A stretch of 64,000 nt of DNA from the NCBI GenBank assembly GCA_963971285.1, contig OZ020255.1, positions 17,628,931-17,692,930 of the forward strand. The letters run 5' to 3'. Origin of the DNA: Astropecten irregularis (taxonomy: Eukaryota > Echinodermata > Asteroidea > Paxillosida > Astropectinidae). A program made the position numbers and the translations under genes. Positions 1 through 64,000 of this stretch are shown here, piece after piece. The notes under the pieces were generated by a model that was not told the origin of the DNA, did no database searches, and saw only the letters and a program-made list of their open reading frames with translations. Within the stretch, counting starts at the first letter, position 1. Each line of letters starts with the position of its first letter.

Positions 1-1662
1 GTTTCAGCCGATCAAAGGCGCTGGGTTTCCGGGAAGTCTCGTTGGCTTTGTTCAAGTTGTACTCCATGATTTTACGGTACTCGGGGGCGTCACGCCCGCC
101 GCCAACCGTGTGTCTGCGTCGTCGATTCTCCCGATGCTGCTCCTTGATTGACATGGTGTCTTTGGCAAGAGCCTGAGGGCTCTTTTTCGATGTGCTAGCT
201 GCTTTTTTTGGCGGTGGCTCCTGCTTGGACTTGCCTTTTGCAGGTGGCGGAGCGGATGGTGTGTTCCCTCTCGATGATGGCAAGGTCTCGTTTGATGTGC
301 GTCCCTTCTTCTCCAGAGTGAGTGTGACCTCAATGCGGCTGGTCTTTCGAGCTGGACGTGGATTCCGAGTTGGCGAAGAGGTGGTTGAATTTGGAGTGGA
401 AGCCGCTTTCTTTTTGGCCTCTCCTTCAGGCTGAGGTGCGACGGAGAGTTCATTGAACCTGGACGTTAGAGAGACCGGTTGCGCGCCATTTGTGGCGCCC
501 CCTGTGGGCGTCCGATGAGGAATCTGTCGTAGATTTCGCATGTATGTTCCACTACCGGTTCGGACACGGTATGCCTCCTGATCGTCCTGTCGCTGATAAG
601 GAGTCGCTGCATAAACCCCGTCAAGTGTTCGTCTGTCAGCGCGAGCAGCTTTAGAAGATGCTGAGCTTTTGTCCGACAATTTGTCCTCCTCAGTCTCTTG
701 ATGGACGACTTTCTGCAACCGTTCGTCAAAGGTGGCCTTCATGGCTTGCACAAAATCACTTTCACTCTCCGACGCCGACTCCCTGATTTCCAATCTGGTG
801 TTGAACACCGGATCCGATCTAGCTGCGTGGAGGGTGTTGTTGTTATTGGAGGAGCTGGCTGAAAAATCTGACAGCAAGGATTCTGAGTCCAGCGACCGCC
901 CCGGCCGTCGATGACCACCCTTGCCGTCTTCCTCCCTGTAACCCTGAGACGCAAAGTCTGCAATTTTGTTGGACACTGCGGATATCTCCCTCAAGTAATC
1001 CCTGGATCTATACAGCTCCTCTACGTTTGTGGCTTCCTCTTTCTCGTAGTCTCTGACGGCCTTCTGGTGCTCTCTCTCGATGCGCTCCCTTTCCCTCGCA
1101 AACTCAGACTTCCAGTCCTTGTCTGGTATCACCGGCTTCAGTCCAGGAGGCTTATGTGTCCTGGCAACAGCTCCTTGGGCTGACGTGGAAGCCCTGTTAC
1201 CCGAGTCCGAAGATCCGGCAAATGGTTTTCCTCTGGAACCATATTGGCTGTTGTACAGCCCCCTCTGTTGATGGAGCTGCTGCCTGGCTGCAGCATATGT
1301 CTGCACGTTTGCAAGAGACTCCGAATCATAAAAGTTTGACTCCGAGTGGGTCTCCACCGAGCTCTGAGAGTCTCTCCTCAACATGACGTTGACCGTGGTC
1401 CTCTGCTTGGAATCTCCAGGGTTTGTAAGATCCTCCTCATCCGTTTTATCGGATGTCTGATTCCTGATGGCACGTACTTTGACCTCGGTCTCACCGTTCT
1501 TCCCAGAGAAACCGTACTCCGTCCCGTCGTAGTCTTCAGGGCTTGTCACGTGCTTTTTGCTGGATCTACCTTTGAGTTTGCGGTTGGCTGCCGAGATGAC
1601 CGATGACATCAGGTCAATGGCATTGATGTCCTTGCCTTTGGACGAGTCACTCCCAGATTCAC
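1..1662 (-). CDS. ARHGAP21: ARHGAP21/23-like exon 14 (partial): disordered C-terminal tail
   Basis: Acceptor CTTTGTAG|GTGAAT. The frame is open for 553 codons to the left edge (residues 1409-1961), with no stop or donor seen. Most is disordered and charged, with a coiled-coil-like stretch ([20 protein letters not shown]). Close to the edge, [16 protein letters not shown] matches the RRRHTLGG element in the C-terminal part of human ARHGAP21, so only a modest part of the protein should be missing. Confidence 0.92.
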
Positions 1663-4600
1663 CTACAAAGACAAGACAAACATGTTCCTATTATAATCAT
1701 CAAATAACCACAAGGGAAACTGACTGAACTTAAAGTCATTGAAAAGTGAACAAAGAAACATTGACTGGAGCGGGATTCGAACCGGCGACCTTCTGAATAC
1801 CGTACAGGCGCTCAACCAACTGAGCTATCCAGCCCTACGTTGGTGGTGACCCCTATAGTCCATTATCTTTGTTCGTTAGGCAGTCAGAAGCCTGGTTTTA
1901 ACAGATCTTATGAGTACAGATCGTACTGGAATGCAGCTTCAAGGAGCTTCAAGTCACACTCACCTGATTGGTCATCTTTCCTCGCCTTGGAGAGCAGCTC
2001 GCTGGCGTCGGATGACATCAGCTCCGTCTCTGGGATGGCATCGCTGGGCACCGCCTGCTGACTCTCCACGTCGTCGCTGAAGAACCACTCACAGTGCTGG
2101 ATGATGCTCTCGATGATGCAACACTGGTCTGACATGTCCGTCACCATGGTCACCATGCTGTTGTCACCCGAACGGATGAGGGTGGGACCAAAGACGATGG
2201 CAAGATTGCGAACCTTGACGAGAAAAGACAGCAAGAGATTAACGAAACGCAGAACCACAGAACTGAGACTGAAATTGGAAATTGAATAAGGATACCAAAC
2301 TGTGATGAATTTTAGCGAAGACAGAGCTTCCATGCCAAAATGTTCCGTGCTAGGAGGTCAATTCTGTCATTGATACACAGACTCATTCTGTTAGAAACGG
2401 GAGAAGAAGAAAAAAGATCCTACCTCCATTTTGTTCACTTCCGAGTTCTGCGACACCATCCGAAGGTGACCGGCCAGACACTTGAAGGTCTCGTAGTGGT
2501 GGTCAGGCAGGTTGTGGATCTGCCGTCGCAGGGCCCACATGCGCTCCGCCGGGTCCTTGCAACGATTGGCTGCGATGAAGTCCTTGTACTGGTCTCCCGG
2601 GACCAAGGGGTTTGGCAGCTTGCGGAAGAACATCTTCAAGAGACTGCTGACCACGTTGACGTCACGCCATCGCTGTCAATAAACAGACAAAAAAGGCATC
2701 CAAACAGTCAAAACTCTGTATTCTGAACAGGCTCTGATTCTCTGACAGGCTCTGACTATTAGGGACACCACCAACGTAGGGCTGGATAGCTCAGTTGGTA
2801 GAGCGCCTGTACGGTATTCAGGAGTTCGCCGATTCGAATCCCGCTACAGTCATTTTTTCTTTGTTCAGCTTTCAGGCTCTGATTCAATAGAAAGGAAAGG
2901 GCCAATTTTCATCAAGGTAGATACAGATAAGGAAAAAAAATGATCATTTTCACGCGATGCCGTGTTGCTGGTAGCGACATTTCGGCTGCTGGAACTGCTA
3001 GCCTTCATCAGGCAATCAGGCTCTGACTGATTTCTCATAAGAATTTATATTTTTCAAAGCAAAACGACAGTTTCAGCAAGAACTTGAAGATGGTTCTGTT
3101 TGAAATTCTAAAACAGTCAAAGCCAGACCAATATTACCGTGTACAAAACTATACATTATTATTTTGTGGTTTAAGTTGAATTTATAATAAAACCTAAAAT
3201 TGAACTTTATTTATTTTGTTGAAGAAATGTTTGATCGGTTCAAGAATCTTTCTAAAACCTGGATGAAAATGGTTTTATTCACAAAACCAAGCACAGACAT
3301 CGACTTTTCAAGACTACTCGACTGACAGACTGATCTGACGGCACGACCATGGAGGTAGGAAACACCCGCCATTACTGCATCAGGGGATGTACACCCTGCA
3401 GTATAGAGTCAGCGGCCGTAAACTCTGTTATTGCCGGACAAAAGGCGGGCGGGGACACTGCAGTAATGGCGGATGGTATGCCATTCCGTCGGATCAGTGT
3501 ATTGATGGACAGACAAGTTAATGAGAGGAACTTACACTATCTCCGAAATGAGCCTCCTCTGGTCCATCCTTCAGGTCTTCCTGGAGGTAAGACACTCCGG
3601 CAGTGTTGCCTGGTACCCGGTAGATGCCCACCGTCTCTAAGCCTATCTCCTCCACGATGTTACAGCAGATGTCCAGGAACATGGGTACAAACTGCATAGA
3701 AACACAAACAAAATTTCAAACTTTTACTTACAGAGGTAGATATTTTAGACTTGAGGTGGTCAGAACAGGTGTAGTCAGGTAAACTGAGGGCAGGTGCTTG
3801 TTGTCAGCTGATATGATTGAGCTTGGTGCTTCAGAAAAAAATTATGGAAGAGGACATAACTCGAAAAATGATAACAAATTATTACGGCAGGAAAACGCCG
3901 GATTTTAATCAATGTTTACAGCTGCAAGATCTGAGAATAAATTTTGCACAGGTTGTAAACAATTTCAGGACTGAGGTCGATTTCACGAAACTCATCGTAA
4001 CTTATTATCAATCGTAGGACTTGTGATACATTGCAGCCCCACATAGAAGTCGAAGGATACGATGGGTTATCCTTCGTATCTCAAGTTACGGTAGGGCTTC
4101 GTGAAATCGACCCCCGGTGACCTTAAAGAAGTCAGATTTTTTATGGAGAGTAAGTACCTCGTTTGTTTCTGAAGGAGTGCATTTCTCCAAGTGAACGCCG
4201 AATGTCAAGCTCCGTAGCTCCTCGGCCGTTGGCTGCCCCCACGTGCTGGCCCCGCCCCCTTTCTTCTTCATCTTGTGCTTCATCTTGCCGGCCAGGCCCG
4301 TGGACTGCTTCTTGGCGGGCTGGGCCAGGCCCGGGGAGGGGCTGCGGCTGCCCTTCTTGCGGGTGTTGGGTGGAGACAGGACGTGTTTGGAGACGGACTG
4401 GCCGGCGGAGGTGCTGCTGGCGTCGTGCTGCTGGGTCTTCCGCATGATGATGTCGGCGCTTAATATATCCTGCAGGAAGCAAGAAATCAAGAACATCAAC
4501 CTCAACTATTCCATCTTGAGAAACAAGACACAAGAAACGCCAGAATGACAACAGAATCAAGAATGGCTTTACTGCTTAACACGACAGAATGATTCTTTTA

Positions 4601-7600
4601 ATCCTACTTACATCTCCACCTGGAGTCAAGTTGGCCTGAATTGCTGTTATCCAAGACAGCATGGTCTTCGTGTCGCTGACCTAAAAGATATTGAAATTGA
4701 CAAAAAGAAAATATTCAGCTACGCTCCCTTAGGGTGTACCCAGATTGGTTTTTGATTAGCATAAATAGCTCATCCAACTCTTCACTCTATTGTACCCTAA
4801 AATGCAAGACCATACACATGAGATGCTTTCCCAACAACTAGACTTGCCTGAATGAGATACTCGGATCCCGAGCTGGTGCTCAGACGGAAGACGTTCTTTT
4901 TCTTGGTGTAGTCGTAGGCGATGTCTACCATGGAGGCCTTGATGCTGATGGGATGATCCTCCGCCGTCGAGGGACTGGCACTGGCTTCTCGTTTCTCCTT
5001 CAGGAGGTACATGGTCTGGGTCTTCAGCACCATCCAGACGGGTTTCCAGGAACGATCACTCGCACGCTGTCAAGAAAAAGAACAGGCATAACATGAATCT
5101 CAGGCTTCTCACATGGTGCGCTGGTCAAACAACCAGAAACTGCTTAAGCACCAGAATATTTTTAAGCACCAAAAACCTTGGTGAATAAAATCAGTATATG
5201 CCAGCCAAAACTCCTTGTGAATGTTTTGCTCAACAATGGCTGAATACAAGTAAAAAGTAGTAAACATCACATGAAAATTTGATTGGTAATCATGCTTGAT
5301 CAAGGAAGACTTTTCATACTTAAGCAAATGTTGTGCTTAAGCAGCTCTATGAAACTGGGCCCTGGTTCTAATGTAAGGAACACCTCACAAGAAACTGTGC
5401 AAATTTTCGGGAACTTTCAGACTCTGAGATCTGAATTCATGGCGAACGTTATCCTGAATGTGGCATTTGATGGTGTGAAAGATCAGCCAAGATATCCCAG
5501 TTATACCGGACTTCAAAGGATGACTCGCATCCTCATACGTACCTTCCACTCTTTCAGCTCAACCTTGATGTTGGCAGGACCCTCCTTGGTCACCTTGGGG
5601 TCTTCTCTGCCCTTGGCCTGTCCCGTCCTGGTGCTGGAAGCTCCGGGCTTGTGGTGGATGGCCTCCACGATGACAGGCGTGCCCTCCCCGAAGATGTTCT
5701 TCAACTTGTTGATGCTGGGGTTGCGGCGTGGAGTGGCATTCCTTCGCCTGCAAATAAGGGGGAATTCGTCTTGATAATTAAACCAGTTTACAAACAGGAC
5801 TTAGACATAAATATGTGAAGGTCACCAAGTTAAATTGGTGAATTTAAGCTGAATTCTCAACTGAGAGGTGTACCCTTTTTGCTTTATACCACTACTTCTC
5901 CTCTTTTCGTGCCCTCTATAAAACCTCCGGTAGATTGAATGAATGAACTGACTTTTTGAGCAACCTCAACAAAGGAGACTTGCAAGGTATCATTCATCTT
6001 GAAGCCAACAATGCTCTCAAGCATTGCCCATGAAAAGATAAATGCCATACACAGGGATGCAACTAGGACTTGACAAAAAACAATGAAAATCCAATCTTTA
6101 CCATACTTTGTACAGTGTTTTTCACTTTTCAATGGCATAAGATCTCAAGAAGTGAAAAAAGAGGAAATCAGCAGATTCAAGGAAAGTTGAATGCCTGCAT
6201 ACATCAAAATTTTCTAAAATCTATTTCTTGTATTGCAGGGCTTGGAAGGACCAAGGACAGTAGAATCAAGTAATGGAAGACTTTGAAGAACCGGTCTTCA
6301 AGTCAACAGCGCATGCAATTTTGAGCATGCGTCTGTTGTTTTGCGAATGCGTACGCGTGTGTGCAAGTGTGCTGTTGACTGGAAGACCGGTTCTCCAAAG
6401 TCTCCCATTGCGTGCTCGTTTGGGGCTTGTGCACCTATAAACTCGGTTGAAGTCCCACGATAGCGCCACAGGGACACTACAGTGTTGGACCTTGTAGCTA
6501 AACGGCAAGGGATCCTACTAGTCCTAAATCCACAAGGGGTTAAGTTAAGGATGTTCGTAAAGTCAACTCACAGCACCACGGGGCTGATGCTGTCTCCTCC
6601 ATGGGCTGACATGGAGGACAGACTGGTAGTGTCGGCTACGGATGACACATCCTTGGAGCCTTCCTCCTCCTCGTCGCTCAGGGTAGCCCGGAGGTAAGAA
6701 GTCCTCCTCACAAGACGTTGCCTGGTGCCTGGTGACAATCAACCAAGAGAGGGAGTAAGTATCTTAAGGAGCGCTCATTTGAATTTGTTTCAATATCAAA
6801 CAATGGAAGGAGAGTGGTGATCAGGATGGTGACGAGGGAGAAGATGGTGAGTTTGGATGAGAGTGAAGATGGTGAGTTTGGATGAGATGAGATGAAATGG
6901 TGGTGATCATGTGATGATGAATTCGATGGGGAAAATGACTTGGGTGAATCTGATGGTGAAAATGACTGGTGGTGAAAATTACTTGGAATGTCACTGGTTG
7001 GTGATGGATTGGAATGAAAGTGATGGTGATCCTGACTACGATGAAAAAAGTAGTGATGACTGACAGTGGTGGTGAAATAAAGGTAATGGATGTGTTGACA
7101 TTTGGGCTTGGACAAAAATGGTGAAGATATCATCAAAGATGTAAAATAACAAATTATGGTGACATTTTCACCAGTTGTTACAAAAATAACAATGACAACG
7201 ATAAATATAATGGCTATGACAACATGCCAATGGTATCCATGATTATAAAATAAACAAAATGATTAATAAAATCTATCTCAGTGAAGGTGTTAGTGAGATT
7301 ACAGGTCAACACCCAAATACAAAAACAAAATTTTCTGTAATGTGTCCGTAATATCATAATTAGATGTAGCAATGTTCATCAATGAAATTATTATGTACTG
7401 TACACACATGATATCAATAATATTATTACTGACGTAACCACATGCAACAAACCAACACGTCACACAGATTACAAACAATAAACACAACTGGATTCTCAAG
7501 TTGGATATTGAGTCAATATTTCACAAGCCTATATTAGTTATTAAATATTTAATCCTTTGCACAAATGTATGGAATGTATCCGTTATTAAAGAGGCATCAG

Positions 7601-10600
7601 AATAAAGCAGTAACCTTCCGGTTTATTATACATATTCAAATGTAAGTAAACAAAAAAGGCAAACAGTGGATTGTGTAAGTATGAAAAACAAATATGTACA
7701 AGCACGGAGCATAAAATATTGATGCAAGTGTCAGATCGTAAGAATGAAAGCACGTGACTTAAGGGTTATCTGGTTATTGTGTTAAGAGAAAACCTACTGG
7801 TATGGTAAATCATAGAGCTCCTCGCTCTATGGGTACATGTTCTTCGCCTTATTGTACAAATATTGCCTGGAATAGCTTGACGCAGCAATGTACAGTGTAT
7901 GTAAAATATAAACAGTTCATTGTTCCACAGCCAGGCAAATTGAGTGTACAAGGGGACGATTTCATAGAGCTGCTTAAGCACCAAAAACCTTGGTACATAA
8001 AATCAGTCATGTCAGTATTCCAAAGAAGGGTTTCTGATGTTTTGTAAATACTGAGTGTAAAGATTATTTGGTTTTGGTTCCAAAGCTGAGCTCAGGAAAA
8101 GAAATTGGATGGAACATGGATGTGAAATATATTCCTCCTTAAAACAAAAAAACAATCATCACATGCTGAAAAAGAACGTGTGTTTATGAAACATGTTAGA
8201 CAAAAATCAAATCATACTTCAATATACTCTTATATTGGTTTAAAGTTAACTTGCATTAAAATCAAATGAAATTTAGTCTGTAAAGAGGTAATGAGGCTAA
8301 TGCAAAATCAAAAATTGTTGATTTTTATTAACAAAGTTGAAAAGTTGAAGAGTTAACTTGCGCTGGATTAAATATCAAATAAAACGCTGTAAGCTGCGTG
8401 ATGAGGAATAGTCTCGATTCAAACCTTCGTCAATTGACTGGTGACGCCTAAAGGGGAACCTAGAGCTTCTGGGTTCATGCATTCCTGTGCCATCACCATG
8501 GATACCAACTTCTGAGCATGCTCGCGGACGACGGATCACCAACGACAACACTGTGCACATATATATACACACATATACTTGTACTTGCATGCGAATGGCA
8601 TTCTAGACTCGATACAAGTGCGGTAAATATTTCATGTACGAAAACAGCAGTTGTTGTTGTTTCGTGCTTGTCAACAACTTGACTTTCGTGCGAAATGTTT
8701 TGTGATTACTTTCAATTATTTTGAAAACAAAGGCTGTTCTCAACAGTGGGGGAATTTTGACTATGTCAAAAATGTCGATAAGGGCAATCTTATTTCAACA
8801 GCACATACCACTAAAATTATTATGGTCAACTCCTACATTAAACAAACTTTACATGTATGACGACCAAACAAACAGCTCTTTAATTAAGTATAAAAAAACC
8901 ACACACATATTGCACTACTAGAGTTGGGTGAATATGACGTAACTGTGCATAAGGGTGCTCTGAATATAATGTGAACAGAAACGGTGTTCGTTAAAAGTCA
9001 AGGGAGTGTGAAAACAGTTTGGTGTTTGGGACATGATTCAAGTTTGAGATACATGTAAAAGAGAGAGATCAATGGGATCTTTATATACTGACCTGGTGGG
9101 TAGTCATCATCAAGACTACAGCCATCGCTGATGCTGCTTGCTGTTGACTCCTTCCTGCTGCTAGCTAGTGACACAGCACCGTCACTGGTGAAGCTGTCCA
9201 CTGACATGTCATCGGTGGTCTGCCGTCGGGCCGATCGGAACCAAGCCGCCGAACGCTGGGAGGAACGGTCGTAGCTCTTGCTGCGATGTCGCTCGTACAT
9301 CTTGCGCTCGTGTTGCCGCTCTCGCTCCATGTTGCGCTCCCGCACCCTTCCTCGACTGCTGTCCCGTTTGGGAACTGGGGGCTTGTCGCGGCCCCCACCG
9401 GGCAAGGGGACGTGGGCCGTGATGCGATATCTAGAATTGGGGTTGGGATTGGGGTTGGGATTAGGATTGTCTGGATTGTGGGGATTATGCGGGTTGTGGC
9501 CCCTCCTCCAAGAGGGGCTGTCCGTCGCATCGGATGAAGAACCTTCCATGGACTTCTTGTGCCAGTAACTGATCCTGTCTTGGACTCTCGTCGGGGATGT
9601 TGGTTCTTCTTCCGTCGTCAGGTCGCTGTTGGAGTGTGAATTGGTGTCCTCAACGGTGTCGGAGACGTTTGTTGTTTGAACGTTCCCGTCCAAGTCTATT
9701 ATCTTAACAGTATTGATGGAGGAAGTGGATTGATAAACTGGTTCGTTGGAATGATTCTTATGATCCTGGTACCTGTGGCCATCTTGTGGCAGCTGCTCAT
9801 GGCTGCTTTCATACCGCTGTCCGGTTTCTGAGTTATACTGATTATATCCAATGCGACCGTTTCTGTCGGGAAACTGGGAGTACCTCCTCTCGGTGGGTGA
9901 AACAGGTGCACGTGTATCTGCCACGGACACCGTGTTACTTCGTGTCGGTCTACCGTCGATGTACCGTATACTGTCTGCCGATTTGGAGCTGGAGAGGGAA
10001 GCTTCCTTTTTCTCGTAGCCCCTTCTGTCTCTCTGGTGCCTTGCCTGGCGCATAAAGAGATCCCTCATGTGAGGGTCTGCGACCTCCTTGTATCCTTGGA
10101 CTTCGTTGGTGCTATTTGCACCGACGCTGCTGAAATCGTTTGTCGTGGTGGAGGTCGTTTCTGTTTGCTTGGACCTGTAGTATCGCCTTGTTACTGTGTC
10201 CTGCCTGTTCACCTGGCTGTCGCTTCCAAGCGTATTGCTATCCGGGGAGATCCTTGTCTGACTTCCAGATCGCACTTCCCATTCAGTGCCGTTAGCTCCT
10301 GACAGGTGCAAATTGTCGTAGGATGACGACACTTGTCCACTGTTATTAGTTTTCACTTCTACTTGTGCTTCTGAGCTGTATACCAGATTGTCCATGCTAT
10401 TACTCTGCCTTGGCATAGCTCTGCTGTTGATGTCCCCTCGTCTTTGTCCAGTGAGGGTTATATAATCATTTGGTCCCTTACCAGTCCGCAGTCTAACCAC
10501 AGGACCGTGGTCCAAGGAGATGGACTTCTGATGTGAAATGTTTCTTGAGGTAACAGGAGCAGTGTTGGATACGCTGTCAAGTTTAGGTCTCTCTACCTTT

Positions 10601-13600
10601 TTGCTTGGTCTGGACTGAAGTTCATTTCCGGCAGGCACCCTGTGTGCAGCTGCCTCTGCTCTCTGCGTCTCCTCCCTGCGACTCTGAGCCCGGTTCTGCG
10701 AGCCAAAAATACTGGTTATCTTAAAGGTCCTTCCTGTTTTCTGTCCTGAGGTGCTGCTGTCAGCAGAGGAGGTACTGGAAGCCACTGAAATTCCGCTGGT
10801 AGGTCTGGAGTGTTGGTATCCATATCGTGAGTCTACCGCCTGTTTGGACTGGCCATGATAACCAGTCCTTCCTGCAGTGTCAGGGTGAGAACCTGTCGGA
10901 GGAGTGCTCCTCGAGTCCACAGCAGCATCCCTTGAGGTTGCCCAGTTATCATACACTGGAGTCGATGTCTTGATGGGTTTGGCACCGACAGCTAACACCA
11001 TTTCGGTTTTATGTCTGGCCTGGTGGCTGATTAGGTCCGGCTCTGGGTGCAGGATCACCGTGTCGTGGGCCTCATCTGACTTGCCGACTGGATGGATGGG
11101 AGATGGGTAGGAGGGTGAGTTGGAAGACGCCGGATCGTAAATCCCACTTCTGCCACCAACCTGAGAGTCTTTCTCGGACTGCGGGTGCTGTGAGTCAGGC
11201 TGGCCGTCTGCTGCCTTGTAGGCTGAGGAGGGGTAGGCCACTTGCAAAATATCCTCTTCGCGAGGGACGACCAGAAGCTTTAGGCAAGAATCACTGGAAA
11301 AGAAACAAAACAATGGTTCTATTTAAGTAATTTGAGGTAATTTACTTTAGAAGGAGGTTAACATTAACTGACTGGAAAATCTGTGATATTCCACGAAGTT
11401 GGAATAGTGCTTTTTTCAAGTCAAAATCGTCATGCTGACTCTTCTCATGAGGACTGTCAGCACAACATGCTGCCATGTGAGCCCCTGACATTCCAACAAA
11501 CGTCTGAGCTGTCACCTACCTAGACTGGATCAGTCCCACGACCTGCGTGTACGTCTTCCCCGTCACACTCTCCCCGTTGACAGAGACGATGCGATCGCCG
11601 GTGGAAAGGCCGGCACTCTCAGCTGCTCCTTCTGGCTTGACGTGCTTGACGAAGATTGTGTCCATAGGCTCCAGGGCCGTAATCTTGGGGCGCTTCTTGT
11701 TGAGACCTGAGAGAGGAGAAGAACAGGTTACGTTAAGCATGGTTATGGATCATACCAGACTGGAGACTGCATCAGAGTGCTGCCAGAACTCTTACTGCTA
11801 ACTGGCATCAGAGAAAGTTTGCAGAGAAGCAGGTGCCAAAAGCCTGTCCTGGACCAACATGCTGTTGACTTCTCATTCAAATCTCGTCTCTGGCTTCAAC
11901 AGACAGACAAAGATTGGCCTTTCTATAAAAGTCATACAGCACAACAAAGCTTTTTCCAGCTCGTACCAGCATTAATATAAACAGCTTTGAATTATGCTGC
12001 ACTTTTAAATGATTTTCTTGCTGCCAGGTTTTGTGTTTGTCCTGATTTTATGTCTGGCAAACAACACTGAGTCAGTCTGAGGCCGAGCCTGTTGGGAACA
12101 AAGTCTCGTGTCAAATACAAGGAACAATACAGTTCCCAATGGCAACAAGCTGCCCTGTAAATATGCACCGTCAGAGCAATAAACAGTCTAAATATGGAAA
12201 CAACACCTTGCAAAGCACCCCACAGATAGATTAGGAGACTAGAGCAGGCCAGTCGAAACGTTGAGACCTTACGAGAAGTGCAAACGAAATAGAAGTGTGA
12301 AAGTACGAACGATTCTTACATGGTGTTTACGCAAACCGATCCACATACCAATTGTCACCATGCAAAGCCTCAAATCTTTCTCAAAATTTGATAAATTTTA
12401 GAAATTTTTCCAAATCTCTACGAACATTCTGGCAATTTATAGATAATTTTGATTGAGGGTCCATCCGCAGCAACTCACCAGTCTCGGTAGCCTCTTTGAA
12501 CTAACCCTTACACGAAAAAACAAACAATTTCGCTCTTGTCCTTAAACACACATGCAACTTCTGTGAGCATTTTCAGTGCCAAATGATAACCGCCCCCGAC
12601 ATCAAACAAATGAATAGGGTGGTACTCCAAAAGCAAACAAAGCATGTTTTCCTTTTCTTTCCCATCTTTATTTAACGGGACCTGAAATTATTTCAGCTTG
12701 ACTGCTTTTCCTTTGATGGTAAACAACTGATGGCGACTGCACAACTAGATGCAAGACCAAATAAACACAAAAAGCTGCTGGTAGTTTCAAGGAGCTAACT
12801 GGTGTTTAGGTACACATAGACTTCTACCAAAAGGATTTTTAATGTCTGAATAACACAAAAACAAATTAAGTTACACAAGTACATGTACATCCGCTTTACT
12901 ATATAAAGGTCTACGTGTAACTTCAGGGCTGTGATTGTACTTTCATATAAAACACTGAAAACATAGCCCAACAAACATCTCCTATACTTTTTTACAGGCA
13001 AAGTGAGACAAAAAAAAACCTGAAATCAGTTTTTTTTTCCTGACAAATCACATCCCTATAACTTAGCACAATACAAAGGGGTTAAATTCAAATCTGTATC
13101 TAAAAAAGCAAAGGAAATAATAAAATAAAACCCACTAAATTGCTTGCTAAGATTTTGAAAAAATTGGTGGATACCCAAATTTCATCAAACTTAAATCTAA
13201 TATTTTGGATTGGCAATATAACAGAGTCGAAAACCAAAAAGGCGTGCCCTGCCCACAGAATGTCTTGATGCATTTCTGTCTGTGAACCCTTTAACAAGGT
13301 ATTAAAATTGAGGTATCAAAAATGAAATGAGCTGTAAAATGAGCGCGCACATTCATGACACTTCGGCTGCTATTTTTCACAGCGCGCTGAAAACCAGCAC
13401 ATGACCAGATTCGATTTAGGAGATTTTTTCCTCTTTCACAGGATGCAGTATTAAAGTCAACAAGATGGATAGCTCAGGGCAGACGGGCCGGGCAGTAGGT
13501 TGATGACACACCTGCAGTCTATTGACCCCTTTTGCCAGACGCTACATGTAGGTCAGATACTGGTCTTCTCTTTTACCTGCTTAGCTCTACGTGCCCCGAG

Positions 13601-16600
13601 GAAGGCCAGGGGGCCCAGAGCAAGTAGAGGTGTTAACTATCAAGGGGATGAGGTATTTTATAGATGATGTGTGAGTATGCACCCAGGAGGTACTCTGTGA
13701 TGTGAGGTAGGAAGCAGCCTTTTGGCGTCCCAGGAGGCCTTCTAAGAGTGACATTTGCTAAATAGCAGTTTAAAGAGATGTGTGTGCCCTGTCTCAACTT
13801 CATTCTTAAAGTGAAAACAGCACACCATTTGGCAACTTGATCTGTTTTTTGTTTTTCAGTGCTTTGTTTTTGAGTCTTCTTTTTTAAAGCTTCCCTCAAT
13901 AACAGGCATGCAGGAACCTATATTGTGGGGCACACTGCCACAGCATGCCAAACAGGATGCCTGCTCGTAGGGAAATCTTGACCAGAAGCCAAGACATTGT
14001 AGGACGATGTTGCTGGCTTCAGAGCTGAATTTCGTGGATGTGCTTAGCGGAATAGTTTACCAATAAGCACAAATAATCAACTCACAAGCTGTACATGTAT
14101 GTGTACACATCTGAGCAAACTGTTCAGCTTCGCGCTAAGCAATTTGCTGCTGTCAGGCGAGCAAATTGTTGCGATCAGCAGCTCTGCTCCACAGGGGATG
14201 CTCAGGGCCAGCAATATTTGGAGGAGAGAATGACTTCAGGCGTCAATTTCACGAAATGAGTTACTAAGATTGATCTTAAAATTGCATATCAATCTCGACG
14301 ACGATATTAACTACTCATCTTAAAAATAAATTATAAAAACTTTGTGAAACAGAGCAGGGGCAGTTGTAAAAAACATCAATTCATGCACCAAGCTTCTGTT
14401 TTTCCATTTCTTACTATCAGCCCAAGCTACTGGGGTCAATTTCACCAAACTCATTGTAACTCTTTATCAATCATAAGACTTATGATGTACTGCAGCCCTA
14501 CGTAAGATACGATAGGTTATCTTTCGTAACTCGAGTTTCAACCGTTCACAGGGCTTCGTGAAATCAAACCCTGAATCCACATAGTGTCTTTATTGATCAC
14601 TTCCTTGGAAGAAAAAACAGTGGGAGCCTCCAGGCAAAAACAAGCCCGCAAAACATCCCCCTCAAAATCCAAGCAAAAGCCGAGCATATTGATTGGCTGC
14701 AGGCTTCCAATTGCAGAAATGACCTGAAGTCTCGCTGTTATTTCATAGTGAAGTCCTTGTAATGTGATGTACATCACAAACCACAAGAAAATTACGTTCC
14801 TCTCACCACGGAGTTAGGACCTACCAATTTAGATTTTTTTTTTTTTTTTGGGGGGGGGACAAAATTTGAAATAGAAATTGAATCAGCTGAGGCCAGGGGC
14901 CAATTTCATGGAGCTGTTAAGCACAAACAAAATTGCTTAGCACAAAATGTCTTGCTCAATCAGGTTGTGTCAATGAAACAAACCACCATTAAAAATTCCA
15001 TTTGATATTCATGGTCAGCGAACAGCAGCCAAAGAACTATCACGAGTGATATACAACACATGCATGGAAATTTGGTCGTTAATCCTGTTTCTATTATTAG
15101 ACAGAAATTTAGTGGTTAACAAATTTTTGTGCTAAGCAGGGCTGTGAAATTGGCCCCTGGTGTGTTGAGATGATTTGAGGGGTGATTGCAAGGTCGAGAA
15201 AACCTCTCCTTTTAAGGGGCTCTGAACTCGCAAAAATCAGAGAAACATTTGACAGGTGCACCAAGGCCAAGAAGCAACAGCCTTTGTGAAATTCCAAATT
15301 TGATGATGAAGTCACATTACTGTTATCTATTTGCAGGTACATTGTACAAAAACATGTTTATTACCACAACTACATGGCTTGAAAATACAAGGCTATGGCT
15401 TGCGAATTTTACACTAGAGTCTATGTGAAATGATGCAGCCACAGCCACAGCCATTGCCAAAAGTTAAGCCATATGATTTTGACAGAACTTAAGTATGAAC
15501 ATTACCATGTGAAGCACACTGTGAGCCATGTACATACATTTAAGTGATCTGACAGTACTACATGTACAATGTACAGTACATACAAACATGTACAGTAGTT
15601 GGACTATAAATATTGCCATAAATTACTGCCATCAATCATGATAGTATTTGATAGGGCAATGAGAATGTGTACAGTATGTGTGTATACGTATACCGGATGC
15701 AGTTGACATCTGGAAATGAACAAGGAACTAAAATGTGCAGCATGGTCACATGGACGTGTAAATTGTCATAGTTAACAGGAACATACGATGACATTAGCAC
15801 ATAGTGACCTTCAGCAAACTAACCACACTCAATCTGTCAAATAATTTGGTGTACAGTAAATGTTTCCACATAAAGCAGTTGGAATCCATGAACATGAATT
15901 TCATACAGTTTTATCAGAAAACCGGCTTTAGTTCCACGGGGCTGCAATAAGCTACAACAGTGATGCTAAGTAAATTGGTGTCACGCTAAGCTGAAACAAT
16001 CTAAATTCATGCAGTTGTTTTAAGTGCAATATAATGATTGCCACAAAGTCTCCGTTATTAAAAAAGAAAAGAAAAATGGTTACCAATCAGAATTCCATAA
16101 TCTATTTTGCTATTAACATTTGTGACTAGTGCTAGAATTTTTTTATGCTTGAAATAAAAAGTTTACAAGATTTTGGTCAGCAATTTTTCTTTTAGCTGAA
16201 CACCTATTTTTGTGTAAAACATTTAACAGCTCAATGAAAACTGCCCCTGATCACGAGCAACATAATTTTCACGAGAGTTTGAACATGGCCATGGTTGACA
16301 CACTGGTCAATATTACCACACATGTGCAATATCAATTTGAGAATTCCTACAAACTGTTTTGCCCGAAACTGAAGCTGACGGAAAGGCACGACAAAAATGC
16401 ACCCAAAAAAAAAAAGCAGACGAAAAGTGAAAAGGCTCAAGTCCCGAAGAAAATCCATCCAAGGTTTGTCCGCTTTCTCACCACAAAATGAATCTTGAAG
16501 AAGGGCAAAGATCTAATATCTGAACAGGATTTCAGACATATTTGGGCAGTCTTTGTGGTGACTGGGGATGTAAATATAAAACGAGAAGACAAGAAAAGCG

Positions 16601-19600
16601 TACTGCACTGTTAAGCGATAACACGTGAAATGGTGGAGGGGGGGGGGGGGCTGAGACGACAAATAGCGGAGAAATGACCCGTGGTAATTTCCTGCGTTTT
16701 TACTGATAACCATCCCCAGCCCCAGCCCAGATGTAAACACGTACATGTCTGATGTCGGGCCATCTCCATCCAACCAGCCATCCATCCATCCTAAAATGGC
16801 ACACATGTGGATGTACTCGGGACAGGGACCGTCCAGTCAACCGGATTAGGAATCCATCAGAATAGCTGGCATTGTTGGCAGTCGATCCCTAAAGATAGCT
16901 CCCCGGAATTATTTACCCTATGATGAGATGAGCCTTCAAGATGGATGCCTCATGCAACCAATTATAAAACAGCATTCATTCATTGGCCTTCTCTTTTATC
17001 TTGGTTTTTTTTTTTCGATGCCTAGTCAGTTTCCTCTTTGTATTTGGTTACAGTCATGTACAGTGATTTTAAATTGATACAAAGTGTGGGATCCACTAGG
17101 GAGATGAAGGAAGTAGGTTAGTGACTTCTTGAATCTTGAGGAAGGTGAGATACCAGACCATAGTATGTCAGTGTATGGGCATTTACGAAACAGAGGCTCA
17201 GGCTCTATCTCCATTTCGTGAATCCATTCAGAAATAACGGGTTTTCAAAAAAGGGTATTGTCTGCAGTTCTGAAGTAGATTCTCTGGTTTGAAAAAGTAA
17301 ACAGAGCTTCAGCTCTAATGAAAAACCACAGCATCTATTTTCAGCATATGGACGTCAGAGCTGGAGCTTGAGCCTAAGCCTCTGTTTCGTAAACACCCTA
17401 TGATGTGGGCCTGATATAATAATATCCATTCAAAGCAAAGACAGCTAGCTGTAGAAGGGTACCAGACTACCAGGTTATATCAGGCCTGGGGTCGATTTCC
17501 AATGCCCTACGATCGATCGTAACTCATCCGGCGTAGGGAGCCTATCCCTCGTAGGGCTGCAATGCATCACATGTCCTACAATTGATAGTAAGTTATGAAG
17601 ATACAATGTATTGGTGAAATTGACCCTTGGATAGTAAGGGTATTAAAAACATTCGTGCACAACTCTAAATCTGTACAGAAAAATTTTACACTATACATCT
17701 TTAAAAAAAGCACATGAAATCTCCAGAAATACTGACATGTATGCAGGCCTTTCCCAGACATTTTCTAGCCGTGTTGAGCGGTTAAAGCGACCAGCTGACA
17801 GGATAAGCTGCTCAGGGAGTGAGTGGAGGATTTAACCCACGCTTAGCTGCCCTACAAGCCCCGCCACAGACCAATCAAATATTTGGCAGATATTCATCAG
17901 TCAAGCCTTAAAGGTCGTAAGAGCCAGGAAGAGAAAAGCCTCGCTCCGGTGCAAACTGAGAGAGGAAATCATTCATGTCGAGGGAAACAGATTTACATAT
18001 CTCTATTTCTGCTTATGCTGCGTTTTTCTTTATTTCACTTCCTCAAACTTATTTTAATTTATGAGTTTGTTTGTTTGTTTAGCCTTTGAGAAAGATCCTG
18101 CTGGGATTCAAATGTCAGGCCCTATTCAGGTCATTATTTTGGTTCATGAGCAGTTTATAGCGATTTATTATTTTAAAATATTCTTTTGTATATGTGTATT
18201 TTGTTAGTTTTTTTTTGTTTGTTTTTTCGTGTTAGTTCTTATTTTATTATCAATATATATTCCTTATATTGTTTTTCTGTTTAACGTTATTAATTATGAT
18301 TTTTTCTTCATTGATTCAATTATTAATGGTCTTATTTATCTATTCATGATTTACCGGTATTACTCATTCATTTTGAGGTTTCATTCCTACAATCATGACA
18401 ATCATGACAATCTTTTCCCATTGTCCAAAAAAAAAGAAAAATTGAAATGAAAACCTATTCTTGTCAAAGCTACTAAAATGTTCTACGATTGATTAGCCCT
18501 ATACCTCCCTAGTTCGTTTCATTTTCTCAAACAAAAATACTGGTTTCGGACCATGCACACAAATGGCCGCTCAATTTCGGGTTCAAGGTTGACAAAAGGT
18601 TTACAAATTCGCATAATGAGTCTGACTTGGTTTCTTCCCACGGTATATGCCCCTGTATGTGTGTTTCCTTTTTCCCACTGACTGGATCACTCGAGCAGCT
18701 CGGGGTTACCGGTGTATGACAGAGTACCGGTGCGTTGAAAGCGGGACTGATTGGTACCCTGCTGGTTTCATTATTTGTGTGCTTTAAGCGTCATGCGCCA
18801 GAGAGTATAGGGAAAAAAAGATTGCTTACTGAACGGTGACAGCTCCAATATGTCATTGTAGACACATTTTTTCCTGGTATATTATTATATTTCTGTCTTT
18901 GGTAACCTCGATAACATAATTGCAGCTGAAATTATGATTAACATGACATGTGTATTTATAAACATATGACAACCAGTTATGGTTTAATTCATACAACTAG
19001 GTACAATGTACTTTCATGCGACCTTCCCCCGCTACCCCGCCTTGAAAATGTATCACAATAAAACCCAATGACGTGGTTTTGACTCATGTTTTTGACATGT
19101 TTGAGGGTTAGAAAATACCCAATGTGAGATGTGTAATTGATGATATTATCAATAACATATGAGTGGGAACCCGAAACTAATGACAATCAACATCAAAACC
19201 AGACACAAAACAAAGAAATTATTAAACAAACAGAATATATCAAGATACAAGATGTACATGTAATGTACACTGTATGTACTGTAATTATTCATACTGGTCA
19301 TTCACACTATGCTGGTACATGTACAGTCACGACAGTAGCACATGTGTACCATACATCATGTACAAAACAATGTACAGATGCATATGTGATAATATGTACA
19401 TGTAAATGATATCACTATCATATCAAATTATGACTTAAGTACTGTATTTATGATAATGATACATGTACACCTATACATGCATGTGTACACATGAACATGC
19501 TGAGTGCAACACAATGCATTTTGTCAATTCATATACATGTACATGTACATGTACATAACATAATTCAAACCACAAACTTACAAATATACCGGTACATAAA

Positions 19601-22600
19601 CAAACCCCAAAAAACAAAACAAACAAATACTCAACAGCCTCCCCCCTCAAAAAAAAAGAGACTGAAATACGGCAGTCAGCGAAAGAAATTTGACTACTGT
19701 ACATGTAATTGGCTGTACCTGTATATTTGTAGGCAAATAGTTACCATGATATGAACTACATGTATACCCCATTCTAGCCGGCATTCTAGTAAATATGAAT
19801 GAGACACAATTTGTCCTGGTCCAATGTCGAACTCGTACATTTCCTCAACACTCTCACGTTAATAACCGGCCATCACCAGCCTCAAGCGACCCAAGTGGCC
19901 TTGCGTTGGCGTAATTTCCATTAAACAAATATATAACGATATTAAGAGAGGCTGTGAATGCTTCTACGAGAGCGTAACACTCTGGCTAATAATGCCAAAA
20001 TGCGTCCTCTTCCTGAGCCAACTACTTCAACTAATTGATTTTAATTGAATTAAACTGAGGAGTATGACCCCAAACCGATTGCTGACTATGAATCTGACCA
20101 TCCGGAAAAAATATTTCATGCTAATGAAATATCAGATGGGTACCGGTCGCAAAACAATGTAATTACATGGAGATTTGGTTGGTAACCTGTTTTTTCTAAG
20201 CAGATGATATTGTTTAGTTGAATTTTCTAAATGTGCACTTTCTCCATGCAGTCTTCACACATAAAAAGCACCCCACATGTACTAAGGCTAAGTTCTTCAA
20301 TAAATCCCTGCTGAAGAAAATTACATAGTATGTATCGACGCTTTTTATTCATTTCATGGTTAAAATTGAATATTCCAGTCCTGTGTACCGGTACTTCAAA
20401 TTCTGATAACTTGGCATCTGAGATGGAATTTCGAAAGGATTCTTGATGACTATGGTCTTTGGAATATGTACATTGCAAAACATATTACAGGTGCAAATAT
20501 GCATCCGTCAGTTGTATGGTACTCATTAAGTCAGTATTGAGTACCAACTGTATTGCGACATAATGGACACTACAGTCATGAACAGGATGTACTACGTGCA
20601 CATGATGTATACATCTGAGTTGGAATAAAATTCCTCCGGAGAAAAAAATCTGATGCATCATTAGAATGCACACACTGTAACACACTGTAACATACTGAAC
20701 AAATTTGAAACATGTATTCACAGTATGTGAGCTGCGAATACAAGCGGCTTTTAAATCTGTATGAGAATGTGGTTGTAAATGTAATGTATACACGTATGCC
20801 CCCGCAGTACATAATCTCTAAGAACATAATCTTCCGTTCCGGTTTATTTCTGTCCGGGCAGGAGCCGCGTGGGGATACATTTCCTCTTTTCCCTAGGAAT
20901 CAATCAGTGGAAGTCGAAGACGAGGAGAAGACGATGAAAGGGAAGGGATTCATGGGAAGGGAAAGGGGGTGTTGGCAACCGTTGGGTCATCGGGGGTCGC
21001 GCCAATGACGTGAAGCTTATCCTGTGTTACGGTAATGTAAGGAGGTACTGCATGCATGGTGACTGCTGGGAAGTTTAGGCTAGAGAACGAGGAAAATCTA
21101 GACGTCGATGAAAGAAGACTCTCAGAGACAAGTCGGAAAAGAAGAATTGGCTTCCGAGACCGGAACCAGACCGGAGCCAAATAAATTCAATCAATGAATC
21201 TCTCTACGAAGTCAAATTTTGGGTCCAAGATGTAAAAGCGTGGCATACTGTGGTTGTTTGACAGTCTACCTCTAACAGATGTACAAACATTTAGTGGGAC
21301 AATAAAAAAGGTAGTGAAATAGTCTGAACGAAACAATGTTTCACTTTTTATCTTAATTTTGAAAGATTATGAAAACGAAGTACATGGAATGAATTTCAGT
21401 GGCAGCATGCAAAGGGGATTGTATTTGTCAATTCTATAACTTGGTGGTATAAGTTTTACAAGGATGAGTCTTTCTGTCAAGTTTATATACTGATTTCAAC
21501 TTGACACCCAAAGCTTTAAGTAATGCTATTGGAAATGTTGCAGGCTTTGTTCAGTGAACGATCAGTGGCATTATGCTTGGAATTGCCCAAAGGCTTTGTG
21601 CCACTGGTCACTGCCTGGGAGCACCACAAACTATTCAACTGTCCCTTTAAAATATCCCATGCTCAGACATTTCAGTTTTGTCTAAGTATTAAACCTGTGC
21701 TACAATAATGAAACTGTCTGGCCTATCAAACGTAAAGGAAAGTTCCAATCCTGTTGGTGAATGACATTGTGCACATTGTGCACATTCAGAAAATCAGTCT
21801 TTGTTTTAAAAACACAGAAACGGAGGTTTCCTCCTACTATTTCTCTTACCATCTCCGCTGGCGACGCCCTCCTGCCTGCTCAACTCAGCGACGGCCGACT
21901 CGGGTGGGTAGACAATGAAGTGTCGTAGCGTGAAGCCAAAGCCGGCAGCATTGCGCTGGAGGGTCACTTTGCGAGGACCCGGCCACGTCGTCGTCGAGTG
22001 GGACTTGACCTCGGACTTGTCAGATGCCTACATGGAAAGAACAGAAGCAAACGACATGACTAGCAAACATTCTCATCAATCATAGAGGGCATCTAAACAT
22101 CGAGCCAGCGAAAAGTCACCAGGTGTCATCAGCCTGTCCGAAATGTTCAGAGATATACATTTTCATTTGACTAAGGGTCTGCTTGTTTAACGCACAAGAT
22201 CACAAATCCTGCTGATCCGGATCCCATTTTAGCAATCCCTACATAGGAGGTAGATCCGCAGATCTGGGATCCTATGCATTAAACAAACAGACACTAAGCA
22301 ACATTCCATTTTAATCTCCTAAAATGTCCAACATTTCTACAGACAAAGGAACAAACATGGACAAATATCCCTAGTGTTGTACTTGAACATGTACATGTGG
22401 TGTACCTGACACGACAACCGGTAAACGTTTTGTCCTGCTAATTTCAGAGATATAATTAGTATGTGAGCATACTTGTACATTACAGCTTTGGACGTCAAAT
22501 GCTGAACCATTGCTACTCAAGCGATATAAAAAAACGTCACAAACAACATCAGCTTATGAAGGTTTTTATTGGGACTTTTTCTGCATACATGTATGTTGCG

Positions 22601-25600
22601 GTGGCTTCGCAAAAGGTGCTCCACTTCCATTGAAAGGTTCACGGCTGTAGCATTGGGAGGCTGGGTTAACATGGTTTAGGCCGAGAATTACACATACATG
22701 TGTTTAACAAGGTAAACTGCCCGGAGTGCATAGACTATATCTAGCGACATTTTAACCATGGGACCAGCCAGCCACTCCAGACAGCCACAACATGCTTGAA
22801 TGTGGATTATGCAAATACCTAGAAAAACATGTTTCATTTACATTAACAAATTGTTGTCTCTGTGTGGCTTGACTACTCAGAGACTTTAGGAATCCGAGGA
22901 CAAGAAACTTGGGAGGGGGAAAAAAACATCAACAGCTCGTCGAGGTTATGAGCATACCATCTGTTAAAAGCGAGCGTTCTTTCGATTCTTCTTCCTTCCA
23001 GGCTTAAGACAAACTTGAAATTTGTTTTTCAATTTTCAAGTTGAATACCAGCGGTTTGCCAAAGAGAAGCAGAATTAATGCACGTCCTGAGGCTTGGCTC
23101 CAGCTCCGGCTGTTTGGGATTACTTCCCGCTAGCCAGGACGTCTTAACCTTGTGAATGTTGGAATACAATTGCCTAAGTTCAACTCTGATATTTTCAAAA
23201 CTGCACAGATTGAAAAAATGTTTAGAAATTAGTATCAGAGGACAAAATACAGGTTAAAAAGCCGTTGATTTTGCGGCTAAAATGGGAAAACTGACAAATG
23301 GTGGAGTTAGAAACATTACACTTGGAGCCTAAAATGAAGAGAAGGCATGGTAGCCGCCGTAGACAAGAATATAGTCTGGTTTCTGCTCTCATTTTGAGGA
23401 CTCTATGAAACGGAATGAAACTTCCGAAATCAACGGATGATAACATTTTTCAAACAGACGAACAATGATAATTGACTATTTGGGACACCACCAACGTAGG
23501 GCTGGATGGCTCAGTTGGTAGAGTGCCTGTATGGTAATCAGGAGGTTGCCGGTTCGAATCCCGCTCCGGTAAATTTTTCTTTGTTCACCTTTCAATGATA
23601 CTTGTGATACAGGATACATTTACATGTGGCTTTAATGTATACAGTGTACACACAAATAATAATTGATTAAATTCCAGATTTAAAATGAGATACTTAGGCA
23701 GAAAAGTAAACATCAACAATCACACAACTTATTGACGATCAACGACAACAGTTAATTTTGTAATATAACCTGATCCCTTGCATAGTGCCTGCCATACTCT
23801 AAACAAAATTTCAAGGTTTTTGTGATTTATAAATTAGGTACATGAGTAAAAGTTTGGTAAGCAATGCAAAACTCAGAAAGATCTTGCAACAAGCATAGCA
23901 CGGGCAACTTCAGAATAATACAGTGTGTCCACTGCCAAGTATATTTTCTAACATAGATCTTACCCTTGCATGCCTTGGTTTGCCAAAGACCCAAAGGCCA
24001 AAGACTGTGGCTGATTAATATACCAGCAAGACACAGGGATGAAGCTAAATGTTATGCGATAACAGACAGAATCTACAGCAGTACAAGAGCTTCCATGCGA
24101 TACAGGCCCGACCGAACAGCCTCCACGAATCACTCATCCGTCGTCGGACGGCCAACATTCACGAGGACTTTAAACTGTAAAAAAATTCTCGCCCTATCTT
24201 ATCCATCTGTTCGTGTACATTCTACGTACATTCGCTGCACACATTCGAGACCATACTCTAGATTCCAGATTAAAAAAAGCCACCTCTCTGTAGTCATAAG
24301 GGTGTCTCTGTGTGAACCTGTGATATTTGTCTCCCGAATGCTATAGTCCGTCAACTGGCAGCGACTGATCGCAAAGATAGGGCAACAATACCCCAGGTTT
24401 ACACTCCAACAATTTGGGTCAAGGGGCTTTAGAACGATGTCAGCGATTTTAAAATCTGAGAATTGCAGCTAGGCGAGGCTTATAATATGATTTAACAGCT
24501 AGCTAAAAATAATAATAATGACGAGTGTAGTTGAGTTGACAGTGTGTGTGTGTTTGAACAAGATGGACGTTTACAATACAGAGTTCTCAATATTATAAAG
24601 TGATAATAGAGATTTTTCTTGCTATCCAGCTTTTTAAATGGCACATAGGGGAATTTATAAGGACTTTTTCTCAAAATTTATGTCAAATCCAACCTGACTG
24701 ATCTGTTTCTGATAAATGACTAATACTTCTGTTGACATGTGTAGGTGTACATTGTACATGTATTGTCCTCATAACAAGAATATAATGTGGAGAAAAGGAC
24801 ATTATATATATATACAATGTACACATGTATCATTCAAATGCTTAATGTAATGTAATGTAATGTGCATGTACATTATGCATCTAACATGTAATGTTAATGT
24901 ACATACATGTATGTATAAATGTCCTTTTCTCCACATTATAGTCTTGTTATGAGGACAATACATACAACACGTCAATGTCAACAGAAATATTAGTCATTTA
25001 TCATATGTACACCTGTATTACTTTGGCAATAAACACAATTTACTACTCACATGTACAACCAATCCTGTTCGCCGGATAAGCAGTATATCCACAACGTAGG
25101 TATACATGTCTAAAAAACACTGATTCAACAGTATACAATCCCTCCTTTCCAGTACAAATCCCACCACAACCGATCACGACCAAATTCCGAGCGACTTCTG
25201 AGAAAATACTCCTGTTTTTGCTCCTTTTGTGTCGGATATACTTGTGTATACACAGTACAACACTGTCTGACACTTTTTTTCAGTCTACATTTGCAATCTG
25301 CGCTGGTGATGCATGCATGATAAAACCAATGTACAATGCTACATGGCCCTGAAGCCATTCATATTGTAATAACTGTCCGTCATCGGAGTGTGAAGTCACT
25401 CTCTTCACCTTGAAAAGAAAAGTCTGAATAATAATCAAAACAACCAACAAAAACAATCTCTGCGGTAACAATTCGCAATCAGATCAGAATGAGTGTACTG
25501 CTAAACCGTGCCGTTTACTTAATAACACAGCCTTGATGTTTTATAGGATTTTCAATCATGATGTGAAATTGATACAGGGGTGTGCTAATGTGTACAGAAC

Positions 25601-28600
25601 TACATGTTTGTTTAGTGTATTATGAAGGATGTAGATTTAAGTGCATAAGCCAAAGAGCTAACGATACAAGGTGCATTACTGCAATGACATGTATTGTAGA
25701 CATGGTAGACAGTTTTAAGGTTGGTTGGCAAGTCAAGGACATATTTAATTACTCTACTCTTGAATTTCTTTTCTGACTAAAGGGCTTTTCACACCATCCA
25801 AAATCTCGGGGTTGGAACCGGATCAAACCCCAAGATTTTTTCAACCCTTTTCACACTTGGACAGTTTCAACCCCGAGCCAACCCGGGTAGGACGGCCTAG
25901 CCAAATCGAAATCAACCCTGGTAGGGAGCAGGGTTGAAAATCTCAACCTGGTTCCAAACTGCATTCTTCACCGTGATCTGTGTCGAATGAGCCGGTTCAC
26001 CAAAAACGTAGTGTGAACATTGCGTCTCTTTGATCCGGTTCAAAAACTTGCCGGGCTGAACTGGGGTGGATCCGGAATTTTTTAAAACACGGATCGAAAA
26101 TATGATAGTGTGAAAAGGCCTTATGAGGCTAGTGTACTCCGGCCGGTCCAATTGCGTCCTACATCATAATATGCCATGCCAATAACACTTTGCAGCATCT
26201 TTCATACAGATTCTGACAAGGAAACGTCCTGACTCCACCAAGATACAAAAATGTGTAGTATCCCTGTGGCAAATTCTTTTGGACATTGAACAGGCTGCAG
26301 AGCTAGCAAGCCTCATACATGTACATGCAAGCATTATGACATACTGTAATTAGGAGTTTGGAGTCAATAATTAAACAGGGTATAAAAATCAGCAAACACG
26401 TTCATTGAAACGATGCCAAGACCATGGAGCTAAGGTGCTCCACGCTCAGATAGTCAGACACTGTCTTCTCTGTCTGAAGGCTCAAGCCAAATATCCACTA
26501 ATCTCAAAAGCCTGGGCTGGATTTCACCAAACACTAGAAAGATAAATTAATCTTAAGATGAGTTGTGAGCACCACCTTAGTGGTTTGTATTGTGACATCA
26601 CACTTTGCTTAGCAATTAAGATGAATTCACACTTAAGATCAATCATAGTGCTTCGTAAGATCGGCCCCTGGTTCATTCTTATTATGTATGAACTGAGCTT
26701 AACCAACACAAGATTGATGAAAATATTGCACCCACCATTCATTCCATGTATTACAGCCGTCCCGTAGAATATTCACATCATCTCAGTTGAACAAGCTCTC
26801 CCTAGCTCCGTACATTCACTCATTCTCGCTACAATTACAGCTCGCCGGGCTGAAATCATTCCAAACATCTACAGGGCCTACATTTACTTGCATCATATCT
26901 TCAGCTTCGAAGATTTCCTCAACATTTTAAGTACCACCTAGACTCATATGCACAGGGCATGCATAATGCTATGCAACAGTGCTGCATTATAATCTCCATT
27001 GGACCAAATACGATTATCCTGCTAAAAGTGGATTAAGATCTTACTCTTTTTTTTCGTCATAAGTCCGAAGGTAGTGGGGAAACTAACGGACTGGCATGAG
27101 TGGTCGGGTCCATATTGCTTCCCTCTTTGATGTTAGATGTCAACTGCATTTAGAATTATTAAATTGTGCAGGGATGTGTTGGCCGTCTGCCAGAGGGAAA
27201 CTGTGGCATTAAAATGCTTTTCTTCCTCAGCAAAGGATAGAGTCAGTGACTGATAACAAGTCTAGAACCAAGTCCATTCCATAATGCATACATTATATAC
27301 AGTGTAGACTGTATATATTGATAATCTACATGTATGTGCACGAATGTAGTGTACATACATAACATTTAGGCTCTATATTAAAGGTAATATCATACTTTTT
27401 GTCAATGAAATACAGATACATGGGCAAAAATATCAAGAAAGATACAACAACAGTCATTTGTGAAAATTTCAGCCCCATACATGTACGGTGCCCACTTTTT
27501 GAGAAAACATTGACAAATGGCCACGGTATGTCTTAAGTCTTTTCTCTTTTATTTTTCACCTTTAAAAGATCAAAAATAATTTTGGTCACTAATTTTACTC
27601 TTTTCTGGATAAATACAGCATTTCAGGCAGAAATATTTTAGCTGTATGTTTCTATACTATCACCATCTTTATACCCTGCAAGTTATAGGTAAATCTGTGA
27701 AGATTTCTGTTTCGGTATTTTACCAAAGTATGATACTACCTTTAAGCTGTGCTGTACTAATACTTGCAAGCATTATACTTGGCTCCATAGTGTTCTCTTT
27801 CCTGGAAGTGACATGATGTACTTCATCCATAATGGATAACATACATTTTCTCATCAAATGAATTACGCTATTCATCCATCATGTACAGTACAAGGATGTG
27901 TTAGTGGGAAATAAAATGTCTTTCCCTGTGTACAGACAGAACATCACAAGAGATGAACAAGCATCGGATAAAAGGCGGAAACAAATTGCCAAAATGAGAT
28001 AACATGACATCGAAATGAGAGTTTTGAGTTCACTGTACAAATATGTAATAAGCCCAACAATGCAATACGGCCTTGAATTTGGTTCTGAAAAGGGCAAGGC
28101 AAATTTCCATTGCTAAGGGGCACTTCCAATGGAAAATCATAATGTCTATGGAAACATTTGAAGGGGGCACCAAGGCCAAGAACCAGGCCATGGCCTCGGT
28201 GCCCTCCAGTTAAATTCAAGCCTTGAGTACATGTACATATTATCCTATAGTGGATGGTCATGTTCTGGTAAGACAAATTATGAGATGACAATTCAAGACA
28301 ACTAATCACGGGATGCAGTTTAAGTAGGATTTGAAGTTTTGCATGGTGGAGAGACTAGAATGAGTAAGACTTGCGGAGACACCATGTATAACAGTCTTTT
28401 TGGAAGGTGTGTGGTCCTGAGAAGGGCTGATGAGAGTAAATTCTCGACATTTCGACCAGTGTGCTCTAGTCGTCGTGGGATGCAGTTTATTAGGTCCTTG
28501 AAACATTTCTAAGGGATGCTGATTCTCTGATGCAAGCTTACAAAATTAAGCCCCCAAAAACTGAAAAATTTGGAGACAAAAAGGTCGACCAATAGGGCTC

Positions 28601-31600
28601 CGCGCTCGCGACGTCACATTCAGATGTTCGGACAAACAAGTCACACGTTGCCCAATTAACTTACAAGTAAAAGTTGTGATGTTTTTCTGAACATCCGGGG
28701 AACTTTAGCTGTCGATATAAAGGGCGTACATTATTCTATAAATATTGTAGCTCGAGCGCGGAGCCCTATTCAATGTGCGAGTGTAGACTGGTGATCATGT
28801 TCACCCTTGCTGATAATTTCGGACACATCACATGAGCATGTCGGATCAAAGGGAATGGGTGTGGACCATGGGCGTCCAGGTATATTAGAGTAAGGATTCA
28901 TAGAGGTTGAGTTGAGGGGACTGAATCATCTTGATTTAGCCCTATAACTGTCTTCGAGACTTCCATTCCAACTATCCTGATGTATGGTTAGCCTCATACA
29001 TGCAGATGATGTCAAGTCTGGCTCTATCTAACATAGTAAGAAGAGTGTGATTTTCTTGACTCATTCATTCTGGGGCGTGTCGAGCTGAGTTACTAAATCT
29101 GTCTTACTAACAACCTACATTTAGATATATTCAAGAATAAAGTACCCATAGCATCCTGGCATAAAATATTTACACACACTCACACTTATAAAGGTACAGT
29201 GCAGGATTGGTAACATACCCAAACAGAAATGCTCAGACTCACGTATAACTTTCAGGGTATTAAGATGGTGATGGTAGGAACATACTTTTAAAATATTTCC
29301 ACCTGAAATGGTGTATTCATCAAGAAATTAGTGAAACAAAGACCGAAAACAGTTTTGATCTTGTGGTAAGATCAAAACCATTCATTATGTTTTATAAGTA
29401 GAACTGAGTCAGGTTTTCGCTTTTTTCTCATGTGCATACTGGACCAAACAAATTGTGAGTGCTGTTATGTGACCTTTACCAATCATGTATTATACCTTTA
29501 GGTCATTTCATTTCAATTTGATCCGAAACGAAGGGAAATGAAGAGCGGAATTAAACATACTGTAAATGCTCGTCATCATGAAGTTTAGGGCTTAATTTTC
29601 ATTCCCTCGGGGACTTAGACTACCCTGCAAAACTGTTCAGAGTCCCGGTTTAGTGTTTAAAAATAACCGATGACATATCTTCAGGGTGTCACAAGTCATC
29701 CCCGTGAAACACCAGGTCTCAGCATCTGTTCCGTGTACTTTTAAGGACAGACTGCAATTTGATCGTATTTCAAGTTACAGAAAATAAAGGATATCTCTAT
29801 GGTATTGTGCATTATGTACTTGAACACAGGCCTGCAAATTGAGAGTGTACATGTACACCTGTATGGCCAAAAACAGAAGCTATGCAATGCATTACAATGT
29901 ATAAGAATGTATAAGAATGTAGCCTATACAAATGTATTAAAATGTATTACAATACATGTACATAATTATACAGGGATTTGTGGAACCCAAAAATTCATCT
30001 TGATCATTAGGCAAAGTCACACTCTTCTTGCCAGATGGTATCCCTATCAGTTAACTAGACAATGACTGGTATTCTGCTATGTACCAGTGTAAAGTCATAG
30101 TTTCAATTAGGCTGGTTTCCATACACTATTATTCAAAACATACAGGAATCACATGTCATGTATGTTGTATCAACAACGCAACTTTCATTTGCATGAAATC
30201 ATACTGTAATGCATCCTTGTTTGAAAGAGCGCCCTCTATCTATCGTTCAGTCTTATAATTAGATCCAAGAGATCTGTCTTGGTTAATAATGCAAAACAAT
30301 GGGACAGTTCAACAATGACTATTGTGTGAAGAATGTGTCTATTCTCTCAAGGAAGGCTGTAACTGTCACTGGTTTTACTTTCAGTGACTGATGGGTCCAC
30401 TGACAGTAGTTTCACATCTCAGCATGCATACACATGTACCAGTCTGTACATGTGTATACAATGTACAGAAACTACATCACATTAGATTATGCCAAGATAG
30501 AAACTGAAATGTCATTTTTAAACCAATAAAATAGAGTTCAATCTGTCTCATCCAATGCCGAGTAGTACGTAAGTCCAAAGCAGGGGCCAATTTCATAGAG
30601 CTGCTTTCAGCAGAAAATCTGCCAATTTTGCTTAAGCATGAAAAGTCTTCCTTGATCAAATAGGATTGCCAACCAAATTTTCATGTGATGTATACTGCTT
30701 TTGACTTGTATTCGGTCACTGTTTGCTGAGCATAACATTCACAACGAGTTTTGTCTGACATGAATGTTATTTACCAAGGTTTTTGGTGCTTAAGCAAATT
30801 TTGGTGCTTAAGCAGCTCTATGAAATTGGCCTCAGATCACCATCCCCTACATGTTTACATGTACATGTGTACATACACAGCTATCATGCCCTTGGCCCTA
30901 ATGTCCGAAGACTGGAAGTCCTTCAAAGTCTTGCCACACAAGACACCAGAGAGAAAGTTTACACAAGAACTGTTTAATGTTAGGTGTACTTGAACAGTAT
31001 ACAAGGACTTCCTGCATTGCTTCAACTTGTATACATAAACCTAGGCATTATAAACTCCAGAAAACAGGTGAGCCACTTCCACAGGATCTGACCTCGACCG
31101 AGTACCGGTGAAAGAACCCAAGCTGCGACACTGCAGGCAGCTACAACGCCAACCGATGATGATGCCATGCCTGTGGAATGTGCACCAGTCAACAGAGCCA
31201 GCCCAGGAAGTAAAGTTCAATGCTAGTATTATAAATATCATGCAAGTCATGTATGTATACACACACATAACACAGTGCGCAGCCAGGCGATACTGAGTTA
31301 TTAAAATCACCATTATGAAAAAAGAGAAGTTTTACGGTTGTTTATTTTTCACAACTCTTCACAATGTCAATACATTTGGGTGAAGATTAATATCATTCTG
31401 TGGTTTTGGATTCTAGGAAGTTTTCATAGCTGTCAGTGTTAATAGTGACTTGACAATATTTTGGTTTTGTTGCTATACATCCGTTTTTCCTATTCTGGGC
31501 TATGCACACACACAAGATCGCATACATATAAGGTGTGTAATATTAGGAGTGACATACAGGTTGACAATTTCTTCTATGCACTTCGCTGAACTGTGTATAA

Positions 31601-34600
31601 TTTTAATGAATTCCAGAAAATCTAATTATGGACTGATCCCCATGACTGAATTTTTTTCCTCCTTTTTAAACGGAAATCCAAAGCCGCCTGTTATTATTAT
31701 TATGCATAAATGTACAAGGAGCAAAGTTATATGCACAAGTTTCAAAATTTGTAAGTGATTAATGGTATGATACTGTATTATGGAATGTACAGACATGTAA
31801 TATGGTTTTACACAAGAGACATAAAAGGTACAGTATACGTACAGTCTGACAGTAGACATGTAGCCCTACATTTACATTGTACATAATGTTCGTGAATACA
31901 GGCTTATACAAATTACAATGTACATGTATGTGTGTAAAATACTGCCCTATTGTATGTACAAGTACTGTAATCATAATGGATTGCTGGTATGCCTGGCAGC
32001 CGAGGGCGCTAATATCTGCAACGTAGCCAGCGCTTTGTAACTTAAAAAAAAAAGGCGCTTAATAAATGTAATAATTATTATTATTACATGTAAATGTATG
32101 TAGTATCAGTACAAACTACATGTATGTAGGCCTACAATTATTGTGTCTGTACTGTGCAGATTACAATCATAGTATTTGATCACTTTTTGTGGAATGTGTT
32201 TGGATCCCGGAATATACTATGCGATACAAAAAGTTCAATGTAAAAACTCCAATTCCTAAGTTACATTACCTCACACCGTTTAGTTAAATGACTTGCAAAA
32301 GGTGCTGCCGACCCAATCAGTAAAATCAAAGAAATAACGGGCCATGACCTCCGTTTTAATAAGACAAAAAAAAAACCCTAGAGGTATATATTTAGCACGA
32401 CCTCGGGGGCAGACGTTATCTGATGTCCCCATTCTGATGGGGTCCCGGCAGCAGCCTGTGTAGCCCTAGGAGTAATACAGGAAACGTTTAATAAAGGGAG
32501 GACCCGGTCATCCTATCCTGGACTGTACTACATAGGGTGATAGCTGGTCCCTAATGACATGGCCGGATTCCTGCCGACTGCGATAAAACACACGTGAATT
32601 TAACATGAGGGGATGGGGAGGGTTTTTTTTTTTCAGCATAATAATACATGTACAATGTCATGTTAGGAAGATAACGAGGTCGCCCATTACTAAGTTCGGC
32701 ATCCATGGCTATTTAAAGAAAGGTTACCCCTAATAAATAATCCAAACGATAATTTAGAAGAAGTGACTTGATCTTGAGTTGGAAAAATATGGCCTTTATA
32801 CAAAATGAGGCTTGAGGCTAGGTTTGGGATTTATTTTGCTACCCTCATTTTGTGTCCTAAATGAAATCAAAGGCTTGAGATACATGGCAAAGCTGGAGCC
32901 TTTCTTCGGCTTCGTCATGTGGCCCCATGTGGGGCATCAAATGGCGGTAGTGAAATAAATCACTGAAATTCAGTTTCCTTCCTCTCCAGAAAATGTTCAC
33001 GTCAAACTTTGTAAAAAAAAACAACGTTTCCACGAATATTATATTCCACTGTGGTCATGGTGGTAATATTTTGCGTATGTTCGCATTGGATGAGTTGCAA
33101 CTTCCGCAAACTTTCTGCCTTTTCCACAAAACTTGATCAATCATATCGAATACAGCATTCACGTCAGACTTCGTAACAAAAAAAGTTTCCAGGAATATCA
33201 TATTCCGCAAGCGGTTATATTTTGTGGATGTCCGCATAAATATGTAATTTCAGCTTGCACAAACTTCATATGCATTTTCTACAAAACTTGACCAATTATA
33301 CAGGATGTACAATGTTCACGTCAGACTTGGTTAAAAAAAAAAAGTTTCCACGAATATTACGTTCCACAGTGGTAACATTTTGTGTATGTCCGCAATAGAT
33401 TAATTACATCTTCCGCAAGGTCGGGCCTTTTCCCATACATAACTTGATCAATTTCATACCGGATGCACACGCACAGTGAATTGGTGAGGTGGCACAAATC
33501 ATTGACACTGTCACTGTGATCAGCGATCCTAACAGAGGTCACAAATTCTACACTAAACTTTTCAACAACTCACAAAATAACAGAGTTTGATCTGTTCCTA
33601 GCTCTATGGTTTGAATTACTCTTCAGATACAGAGTTGACCCTGTGAAATGTCCCCCTGTGGAGTGTAAGCATGTAACCTACAGGCCTACAGTCAATGAAC
33701 AACACTTGACTACCAGTATTTGGAGAGAATACTGTCCAGCTGTCTATTGATTTTGTTTTCCTTGCACAATTCAAATCAAATGGTGCCTAAGTTGATGATT
33801 TTTGACACAATATTGCATTACAATTACAGTTTTTCTATGTACATGAATGCCACAGGTCTAGTGAACAAAGTTCAGGTCTAGTAAAACATGTAAAATGCTT
33901 CAGTTACTAGACCTGCTGTCCAGTGCTATTGTTCACGAAATTCAAGCCCTGATGACAGCGACACCAGAGTTTGTAATTTCATCAAATTGGCAAAAGGGCA
34001 ATTCCAGCGTAACGGACATGACAATTACACAGTATTTGCCTTTTTCAGAGGATCATGAAGTAGGATTGGCAGTTTGCAAACAATTTTAATTAGGCTTATC
34101 AGACACATTTAACTATCAGTGACATATGTAGTAAATTTTATATAATTTCATTGAACAGTTGTAGAGAAAATGCACTTCTTGTGACCGTAACGGACTTGAT
34201 GTCATGTCCGTTACGGTCACAAGAAGTGCATTTTCTGATGTCATGTCCGTTACGGTCACAAGAAGTGCATTTTCTCTACAACTGTTCAATGAAATTATAT
34301 AAAATTTACTACATATGTCACTGATAGTTGTGACAACTGTTATGTGTCTGATAAGCCTAATTAAAATTGTTTGCAAACTGCCAATCCTACTTTATGATCC
34401 TCTAAAAAAGACAAAAAATGTGAAATTGTCATGTCCGTTACGCTGGAATTGCCCAAAAGCTTTCCAACGCTACTCCCCAAAAGACCAACATAAATACACG
34501 AAGGGCAAGTACACGTAGGCCTATACCGTAAATCATTGACAAACAGTTGTTTTTCTGTTGTAGGCCAACAATAGACCAACCAATTTGACCATGATAGCCT

Positions 34601-37600
34601 TATTATCTATAGACAAGCAACTTACCACACTTTACAACACGGGACATGTTACACCACTACATGACGGGAAAGTACACCTTGTCACTGCTTCACATAAACA
34701 CAGAATGAATCCTAGAACTGTAATTGACTCTCCGACCACATTAAGTCACGAAACCATTCACTGGAAAAGTCTTTTTACAACGATTCAATGACATGCAGAG
34801 TATAATATCACGGTCCCCCAGCAAGACTGAACAATTGTGTGCACTGCATTCGTTTTTTTATCTTTGTTTGCTTAACCAACCTCAATGCACCAATGGAATG
34901 ATATCAATGGAGTCCAGCATATTATAAGCCTACAAATTATGCGACTTTGGAACTTTGCACTCATTACCCAGAATAGAAGGTTTTGAGGGTGCCATTACCG
35001 TGACGACTTGCCATCAAGTGGATGTTCTGTTTTCATTTTGGTTATGAATTATGATTTTTTTTCCTAGAACAAGAGCACTGTGTCATGCACATACAACCAC
35101 ACCACTGTAATGGCATCAGTGATTAAATTCAAGTACCATTACACATTTAAATTAAGGATTCTTCTAAAATTCTCCCGCACATTTTTTGACTTTTAAAAGG
35201 GTAATTTCTCATAATTTGTGGACACGAATCATTTGAAAAGAATTTTTTTAACTTACAGTTTTCACTTGGTATCACTGGTAAGTGCCTGCATATGCCGACT
35301 GCTAGGCATACTCTAAGCATGCAGGGGATAAAATTGAAGCAGAAAATCTACACCAAATTTGGACTGCAACCGGTCCTCAGGCCTCGAAGTAAACTACTCC
35401 TCCTGAAGTGCATGTACAAACTCACAGAAAGGTTCCGACAGCATCCAGTTCCAAAATCAAACAAAACCACTTTCTGACGACCGACAGTATATAAGTGTAA
35501 TCCTGCAAGGTAAATTCCAGAAAACTTTCAAACTTTGTTCCTCGTTTCTCACCACTACATTGTCTAATACTGGCACAGGTGTATACAGGTACATGTACAG
35601 GTGTATACAGCAAGTTGTGTCGCACAGTGAATGTTTTGGTCGGCTGAGCACAGCACAGCAGCCAGCTTCAATTCTACTAACAGTCTACCACCGGGCTCCA
35701 GTGACAAAACCTGTATGACTATTGAATGGTATCATACATACAGTACCTTTTGATACTGACGCTGGCATTGTCATTCAAATGCTCTTATTTCACTGAGTGT
35801 ATTTTTTTTTTCTATTTTATTTATATCCTGTTTGACTGTCAGTCTCCATTTCGGCACGGCATGTCCGTTGGTAGTTTGGTCCCACCCACTCCATTCTGGC
35901 TGTGTTGAGCTTGTATCTCAAAGCCCATGCTGTGCCCACCTACAACTGTACAAGGCCATGTACATCATGTAGGTCTTCATTCAAAAGTTGTAATATTTTC
36001 AAATACACAGTGGACCTGCGATCAAAAATTTCACAAGGATGTGAAAATCCTGACTGTCCTAATCTTGTGTGCACTCTGCAGTAAATAACAAGACCGGCCT
36101 CCCCTAACAAATTACAGGGAATTATATTTGTAATACCCTAAGTATGCATTTATGGTAGATTAATTGGGATATGTCCAATACATCATAACACGTAGGATGT
36201 TCTAAACCCACTCAGACACGCCTCTAAGTAAACACTTGACAGCTAGACTTGTCAAGCTTGTGAACACAAACAAGTCGGCCTACACATGCACCATATCTGG
36301 TAATGCTATTCAAAGAAAATAAGGAAGTAAATAGGCTTTAATATTTTTTTCTGGCATCGTGCATCAGGAACAAAGATGGATATTCTGTTCAAATACAGTT
36401 GATGTAAAAGCCATACTCTCTGAATATTAACATACATGATGAAGTTCAAATGTCAGTTATGGTACACACTTGAGCTTGGACTTTTATTTCAGCTCCGGAA
36501 CAGTCACAAGATTAAACGTAAAACAATTATATAAAGAGAACGGTCTCTTAGGGTCTCAATTCAGGTAAGAAGTTCAGTAAATTTTGTAAATTTGAATCTA
36601 ACACAATTCATAAAAGTACTGAAAGTTCTGCATTTTATCGTGTCAGGAATAGTGATTGATTAATTGACATCATGATCTCATCACCCAGCACTGGTACCAA
36701 TGGATGTACATGTACATATATGTACGCCTACATGTATACATAGGCCTACTTGATCTGCTCTGTGAGTCTATGAATGACCGTATGATTTTGCTTTCAGAGT
36801 TCCCAATTCAGTCCCCTGGGCTTCGAAATGATGAATCACCAATGAATAAATAATGTGACACACGTAAGAACATGACACAAAACCAGCAGCGCCACCAATC
36901 ATCACGATGAACTGTTTTGATAGTCCATGAATGAAAAATTGATATGAATGATTATAAACCATCGCCATCACCCAGCAATGAACATGCCAGATCACCCAGC
37001 GACCTCACACCTCGCCATCCAGCCTCCCTCTCAGCGTCCTTATCCTAACTGTGAATACTTCCTTCAACTCCACTGCCCTTCACGCTGTTAGGGGCACGGA
37101 CAAAAAAAAAACACCAACAGAACATTTCCTGGTCAGTTACCAACACAAAGCAGCCGTAACTGTTACCAGTGAATCTGAATGAGAAACTATACAGCATGAC
37201 TCGTGTCAGAGTACCAGCTGGCTGAGATTTCAAGGATGATGTTTCTGAAATCTCCTGGGGTGCTGCGTGTGCCCTGCACTTTGACTCCGTGAGAACCAAG
37301 CTCTGCTTTTCTTTTCTTTTCTTCAATTTTTTTTTTTGCAAGGTCGGAGTTCAAGTGCTGGATCAAACCCACTATGAGCTCTGCGATCAAAACACTGAGT
37401 GAACTGAACAAGTGACTGAGCTTGAAATGCGGTAGCTGTGAGTGTGTGCAAAAACTACATGTAAGTATTCACACTGTGCCTGTGCAACCATAGAGCTATA
37501 AGAAGGTCTCTTCCTACATGTAACATGTCCTTGCGCTATGGTGCAACCATGATGACAAGACCTTCATGTTCATTTGCACTGGATTACGGCTAAAGGAACA

Positions 37601-40600
37601 CCATGGAGGAAAAAACACACACTTTAAACTCTAGATTCATGTACAACATCTAAGACATTCAGCCTGGAAGATTTGGGTTGACAAGTGGATACACAAACTT
37701 GGCAATTTTGGGGTTTTTTTTACAATGAAAAGGGGACCATTTCTGTTACCGTTAGGGAATTTTTCCCATGGTTATGGCACGTGTCCTTCTCTCAGAGATG
37801 GTGGAACATTAACAGAAATATTTGGAGGAGCACCAAGACAATGACCAGGGCCACTGAGGCAGTGGCCAGAGGCACCACCCAAGGCACCCGAAGGCGATGA
37901 TCAGGGACACCAAGGTGCTGACCAGGGACACCAAGGCAACAACCAAGGGCACCAAGGCAATTACCAGGGACACCAATTAGGCAAAACACCTTGTTTTCCA
38001 AACCTACATGTAAACTCTGACAAGGTTATTTCAGAAATTCAGAGACTACATACATGACATAAATCGAAGCAGCACAGCAACAGTGCTACACAGGATTCTG
38101 CAGAAGATGGGTTTTTTTTCTTGCTCTGGGCTCAATTACACATAAAGTAGAAAAGCAAACAGGGAAAAAGTCCAAACAAACATTGATACCAGCAAGAATA
38201 TTAATTCCAGGCTTTTGAATTCAAAAAGACATCTTAAGGCCTTAGGGTGCCCCCAGGGAACCAAACATTTTGGACCCGCATGTGATATTTCCATTTTTCC
38301 TAACTTTAGACCCCCGCGGTATAAATTTGTGTTAAATTGAGGGTGCTTTTTACATAATACTCTATACATTCTACATCAACAACCACATATTTATCAAGCC
38401 AAGGGAAGTATTGTGTATAAAAACCGACACTCAATGGAACATGGGCGAACTTTCTACCGTTGTTCAACGAAGGTCGTATTTAACACAGTGGTGTTCATGA
38501 ACATAAATTGCCAGCAAAGGATATGAGCAGTGAAGCGGACAAACGTCTACCCGGCACGTATTTAACAAGCGAGGATTATGCTGGTAGTATCAATACACGC
38601 AGAAGGGCTCAATCTTGTAATCCAGAGGGGGGGGGGGGGGGGTTGCTAAGCCATGGCCATGAAAGTATAAGGTGCGGGATTATTATTCTTATTATGCTGT
38701 GTAATTGTCTGCATGGGAATTGGGCTTTGTGGTGTAAGGACGAAAACTACGATCCCCACCACCTAAGCAACCATATTACATTACATGTTCTGCATGCATG
38801 TACTGTAGTTTGCAGTTGAATGTACTTCATGCAAGTTGGAAATTTGTTTCAATGAATAAATCAAGACATAAAAAACCACAATTTTTGACCATTCATATTT
38901 TGATTGGTGCCGATAGAATCAACTCTATGATTAGAGGGTTCACGAAACAGAAGATCAGTTCAATGGAACTCACTGACGACAGAAACCGAAGACCGTGACT
39001 GCCATGGATGCATTTTTAACACAAGAGGGCCTCATTGGCAGAGCACGGAGCAGGTAACAGCCCAATATCATAATCAGTGAAATAATACCTGTTTTACAAA
39101 TGACAGTGACTGGATACATCTGCTCACATTATGTACAGCAAAATAAATGTGTACATTACATGCATGTTCTAACATATAGAGAAGGTCCTTTTGAGGGGTG
39201 TGGTAACTTAGAGGCATGGCTTGCCTAAACAAAATAGGCCTATAGGCTACATACATACAGTTTGCCATGTCATATTGTAGGCAAACCCTTGCCAGAAGTG
39301 ATGATGGATGACTTTTTTATCGTTCTTGGCAAGGACCCGAAAATCATTTCCCCACCTCCTAACCCCCACCACTGGCCCTCCAAAAACCCCACTCTCTCTC
39401 GTGCCCCTCCCCCCAAAAACTACACCACACCACACCACACCAAACAGTCCGCCAGGGCACTGCACTTGGACCAATGCGTCATGCCGACGGCCTGCATCTG
39501 CACTTAGACAAGTCTAACCCCAGCCCTACTGCTGCTGCAGAGGGCTAGGGAGACAGGAAAGGAAGTGTGATAAATAGCCGCTTCCCGGCACCCTGCAGCT
39601 ACCAGGATTGCAACGTCGACCAGACAGCACCAAGCAAACATACATACTGCATGTGTGCAGTATACATACAAATGTACATACACACAGCGTGGATTGCAAG
39701 CGTTCTCGTGTCGAGAAGTCTGACACAGGAACTACGCGCGTGTCTGGGTTGCTCTGACAGTGTCAAGGAAAACGCTACTCCTCGGAAAATTTTCCGAAGG
39801 AGAAAAAAAACATTTCAGGGACCCGTAATGACTCACTGGTCCTACTCTCTGCTAGTTTCTTCCTCCTTCGGTTGAACCTGCATTGAACATTTCGTCTCAA
39901 GTCTGACAATTCAACACATACATGTACGATGCACTGCCAAATCATTAGTCTAACGGCCAATTAGTTTTTTAGAATGCGGAGAGGTTCTAAGAACTTGCCA
40001 GACCGCATTGAGCAGATCCACATGTCAACCCCGGAAATCAAATCAACTTTATCTAATGGTTCGTCTGATTGATGCCACAACATTTTTTATGAACTAGATA
40101 ATTTATAATGCACCCTGGCACAAAATAATTAGAAAGTGTTTTGCAACAAGTACTGTACATCACAGGGTGCAAGTACCAGCACACTTCACTCAAATTACAA
40201 ACCAATATTGCTTTATATTTATAAATATAAATAACTTTGCATATTGTACATCAAATTTTTCAAGTAATTAACAATTCTGTACTCACTCATGATACTGTAT
40301 GAACAGTGTACTTTTTCCGACCTGGATCTACATGTACATGTATGTATGCAGATGATATCAGCATTATATGCATACCACAGGGCAGACTCTACCAACCCAT
40401 CTACAGCCAGGAGCTCCTCGCAAATGAACTGAGCGAAAAAATGCCTGGTGCCAGCCTAACCTGGGGCCCCTCCGCATCTGTGTTTTTCAGATTCAAACTG
40501 AAATTTGAACCCGACCCATAAACCTGGGAGAAGCCATGCAGATCTATGATGATTAATTTTCTTTGCACATGTCCCCTTGGGGGGCTTGAGAGCAACAGAT

Positions 40601-43196
40601 GAAAAGCCTGGCTGAATCCAGCAGATGAATGGCACTCCCATTTGTGGACTTGTGACCGGGGATCCCACAACACATAGACAATAATTCAATGCATTCCTTG
40701 TCAAGTTCAAGGCCCAAGTAGGGACAGGATACGATGATGTCTGATTGTCGTAAATTAGAAGCAATATTTTACAAGCATTTATCTCTTGGAGTAACCAATA
40801 AAAATATGATGTACATGTAGCTCAGAATGGGCTCCAAATATTATTGATCAAGTAAAATGGTAGGGGTGGAGGAGAATGATCAATGTGCATATCATGTGTA
40901 GGCCCTACATGTGTAGGCCCTACATGTGTAGGCCCTACATGTTTGGGAATTCATGTGAACTGCAGGCATGCATATCAAATACGTACACTACACACATACA
41001 TAGTATTTTTACATTTAAATACATTTCACAATAATGTACATAGGGCATGCACAGTTTGGATGCTAGATCTAGAGACATGATGGACATCCTGACCTAAGGC
41101 ATACATTTAACATGTTTAAGGGGTAAGAAGCCCGGGGTACCGTACTATGGGAGGGGGAACCTTCAGGGTAGGGGGTGACCTGGATACTTACAGCAGCAAC
41201 AAAGTACGGGACCGCAAGAAGAAACCAAATCCCTAAGGCACCCCTTAGCAAAATACAAATTGGAATCGATCGGAATATACATTCCAGGCACGTCTGAGAA
41301 AATCAATTACAAGTATACACTGCGATACTCCACATATTCAAAAGCCAGTCGGTATGATAATGCTTTATGAAATAATATCAATCTTCCACGGTGTGGTAAC
41401 AACGGAACAAATATGGGAAATATGGACAAAAAGTCTATTTCGAGAGCCCAGACTGGGTCCCATTGTGCATTTATTTATGGGTACACCAGACACCTCAATA
41501 AATGACATTTATATGCCCGGTGATGTATTTCACAAAATCAAAAGCACGCTCCAAACAAAAAAAACGGGACGAAGAGGACAAAGTATAATGCATCAAAAGG
41601 CGTCTGAAAGGAAACTGTCACTTGTATAGACCGAGCCAGACAAAAGTTCAGAATAGGTCAGAGTTTCCGCTTTGAGAATCAACGTCAAGCTTGTTTCTAC
41701 CCTTTTTTATTTTGTTCATTTTCTCTTTTAGGCAGGGGCCGGATAGACCCACTTTCTTTTGACCCCCATCAATTCAATTCTAAGCTAAGATCTGTCTGTG
41801 TGGATTTTTTTCTGAGGGGCGAGGAAGGGTGAAGGATTTTTCTTTTTATAATTTGGGTTCTTTCGGGTTTTTTTTGAGAATATTTGTGCTTGATTTAGAT
41901 TTGGGAAGGGCAGGAGATAGGATGATATGGGTACTAGGGTAGGGTAGGATTTTGGGTATGAGGTTAAGGGTGATGGGGGAGGCTTAGCGGGTACACATGG
42001 GCGTGGTAGGGTAAAGGATGCTGTTGAGGACGGGTAACTAGCTAGGGTACAATGCAAGGGGGGAGGGAAAGGTTGGATTTGAAGGTGGAGTGTACTCGTA
42101 AGGAAACTTAGAAGAGTGGGTGAGGGTTATGGATCTAGGAAAAGAGAATTGGGAATTTGGGACTGCCTGAAAAGTGCTGACGTAAGGTCAGGGCACGAAC
42201 GGACGGAGGACATGCGATAAAAAGGAAGTGTTTGGATTGAGAGGCTTATAGGTTTAAGACTCCCGGTACACGCGTGTTTGAGACGGGATGAGTAGAACGG
42301 ACATACCGTTCACATGCATGTACAGTACATCCTATTCAACATTTCAGATAAAGTCATAGACCTAAGCGCTGAGCCTAATTCTTGACATTTTTCAATGATA
42401 TCGCAAATACCCCAGCCGACATACTCTGGTTGATGTTCATACATGTACATGAAGCAATGAGGAAATGACAGGATGCATTTGAAATACATCTGCTGGCATG
42501 GCTTCCGACATTTGATCAATGGTGAGAGACGCTAGGTCCAACTGAGAACAAATTTGATGAACATTCGACAAAAAAAAAATTATGCCACTGAAAGAAAGGT
42601 ATTCACGATAACCAGGAATGTCTACAATGTGATTAGTATGCGGCTACAACGCATTTATGACTAGTCTTTAAAATGTCAAAGAGATTCATCATCTCCGAGT
42701 ATCCTTCCTTTTTAGAGAAGTCTTCGGGCGTGGGATTCAGAATCAGATCCTACATACTCTTGCAGACTATACCACTGACTAGCATATGTTTCCAATGACT
42801 TGTGGCATCCTTTCAGGGACGAGCAGTCTTCCAACGGTGCTGGGCAGGGTTTTGTGAGAGATACTGAAGCGCCTCATGAAACATTTAGGAGGGGCACCGA
42901 AGGCAATGATCGGGGCTAACGCTCCAACTGTGAAGTTATATTCAATGCCTCGGAAGACCATTTGCAGAGATTTCTTGACATAAAAATCCCACTTGACATT
43001 TCAGTTTCTCTCTAGATTCTTTCATCAGGAGGAAGCAAAGTGCCTTTCCTGTCGTGAATCTAAGTCTAAAAACCCGATCCCCAAGGTAACGAGCACCGCC
43101 AGATTAAAACAAATGTGATAATTGCTAGGCGAGACAAATCAGTCCCTCAACACTTACCTCACTTGGGGATCTTGATTTGACGGTAGACGCCATCAT
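1..43196 (-). CDS. ARHGAP21: ARHGAP21/23-like Rho GTPase-activating protein (PDZ-PH-RhoGAP), C-terminus beyond window
   Basis: Joined coding exons, 5' to 3' on the minus strand: 43196-43158, 22027-21850, 11706-11520, 11293-9093, 6728-6572, 5747-5543, 5066-4848, 4680-4612, 4469-4158, 3691-3536, 2672-2424, 2213-1964, 1662-1. They sum to 1961 codons plus one base with no frame break. Domain order is PDZ (about residues 28-145, loop GFGFTL), a long disordered Ser/Arg-rich region, PH (about 978-1085), RhoGAP (about 1175-1375, arginine finger R1214 in GIYRVPGN, and NLAIVFGP), then a basic tail. Family members stimulate GTP hydrolysis on RhoA/Cdc42 and act at Golgi membranes and cell junctions; that is family knowledge. 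Vertebrates have two paralogues, ARHGAP21 and ARHGAP23, and I cannot assign this to one of them. The gene runs off the left edge. Confidence 0.93.
1701..1892 (-). repeat. tRNA-like SINE, copy 1
   Basis: On minus, pol III box A-like TAGCTCAGTTGGTTGAGC and box B GGTTCGAATCCCGC are correctly spaced. The core is bracketed by the family flanks: GAACAAAGATAATGGACTAT on one side and a tail ending CCCTTGTGGTTATTTG on the other. In intron 13 of the RhoGAP gene. Confidence 0.75.
1964..2213 (-). CDS. ARHGAP21: ARHGAP21/23-like exon 13: RhoGAP C-terminal part
   Basis: Acceptor CGTCAAG|GTTCGC and donor AATCAG|GTGAGT; residues 1325-1407. It contains [14 protein letters not shown] with the conserved Asn (N1327) of the GTPase-binding surface, and [19 protein letters not shown], the last RhoGAP helix. 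It ends one base into a Gly codon completed in exon 14. Confidence 0.95.
2424..2672 (-). CDS. ARHGAP21: ARHGAP21/23-like exon 12: RhoGAP central helices
   Basis: Acceptor TTGACAG|CGATGG and donor GAG|GTAGGA; 83 codons (residues 1242-1324). It encodes [20 protein letters not shown] and [17 protein letters not shown], then [20 protein letters not shown] and NSEVNKME. K1254, R1258 and the LP-x-PL element match RhoGAP consensus. Confidence 0.95.
2754..2874 (+). repeat. tRNA-like SINE, copy 2
   Basis: GGGCTGGATAGCTCAGTTGG ... GATTCGAATCCCGCTACAGT, preceded by ACTATTAGGGACACCACC. Opposite in orientation to copy 1 and about 1 kb away in the next intron. Missing the distal tail. Confidence 0.75.
3536..3691 (-). 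CDS. ARHGAP21: ARHGAP21/23-like exon 11: RhoGAP catalytic arginine finger
   Basis: Acceptor CTATGCAG|TTTGTA and donor AGT|GTAAGT; 52 codons (residues 1190-1241). It encodes [20 protein letters not shown] followed by [10 protein letters not shown]1214 is the catalytic arginine inserted into the GTPase active site in this family. Everything needed for an active GAP is present. Confidence 0.95.
3975..4115. mobile_element. Short palindromic MITE, TCAATTTCACGAA family copy 1
   Basis: GGTCGATTTCACGAAACTCA at left and TTCGTGAAATCGACCCCC at right, 141 bases, with a central GGATACGATGGGTTATCCTT hairpin. In intron 10, 42 bases from exon 10. Confidence 0.7.
4158..4469 (-). CDS. ARHGAP21: ARHGAP21/23-like exon 10: basic linker and start of RhoGAP domain
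   Basis: Acceptor TCCTGCAG|GATATA and donor GAG|GTACTT; 104 codons (residues 1086-1189). It has a Ser/Lys-rich linker with [12 protein letters not shown], then [17 protein letters not shown], which aligns with the first RhoGAP strand and helix entry (human FGVRLDDCPPAHTN). Both ends are in phase 0. Confidence 0.93.
4612..4680 (-). CDS. ARHGAP21: ARHGAP21/23-like exon 9: PH C-terminal helix
   Basis: A 69-base exon between TTTTAG|GTCAGC and GAT|GTAAGT encodes residues 1063-1085 ([18 protein letters not shown]...). It carries the near-invariant PH helix tryptophan (W1072). Phase 0 at both ends makes it a skippable cassette, although skipping would destroy the PH fold. Confidence 0.92.
4848..5066 (-). 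CDS. ARHGAP21: ARHGAP21/23-like exon 8: PH-domain core
   Basis: Acceptor TTGACAG|CGTGCG. It encodes residues 990-1062: [20 protein letters not shown], then [20 protein letters not shown] and [16 protein letters not shown], a typical PH beta-strand series closely paralleling human ARHGAP21. The 3' splice junction uses GC rather than GT: CAG|GCAAGT. The nearest GT, four bases further, would break frame and add residues not in the family. Confidence 0.93.
5136..5362. mobile_element. Palindromic MITE, GCTTAAGCA family copy 1
   Basis: Ends in GCTTAAGCAGCTCTATGAAA and GGGCCC on the right, with CTGCTTAAGCACC on the left. Interior (TTTTGCTCAACAATGG, ATGAAAATTTG) is shared with the copy at 30.6 kb. 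In intron 7 of the RhoGAP gene. Confidence 0.6.
5543..5747 (-). CDS. ARHGAP21: ARHGAP21/23-like exon 7: linker and first strand of PH domain
   Basis: Acceptor TTTGCAG|GCGAAG and donor AAG|GTACGT. It encodes residues 922-989, including [20 protein letters not shown] and, at the end, [14 protein letters not shown], which aligns with the start of the ARHGAP21 PH domain. The exon ends in phase 0. Confidence 0.92.
6271..6410. mobile_element. Short inverted-repeat element in RhoGAP intron 6
   Basis: Forty-base arms: AAGAACCGGTCTTCAAGTCA near 6286-6305, partner TGACTGGAAGACCGGTTCTC near 6376-6395, then AAAGTCTCCCATTG. Loop of 60 bases. Confidence 0.6.
6572..6728 (-). CDS. ARHGAP21: ARHGAP21/23-like exon 6: acidic/Ser linker
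   Basis: Acceptor GTCACCAG|GCACCA and donor GTGCT|GTGAGT. It encodes residues 869-920: [20 protein letters not shown], then an acidic-Ser stretch and [16 protein letters not shown] second CAG lies 7 bases downstream of the acceptor but would shift frame to a quick stop, so the first is used. There is no domain; it links the scaffold region to the PH module. Confidence 0.88.
6729..9092. other. RhoGAP intron 5 (2.4 kb)
   Basis: Holds the GATGGTGA-rich repeat at its left end and a fragment of the GCTTAAGCA family at about 7960-8010. The rest is AT-rich with no supported gene or RNA. Confidence 0.7.
6776..7110. repeat. Imperfect GATGGTGA-rich simple repeat
   Basis: Degenerate runs of GATGGTGA and TGGTGATG over 300 bases in RhoGAP intron 5, strongly purine-skewed on the plus strand. 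It produces spurious Ser/His-rich frames on minus. Confidence 0.6.
9093..11293 (-). CDS. ARHGAP21: ARHGAP21/23-like exon 5: 2.2-kb disordered scaffold exon
   Basis: This exon of 733 codons (residues 136-868) begins at acceptor TTCCAG|TGATTC and ends at donor CCACCAG|GTCAGT. It first finishes the PDZ domain ([18 protein letters not shown]), matching the ARHGAP21/23 junction. It then runs through low-complexity Ser/Arg/Thr/Pro sequence with no recognised fold. A SKSYD motif, also present in human ARHGAP21, lies near the end. An Asn-Pro repeat at about residues 733-755 is encoded by 9433-9500. Many RxxS-type sites suggest a phosphoregulated scaffold (inference). Confidence 0.95.
9433..9500 (-). 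repeat. Coding Asn-Pro/His-Asn-Pro tandem repeat inside exon 5
   Basis: A tract rich in GGGGTTGGGATT on the plus strand encodes repeated HNP, then [10 protein letters not shown] in the RhoGAP protein. Short units in a disordered region make length variation between alleles likely. Confidence 0.8.
11520..11706 (-). CDS. ARHGAP21: ARHGAP21/23-like exon 4: C-terminal half of PDZ domain
   Basis: Acceptor CTCAG|GTCTCA and donor TCTAG|GTAGGT. It encodes [16 protein letters not shown], then [17 protein letters not shown] and [13 protein letters not shown] (residues 74-134), the second half of the PDZ fold. The Ser codon split AG|T joins exon 5 exactly. The open frame continues a few bases into each intron but the splice sites are unambiguous. 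Confidence 0.95.
14432..14571. mobile_element. Short palindromic MITE, TCAATTTCACGAA family copy 2
   Basis: Starts GGGGTCAATTTCACCAAACT, ends GGGCTTCGTGAAATCAAACC. Internal TACTGCAGCCCTACGTAAGA matches the other copies. Confidence 0.65.
14896..15157. mobile_element. Palindromic MITE, GCTTAAGCA-related copy 2
   Basis: Left terminus GGGGCCAATTTCATGGAGCT, right terminus the near reverse complement (GGGCTGTGAAATTGGCCCC). About 260 bases, noncoding. Confidence 0.65.
17488..17626. mobile_element. Short palindromic MITE, TCAATTTCACGAA family copy 3
   Basis: Starts GGGGTCGATTTCC, ends TTGGTGAAATTGACCC; interior GGGCTGCAATGCATCACATG is shared with copies at 4.0 and 46.7 kb. Confidence 0.6.
19535..19556. 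repeat. TACATG microsatellite
   Basis: Near-perfect run of the self-complementary ACATGT unit, the longest of many TACATGTA occurrences across the introns. Confidence 0.75.
21850..22027 (-). CDS. ARHGAP21: ARHGAP21/23-like exon 3: N-terminal half of PDZ domain
   Basis: Acceptor ATGTAG|GCATCT and donor GAGATG|GTAAGA. The 59 codons (residues 14-72) include [11 protein letters not shown], the carboxylate-binding loop GFGFTLRHF and VYPPESA. The order and spacing match the start of the ARHGAP21/23 PDZ domain. The exon ends one base into a Gly codon completed by exon 4. It is isolated between a 21-kb and a 10-kb intron. Confidence 0.95.
23458..23600 (+). repeat. tRNA-like SINE, copy 3
   Basis: Box A GGATGGCTCAGTTGGTAGAG and box B GGTTCGAATCCCGCTCCGG in the same frame as the other copies, with GACGAACAATGATAATTGAC before and TTTTTCTTTGTTCACC after. 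In the 21-kb intron. Confidence 0.75.
24711..25002. mobile_element. Hairpin element with about 90-bp inverted arms
   Basis: Left arm starts GATAAATGACTAATACTTCT and includes TATTGTCCTCATAACAAGAA; right arm is the reverse complement, ending AGTCATTTATC. The loop holds TGTAATG and TACATGTA repeats. Confidence 0.65.
25780..26122. mobile_element. MITE with AAGGSCTTTTCACAC termini
   Basis: Left end AAGGGCTTTTCACACC, right end GTGTGAAAAGGCCTT. The 343-base interior contains several CCGGTT/AACCGG and GGTTGAA blocks in both orientations and no reading frame of note. Confidence 0.65.
26519..26668. mobile_element. Short palindromic MITE with related termini (subfamily)
   Basis: Ends GGATTTCACCAAACACTAG and CTTCGTAAGATCGGCCCC. 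Interior AATTAATCTTAAGATGAG and ACTTAAGATCAATCATAG are inverted partners. Confidence 0.5.
27378..27745. mobile_element. TTAA-flanked MITE, family A copy 1
   Basis: TTAA at both ends (27378-27381 and 27742-27745), with terminal inverted repeats AGGTARTATCATACTTT. The interior aligns with the element at 55656-56031. TTAA targets suggest mobilisation by a piggyBac-type transposase (inference). Confidence 0.75.
29188..29501. mobile_element. Family A MITE copy 2, degraded ends
   Basis: Starts AAAGGTACAGTGCAGGATTG and ends near CATGTATTATACCTTTA. The interior (ACATACCCAAACAGAAAT ... AGATGGTGATGGTAGGAAC) matches copy 1 and copy 3 in reverse orientation. Confidence 0.65.
30583..30831. mobile_element. 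Palindromic MITE, GCTTAAGCA family copy 3
   Basis: Termini GGGGCCAATTTCATAGAGCT and AGCTCTATGAAATTGGCC. Internal AGCAAATTTTGGTGCTTAAG is duplicated near the right end. A one-ended fragment of the same family is at about 7960-8010. Confidence 0.7.
32990..33475. repeat. Tandem array of an approximately 160-bp unit (three copies)
   Basis: The landmark TCACGTCARACTT recurs with spacings of 162 and 157 bases (33001, 33163, 33320). Each is followed by an A-run, GTTTCCACGAATAT, TGTCCGC and ACAAAACTTGATCAAT. Copies are diverged. In the 21-kb intron. Confidence 0.7.
33735..33955. repeat. Dispersed repeat with GGTCTAGTAA motifs, copy 1
   Basis: Matches 54998-55180 in opposite orientation: TGATGATTTTTGACACAATA, ACAATTACAG, CAGGTCTAGTRAA and CTGTCCAGTG blocks in the same order. 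It directly abuts the palindromic element at 33997. Confidence 0.6.
33997..34453. mobile_element. Near-perfect 457-bp palindromic MITE with 6-bp target duplication
   Basis: It begins GGCAATTCCAGCGTAACGGA and ends with the reverse complement. CAAAAG flanks it at 33991-33996 and 34454-34459. Arms of about 200 bases match with few changes. Near the centre of the right arm a 39-bp block (starting GATGTCATGTCCGTTACGG) is present twice in tandem, making the arms unequal. No coding capacity; it lies in the 21-kb second intron of the RhoGAP gene. Confidence 0.85.
37800..37982 (+). repeat. Short tandem GGGCACCAAGG-type repeat
   Basis: A 24- to 27-base unit around GACCAGGGACACCAAGGC recurs about five times. 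Related single units (GGGGCACCAAGGCCAAGAAC) are at 28160-28215, 42890-42925 and 60740-60795, so it derives from a dispersed family. Confidence 0.6.
40893..40941. repeat. 15-bp tandem repeat, three copies
   Basis: Unit CATGTGTAGGCCCTA repeated perfectly three times. Contains the local TACATGT theme. Confidence 0.85.
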
Positions 43197-43262
43197 CAGT
43201 CGGAAGATTATTGCTTTCCAGGCGGGCAGAAGCGGGCGGGAACGACTAGCTGCTCAGCTTAT
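43158..43262 (-). CDS. ARHGAP21: ARHGAP21/23-like exon 2: end of 5' UTR and start codon
   Basis: The acceptor is strong: a T-rich tract followed by CTACAG|ATAAGC at 43263. The donor is GAG|GTAAGT at 43157. Coding starts at 43196 with two consecutive ATG codons and reads [13 protein letters not shown] before the donor, in phase 0, which matches the next exon (ASDKSEV...). A TGA in the same frame, inside this exon near its 5' end, shows the reading frame does not extend upstream. Human ARHGAP21 also has a short, poorly conserved hydrophilic leader before the PDZ domain. Bases 43197-43262 are 5' UTR. Confidence 0.75.
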
Positions 43263-46200
43263 CTGTAGGTTAAGGAACAGCAACAAACACACAAGACATA
43301 AGCTTTCAAAGTTAAGCATTTTGCTTGCGACAGTGCGAGTCGAAAGACACTGTTTAGACTCCCTACTCAGTGGTGTCGCACTCATCCAGACAAATTATGT
43401 GTCATGAAGAAGAAGGCTAACCAACCCTTTGGCTGAACCCTGTCCCTTCCCTCCTGACAGATGAAAATCTGATGGCACAATATATATTACTGCATGTTTA
43501 CACATTCATAACCTGCTACCGACCCCGACAAGGTCATACGTGTAAACGTACTTCAGTCTGACACTGTGACAAGCCAGGGTTGCACACATAGTGTACAGTA
43601 TCACAAGCCGACCGTGACTGATCTCAATTCCTTGTAGAACATCTTGGCAAATTTGCTCTTTCACTTCCAAGGATTGTTCCCTGGGTGACGTACCCTGATC
43701 TGCCCCCCCCCCCCCCAAAAAAAAAAAAAATCACAAAAAGGTTCAGGTCTTCATGACAGTGCCAACTTGGTGAGAATTGGTTTCACTTTCTCATTTGGGA
43801 GGGATTTTTGGAGAGGAGTGAGGAGCTCACATAACATTTGGAAATGCTGTGGGGTTGGTAGGTGTAAACAAGGAAGAGAAGGGGTTAGGCAAAGGATAGG
43901 TGGGCTTAGCGGTAACCCCACGAGCCACAAGTTTGCTTCGGAGCCGTCTGAGGCATAGTTAAGGGACTTTGGTCAAGTAGTCCCGTTAACCTTTATAAAA
44001 CAAGCCTCGAATTCCGTTCTTGAAGAGGGCAACGCCGCTTTGACTGTGACTTTGCAAGGGTCACTTCCACTGGAAAATCTTACATCTATGGGAGCGTTTG
44101 GAGGAAGCATCAAAGCCCAGACTAATTATAATCCCGTTTCCACAATGAAATCTGGTTATCTTGGGTTAACACCAAGCCTCACCCCTACGAATGCAGTACA
44201 TGTAGGCCTTGTACATGTACATGTACTGTACATATACCCCAGGTTAGCTCTGAACTTCTAGTTCTACACGTACCACACAAGACTACCACACTACCAGTCT
44301 CCACAAGGAGACTGGATCATTATAATCCATGCATTACCACAAAAAACAAACTGTGGTGTATTGTGGTATTCAGAATACCACACTTACCACAGGAAGAACA
44401 TGGGCGGTCAACTGTGGTATGCAGGATCTGTGGGTTAGGGTAAATGAAAGCATCCCTATTAACACATTTGTTTTCCATTTAAAGAAGAATGGTGGCATAC
44501 ATGTGGTAAGGGTCAATCACAGAAATTACTACCGGTAATGTGTAACATCAAATAATGCTACAAGCAATTTACATTGCGAGAACATTTCAATTTGGGTCGC
44601 ATGAATCATAACCTGCCACATGTGGCAGATATCAAGCCTGATGAACTGTGTACAATACAAGACATCTATGCTACATGTACCACTACAGCGTACCCTGTAC
44701 ATCTTAAGCTTGTACATGTACGCTTTTGTAGAAACGTATATGTACTACAGGTGCATCACATGTAAGCTCCCCCACATTAAGTGACTCTGTCACTTCTAAT
44801 GGCTTGGAACTGACAAATGACTCGGCACGCTCGATTCAGATGGGACCACTGTCCCTCCAGGGAGGAGCTAGACAGGAAATGCCATTGATTAGCATGTACA
44901 GGAGGACGGCAACAATCAAAGCCACAAATTTAATTTACCGACCACAGAGCAAATGAGCGGTTACGGAGAAGAAGTCCTGAGAACTACATGTACATACGTG
45001 TATTTTAGTGTTTACACTAAAGTTTGTGCTGACAATACAGGTCCTAACAGGTGTGCAACTCCCAATATTAATATTGTCATGTTTCCTGTTGGATGATTTG
45101 CCCCGTACTTAAGGCTAAACCCATGATCCCAAGTATAGAAGGGACGGTTCAAGCTGCTAGAGCTAAATTTGGGCAAGCCACAACTAGAACGGTGACCGTG
45201 ACCGAAGTTGGGACATGACAGTCACACTTCCTGCAATGCACCTCTCTGAAATAAGAGAGGAGTCTGCATCTGCTCTGGTAGAGGGTGGGGCAGGGGGAGT
45301 GGTCTGCTATGGGCTGATGGGATGAGAGTTTGAAGGGATGTGCACTGTTCAGACGCAATCCTCTTCACTCAAAGACACTGAGGGTCATCACTAATCTAGG
45401 CTTTAACTTTCAGGCTGGTGCAGCATATCTAAATCTAGAAGAATCTACCCCTTGCTATGGGCCCAGAGGCTGAGTAAAGTAAGCTGATGATACGGTAAGC
45501 ATGACTGATGAGGTTGGCTAAGGTTTTTGAGGTTTTTAGAGTAGGGCTAGGGGCTGCAATTGCAACAGAAATACCTCTGCCTCCACAGGCTCTAAGCCTA
45601 GGAAGTTGAAAGTACAAGAGCTTGCATGAATCAATGGAGTGCAACACTCCTGGTTCCTCCCTCCCACCTGTTGAAGGTGCATTTGGGATTTACCGGACAT
45701 TCTGGAAGGGCCATTCCTTCCGACAGGCTTCAACGGGGCAACTGTACCAAAGGCCTGTATTAAAAAAATCAGTCACAAGTGTCCAACACAGACCGACTGC
45801 GTGAACTTTCAGGCCAAGTGTTCACGATGATGTACAGTTAGAAGTTACTCTGGGCTGGGACTTGGAGGGAGGGGGATTGAGAGAAAATGAGGAGTCATCG
45901 CTGTGCCCCTGATGCGGACGACCTCCCCTCTAGCCTAGGCCAGCATTCAACACTAATGTTGACTCAATTCCCGACCCACCTGTACTCTAAGAGAAGGACG
46001 ACGCGAAACAGCTGCTTTGCAAAACCCTTTGGCGCCCAAAGGACAAGAACTGGGTCGTTTATGCTGGGGTTGAGGCACCGAATTGTGACAAAATCAAAAC
46101 TTGCTTGACTCCTAATAAGCACTGTATGTGTTCTGCAATATAACCTGCTGTCTGATTTCATTTGAATTTAAAGAAAGATCAGCTGCATAAAATCAAAGGA

Positions 46201-46689
46201 TAATGCCCAAATTGCCCATATAATGGATCCATTTAAGTGTGCAGAAGTAGGCCTACATCTACATGTAACACAGTCACAAATCGTGGCCCAACCCGATAGA
46301 ATGCATGACCCAACTAAACATTGCCAAACCAATGACATCATCATGAATATAGCTTACCCTGGTAACTTTCCGGTTTGTTGTCAAAGTCTTGTTCCCTCCT
46401 TTTTCTTAAATTCTCAAAGGGGGTAATGCACCACACATACATTTGCAGATACATGTATCACAGAATTGATCCAGGTGTACATTATGTATTTTACTCCCTT
46501 GTGTCCAGTTTGCAATACATTGACATGTATACATTGCACTACATTGACACATCCTGTACAGTGTATGATGCAATTCACATGGCAAGCTGTACTACTAAAT
46601 GATGATTAAGAAGTCCTGACAGACAATGATGGATCATGGATGTACAGTACATGTCATGTAACTCGAAAGTAATACAAAGGAAAACCCGT

Positions 46690-46776
46690 TGTATCCTACG
46701 TAGGGCTGCAATGCTTTATAAGTCCTACGATTGATGTTAGTTCGTAAGTTACGATGAGTTTGGTGAGATCGACCCC
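46690..46776. repeat. One-ended fragment of the TCAATTTCACGAA family
   Basis: TACGTAGGGCTGCAATGC through GTTTGGTGAGATCGACCCC; only the right half is recognisable. Confidence 0.5.
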
Positions 46777-46838
46777 AGCAGAGTCACTAGTAGCCCCAAC
46801 GTTTACCGGTACATTAAAAACAAAATTCTAAAAGTCTT

Positions 46839-46889
46839 CAAATAACCACAAGGGAAACTGACTGAATTTTAGGTCTTTGAAAAATTTGT
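46839..46889 (-). repeat. Tail fragment of the tRNA-like SINE family
   Basis: AAATAACCACAAGGGAAACT followed by GACTGAATTTTAGGTC matches the distal tail of copies 1 and 4 but lacks the tRNA-like core. Confidence 0.55.
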
Positions 46890-47451
46890 TTACTTTTCAA
46901 AACCCTTAACAGTTTTAACTTATTTCCTGAAGAAGGAACTTGGCAACTTTTAAAACTTTTCCCAAGTTGGCAAAGCACACTCCTATGAGAGAATCACTCA
47001 AATGTATTCACTGCAGTCAGATCATGATCCACAATGACACACAATACAAACATTAGTCATTTGCCAGATAACATTGTTTCAATTGTGTCAGACTTTTGGC
47101 TTATTTCCATTTGATCATGAACTTCTCTGAACTTGGCCAAGTGGCTCAAGTTACCCTACAAGGAAGTCTGAAGATTGTGCAATAATAATATGCCAGTTCA
47201 TCATCATGCGCTGTACATACGTGTACATGTACGTATACGATGCATGTGCCACGTAAATTAATGAGTAATTCAGACTTAAGGCCGGTTTTCAGACGGGCGG
47301 AAAAAAACGTACGTACTGTCATGACTGTAGGTTCGAAAGGCTAGAACAACTCAAATGCACATGAGATTACCGTACATAAATATTTTGGATGAATGCTCGC
47401 TGATCTGTAAACTTCTACATGTAGAATTAGAATGCTTGTCCAGAGTTAGGA

Positions 47452-47540
47452 GGGCCTGACACGTTTTGATCCAAGCAGGATCTTTCTTGAAGGCAGACTT
47501 CAATAAAGATCCTAATAGGATCAAAAGGCGTCAGGCCCTC
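47452..47540. repeat. Imperfect hairpin with GAGGGCCTGAC ends
   Basis: GAGGGCCTGACACGTTTTGATCC near 47450 pairs with GGATCAAAAGGCGTCAGGCCCTC near 47520, with AGGATCTTT/AAAGATCCT inside (motifs shortened). Related sequence at 18085-18160 and 48735-48790. Confidence 0.55.
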
Positions 47541-49913
47541 CTTACTCCATGCATTTTATAAATTTCTGGTCATTATTTTGGCTGATGAGCAGTTAGTAGC
47601 AGTTTATTACTTGTATTATTTTGTATAGAATAAGAACTTAGAAGGCACAAAATCACACTCACAGGAACAAGCCTGTACAGTACATTACAATGTATACACC
47701 ACTACGCATACACTGTCAAGTTTCACTTGACTACTTAATATCAAATGCACTGGCAAACCCGTGTGTATGTTGTACGCAGCCCTTACAATCACATACACCC
47801 AGTATGTAGGCCTACACCCTAACCCATTCTAACCCCCGACCAGCTTTTGCAATAGGCCTACTGAGTTCAGGAACAAACTGCATGTACCAACAGCGCACAT
47901 GTAATATGATCACTGCACTGTAGACAACTAGACATACTAAGGCAATAGACATTCTCATCTTCAATTGAATCAATTTGTCTTGTTATCTATCAAATTCCTT
48001 AGAAGATTTGGATGCAACCTAAAAAACTATTAACATTTTTGAAACAAGTATGTACATGTACGCATACTTAAATCAAACAAATTGGCTTTTTCTGAAGTTT
48101 AGTGTCAAACATGTAAAAAGGGAACTTTACACCATTTCTACACATAAAACTGCTGGATTCTGAGTTATAATGTTTGAAGGTTTAGATTTAAAATATACCA
48201 GACTCTTTTCACTAACGTAACTGACTAACAATCAAAAACAGGAAGATGATAAAAACCACAATATATGACACACTTGGAAAAACACATTTTACGCTGGCAA
48301 AAATACCACAAACAAACAGGTCTATTGTCACAGTGTCAGTGTTGTGTCACTTGAGTTCATTACACCAACATTTGCAACGCTTGGACAGATTCTAGGACAA
48401 TCGTTACAACCTGCCTTTGAATGAAATTACTACATGCAATTTTACAAGGTTAGAAAAGTTACGTCCTGTCAAGGTTAATTGGCAGTTAACATCTATATTA
48501 AGTACATATAATGAAAGGCTGGTACAGTCTTAATAACGAGCAATCAGAATAACAATCATGAATTGTAAGAAAAGAAAATAAGATTCAGAGTTTTATATGT
48601 GAGGATGAGTCTTAACTTCTTGACCGTAAATCTTATTTTATATTGTATAACATTACAAGTATGAAGTAATTAACTGCTGCAAACAGCTCATCAACCAAAA
48701 TAATGAAATTAAAAAAATGCTTCAAGGAGGAGTTGGAGTTGGGAGGACCTGATTCGTTTCGATCCTAGCAGTATCTTTATCAAAGGCTCAAATTATATTT
48801 ATTGTTATAACAAACTTGCGCTCAATTGCAGAATACCCCGCCACTCACCTCTAGCTCTCCATCATTGAAGCTGTGTACATTGTTGTCGTTCTTGACCGTT
48901 GTTACTAGCCTTGCCTGTCTAACTTTTATTCGCTTTAGACAATTAATTTTGGCAATCTTTCCCAATCTAAACATGGGCGATTGTGGGTTAACGGGATCCC
49001 AAAACACATTGATTTTTTTGGCTCTGAACTAACTTCTACTCCTCAAAAATGATACTTTTGACTTTCAGCAAATGTTCCTGGGTCCTTAAAAGCCTAGATT
49101 GAAGAAATTTGTTAAACATTTCAGGGTTAAAATTCAATTTTCTTACGCGCTTCTTGTAAACTTAAAAACAGGCCGTCTGATCGCGTGAGGCCATTTTGTC
49201 TGGTCTGGTTAGTCTAGTGCCCAGACCCAACATATCAAGAGTCCTCAAAATGTCAGAGTGGAAACCAGACTATTCTCGTGTGCGGCCGTCCGTGCAGCGG
49301 TGAAATGTTACAATCTTGGTTACCGTTTTTACCCCATAATTTCCCTCAGAAATCAAAGCCCTGCCCTCTTTCCAAAAAATTAACCTTGGTAATATAGAGG
49401 AGAAGACCAACAAAGTATATGTAGGTAAGTTACTTTTCAAAAAGAAGTTTCCTTTCCTTTATAGTTTTAGGACCCGTAAAGCTACAATCCCCTAAACATG
49501 TATATTAATTAATGCCTTGACATGGTAAACATTCATTTCGGCACATTGTGGTCCGTCGAAAAATACACCTAACGGTTAGTATTTTTTATGCCAACCAAAT
49601 AACGCTTTTCTGTACTCAAATTTTGATTTATAATCAGGAATAAAAGTTTAAAAACCAAATGTATTTTTAGGCCTACTCGGAATGTGAGAAAGCTACTTAA
49701 TGCACATTATACCAGCATGAATTTCTACATCGTATCACGAAGAATTAGTTTAAAGAAACACACGCATGCCATTAGAACAACTTTTCATAATTGCAGATTT
49801 CTACCTCCATTTGATCCAATCAGTATTCCACATACAACTTGCAAGCAGAGTCGTTCACACGAAATTGACAACAAAACTGTTAAAAACGGCAAACTTAAAA
49901 CATCGATTCTTAC

Positions 49914-50095
49914 CAGCTAGCAGAAAATACCATCCCGTCTAGTCCACGAAGAGGTACGGCAAGGAATGCTGTTTTGCAATGTTTATCCTCATGATGTCAC
50001 AGGGCAGTTATATTGATGTCATTTTGGCAGGAATCCGTGGATAACCTTTCGACCAGAACCGAGAGAAATTCTAAACAGACGCCATTTTCCTGAGC
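49914..50095 (-). other. Inferred noncoding first exon of the ARHGAP21/23-like gene (approximate 5' end)
   Basis: On the minus strand a clean donor (CTG|GTAAGA) ends this stretch at 49914. Upstream there is an AAAATGGC core, resembling a YY1 initiator-type site, at 50081-50088, and a GC box further upstream. The next downstream exon (43158-43262) has a strong acceptor before its 5' UTR, so at least one noncoding exon must lie to the right, and this is the best candidate I found. The 5' boundary is a guess and no transcript data are available. Confidence 0.35.
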
Positions 50096-50147
50096 CAGTT
50101 TGCTCATGAATGAAAAGCGTCACGCCTTGTCGCTGTAACGACATAGA

Positions 50148-50154
50148 GGGCGGG
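50148..50154 (-). promoter_or_regulatory. GC box upstream of the inferred RhoGAP-gene first exon
   Basis: GGGCGGG on the plus strand (CCCGCCC on minus), about 60 bases upstream of the AAAATGGC motif that may mark initiation. Spacing and orientation fit a TATA-less Sp1/YY1-type promoter, but a 7-base match is weak evidence alone. Confidence 0.25.
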
Positions 50155-50360
50155 CTTCATTCTTTTGGCCCATTTTTTTTCTCTAATTTTTTCTAATCGT
50201 GCCTTTACATTCATTACTAATTTCTTGTAAAACATAAAGCCTGGCTGTGCGTCAGAAAAATAGGTCTAAAATAACAAAGTTCAGGATGCAAAGAGTAAAA
50301 TAATCACCAAAATTGTTCAAAGGAATGTTTGTATTTGTTTGTCAGTGGTATGGGTAGTTG

Positions 50361-50446
50361 TAGACTGGTTCCCGTTCCCTACAGTAGTCTCCTGACGTCT
50401 ATCGTCACTCCTATATATTTTATGTATTGGGACGGGAACCAGTCTA
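50361..50446. mobile_element. 86-bp terminal-inverted-repeat hairpin near the RhoGAP promoter
   Basis: TAGACTGGTTCCCGTTCC at 50361-50378 against GGGACGGGAACCAGTCTA at 50429-50446. It lies about 270 bases right of the inferred first exon. Confidence 0.6.
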
Positions 50447-51444
50447 GGGTAGTTGGTGACTTTTCATAGGACCAAAGACAGGATTTTGTTCAATGTTTTA
50501 ATTGATGGCAAGCTAGACTCTGATACCTTCCTCCATGAGTGAACTATTTAATTAAGCTAGAAAAGTTGTAGGGATTGGGTATGGGAGCAGTCGCGGGGGA
50601 AACACGAGATATTGATCATTTTCTTGGCGACAGATTCAGAGGATCCATGTTTTGCCATTGGGATCATCTTGACTTACAACATCAAGACATTTTATCATTG
50701 TGTGGGTGGAGTGGGCACAAACCCCGCCCCTTGTGCCATCCCTCTTGTCCTTGTGAAAAATAATAGATTCCTCCCGTGTTTCTCCCAAACTGTGCCCCTT
50801 TTGACGATTTTTGAGATTTCAGTAGAAGCCTCGGCGATTCACAGAAACAGGTGTATGATAGTGGTGGAAGGGTGGTGAGTTGGTGATCGCTGCTAAGGAA
50901 CAAGAGCATAATTAGAAAGCTTGCCAAAGAAGTAGTGGTGAAGGGGCTATGGTGGAGTCCAAAAAGATACAGTTAGGGGACTTGGTGATGATGGGGACCG
51001 GGAGTGGTCAAAGATACCCCCCCCCCCCCCCATCGATTAACCACGCCCATCACATCCCATCGCTCTATGAAGAGCGCCCTCTCTTGACCGATACCTTAGA
51101 TTTCGTCTGGTAACCAACCACCCCCTTACATTGCAAAGCACACTGTCGGTTGGGTAGTCGTCCAGTGCTATAGAAACGTGACGCGACGCCGTCAAATTAA
51201 TTGTTAAAACTAAAAAGTTTGCTGATAAAGTAAGAAAACGTTTTGTCATAACATCCCCCCCTCCCTTTGATCGCCAAGCGGCCCCATTACGATATATTGT
51301 TTTCCTGCAAGTACGCTTGACCACTGTTTTTGCTTGTAAATATTATTACGTGAATATTTAAAAAAACAACTAAGAACAATGATTATGATTTATCATCATC
51401 ATGAAATGATGAATGATCATGTTTAGCCTACCTCTTTTTTTATC

Positions 51445-52498
51445 GGTTTCAGGTCAACTCGGTCCGTAACCAACTCGGTCCGAGTCAACTCGGTCCGTGA
51501 CCAACTCGGTCCGTAACCAACTCGGTCCATGACCAACTCGGTCTGTAACCAACTCGGTCCGAGGCCAACTCGGTCCGTAACCAACTCGGTCCGTGGCCAA
51601 CTCGGTCCGTGACCAACTCGGTCCCTATGGGAAAATGCACGCAAAAACGTCTGGTAATTTTGTTGCAGCAAAACGAGTACGAAGTCTCGCAAATTGCGTG
51701 AATTAAACTATTTATTTAGGTCTATTTATTTATTTATTCATTTATCATCTTAAAAACATTAAAAGAATGAAAAATACATTGGCAGGTGCTGCCCAGGGCC
51801 AGGGCCTGACAAAAAGTTATAAAAAAAACCAAAAAAAAAACCCTGTCTTCAAAAGACGTGCCTTCCCAAACACCTGCCAATTAATTATAAATCTTATGTT
51901 AAATTATGTTATATGTATATACACAGATTAATCAAAACAAAGCTAAAAAATCAAAAACAAAAACACAAAACAATCATCATTATTATTCATTAATTGATTT
52001 ATTAATTCTAAACATAAAAAGCACATTTTCATAAGGCATTTGACTTCGTGTATGATTTAATTAATATTTTAATTAAAATTGTATTGTGCCATTTTATCAA
52101 ATAATTATGGTATCAACATAATAAGACATAATTTATTTCTTCACGGTTTCAGCCACAAGCAAAACATATTATGTTATGATGACATTAAAAACATTAATGC
52201 AAATAGCCTACATGTTGTACACTGCTGCAGCAAACTGCATGGATTCTTGTTTGTGTACGTTTTCCCATAGGGACCGAGTTGGTCACGGACCGAGTTGGTC
52301 ACGGACCGAGTTGGTCACGGACCGAGTTGGCCTCGGACCGAGTTGGCCTCGGACCGAGTTGGCCACGGACCGAGTTGGCCACGGACCGAGTTGGCCACGG
52401 ACCGAGTTGGCCACGGACCGAGTTGGCCTCGGACCGAGTTGGTCACGGACCGAGTTGACTCGGACCGAGTTGGTTACGGACCGAGTTGACTGGCACCC
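51445..52498. mobile_element. TU-like foldback transposon with minisatellite inverted termini
   Basis: Left arm 51451-51628 has about 11 head-to-tail copies of a 16-bp unit containing CAACTCGGTCC. Right arm 52271-52490 has about 14 copies of its reverse complement. The four outermost units match one for one between arms, including a 15-bp variant, and the inner edges share CCCATAGGGACCGAG. The outermost bases are also imperfectly inverted (GGTTTCAG and, reversed, GGGTGCCAG). TTTTTATC occurs at both sides (51437-51444 and 52499-52506), an 8-bp target duplication. The loop is AT-rich and has no credible ORF. This matches sea-urchin TU foldback elements as I remember them. Confidence 0.85.
51629..52255. 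other. AT-rich loop of the foldback element, with a small internal hairpin
   Basis: No gene is visible. A secondary inverted repeat, ATTGGCAGGTGCTG at about 51778 against CACCTGCCAATTA near 51870-51884, sits in the left half. TATTTATT runs and A-rich tracts fill the rest. Confidence 0.6.
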
Positions 52499-53036
52499 TT
52501 TTTATCTGTCACATTCAGTCAGTGTCATCAGGTCATGGTCATCATGTCTCATAACCAAGTTTCAGTTGTGAAGATAAACTTTATAAACACTGTTTGGAGA
52601 TTTCCAGGAAAGTTTGAAAACTGAAATTGTCTTGTGTTAATTCTGAAAATTGATCAGGACTTGGACAAAAAAATAACTTGATAGGCCCTAGTTTTAGCTA
52701 ACGTTAGGCTTATTATTTATTCAATCAGTGTCAATGATAAGTGCCGCAGTTAAAAAGAAATCCCAAATGGGCCTAAATGTTAAATTCAAAATTGCTCATG
52801 GCCCAGGTTTAAACTTGCGCAGGCATCAAAATTGTGCTCAACATCAATATTTGTTGACACAAGAGAAGAAAAACTCTGATAAAAATCGATCATCTAGGTC
52901 TACCTGAAATCTCAATGGTATTTTTTTATATATCATATCTAAAAGCGTTAGGCCTACTGATGATCTGACAGGTGTATGAAGTGACTGTAATTTTGCATGG
53001 AGAGACATCTGCGGATTTTGTCCTACAGTACCGACG

Positions 53037-53186
53037 ATGGCTCGCAGTGTCGCCTGGCGTCGTACCATCACCGATGCGGCATCATGGCATCAGGATCAAG
53101 CCCAGTCGGCTACCATCTACATCCTGAGAGAGACAGGACCCACGGGGTTCCTCTTGAAGGAAGAAGGTGAAGCCAAGAAGTTTAAG
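53037..53186 (+). CDS. ZSWIM2: ZSWIM2 exon 1: conserved N-terminus
   Basis: It encodes residues 1-50, with SWHQDQAQSATIYILRETGP and TGFLLKEE, the ZSWIM2 signature before the SWIM finger. Donor TTTAAG|GTAAGG, phase 0. The 5' UTR extends left of 53037 for an unknown distance. Confidence 0.95.
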
Positions 53187-56100
53187 GTAAGGATTTAGGA
53201 TACTTCTTATGAGGCTCCTCCCTGAGCCTTCTACTACTCCTAATATGGCTATGACATTTTGGGGTGCCATAATGTTATGACTATGAGATCTTAAATCAAC
53301 AATTGATTGATGAAATTTTTGTGGAAAATTGCAGCATCCACCTCTAACTAAGTAAAATCAACTTTAATCACCAAATAACCACGAGAAAAACTGACTGAAT
53401 TTTAAGTCATTGAAAAGTGAAAAAAGAAAAATTGACTGGAGCGGGATTCGAGCCAGTGATCTCCGCAACATCGTACCAGCACTCTTATCAAATCAGCTAG
53501 CCAGCCAGTTGGTGGTATCCCTAATAGTCAATTATCTTTGTTCATTTGGCAGTCAGAACTTCAGAAGCCATGATACCAGGCACATACCGCTTTTACGTAT
53601 CAACTTTTTTAGAGTCAGTGATTTTCTCTTGAACAGGTGTTTCTGGGAGATCCGCACAGCTGCACCTGCCCAGTTTTCAAAAAGGAGAGAGATCTTTGCA
53701 AGCATATTTGCTGGTGAGTACAAACAAGGTCACTATGGTCTGAATGGTCTCCAGCACTGAGGCCTTTTCATGATGAGGGTTGGTCCAAGGAAAAAGTGTG
53801 GAGAAACCAGTGTCTAGCACCAAGATGGGACTGCTGATCCCTTCTCATTATGAAATAATAACAAAGTCCACGACAAGAAAATTGATGCATCAGTCGTCGT
53901 TCCAGTCTTTGGGAGACTCAATATGACCAAATGTGTAAAAATCATAAACAGTTTCCCATCCAAATAATACACATGAACATGATCAACTTAGTTGTGATGC
54001 GGTAGCCATGGAAACAGATACTCCCCTGAGATAATCCTGCCTCCAAATCCACTCCACCAATAAATCCATCCTTATCCTAACTTTTTGTGAAAACTGTTTT
54101 CTTTTTTTAATTTCTATTTTCTATCAGGGTGCTGCTGAAAAAGTTCCGAGTTCCGAGAGAAAATTCAAGTAAGTCAGGTCACAAATTGTCAGATGTGTTT
54201 TTGCATGCAGAAAGTATAGTTGTTTGACCCTTGGGAAACTGTCACATATTGCTCCTCTTCACCCAGGTGTAAATGGGTACCTGTGAGGGTAGAGATGGCT
54301 TTGTGGTTTAATTAGCCTCTGTGCGCTTTAAAGCAGCCGGGGCTGTATACTCCCCAGGGAGTTGAGATGGTTTCAGGAATGTAAATTATGGCCGGATGAC
54401 CAGGGATAAGCTCATAGAGAATCTTTGATTATCATGCGCTATATAAGAAGATTTATTATAATTATTAAAAAGAATCAATCAATCAATCACTCAAAAAGTG
54501 AAAATTTTTTTGGTAATGTTTGGAATTTCCATTTTGTTTCAATTTTTTAAAATAAACCTTGATTTGTAGTAACATTCCAGTTGGGTCTTGTGGAACGAGA
54601 AATCAACGAAATACTTCGTGGTATCAACAACCGGAGCCGCCAGCGCAGTCAAGTGCCCCGACACCACGCTGCGCAAAAGCCATCTCGTGCGGACTCATCT
54701 GAGGGTGCGGACGGGAGAGACATCTTACTTCAGCGCGACATAACGGAGGAGGACGTCTGTCCGATTTGTCAGGACGAACTGCTGAATGCGCGGGAAGCTG
54801 TGACCTATTGCAGGTTTGTTGGTTTGTTCTTAACATCATTACTCCACTCATTCAGTTGTAGTCTTTGTGATCAGCCTGATTTTTGATATTTTGAAGTGGA
54901 GTCGAGGATTGAATAGAACAGAGCACTGGGGCTATCTTGTATTCAATCTCCATGCTTTGAATGGTCACTCTGCTCAAATCACAGCTTGAATTTCGTGAAA
55001 AAGGGCACTGGACAGTAGGTCTAGTAATTGAAGCATTTTACTAGACCTGAACTTTTTTCACTAGACCTGTGTCATTCATGTACATAGGAAACTGTAATTG
55101 TATGCAATATTGTGTCAAAAATCATCAGTTTAGGCACCATTTTAATTGTGCATGGAAAACAAAATCACAAGACAGACGGACTAGTGCAGTACACACTTTA
55201 CTAGACCAACACTGAAATCACTAGACTCTGTCCACGGTCTAGTGGATATTTCGAGCCCTGCAAATGTACCGGTAGCTTTTTTTCTTTTAATCCCAAAGGT
55301 ATGGCTGTGCCAAAAGTATTCACATCAAATGCATGAAGGTGTGGGCAGAGCATCAGCGGTCAGTGGGGGAGACGGTCATCCGGTGTCCACTCTGCCGGGA
55401 GGACTTTGGTCAGCTAGAAAACCTGCAGGCCGAGTACCGCAACGCCTCGCTGCAGAAGACCCGGTCTGAACGAGTTGATGTCCACTCTGGTTCCACCTGT
55501 CAACATTGCAATAAGTCCCCCATACAGGGCAAAATCTACAGGTAAAACCAGTGTGCTCGTACCGCCTTTGGAATCCTTTCCTTATTGGGCAAAATTTGAA
55601 AAATTGAAAAGACAATGAAAAAACTAATGACAAATTGCAGACATTTTTTTCTAATTTAAAGGTAATTTCTTACTTTGGTTTTTGCCAAAGAAATACAGAT
55701 TCATGGGCACAAATATCAAGAAAGATACAGTAACAGTCATCTGTGAAAATTTTAGTACCATACGATGACCACTTTTTTTTTTTAGAACACAGTGACAAAC
55801 GGCCACAGTATTTAAAAAAAAATCTTTTCACAATTATTTTTTGTCTTTAAAAGGTCAAAATTGTTTTAGGTCATTGGTTTGACTCTTTCCTGGATATAAA
55901 CAACATTTCAAGCAGAAATATTTTAATGGTATGTTTCGACCATCACCATCTTTACACCTTGTAAGTTATAGGTAAATCTGTGGAGATTTCTGTTTCGGTT
56001 TGCAACCAAAGTATGATTATACTACCTTTAATTGGCATTCCAACAAGTTAGTTCTGTCCAATATAATGGCCTGTAATAAATAATACAAACAGATGATATT

Positions 56101-59100
56101 TTTTTTATTACTAATATTTAGAATTGTTTGTTTGTTTGTTTGTTTGTTTTTATACAGGTGTACCGAGTGTTTTGACTATTCCCTTTGTCATGCATGTTAC
56201 ATTCTCAATGTCCACATGGAACATTCCTTCAAGTTCAAACAGGTATTGGCCAAGCTCTTTGCATATCATTTACATATTATTTACATATCATTTACATATC
56301 TTTCCTAGTAACAAGAGCTTTTTGAAAAACGATTTGAGGCTTTGCATGGTGACAATTGGTATGTGGATCGGTTAGCAAAAAAAACATGTAATATTCTTAC
56401 GTACTTTCGCACTTCTTATTTTGTCGCACTTCCGGTTAGGTCTCAACGTTTCGATTAGCCTGCTCTTGTCATTATCTGGAGAAGAGCCTTTGTGGTTAAT
56501 GGGCCCATCTTGTAGATATTTAAAATTTAAATTGAGATGAATTTCGATTCTTTTTTTTTTTTTGGCTTGCTTAGAAAATGAATCAGCGCTGGCGTCCAGC
56601 TCAGCGAGGGTCAGGCACGGCGCTTCCTCAGGCCGTGATGGATGACCTTCTGGCCAGGGATATATCCGACGGCGACTATGACCTCTTACTGCAGCTTGAC
56701 AGGTAAACGAACGTGAAACATCCGTCTGAAACAAGTCCCAGGGCCGATTTTACTAACGCTTTGCGAAAGCCCAAATCCATTGCTAAATGGAAATTTTTTA
56801 CGCGTTAAAGCGTTAGTGAAATCGGCCCCAAATCTTCGACCTTCCAGGCCATAAGCCAATCGACTTCTTTCGTTGTGTTTTGTTTGCAGCCAGTCGGCCA
56901 ATCAGCCTAGTAACATCCCGGAGAAGGTCATCAAGGGTTTTCCCACGGAGACGGTGCGACAGGGAAGCGCGTTGCTCAACCCCGGGGTGCAGTGCAGGGT
57001 CTGTCTACGAGGTTACACGATTGGGCAGACGCTAAGACGCTTACCGTGCAAGCACAAGGTAGTTTCATGCGTGGTTTCATGGCTTCTGACTGTCAAACGA
57101 ACAAAGATAATTGACTATTAGGGACACCCTTAACATGGGGCTAGGTAGCTCAGTTGGTAAGAGCGCCAGTACGGTATTCCGGAGGTCGCTGGTTCGAATC
57201 CCGCTCCGGTCAATTTTTCTTAGTTCACTTTTCAATGAATTATATAAAAGGAAAGAAAATTTGTTTGGGTCTTAAGAGAAATTAACATCATCTTGCATTT
57301 TGGGGTTTTTCTTCAAAGTTCCACACGTCCTGCATCGACCCATGGCTTCTTCACCAGCACCCGACTTGTCCCGTAGACGGAAGTCTCGTCTGGAGTCCCA
57401 GTTCAAATCAAGCCAATCCGGCCAATCAGAGTCAGCGTAACAAAAAGTCCACCAATGACAGTGCAGCTTCTGAAAACATCTTGGAGGTTCCAGGTATCGG
57501 GGTGACCGCCGTCAGGCTTGGGAGGTGAGCCAGTGCCACTTGAAATGTTTTTGAGTCGTGGTTGTGGATTTTGAATCGTAATGATGCATCTTTGCAGAGT
57601 CTGATACCCTGATTAGGCAGGAGTCTTAGGCTGTGTACCAATTGACTGACTGCGGTCGCTGACTACGGCCGTGGCTGCAACGGCATCTTGAACTGGATTC
57701 AGCCAGTAGAATTTGGACGCGCCTTTTGGCCGCCCCCTCAATAGACGATCTGAATCCATGTTTACAAGCATGTGAATGCTGAGGTCGGCCCGGCCACAAC
57801 GAAGTCACGTTCTTTTGTGGCTTGATATTCGTGACGTCGCAGGCTCAGCTGCGGTCACAGCCAGTCAATTGGGACGCAGCAACAAGATGGCCGCGCTGAC
57901 ATGTCTTGATATGAAAACAAATTATGCATACATTACTTACAACTAATATGAAGATTATAAAAATTACAGGATTCTTTACCAGTAAATCATGAGCCTCTTT
58001 TTGCTAAGCATATTTTCCCTGCATTGAACTCTTTTGGCTTAGCAAAGTTCCGTGCTTAAAAACCCCACGAACATTGAGCTCCGCTAATGCCTAAATGTAA
58101 ACTTTTTTTGTGCCTCTAGGTCTGGTGATGCTGCTAGCAAAGGCAGACTACGAGGAAGAACAGGGATTTCTGAGAGGGCGCCCTCGGACGGCGTACAGGC
58201 ACTGGCCGCCGACTTTGCGCTGACCGGTCTGGGGATTGTCTCCAGAGGCCAGCAACAAAGGTCAGAGGTTAAACACAAACCCTAACCCTGACCCTGACCC
58301 TTACCCTAACCCTGACCCTAAACTCGCTGCCATCTAGTAATGGCTGTACTAGATTCAGCAAAGTACAAGTATAGACCTTTCTTTTGCAACGTCACAGCCC
58401 AAGTTTTTGCCAACCAAGATGGCGGAAATAATGGAGAGCCATCAAATTTGTACAATTTGTACACAAAGATTCATAAACATTGAAAGATATTGCTGAATGT
58501 AATGGAAACAACACAAGCAATGACGGTATGTATTTTGTACAGCTATGGAAAGTTTGCAAACATTTTGGATTTGGTTACACCGTCTTTCCAGAAGATGAAA
58601 TGATTTGTAGCATTTGGCTGCCCATGCCAATCACGAGACAATGTTTGTAAATAAAAGAAAGGTCTAAGGTTTAAGGTCTATACTTTCAGTGGATAAATGC
58701 TCTTAGACATTTCATATGCTGACACCAGCTTTCATTTGGTGTCCTAGCCCAATGAGCCCCAGTAAGCTATGGGACACGGATAATGCAACAAAATAACTCC
58801 TGGCAGTGTTAAGAACCGAAATTCAGGGTAGGAGGTTATATAAAAACAGGCAACAGGTGAATAAAGATCTGCAACATAAGCAAGAGACTTGTTTTTGTCG
58901 AGCGAATCATTGACAGTCATGCATTCATTCACAGTGCGTCGGGAAGCTCAGGGGAGAAACCCAGACATTCGCCGTCAACGAGGAGAAACAGTGGCTCAGC
59001 GTATGGTGCACATACTGACACAGACAGGGAGAGACGCACCTTGACAGACATGATGATACATGCAGATGCAATAGATGCAACAGCGAGTGCCAACAGGTCG

Positions 59101-61254
59101 ATCCTCGTTGAGGAGTTTCCGTCCTCAGATGGTTGGTTAGTAACTGAAAATCCAGCTTCTTTAAGGCAGGAAGCAAGTAGACAAGATGCTCACGATTCAA
59201 GTGAAGTGAATAACCAGGTGCCAGTTTCGTTAAGACTCGAAACCCTGACCCTACCGGGGTCGAGAACTACGCAAGAGCGCCCCTCGAGGGGCGTCAAGGA
59301 GGCACAGTCAAGAAAGCCTCCCCTTCCATCTCAGCCCTTAGTGGACCGCTCCAGCGCCCCGTCCATTCCACGCCTGCGAGAAAGTGCTATGACCCCTGTT
59401 GGGAACAGCCGAAAGCACAGCAGCAGTGCACCGAATCTGCAGCACAGGACTGTACCACTGGAGCTGGAGGGAAGTAGCAAACCACCATTACCCATAGGTG
59501 AGTAATACAATAGGAGTCCGAGCTCAGAGTCAGAGCCTTACATACATCTTGTTGGTAGGACTTGCAATTGTCACCTGTATTTGTGAAGCATTGTTACATT
59601 TGAGATGTAGGAGTAAATAATTCTGGACAAAAAATCATGAAATGTGGCCACAGACAGTCAAAATAACGATATAGGCCTTGTTCACAGTGCATCCATCCTG
59701 CATTTGAAGCAGTGCAATCAAACCGAGGCTTGGATTCAAGATAGTCCGGTACCTGTTTTCATTTTAGAATTGGTGTTATCTTTTCCAAAGGGTATACAGT
59801 CAACTCCTGTTATTACAAAGTCAATCGGACAATTTTGTCGTTATAACCGGACCTGTTACAACCGGAGCGCAGTTTTTTGTAAAAGGAAGGTGATAAAATA
59901 TTATTATTATTATTATTTATTTCTGGTAATGACACCAAGGATTCCTCAAAAGTGACCAAGGCACTGTAGCTCGCAAGCCTGATGAAACCTGTCATGGAGA
60001 GATGATGAGAAGAAGATACAGTTTTAGAGGTGGGAGGAAAACCCCAGAGTTATATTCTGGGTAAAACCCACGGAATCAGGCAGGGACTGAAAACCCAATC
60101 CACTTGTGAACCGAGCCGACTTGAACCCGGTCCACAGAGGTGAAAGGCGAGGAAAGAACCGCTACGCCAACCTGACTCCCTTATACATGGCCTGTTGACA
60201 GCAATTTGAGCTTGATACCAGCTTGACTAAGCACTCTTGACATTGCTTCTACCCCCTCCTGTCCTGATCACTCTAGGAGGTTCCCCATGCTCTGTGAAGG
60301 AAAGAAGCCGCCCGTCGGGAAGAAACCCCCGATCAACACCGCCTTCCAGGAGAGTCAGAAGCACAAGCATGGAGAGGAGTCGATCACGAGACAGGCTTCA
60401 CCCACCAAACACTGACAAACAACAGGTGAGGAGATGGGGAGAAAAAATTAACCCAGTAACTTCCAGGATGACAATTTTAGCAAGCCATCAAACTGGGCTC
60501 ACCGAGGCCCTGTGGCAGAAGACTGTAAGTATGACACCTATGATGGCACGGGATTTCTTACGATTGCTGCAAAGACAAATGTCTAGATACGAGTCTCAGC
60601 CCAACATCTCTACCAAGAAGCTATGGTGGAGATGTTGCAGTGTGCCTTCCATTGTCTGGAACACTTTATCAACAAAATTGTTGCTCTCAGCAGGGCTGGA
60701 AATAAGGTTTGGTGAGGGCAAGGCCAATTTTCCATTGCAAGGGGCACCAATGCCAAGAACCAGGGCAACGAAGGCCGTGGCCTCTGTTATTTCCAGGCTT
60801 GTCTCAGTATCCGCCTTACCCGTGTATGACCCTGGTAAATCCACCTGTTACAAAATGTTGCTAGAAACTTACTCCTCTGTCCCGTATGTGAAGTCAGTTG
60901 TACAGAATTTACCACTGTTTAGAATCAACTTGGCTTGTCGCTGCTGGAAGAATTCAAAAGCATGGACTCAATCTAACCACAAGACATGCTGCCTGCTTCA
61001 AATTATCAACTCTTTTGACCACCGCTTCTATTTTTTTTCTGTTTCAGCTATTGGAGGACCTCTTCCTTGGGTCAGCCTCCAGTGTCCAACACGTATCGCC
61101 TTCCAACAGTTCGGGCCAGGTCAGAGGTCAAAGGTCATCACCGATGAGGTCAAGGGTCAGCCAGTTTCACAGCGGCGGAGGTCAGGTGGAGACGAGGGAC
61201 AAGCAGCTGGATCAGGGGATATCGGGCAGTGCCCTGACTTCTCAGGCTCAGTAG
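53037..61254 (+). CDS. ZSWIM2: ZSWIM2-like E3 ubiquitin ligase (SWIM-RING-ZZ-RING), complete
   Basis: Thirteen coding exons: 53037-53186, 53637-53713, 54128-54168, 54570-54813, 55299-55541, 56158-56242, 56575-56702, 56890-57058, 57319-57524, 58120-58260, 58935-59497, 60277-60425, 61048-61254. Total is 2403 bases, 800 residues plus TAG. Zinc modules in order: SWIM C59-x-C61-x9-C71-x-H73; RING C153, C156, C170, C174, H179, C182, C200, C203; ZZ C238 to H274; second RING C358 to C396. The start ATG has A at -3 and G at +4. Family knowledge: vertebrate ZSWIM2/MEX is a testis-enriched ubiquitin ligase tied to death-receptor apoptosis. The tail is longer than the human protein (about 633 residues from memory). 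Confidence 0.95.
53372..53569 (-). repeat. tRNA-like SINE, copy 4 (diverged)
   Basis: Reverse-strand copy in ZSWIM2 intron 1 ending 68 bases before exon 2. Box B GGCTCGAATCCCGC is retained, while box A has decayed (TGGCTAGCTGATTTGATAAG). The tail is full length. Confidence 0.7.
53637..53713 (+). CDS. ZSWIM2: ZSWIM2 exon 2: SWIM zinc finger
   Basis: Acceptor TTGAACAG|GTGTTT and donor TGCTG|GTGAGT. It encodes VFLGDPHSCTCPVFKKERDL then CKHIC, with all four SWIM ligands C59, C61, C71 and H73. The Trp codon is split TG|G. Confidence 0.95.
54128..54168 (+). CDS. ZSWIM2: ZSWIM2 exon 3: 41-base microexon-like exon
   Basis: Acceptor CTATCAG|GGTGCT and donor TTCAA|GTAAGT. It encodes (W)VLLKKFRVPRENS, aligned residue for residue with human WVLLKKFKLPRN. 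The exon is small but well supported by frame and homology. Confidence 0.93.
54570..54813 (+). CDS. ZSWIM2: ZSWIM2 exon 4: linker and first half of RING 1
   Basis: Acceptor TTTGTAG|TAACAT, chosen over a CAG 10 bases downstream because the length then matches the family exactly (ITFQLGLVEREINEILRGI). It ends with EEDVCPICQDELLNAREAVTYC, the first RING cysteines. Donor GCAG|GTTTGT. Confidence 0.92.
54998..55180. repeat. Dispersed repeat with GGTCTAGTAA motifs, copy 2 (ZSWIM2 intron 4)
   Basis: Reverse-orientation relative of 33735-33955; TATTGTGTCAAAAATCATCA and CACTGGACAGTAGGTCTAGT are diagnostic. Further CTAGAC motifs continue to about 55255. Confidence 0.6.
55299..55541 (+). CDS. ZSWIM2: ZSWIM2 exon 5: RING 1 second half and start of ZZ finger
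   Basis: Acceptor CCCAAAG|GTATGG and donor TACAG|GTAAAA. It encodes YGCAKSIHIKCMKVWAE and CPLCREDFGQ (closing RING 1 at C203), then CQHCNKSPIQGKIY, the first ZZ ligands C238 and C241. Confidence 0.95.
55656..56031. mobile_element. Family A MITE copy 3, in ZSWIM2 intron 5
   Basis: TTAA at 55656-55659 and 56028-56031, termini AGGTAATTTCTTACTTTGG and, reversed, AGGTAGTATAATCATACTT. About 370 bases, the same length as the copy at 27.4 kb. Inserted between ZSWIM2 exons 5 and 6 without disturbing them. Confidence 0.75.
56158..56242 (+). CDS. ZSWIM2: ZSWIM2 exon 6: ZZ zinc finger
   Basis: Acceptor TATACAG|GTGTAC follows a (GTTT)n pyrimidine tract. It encodes CTECFDYSLCHACYILNVHM then EHSFKFKQ, ZZ ligands C253 to H274. 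Donor CAG|GTATTG, phase 0. Confidence 0.95.
56575..56702 (+). CDS. ZSWIM2: ZSWIM2 exon 7: inter-domain linker
   Basis: Acceptor GCTTAG|AAAATG after a long T tract and donor GACAG|GTAAAC. It encodes KMNQRWRPAQRGSGTALPQA and then an acidic Leu-rich stretch (VMDDLLARDISDGDYDLLL). Human has NQKWRSLEKR at the same place. Confidence 0.92.
56741..56829. mobile_element. 89-bp hairpin element in ZSWIM2 intron 7
   Basis: GGGCCGATTTTACTAACGCT at left and AGCGTTAGTGAAATCGGCCC at right form an almost complete stem with a short loop. Same outer terminus as the longer palindromic families. Confidence 0.65.
56890..57058 (+). CDS. ZSWIM2: ZSWIM2 exon 8: first half of RING 2
   Basis: Acceptor TTTGCAG|CCAGTC and donor CAAG|GTAGTT. 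It encodes GSALLNPGVQCRVCLRGYTI then GQTLRRLPCKHK with ligands C358, C361, C376 and H378. Confidence 0.95.
57083..57238 (+). repeat. tRNA-like SINE, copy 5
   Basis: In ZSWIM2 intron 8, starting 25 bases after the exon 8 donor. It has GGCTTCTGACTGTCAAACGA, then TAGCTCAGTTGGTAAGAGCG and GGTTCGAATCCCGCTCCGG. The best-preserved full 5' flank. Confidence 0.75.
57319..57524 (+). CDS. ZSWIM2: ZSWIM2 exon 9: second half of RING 2 and conserved PG motif
   Basis: Acceptor CTTCAAAG|TTCCAC and donor GGGAG|GTGAGC. It encodes FHTSCIDPWLLHQHPTCPVD, giving ligands H381, C384 and C396, with Asp in place of the usual last Cys. LEVPGIGVTAVRLG parallels human FIPGTGLVLKQNRLG. Confidence 0.95.
57629..57880. mobile_element. 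MITE-like inverted repeat in ZSWIM2 intron 9
   Basis: GGCTGTGTACCAATTGACTG at left, CAGTCAATTGGGACGCAGC at right. The interior has matching GCGGTCGCTGACTACGGCC and GCTGCGGTCACAGCC blocks. Confidence 0.55.
58120..58260 (+). CDS. ZSWIM2: ZSWIM2 exon 10: start of variable tail
   Basis: Acceptor CCTCTAG|GTCTGG and donor CAAAG|GTCAGA. It encodes residues 449-494 including SERAPSDGVQALAADFALTG. Support is open frame and phase match with the neighbouring exons; homology is weak here. Confidence 0.85.
58279..58323 (+). repeat. Telomere-like CCCTAA/CCCTGA tract in ZSWIM2 intron 10
   Basis: Seven six-base units mixing ACCCTA and ACCCTG begin 19 bases after the exon 10 donor. Interstitial and degenerate, so a microsatellite rather than a chromosome end. 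Confidence 0.7.
58935..59497 (+). CDS. ZSWIM2: ZSWIM2 exon 11: long disordered tail exon
   Basis: Acceptor TTCACAG|TGCGTC and donor CATAG|GTGAGT. It encodes residues 496-682, Ser/Arg/Pro-rich and without a domain; contains SKPPLPI and SSAPNLQ-like short motifs. Phase continues correctly from exon 10 and into exon 12. Confidence 0.88.
60277..60425 (+). CDS. ZSWIM2: ZSWIM2 exon 12: Arg/Ser-rich segment
   Basis: Acceptor CACTCTAG|GAGGTT and donor CAACAG|GTGAGG. It encodes residues 684-732 with RSTSMERSRSRDRLHPP, an RS-like basic stretch. The reading frame stays open through the following 622-base intron, so retention would give a different C-terminus. Confidence 0.88.
61048..61254 (+). CDS. ZSWIM2: ZSWIM2 exon 13: C-terminal coding exon
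   Basis: Acceptor GTTTCAG|CTATTG after a pyrimidine tract. The frame that continues exon 12 encodes LLEDLFLGSASSVQHVSPSN and ends in SGSALTSQAQ then TAG at 61252-61254. The 3' UTR follows. Confidence 0.85.
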   Translation, partial: LLEDLFLGSASSVQHVSPSNSSGQVRGQRSSPMRSRVSQFHSGGGQVETRDKQLDQGISGSALTSQAQ

Positions 61255-61546
61255 CCTGTATTGCAAGCTGGGCTTCATCAGTCATTCACCACCGTATAAG
61301 GGGTGCCAGACTATTTTTGCGCACAAGCCTCATGTCATGTGACTAAGAAGAAACTTACAAGCGTTGTACTAATGCCCGTGGCCTGACGCAAGTCTTTATA
61401 TGTGGTTACTCGACGAGAAGTGACTCGATAAATTTGGTGTTCTGTTACAACACCTATATCATACAGCTGTTGTAAACTTGTAACGGAAACAGACATCATA
61501 TAATGATTTTATGATGTCAGCTTTAATCGGCCAATCACATTGAAAG

Positions 61547-61552
61547 AATAAA
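61547..61552 (+). terminator. AATAAA polyadenylation signal, ZSWIM2 3' UTR
   Basis: Canonical hexamer 290 bases after the stop codon, followed by T-rich sequence. A second AATAAA at 61642-61647 is an alternative. No other signal lies between the stop codon and this one. Confidence 0.6.
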
Positions 61553-61649
61553 AGTAAAGTTTTGCTGTTTTAAAGAATTTATTGGATTTTTGAATTTATT
61601 ACATTTTTCCTGTACATGTTTTAATGTTTTGTGCAAATGAAAATAAATC

Positions 61650-63558
61650 TTTCGGAAGATTTTTTAATAGCAGGAAATGCTCTCATGATATCAAATTGTT
61701 CAATACCTTGAGTTACTTTACTGCTTCTGATTGGTTGATTTGTGATCACATGGAGCCTTTAAGCATCTGTCATTGGCTATTTAGACTGGACAGCCCGGTA
61801 ACAATGCAAACCCATAAGCCACAAGCAAAAAGAGGCAATTTGTCTACGTCAATGTGTTTCCATGTGAATGAAAAATATCAACAATAGCAACTGATGATTT
61901 TGTGAGAACCCCGTCAAATTACCAACTCATACTGTTAAAGGTTAAGACCAGCAGAAAATTTTGAATAGAATTTGAATCACATTAGCAACTTCTCCTATAG
62001 GTCAGCGCGGAGTCACATTCCAATATTAAAGCAACGATTCTTGCTAACCTGAGAGCGATGAAAAAAAAGGTGGCAAGAAGTTGTATGGTTTTTAAGACAA
62101 TAAGCTGCCAGGACTGTTTAATCTTAGTATACGGTACATCAAAGAAGGATTATTGTCTGGGGGAAAAACTATGACTCGACAAGTGAAAGTCGTACAGAAC
62201 ACGATTTCTGCTTCTTGACAAAAAATACTCTTGGAAACAATTTTGAACCGTGACTCGATGGAGAGCCGGAATGCTATCTTTTGTATGTGATTTGTCCGTA
62301 GCTTGCGCCATCTACACATTGGTTTTTATTGGTCGTCACATTCATGAGAATGAAAGTACCCGGATGTCCACGCTGATCTATAAGGTGGTTGCTATCAGTT
62401 TTGCTGAACGTGGAAGTATATTATTCAGCAAAACAGCCACATTAAAAACCAAAACAGAAATTTGTATAAGCATTTTAAATGTTCGGTGTACTGTTTATTT
62501 GACTGTTTATTATTTCTAATAATTGCACTCCTTAAATTGTATCTTTTGGAGTATCTCACTAAAAAGTTTCAGACTTGAGAAGAGTTCCGGTAAATTAAAC
62601 GACAGCAACTTTAAGACACATAGGACCTAACAAACAGCCTAAACTTCCTCAAAAAGAGGCAATAAATGACTGAATTTCGACAATTTTCCCTCCTCCCCTC
62701 CCCCCCCCAAAAAATGTAAAGCGTTAACTGGTACTGGTCTCAAATGATGCTCCTTTTTAATTTTGGTTCAAATTTACACAAACATTTTCCTCCAAATATG
62801 GCTGTAGTTATTATTAACAGACTAGCCGCTGGCAATTAAAGTAACAAAGAAAATTGTAAATTCATCCAAACAAATCAAAAACGAAATAAAATGAACTGAA
62901 AATTAGTCACGCTGACAACAAAATGAAAAAGAAGAAAATTCACCCTGATAAAAGAAAAACCATATAATCCGCGAGACAGATAAGTTGACCCGTCTTCCAA
63001 ATGAAAAACGTTTTAAAATCTGAGTACCAAAGTTTCCTTTTAAAGAGTCGCCTTCCAATATTCGGTGGTCTGATTTTGGAAAAATGTTTTGTTTTTTTAC
63101 AGTTTTGGCCAAAGTTTACAGCCCAAAAATTTTTTACTGCAAAAAAGTTTCTCAATAAATATGAACAGCATACACATGAATTCGCTATTAAGCAAACTAA
63201 CAATTTGCTTAGCGTGCTTCACAAGCCCTAACCCATTTCATGTACATATTTTCAATAACTGATACTTTTGTTTGGCTCACATTTGCTTAGAGAATCATTT
63301 TCGCTAAGCAGATTTGTATGCATGATGAGTGCTAAGTGTCGCTGCTAAAAGTCTTAAAAAGACCATACTTATGAGCATTTTTCCCCGCCTTTTTTCAGTC
63401 AGACTCCAAATAATAGAATATCAATATGCCTATTGATAATTGATTCTTGGTTACCATTCAGTTTTGTTACAATCCCGGAATTTTATGTCTTTGTGCACGT
63501 GGTGGTTTTTTGTTTTTACCGATTCCTCCGGTTGCCATGGTAACGTCGCTGCATGCAT
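61650..63558. other. Intergenic region between ZSWIM2 and the right-hand minus-strand gene
   Basis: AT-rich with short frames only. No repeat with clear ends and no RNA gene seen. The 3' UTR of the minus-strand gene should extend leftward from 63558, but I could not place its polyadenylation signal. Confidence 0.5.
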
Positions 63559-63639
63559 CTAGTACAGTGTCTCTGCGTTACTGTTCCTCGGCTTCTTGAT
63601 TTTCTCCTTGTTCTTCATGATGACGTCGTACAGGGAAAG
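63559..63639 (-). CDS. Terminal coding exon of an unrecognised minus-strand gene (partial)
   Basis: On the minus strand a good acceptor (CCATCACACAG|CTTTCC) is followed by 26 codons ending in TAG: LSLYDVIMKNKEKIKKPRNS then NAETLY. The basic, hydrophilic composition and phase-0 acceptor look like a real last exon rather than noise. I do not recognise the protein. The rest of the gene would lie right of the window, tail to tail with ZSWIM2. Confidence 0.5.
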   Translation of the reverse strand, partial: LSLYDVIMKNKEKIKKPRNSNAETLY

Positions 63640-63813
63640 CTGTGTGATGGGGGAGACAAAATAGGGAATATCAATTGCCGTATCGAGAAAAGTTGGCGGG
63701 CCCCGATAAAATCCTGCTGAAAATAGGCCCCTCCCAGAATGGATAACTGATCTTGTATCTCTATGGTGACGTTTTTGGGGATATGGGCCAAGTTGGGTCA
63801 GCAAGCCGCCATC

Positions 63814-64000
63814 TTAAAGGTACAGTACAGGATTGGTAACATACCCAAACAGAAATGTTCACAGATTTATGAATACCTTTCAGGGTGTGAAGATGGTACT
63901 GGTAGAAACATACCGTTAAATTATTTCCAGCTGAAATGGTGTATTTATCCAGAAATTAGTCCGAAAACAGTTTTGATCTCTGGGTAAGATCTAAACCATT
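63814..64000. mobile_element. Family A MITE copy 4, cut by the window edge
   Basis: Begins TTAAAGGTACAGTACAGGAT, closely matching copy 2 through ACATACCCAAACAGAAATG and to the GATCTAAACCATT at the edge. Confidence 0.65.

What the first reader, a model, noticed from the sequence alone, without database searches (positions are those of the whole stretch)
51437..52506. Complete TU-like foldback transposon between two divergent genes
Two minisatellite arrays of the same 15-16 bp unit face each other in opposite orientation around a 630-base AT-rich loop. The outer units match in order between arms, the inner junctions match, and an 8-bp direct repeat (TTTTTATC) flanks the whole. That is the architecture I remember for sea-urchin TU elements. 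The intact target duplication shows it moved as a unit. It lies about 530 bases upstream of the ZSWIM2 start codon and 1.4 kb from the inferred RhoGAP first exon, so it could affect either promoter.
Basis: partly seen in the sequence, partly recalled or inferred. Interest (0 to 1): 0.75.

Follow-up and report, generated by a model that had tools for sequence, protein, structure and literature searches.

The report
Sea-star foldback transposon, Mutator/Phantom type
This is a complete, recently mobile, gene-less jumping DNA element in what is very probably a sea star, one of several hundred copies, whose repeat-array ends resemble those of an element in the same genome that carries a Mutator-type (Phantom) transposase.

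Summary
Element 51445-52498 (1,054 bp) has two facing arrays of a 16-bp unit (11 and 14 units) between two copies of TTTTTATC. Of 30 copies read (the window's included) all end at the same two points; 27 have a perfect 8-bp target duplication, 2 have one mismatch, 1 has it displaced (control 0 of 570). Cores lie 0.2-3% from their consensus, so these copies are young. No transposase domain was found in the element, and no MULE, Phantom, hAT or Merlin match lies within 10 kb of the 257 left ends that could be listed. The one MULE locus read (of 33) is a 5.1-kb FLYWCH+MULE element with the same end plan: 10 nt, inverted 16-bp arrays, unequal ends, 8-bp duplication. A nested third family has intermediate ends. 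hAT (30 of 66) and Merlin (9 of 9) loci read lack such arms. Best reading: a non-autonomous Phantom-class Mutator foldback moved in trans. The hAT expectation is not supported; kinship to sea-urchin TU was not testable. A new family of a known kind.

The parts
51437..51444 (.). left copy of the 8-bp target-site duplication TTTTTATC
51445..51454 (+). left (A) terminal stretch GGTTTCAGGT
   Evidence: same end in 30 of 30 loci, L025 with mismatches; 266 exact genome matches of the 18-mer GGTTTCAGGTCAACTCGG, reversed control 0
51455..51624 (+). A arm: 11 units CAACTCGGTCC plus 4-5 variable bases, period 16 (one 15-bp interval between units 2 and 3)
   Evidence: 11 units in 29 of 30 copies
51625..52270 (+). 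AT-rich core, beginning and ending with the inverted junction CTATGGGAAAA / TTTTCCCATAG; no transposase domain found
   Evidence: six open frames of the element scanned against Pfam, one match only, weak and below its cut-off
52271..52488 (-). B arm: 14 units in reverse orientation
   Evidence: 12 units in 23 of 30 copies, 14 only here
52489..52498 (-). right (B) terminal stretch, reading inward GGGTGCCAGT
   Evidence: 271 exact genome matches of GGGTGCCAGTCAACTCGG, reversed control 0
52499..52506 (.). right copy of the 8-bp target-site duplication TTTTTATC

Best explanation
A non-autonomous (MITE-like) foldback DNA transposon of the Phantom class of the Mutator (MULE) superfamily. It carries no recognisable protein. 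A FLYWCH+MULE transposase made by another element recognises the terminal stretch and the 16-bp unit arrays, mobilises the element and inserts it with an 8-bp staggered cut that is filled in to give the 8-bp duplication. Shown: element limits, 8-bp duplications, recent amplification, no transposase domain in the open frames scanned, and a sister element with transposase and matching end plan. Inferred: that a transposase of this class, rather than another class that makes 8-bp duplications, moves this family; that the unit arrays are multiple transposase-binding sites (binding to tandem repeats was shown for Galileo in PMC3688188, passages seen); and that the movement is cut-and-paste.
For: Copies: 417 first-look candidates, 40 scored, the 39 others at 94-98%; 266 A ends and 271 B ends, reversed controls 0. 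Limits: 30 of 30 loci read (window included) end alike; duplication 27 perfect, 2 with one mismatch, 1 displaced by 7 bp; control 0 of 570 with <=1 mismatch. Of 20 copies picked for odd spacing, 15 perfect, 2 with one mismatch, 3 with 2-6. One empty-site-like match of 50 joined flanks compared with the loci in hand: L026's flanks run through in a related repeat in L042 with one target copy (one extra A), 146 of 193 aligned columns identical with 36 gaps; a second place in L042 matches 34 of 35 from the target rightward. Superfamily: of 33 MULE hits one was read: a 509-aa protein with MULE (1.1e-12) and FLYWCH (4.1e-8) in a 5,111-bp element with CATGATTC duplicated 8 of 8, six left units and 18 right units (loose match) of 16 bp, first unit at nt 11, unequal ends. 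End identity in the register set by the duplications: 14-15 of 26 with the window ends, single-test permutation p 0.0006-0.0014. A third family nested in L044 (879 bp, duplication CCTACATG; the target is found uninterrupted in 29 of 30 copies of its host, the 30th not matched) has ends sharing 16-19 of 26 with the window ends and 14-16 with the Phantom ends. Published parallel: Tm1 of nematodes, a Phantom-type foldback with unequal end motifs, arrays of mostly 14-bp units and an inner GGGAAAA-bearing motif (PMC3169594, sections 5 and 6 and passages).
Against: No transposase match lies within 10 kb of the 257 A ends that could be listed (of 266): MULE 0 of 33, Phantom-protein matches 0 of 91, hAT 0 of 66, Merlin 0 of 9; one MULE, one hAT and one Merlin match lie on contigs with no listed A end, and the nine unlisted ends lie late in the contig order. 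So no element with these exact ends and a transposase was found. The nearest matches to A ends are hAT ones, at 21 and 30 kb; two within 30 kb is what chance gives (2.1 expected). The Phantom unit differs (7 of 16 by eye). Tm1 duplications are mostly 9 bp. The end-similarity test uses short sequences, 15 pairs and no correction.
Confidence: 0.76

Rival explanations
1. Foldback of the hAT superfamily, as the first reader expected from the 8-bp duplication.
For: 8-bp duplications; 66 hAT-domain matches in the genome, two of them the nearest of all transposase matches to an A end, at 21 and 30 kb (chance expects 2.1 within 30 kb).
Against: The 30 hAT loci read (of 66) hold at most one isolated unit-like 10-mer each (4 loci) and no array within about 1.5 kb of the domain; no hAT match within 10 kb of a listed A end; ends begin GG, not the CAG-type start that I recall for hAT. 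36 loci were not read.
Confidence: 0.07
2. Merlin-superfamily foldback (8-9-bp duplication, terminal GG per PMC8101967, passages seen).
For: GG termini and 8-bp duplication fit; the genome has 9 Merlin-domain matches.
Against: 0 of 9 Merlin loci have the arms in the DNA held, about 1.5 kb each side; L036 has a simple 69-bp inverted repeat around the domain instead; none within 10 kb of a listed A end.
Confidence: 0.07
3. Member by descent of the sea-urchin TU family (compatible with the Phantom reading, or with TU being of another superfamily).
For: Shared architecture as I recall TU (15-bp unit arrays, long inverted repeats, 8-bp duplication); echinoderm hosts.
Against: No TU sequence could be compared; architecture alone is not descent, since foldbacks arise in several superfamilies (PMC4079207, PMC3169594, passages seen).
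Confidence: 0.25
4. A local inverted duplication of a minisatellite, not a transposon.
For: Minisatellites can duplicate in inverted orientation (general knowledge).
Against: Hundreds of dispersed ends, and copies with the same limits and target duplications.
Confidence: 0.005

Closest known systems
Tm1 (Phantom-class Mutator foldback, root-knot nematodes; PMC3169594)
   Same: Unequal short terminal motifs (CGGTTAA / CCTACCC against GGTTTCAG... / ...GGCACCC here), arms of 13-15-bp tandem units, GGGAAAA at the inner end of the arms, non-autonomous copies (one of 1,080 bp), FLYWCH+MULE partner; motif likeness judged by eye
   Different: Different unit sequence, mostly 9-bp duplications, described there as inactive and senescent; this family's copies are young
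The Phantom-class element in the same genome, G000:C8:38173241-38178351 (L090-L092)
   Same: 10 nt then 16-bp units in inverted arrays, unequal ends, 8-bp duplication, GTCA at nt 9-12 of both ends
   Different: Unit CACTTCGCCCAC- instead of CAACTCGGTCC-; carries the transposase; 5.1 kb
Family 2 nested in L044 (1043-1921)
   Same: Foldback with units mostly 15-16 bp, 8-bp duplication, ends with GTCAACTCG at the same place
   Different: Unit about CGACTCGCCCCTGAC; 879 bp; other core; its coding content was not scanned
TU elements of Strongylocentrotus purpuratus (recalled; cited as Lieberman et al. 1983 in PMC4079207)
   Same: Recalled: long inverted repeats with 15-bp unit arrays, 8-bp duplication
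Galileo (P superfamily foldback, Drosophila; PMC3688188)
   Same: Works alike: internally repeated long ends with transposase-binding sites in the repeats
   Different: P-type transposase; not claimed as a relative

Membership tests
Foldback-type DNA transposon | Long inverted repeats built of tandem units, able to fold back | tested here: met
Foldback-type DNA transposon | Fixed ends and target-site duplication in many dispersed copies | tested here: met
   30 of 30 ends, 29 of 30 duplications with <=1 mismatch; end counts
Phantom class of Mutator | FLYWCH+MULE transposase inside elements with the same ends | tested here: inconclusive
   Met by a sister family with similar ends (1 of 33 MULE loci read); not found with this family's exact ends
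Phantom class of Mutator | 8-10-bp target duplication | tested here: met
   range as given for Tm1 in PMC3169594
hAT | hAT transposase in elements with these ends | tested here: not met
   0 of 30 loci read (of 66) have an array; 0 of 66 within 10 kb of the 257 listed A ends; 36 loci not read
Merlin | DDE_Tnp_IS1595 transposase in elements with these ends | tested here: not met
   0 of 9 loci
Merlin | Terminal GG and 8-9-bp duplication | tested here: met
   not exclusive to Merlin
P superfamily | P-type transposase in elements with these ends | not tested
   no P-element family was searched
Sea-urchin TU | Unit and end sequence of TU | not testable with these tools
   no TU sequence held; one search listed 0 papers, one (an IS6 review, not opened); PMC4079207 only cites TU
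Sea-urchin TU | Inverted arrays of about 15-bp units with 8-bp duplication (recalled) | tested here: met

The most novel reading that the evidence does not exclude
The minisatellite-armed foldbacks of echinoderms, including the sea-urchin TU elements, are non-autonomous partners of Phantom-class Mutator transposases, and their short-unit arrays evolve quickly as transposase-recognition arrays, giving parallel families (GGTCC, GCCCC and GCCCA units) that co-exist and insert into each other in one genome.
Probability: 0.35. Interest if true: 0.6.

Novelty: new member of a known kind. Interest (0 to 1): 0.42.

Why it matters
It turns one puzzling minisatellite pair into a defined, young transposon family of several hundred copies in a sea star, and gives a candidate class of enzyme for it. 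Foldback elements were described in sea urchins decades ago, and I recall no known transposase for them; an armed element with an open FLYWCH+MULE gene in an echinoderm makes that question directly testable. Near-identical copies would also serve as markers of insertion polymorphism and as a case of transposon ends built of minisatellites.

Tried and rejected
hAT and Merlin as the source superfamily were tested by family searches and by reading flanks, and set aside as best reading. P-element families were not searched. L041, a 3.4-kb copy with this family's ends, looked like a possible autonomous member, but no Pfam match was found in two whole forward frames at E<=1 or in its ten longest inner open frames at E<=0.01, and parts of its interior are shared with L006, L033, L048, L050 and L051. 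L040 matches the standard copy at both sides with about 3 kb between. The element's own six open frames gave one Pfam match, UBA_RNF31 at E 0.0033 with 17.5 bits against a cut-off of 27, over nine residues, in a frame that runs past the element; I take it as chance. Joined flanks of 50 copies were compared only with the loci in hand. A paper-text search for the 11-mer listed ten papers; by their titles and abstracts none concerns transposons, none was opened. TU: one search listed nothing, one IS6 review that I did not open. The Phantom paper is not held. A search for family-2 ends was asked for and never answered, and one with the L041 interior likewise, so whether family-2 arms flank a transposase is open. 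The age statement rests on the 30 best-scoring copies, which favours young ones.

Full report
Host. The window lies at G000:C19:17628931-17692930 in an assembly of 475,729,200 bases in 168 contigs. Contig lengths listed here (39.04, 38.23, 28.81, 28.06, 27.22, 22.69, 22.99, 21.66, 20.61, 20.07, 18.85, 18.43, 15.15 and 14.44 Mb) fit chromosome lengths in Table 3 of the genome note for the sea star Astropecten irregularis to within 0.01 Mb (PMC11480709, first two of four parts of the text read); C19 would be chromosome 12. The species is therefore an inference.

The element. Window 51445-52498 is bounded by TTTTTATC at 51437-51444 and 52499-52506. Inward from each end come 10 nt (GGTTTCAGGT on the left, GGGTGCCAGT on the right) and then units of CAACTCGGTCC plus four or five variable bases: 11 on the left, 14 on the right, period 16 with one 15-bp step between units 2 and 3 in both arms. 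The three outermost units agree between arms; further in, the order differs. The 646-bp loop is AT-rich and begins and ends with an inverted CTATGGGAAAA junction. The strand folds on itself through the arms. Six open frames of the element gave no transposase domain and one weak, sub-threshold Pfam match that I take as chance.

Copies and movement. A search with the element gave 417 first-look candidates, of which 40 were scored; the 39 others have 94-98% identity. The 18-mer of the left end occurs 266 times and that of the right end 271 times; reversed controls gave none. In 30 of 30 fetched copies, one being the window's own, the ends are the same (L025 with 2 and 1 mismatches); the flanking 8-mers agree perfectly in 27, with one mismatch in 2, and in L024 the duplication is displaced by 7 bp; 0 of 570 control pairs had one mismatch or less. 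Of 20 copies chosen on five contigs because their two exact ends were unusually spaced, 15 have perfect duplications, 2 have one mismatch and 3 have two, five and six; L050 and L051 look like one duplicated region with a poly-C duplication. Cores differ by 0.16-3.0% from their consensus, pairwise mean 1.7%. The A arm has 11 units in 29 of 30 copies and the B arm 12 in 23 of 30; the window copy has 14, presumably a gain of two. These were the best-scoring copies, so older ones are under-sampled. One empty-site-like match was found: the joined flanks of L026 run through, with a single target copy, in a related repeat in L042, with gaps left of the junction.

Superfamily. Three transposase families were searched in the genome: Merlin (9 matches), hAT (66) and MULE (33). 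All 9 Merlin loci and 30 of the 66 hAT loci were read with about 1.5 kb on each side; none has the arms, though four hAT loci hold one isolated unit-like 10-mer, and none has a facing pair of comparable arrays (L036 has one 17-bp array outside the Merlin inverted repeats). One MULE locus of 33 was read. It is a 5,111-bp element with CATGATTC duplicated 8 of 8, a 509-aa protein with MULE and FLYWCH domains, and inverted arrays of 16-bp units CACTTCGCCCAC-, six on the left and 18 on the right by a match allowing two mismatches, the first unit starting at nt 11. In a search with its protein, two further places match at 100% and one at 96% over nearly the whole length, among 91 matches in all. FLYWCH+MULE is the domain pair of Phantom transposases (PMC3169594, passage).

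Linking the families. A second foldback sits inside copy L044: 879 bp, duplication CCTACATG, with the target uninterrupted in 29 of 30 copies of its host and the pattern not matched in L019. Its ends read GGAAACAG and GATTACAA, each followed by GTCAACTCGCCCC. With the register set by the duplications, all six ends of the three families carry eight variable bases and then GTCA. Window ends share 16-19 of 26 bases with family 2 and 14-15 of 26 with the Phantom element; family 2 shares 14-16 with the Phantom element; the uncorrected permutation p is 0.0014 or less in each of the 15 pairs. This chain is the main reason for the assignment. The nematode Tm1 family, a published Phantom-type foldback, has the same plan, including unequal ends and an inner GGGAAAA (PMC3169594, sections 5 and 6 read; likeness of motifs judged by eye).

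What is missing. No transposase gene was found with this family's exact ends: the 257 left ends that could be listed (of 266) have no MULE, Phantom, hAT or Merlin match within 10 kb. The closest are two hAT matches at 21 and 30 kb; 2.1 hAT matches within 30 kb are expected by chance. Since 0.1 to 1.0 matches within 10 kb are expected by chance for each class, the zero counts are not themselves a signal; they show only that no armed, transposase-bearing copy with exact ends was seen. The family is probably moved in trans, by a sister element with similar ends, by a copy with diverged ends, or by one absent from this assembly.

How it works. [quoted passage not shown] By analogy, the 16-bp units are probably an array of binding sites for the FLYWCH domain that help a non-coding element compete for enzyme. 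That step, and cut-and-paste movement, are inferred.

Context. The element's right duplication ends 530 bases before an ATG at 53037. Open frames downstream gave only RING-finger matches below Pfam cut-offs, best 4.2e-5 and 2.5e-5, besides two weak unrelated ones; the ZSWIM2 name is plausible but unproven here, the RhoGAP claim was not tested, and any promoter effect is speculation.

Verdict. A well-formed, young, non-autonomous foldback family in what is very probably a sea star, most likely of the Phantom class of Mutator. The architecture is known from nematodes and flies and, by recollection, sea urchins; the family and its link to a FLYWCH+MULE element in an echinoderm are what is new here. 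I did not see them in the listings of the word searches, which cover open-licence papers only.

Noticed in passing
L044:1043-1921: Second foldback family (unit about CGACTCGCCCCTGAC, 879 bp, duplication CCTACATG) nested in a copy of the window family; arrays of the same unit in L007 (2808 on) and L029 (3434 on).
   Followed up: partly
L041:301-3730: 3.4-kb element with the window family's ends and a perfect duplication but another interior, holding seven copies of CGGTAACGGAATTACG in both orientations (up to 2 mismatches); L048 shares part of that interior.
   Followed up: partly
L052: A 53-bp remnant holding both ends of the family back to back, with a flanking duplication of 7 of 8 bases.
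   Followed up: no
G000:C11 about 16.6-22.4 Mb: Transposase matches pile up here: 28 of 66 hAT and 30 of 91 Phantom matches, which suggests a transposon-rich block on this chromosome.
   Followed up: no
L036:261-346: A 17-bp unit array (TCTCACCGGTCGACCTG) about 750 bp outside a Merlin element with plain 69-bp inverted repeats.
   Followed up: partly
G000:C25:6161176, 6161834, 6163904: Three left ends of the window family within 3 kb, in both orientations, suggesting clustered or nested insertions.
   Followed up: no
window 34197-34275: Perfect 39-bp tandem duplication.
   Followed up: no
window 1762-1834 (-) and 23500-23572 (+): Two tRNA-Thr (GGT) genes on opposite strands.
   Followed up: no
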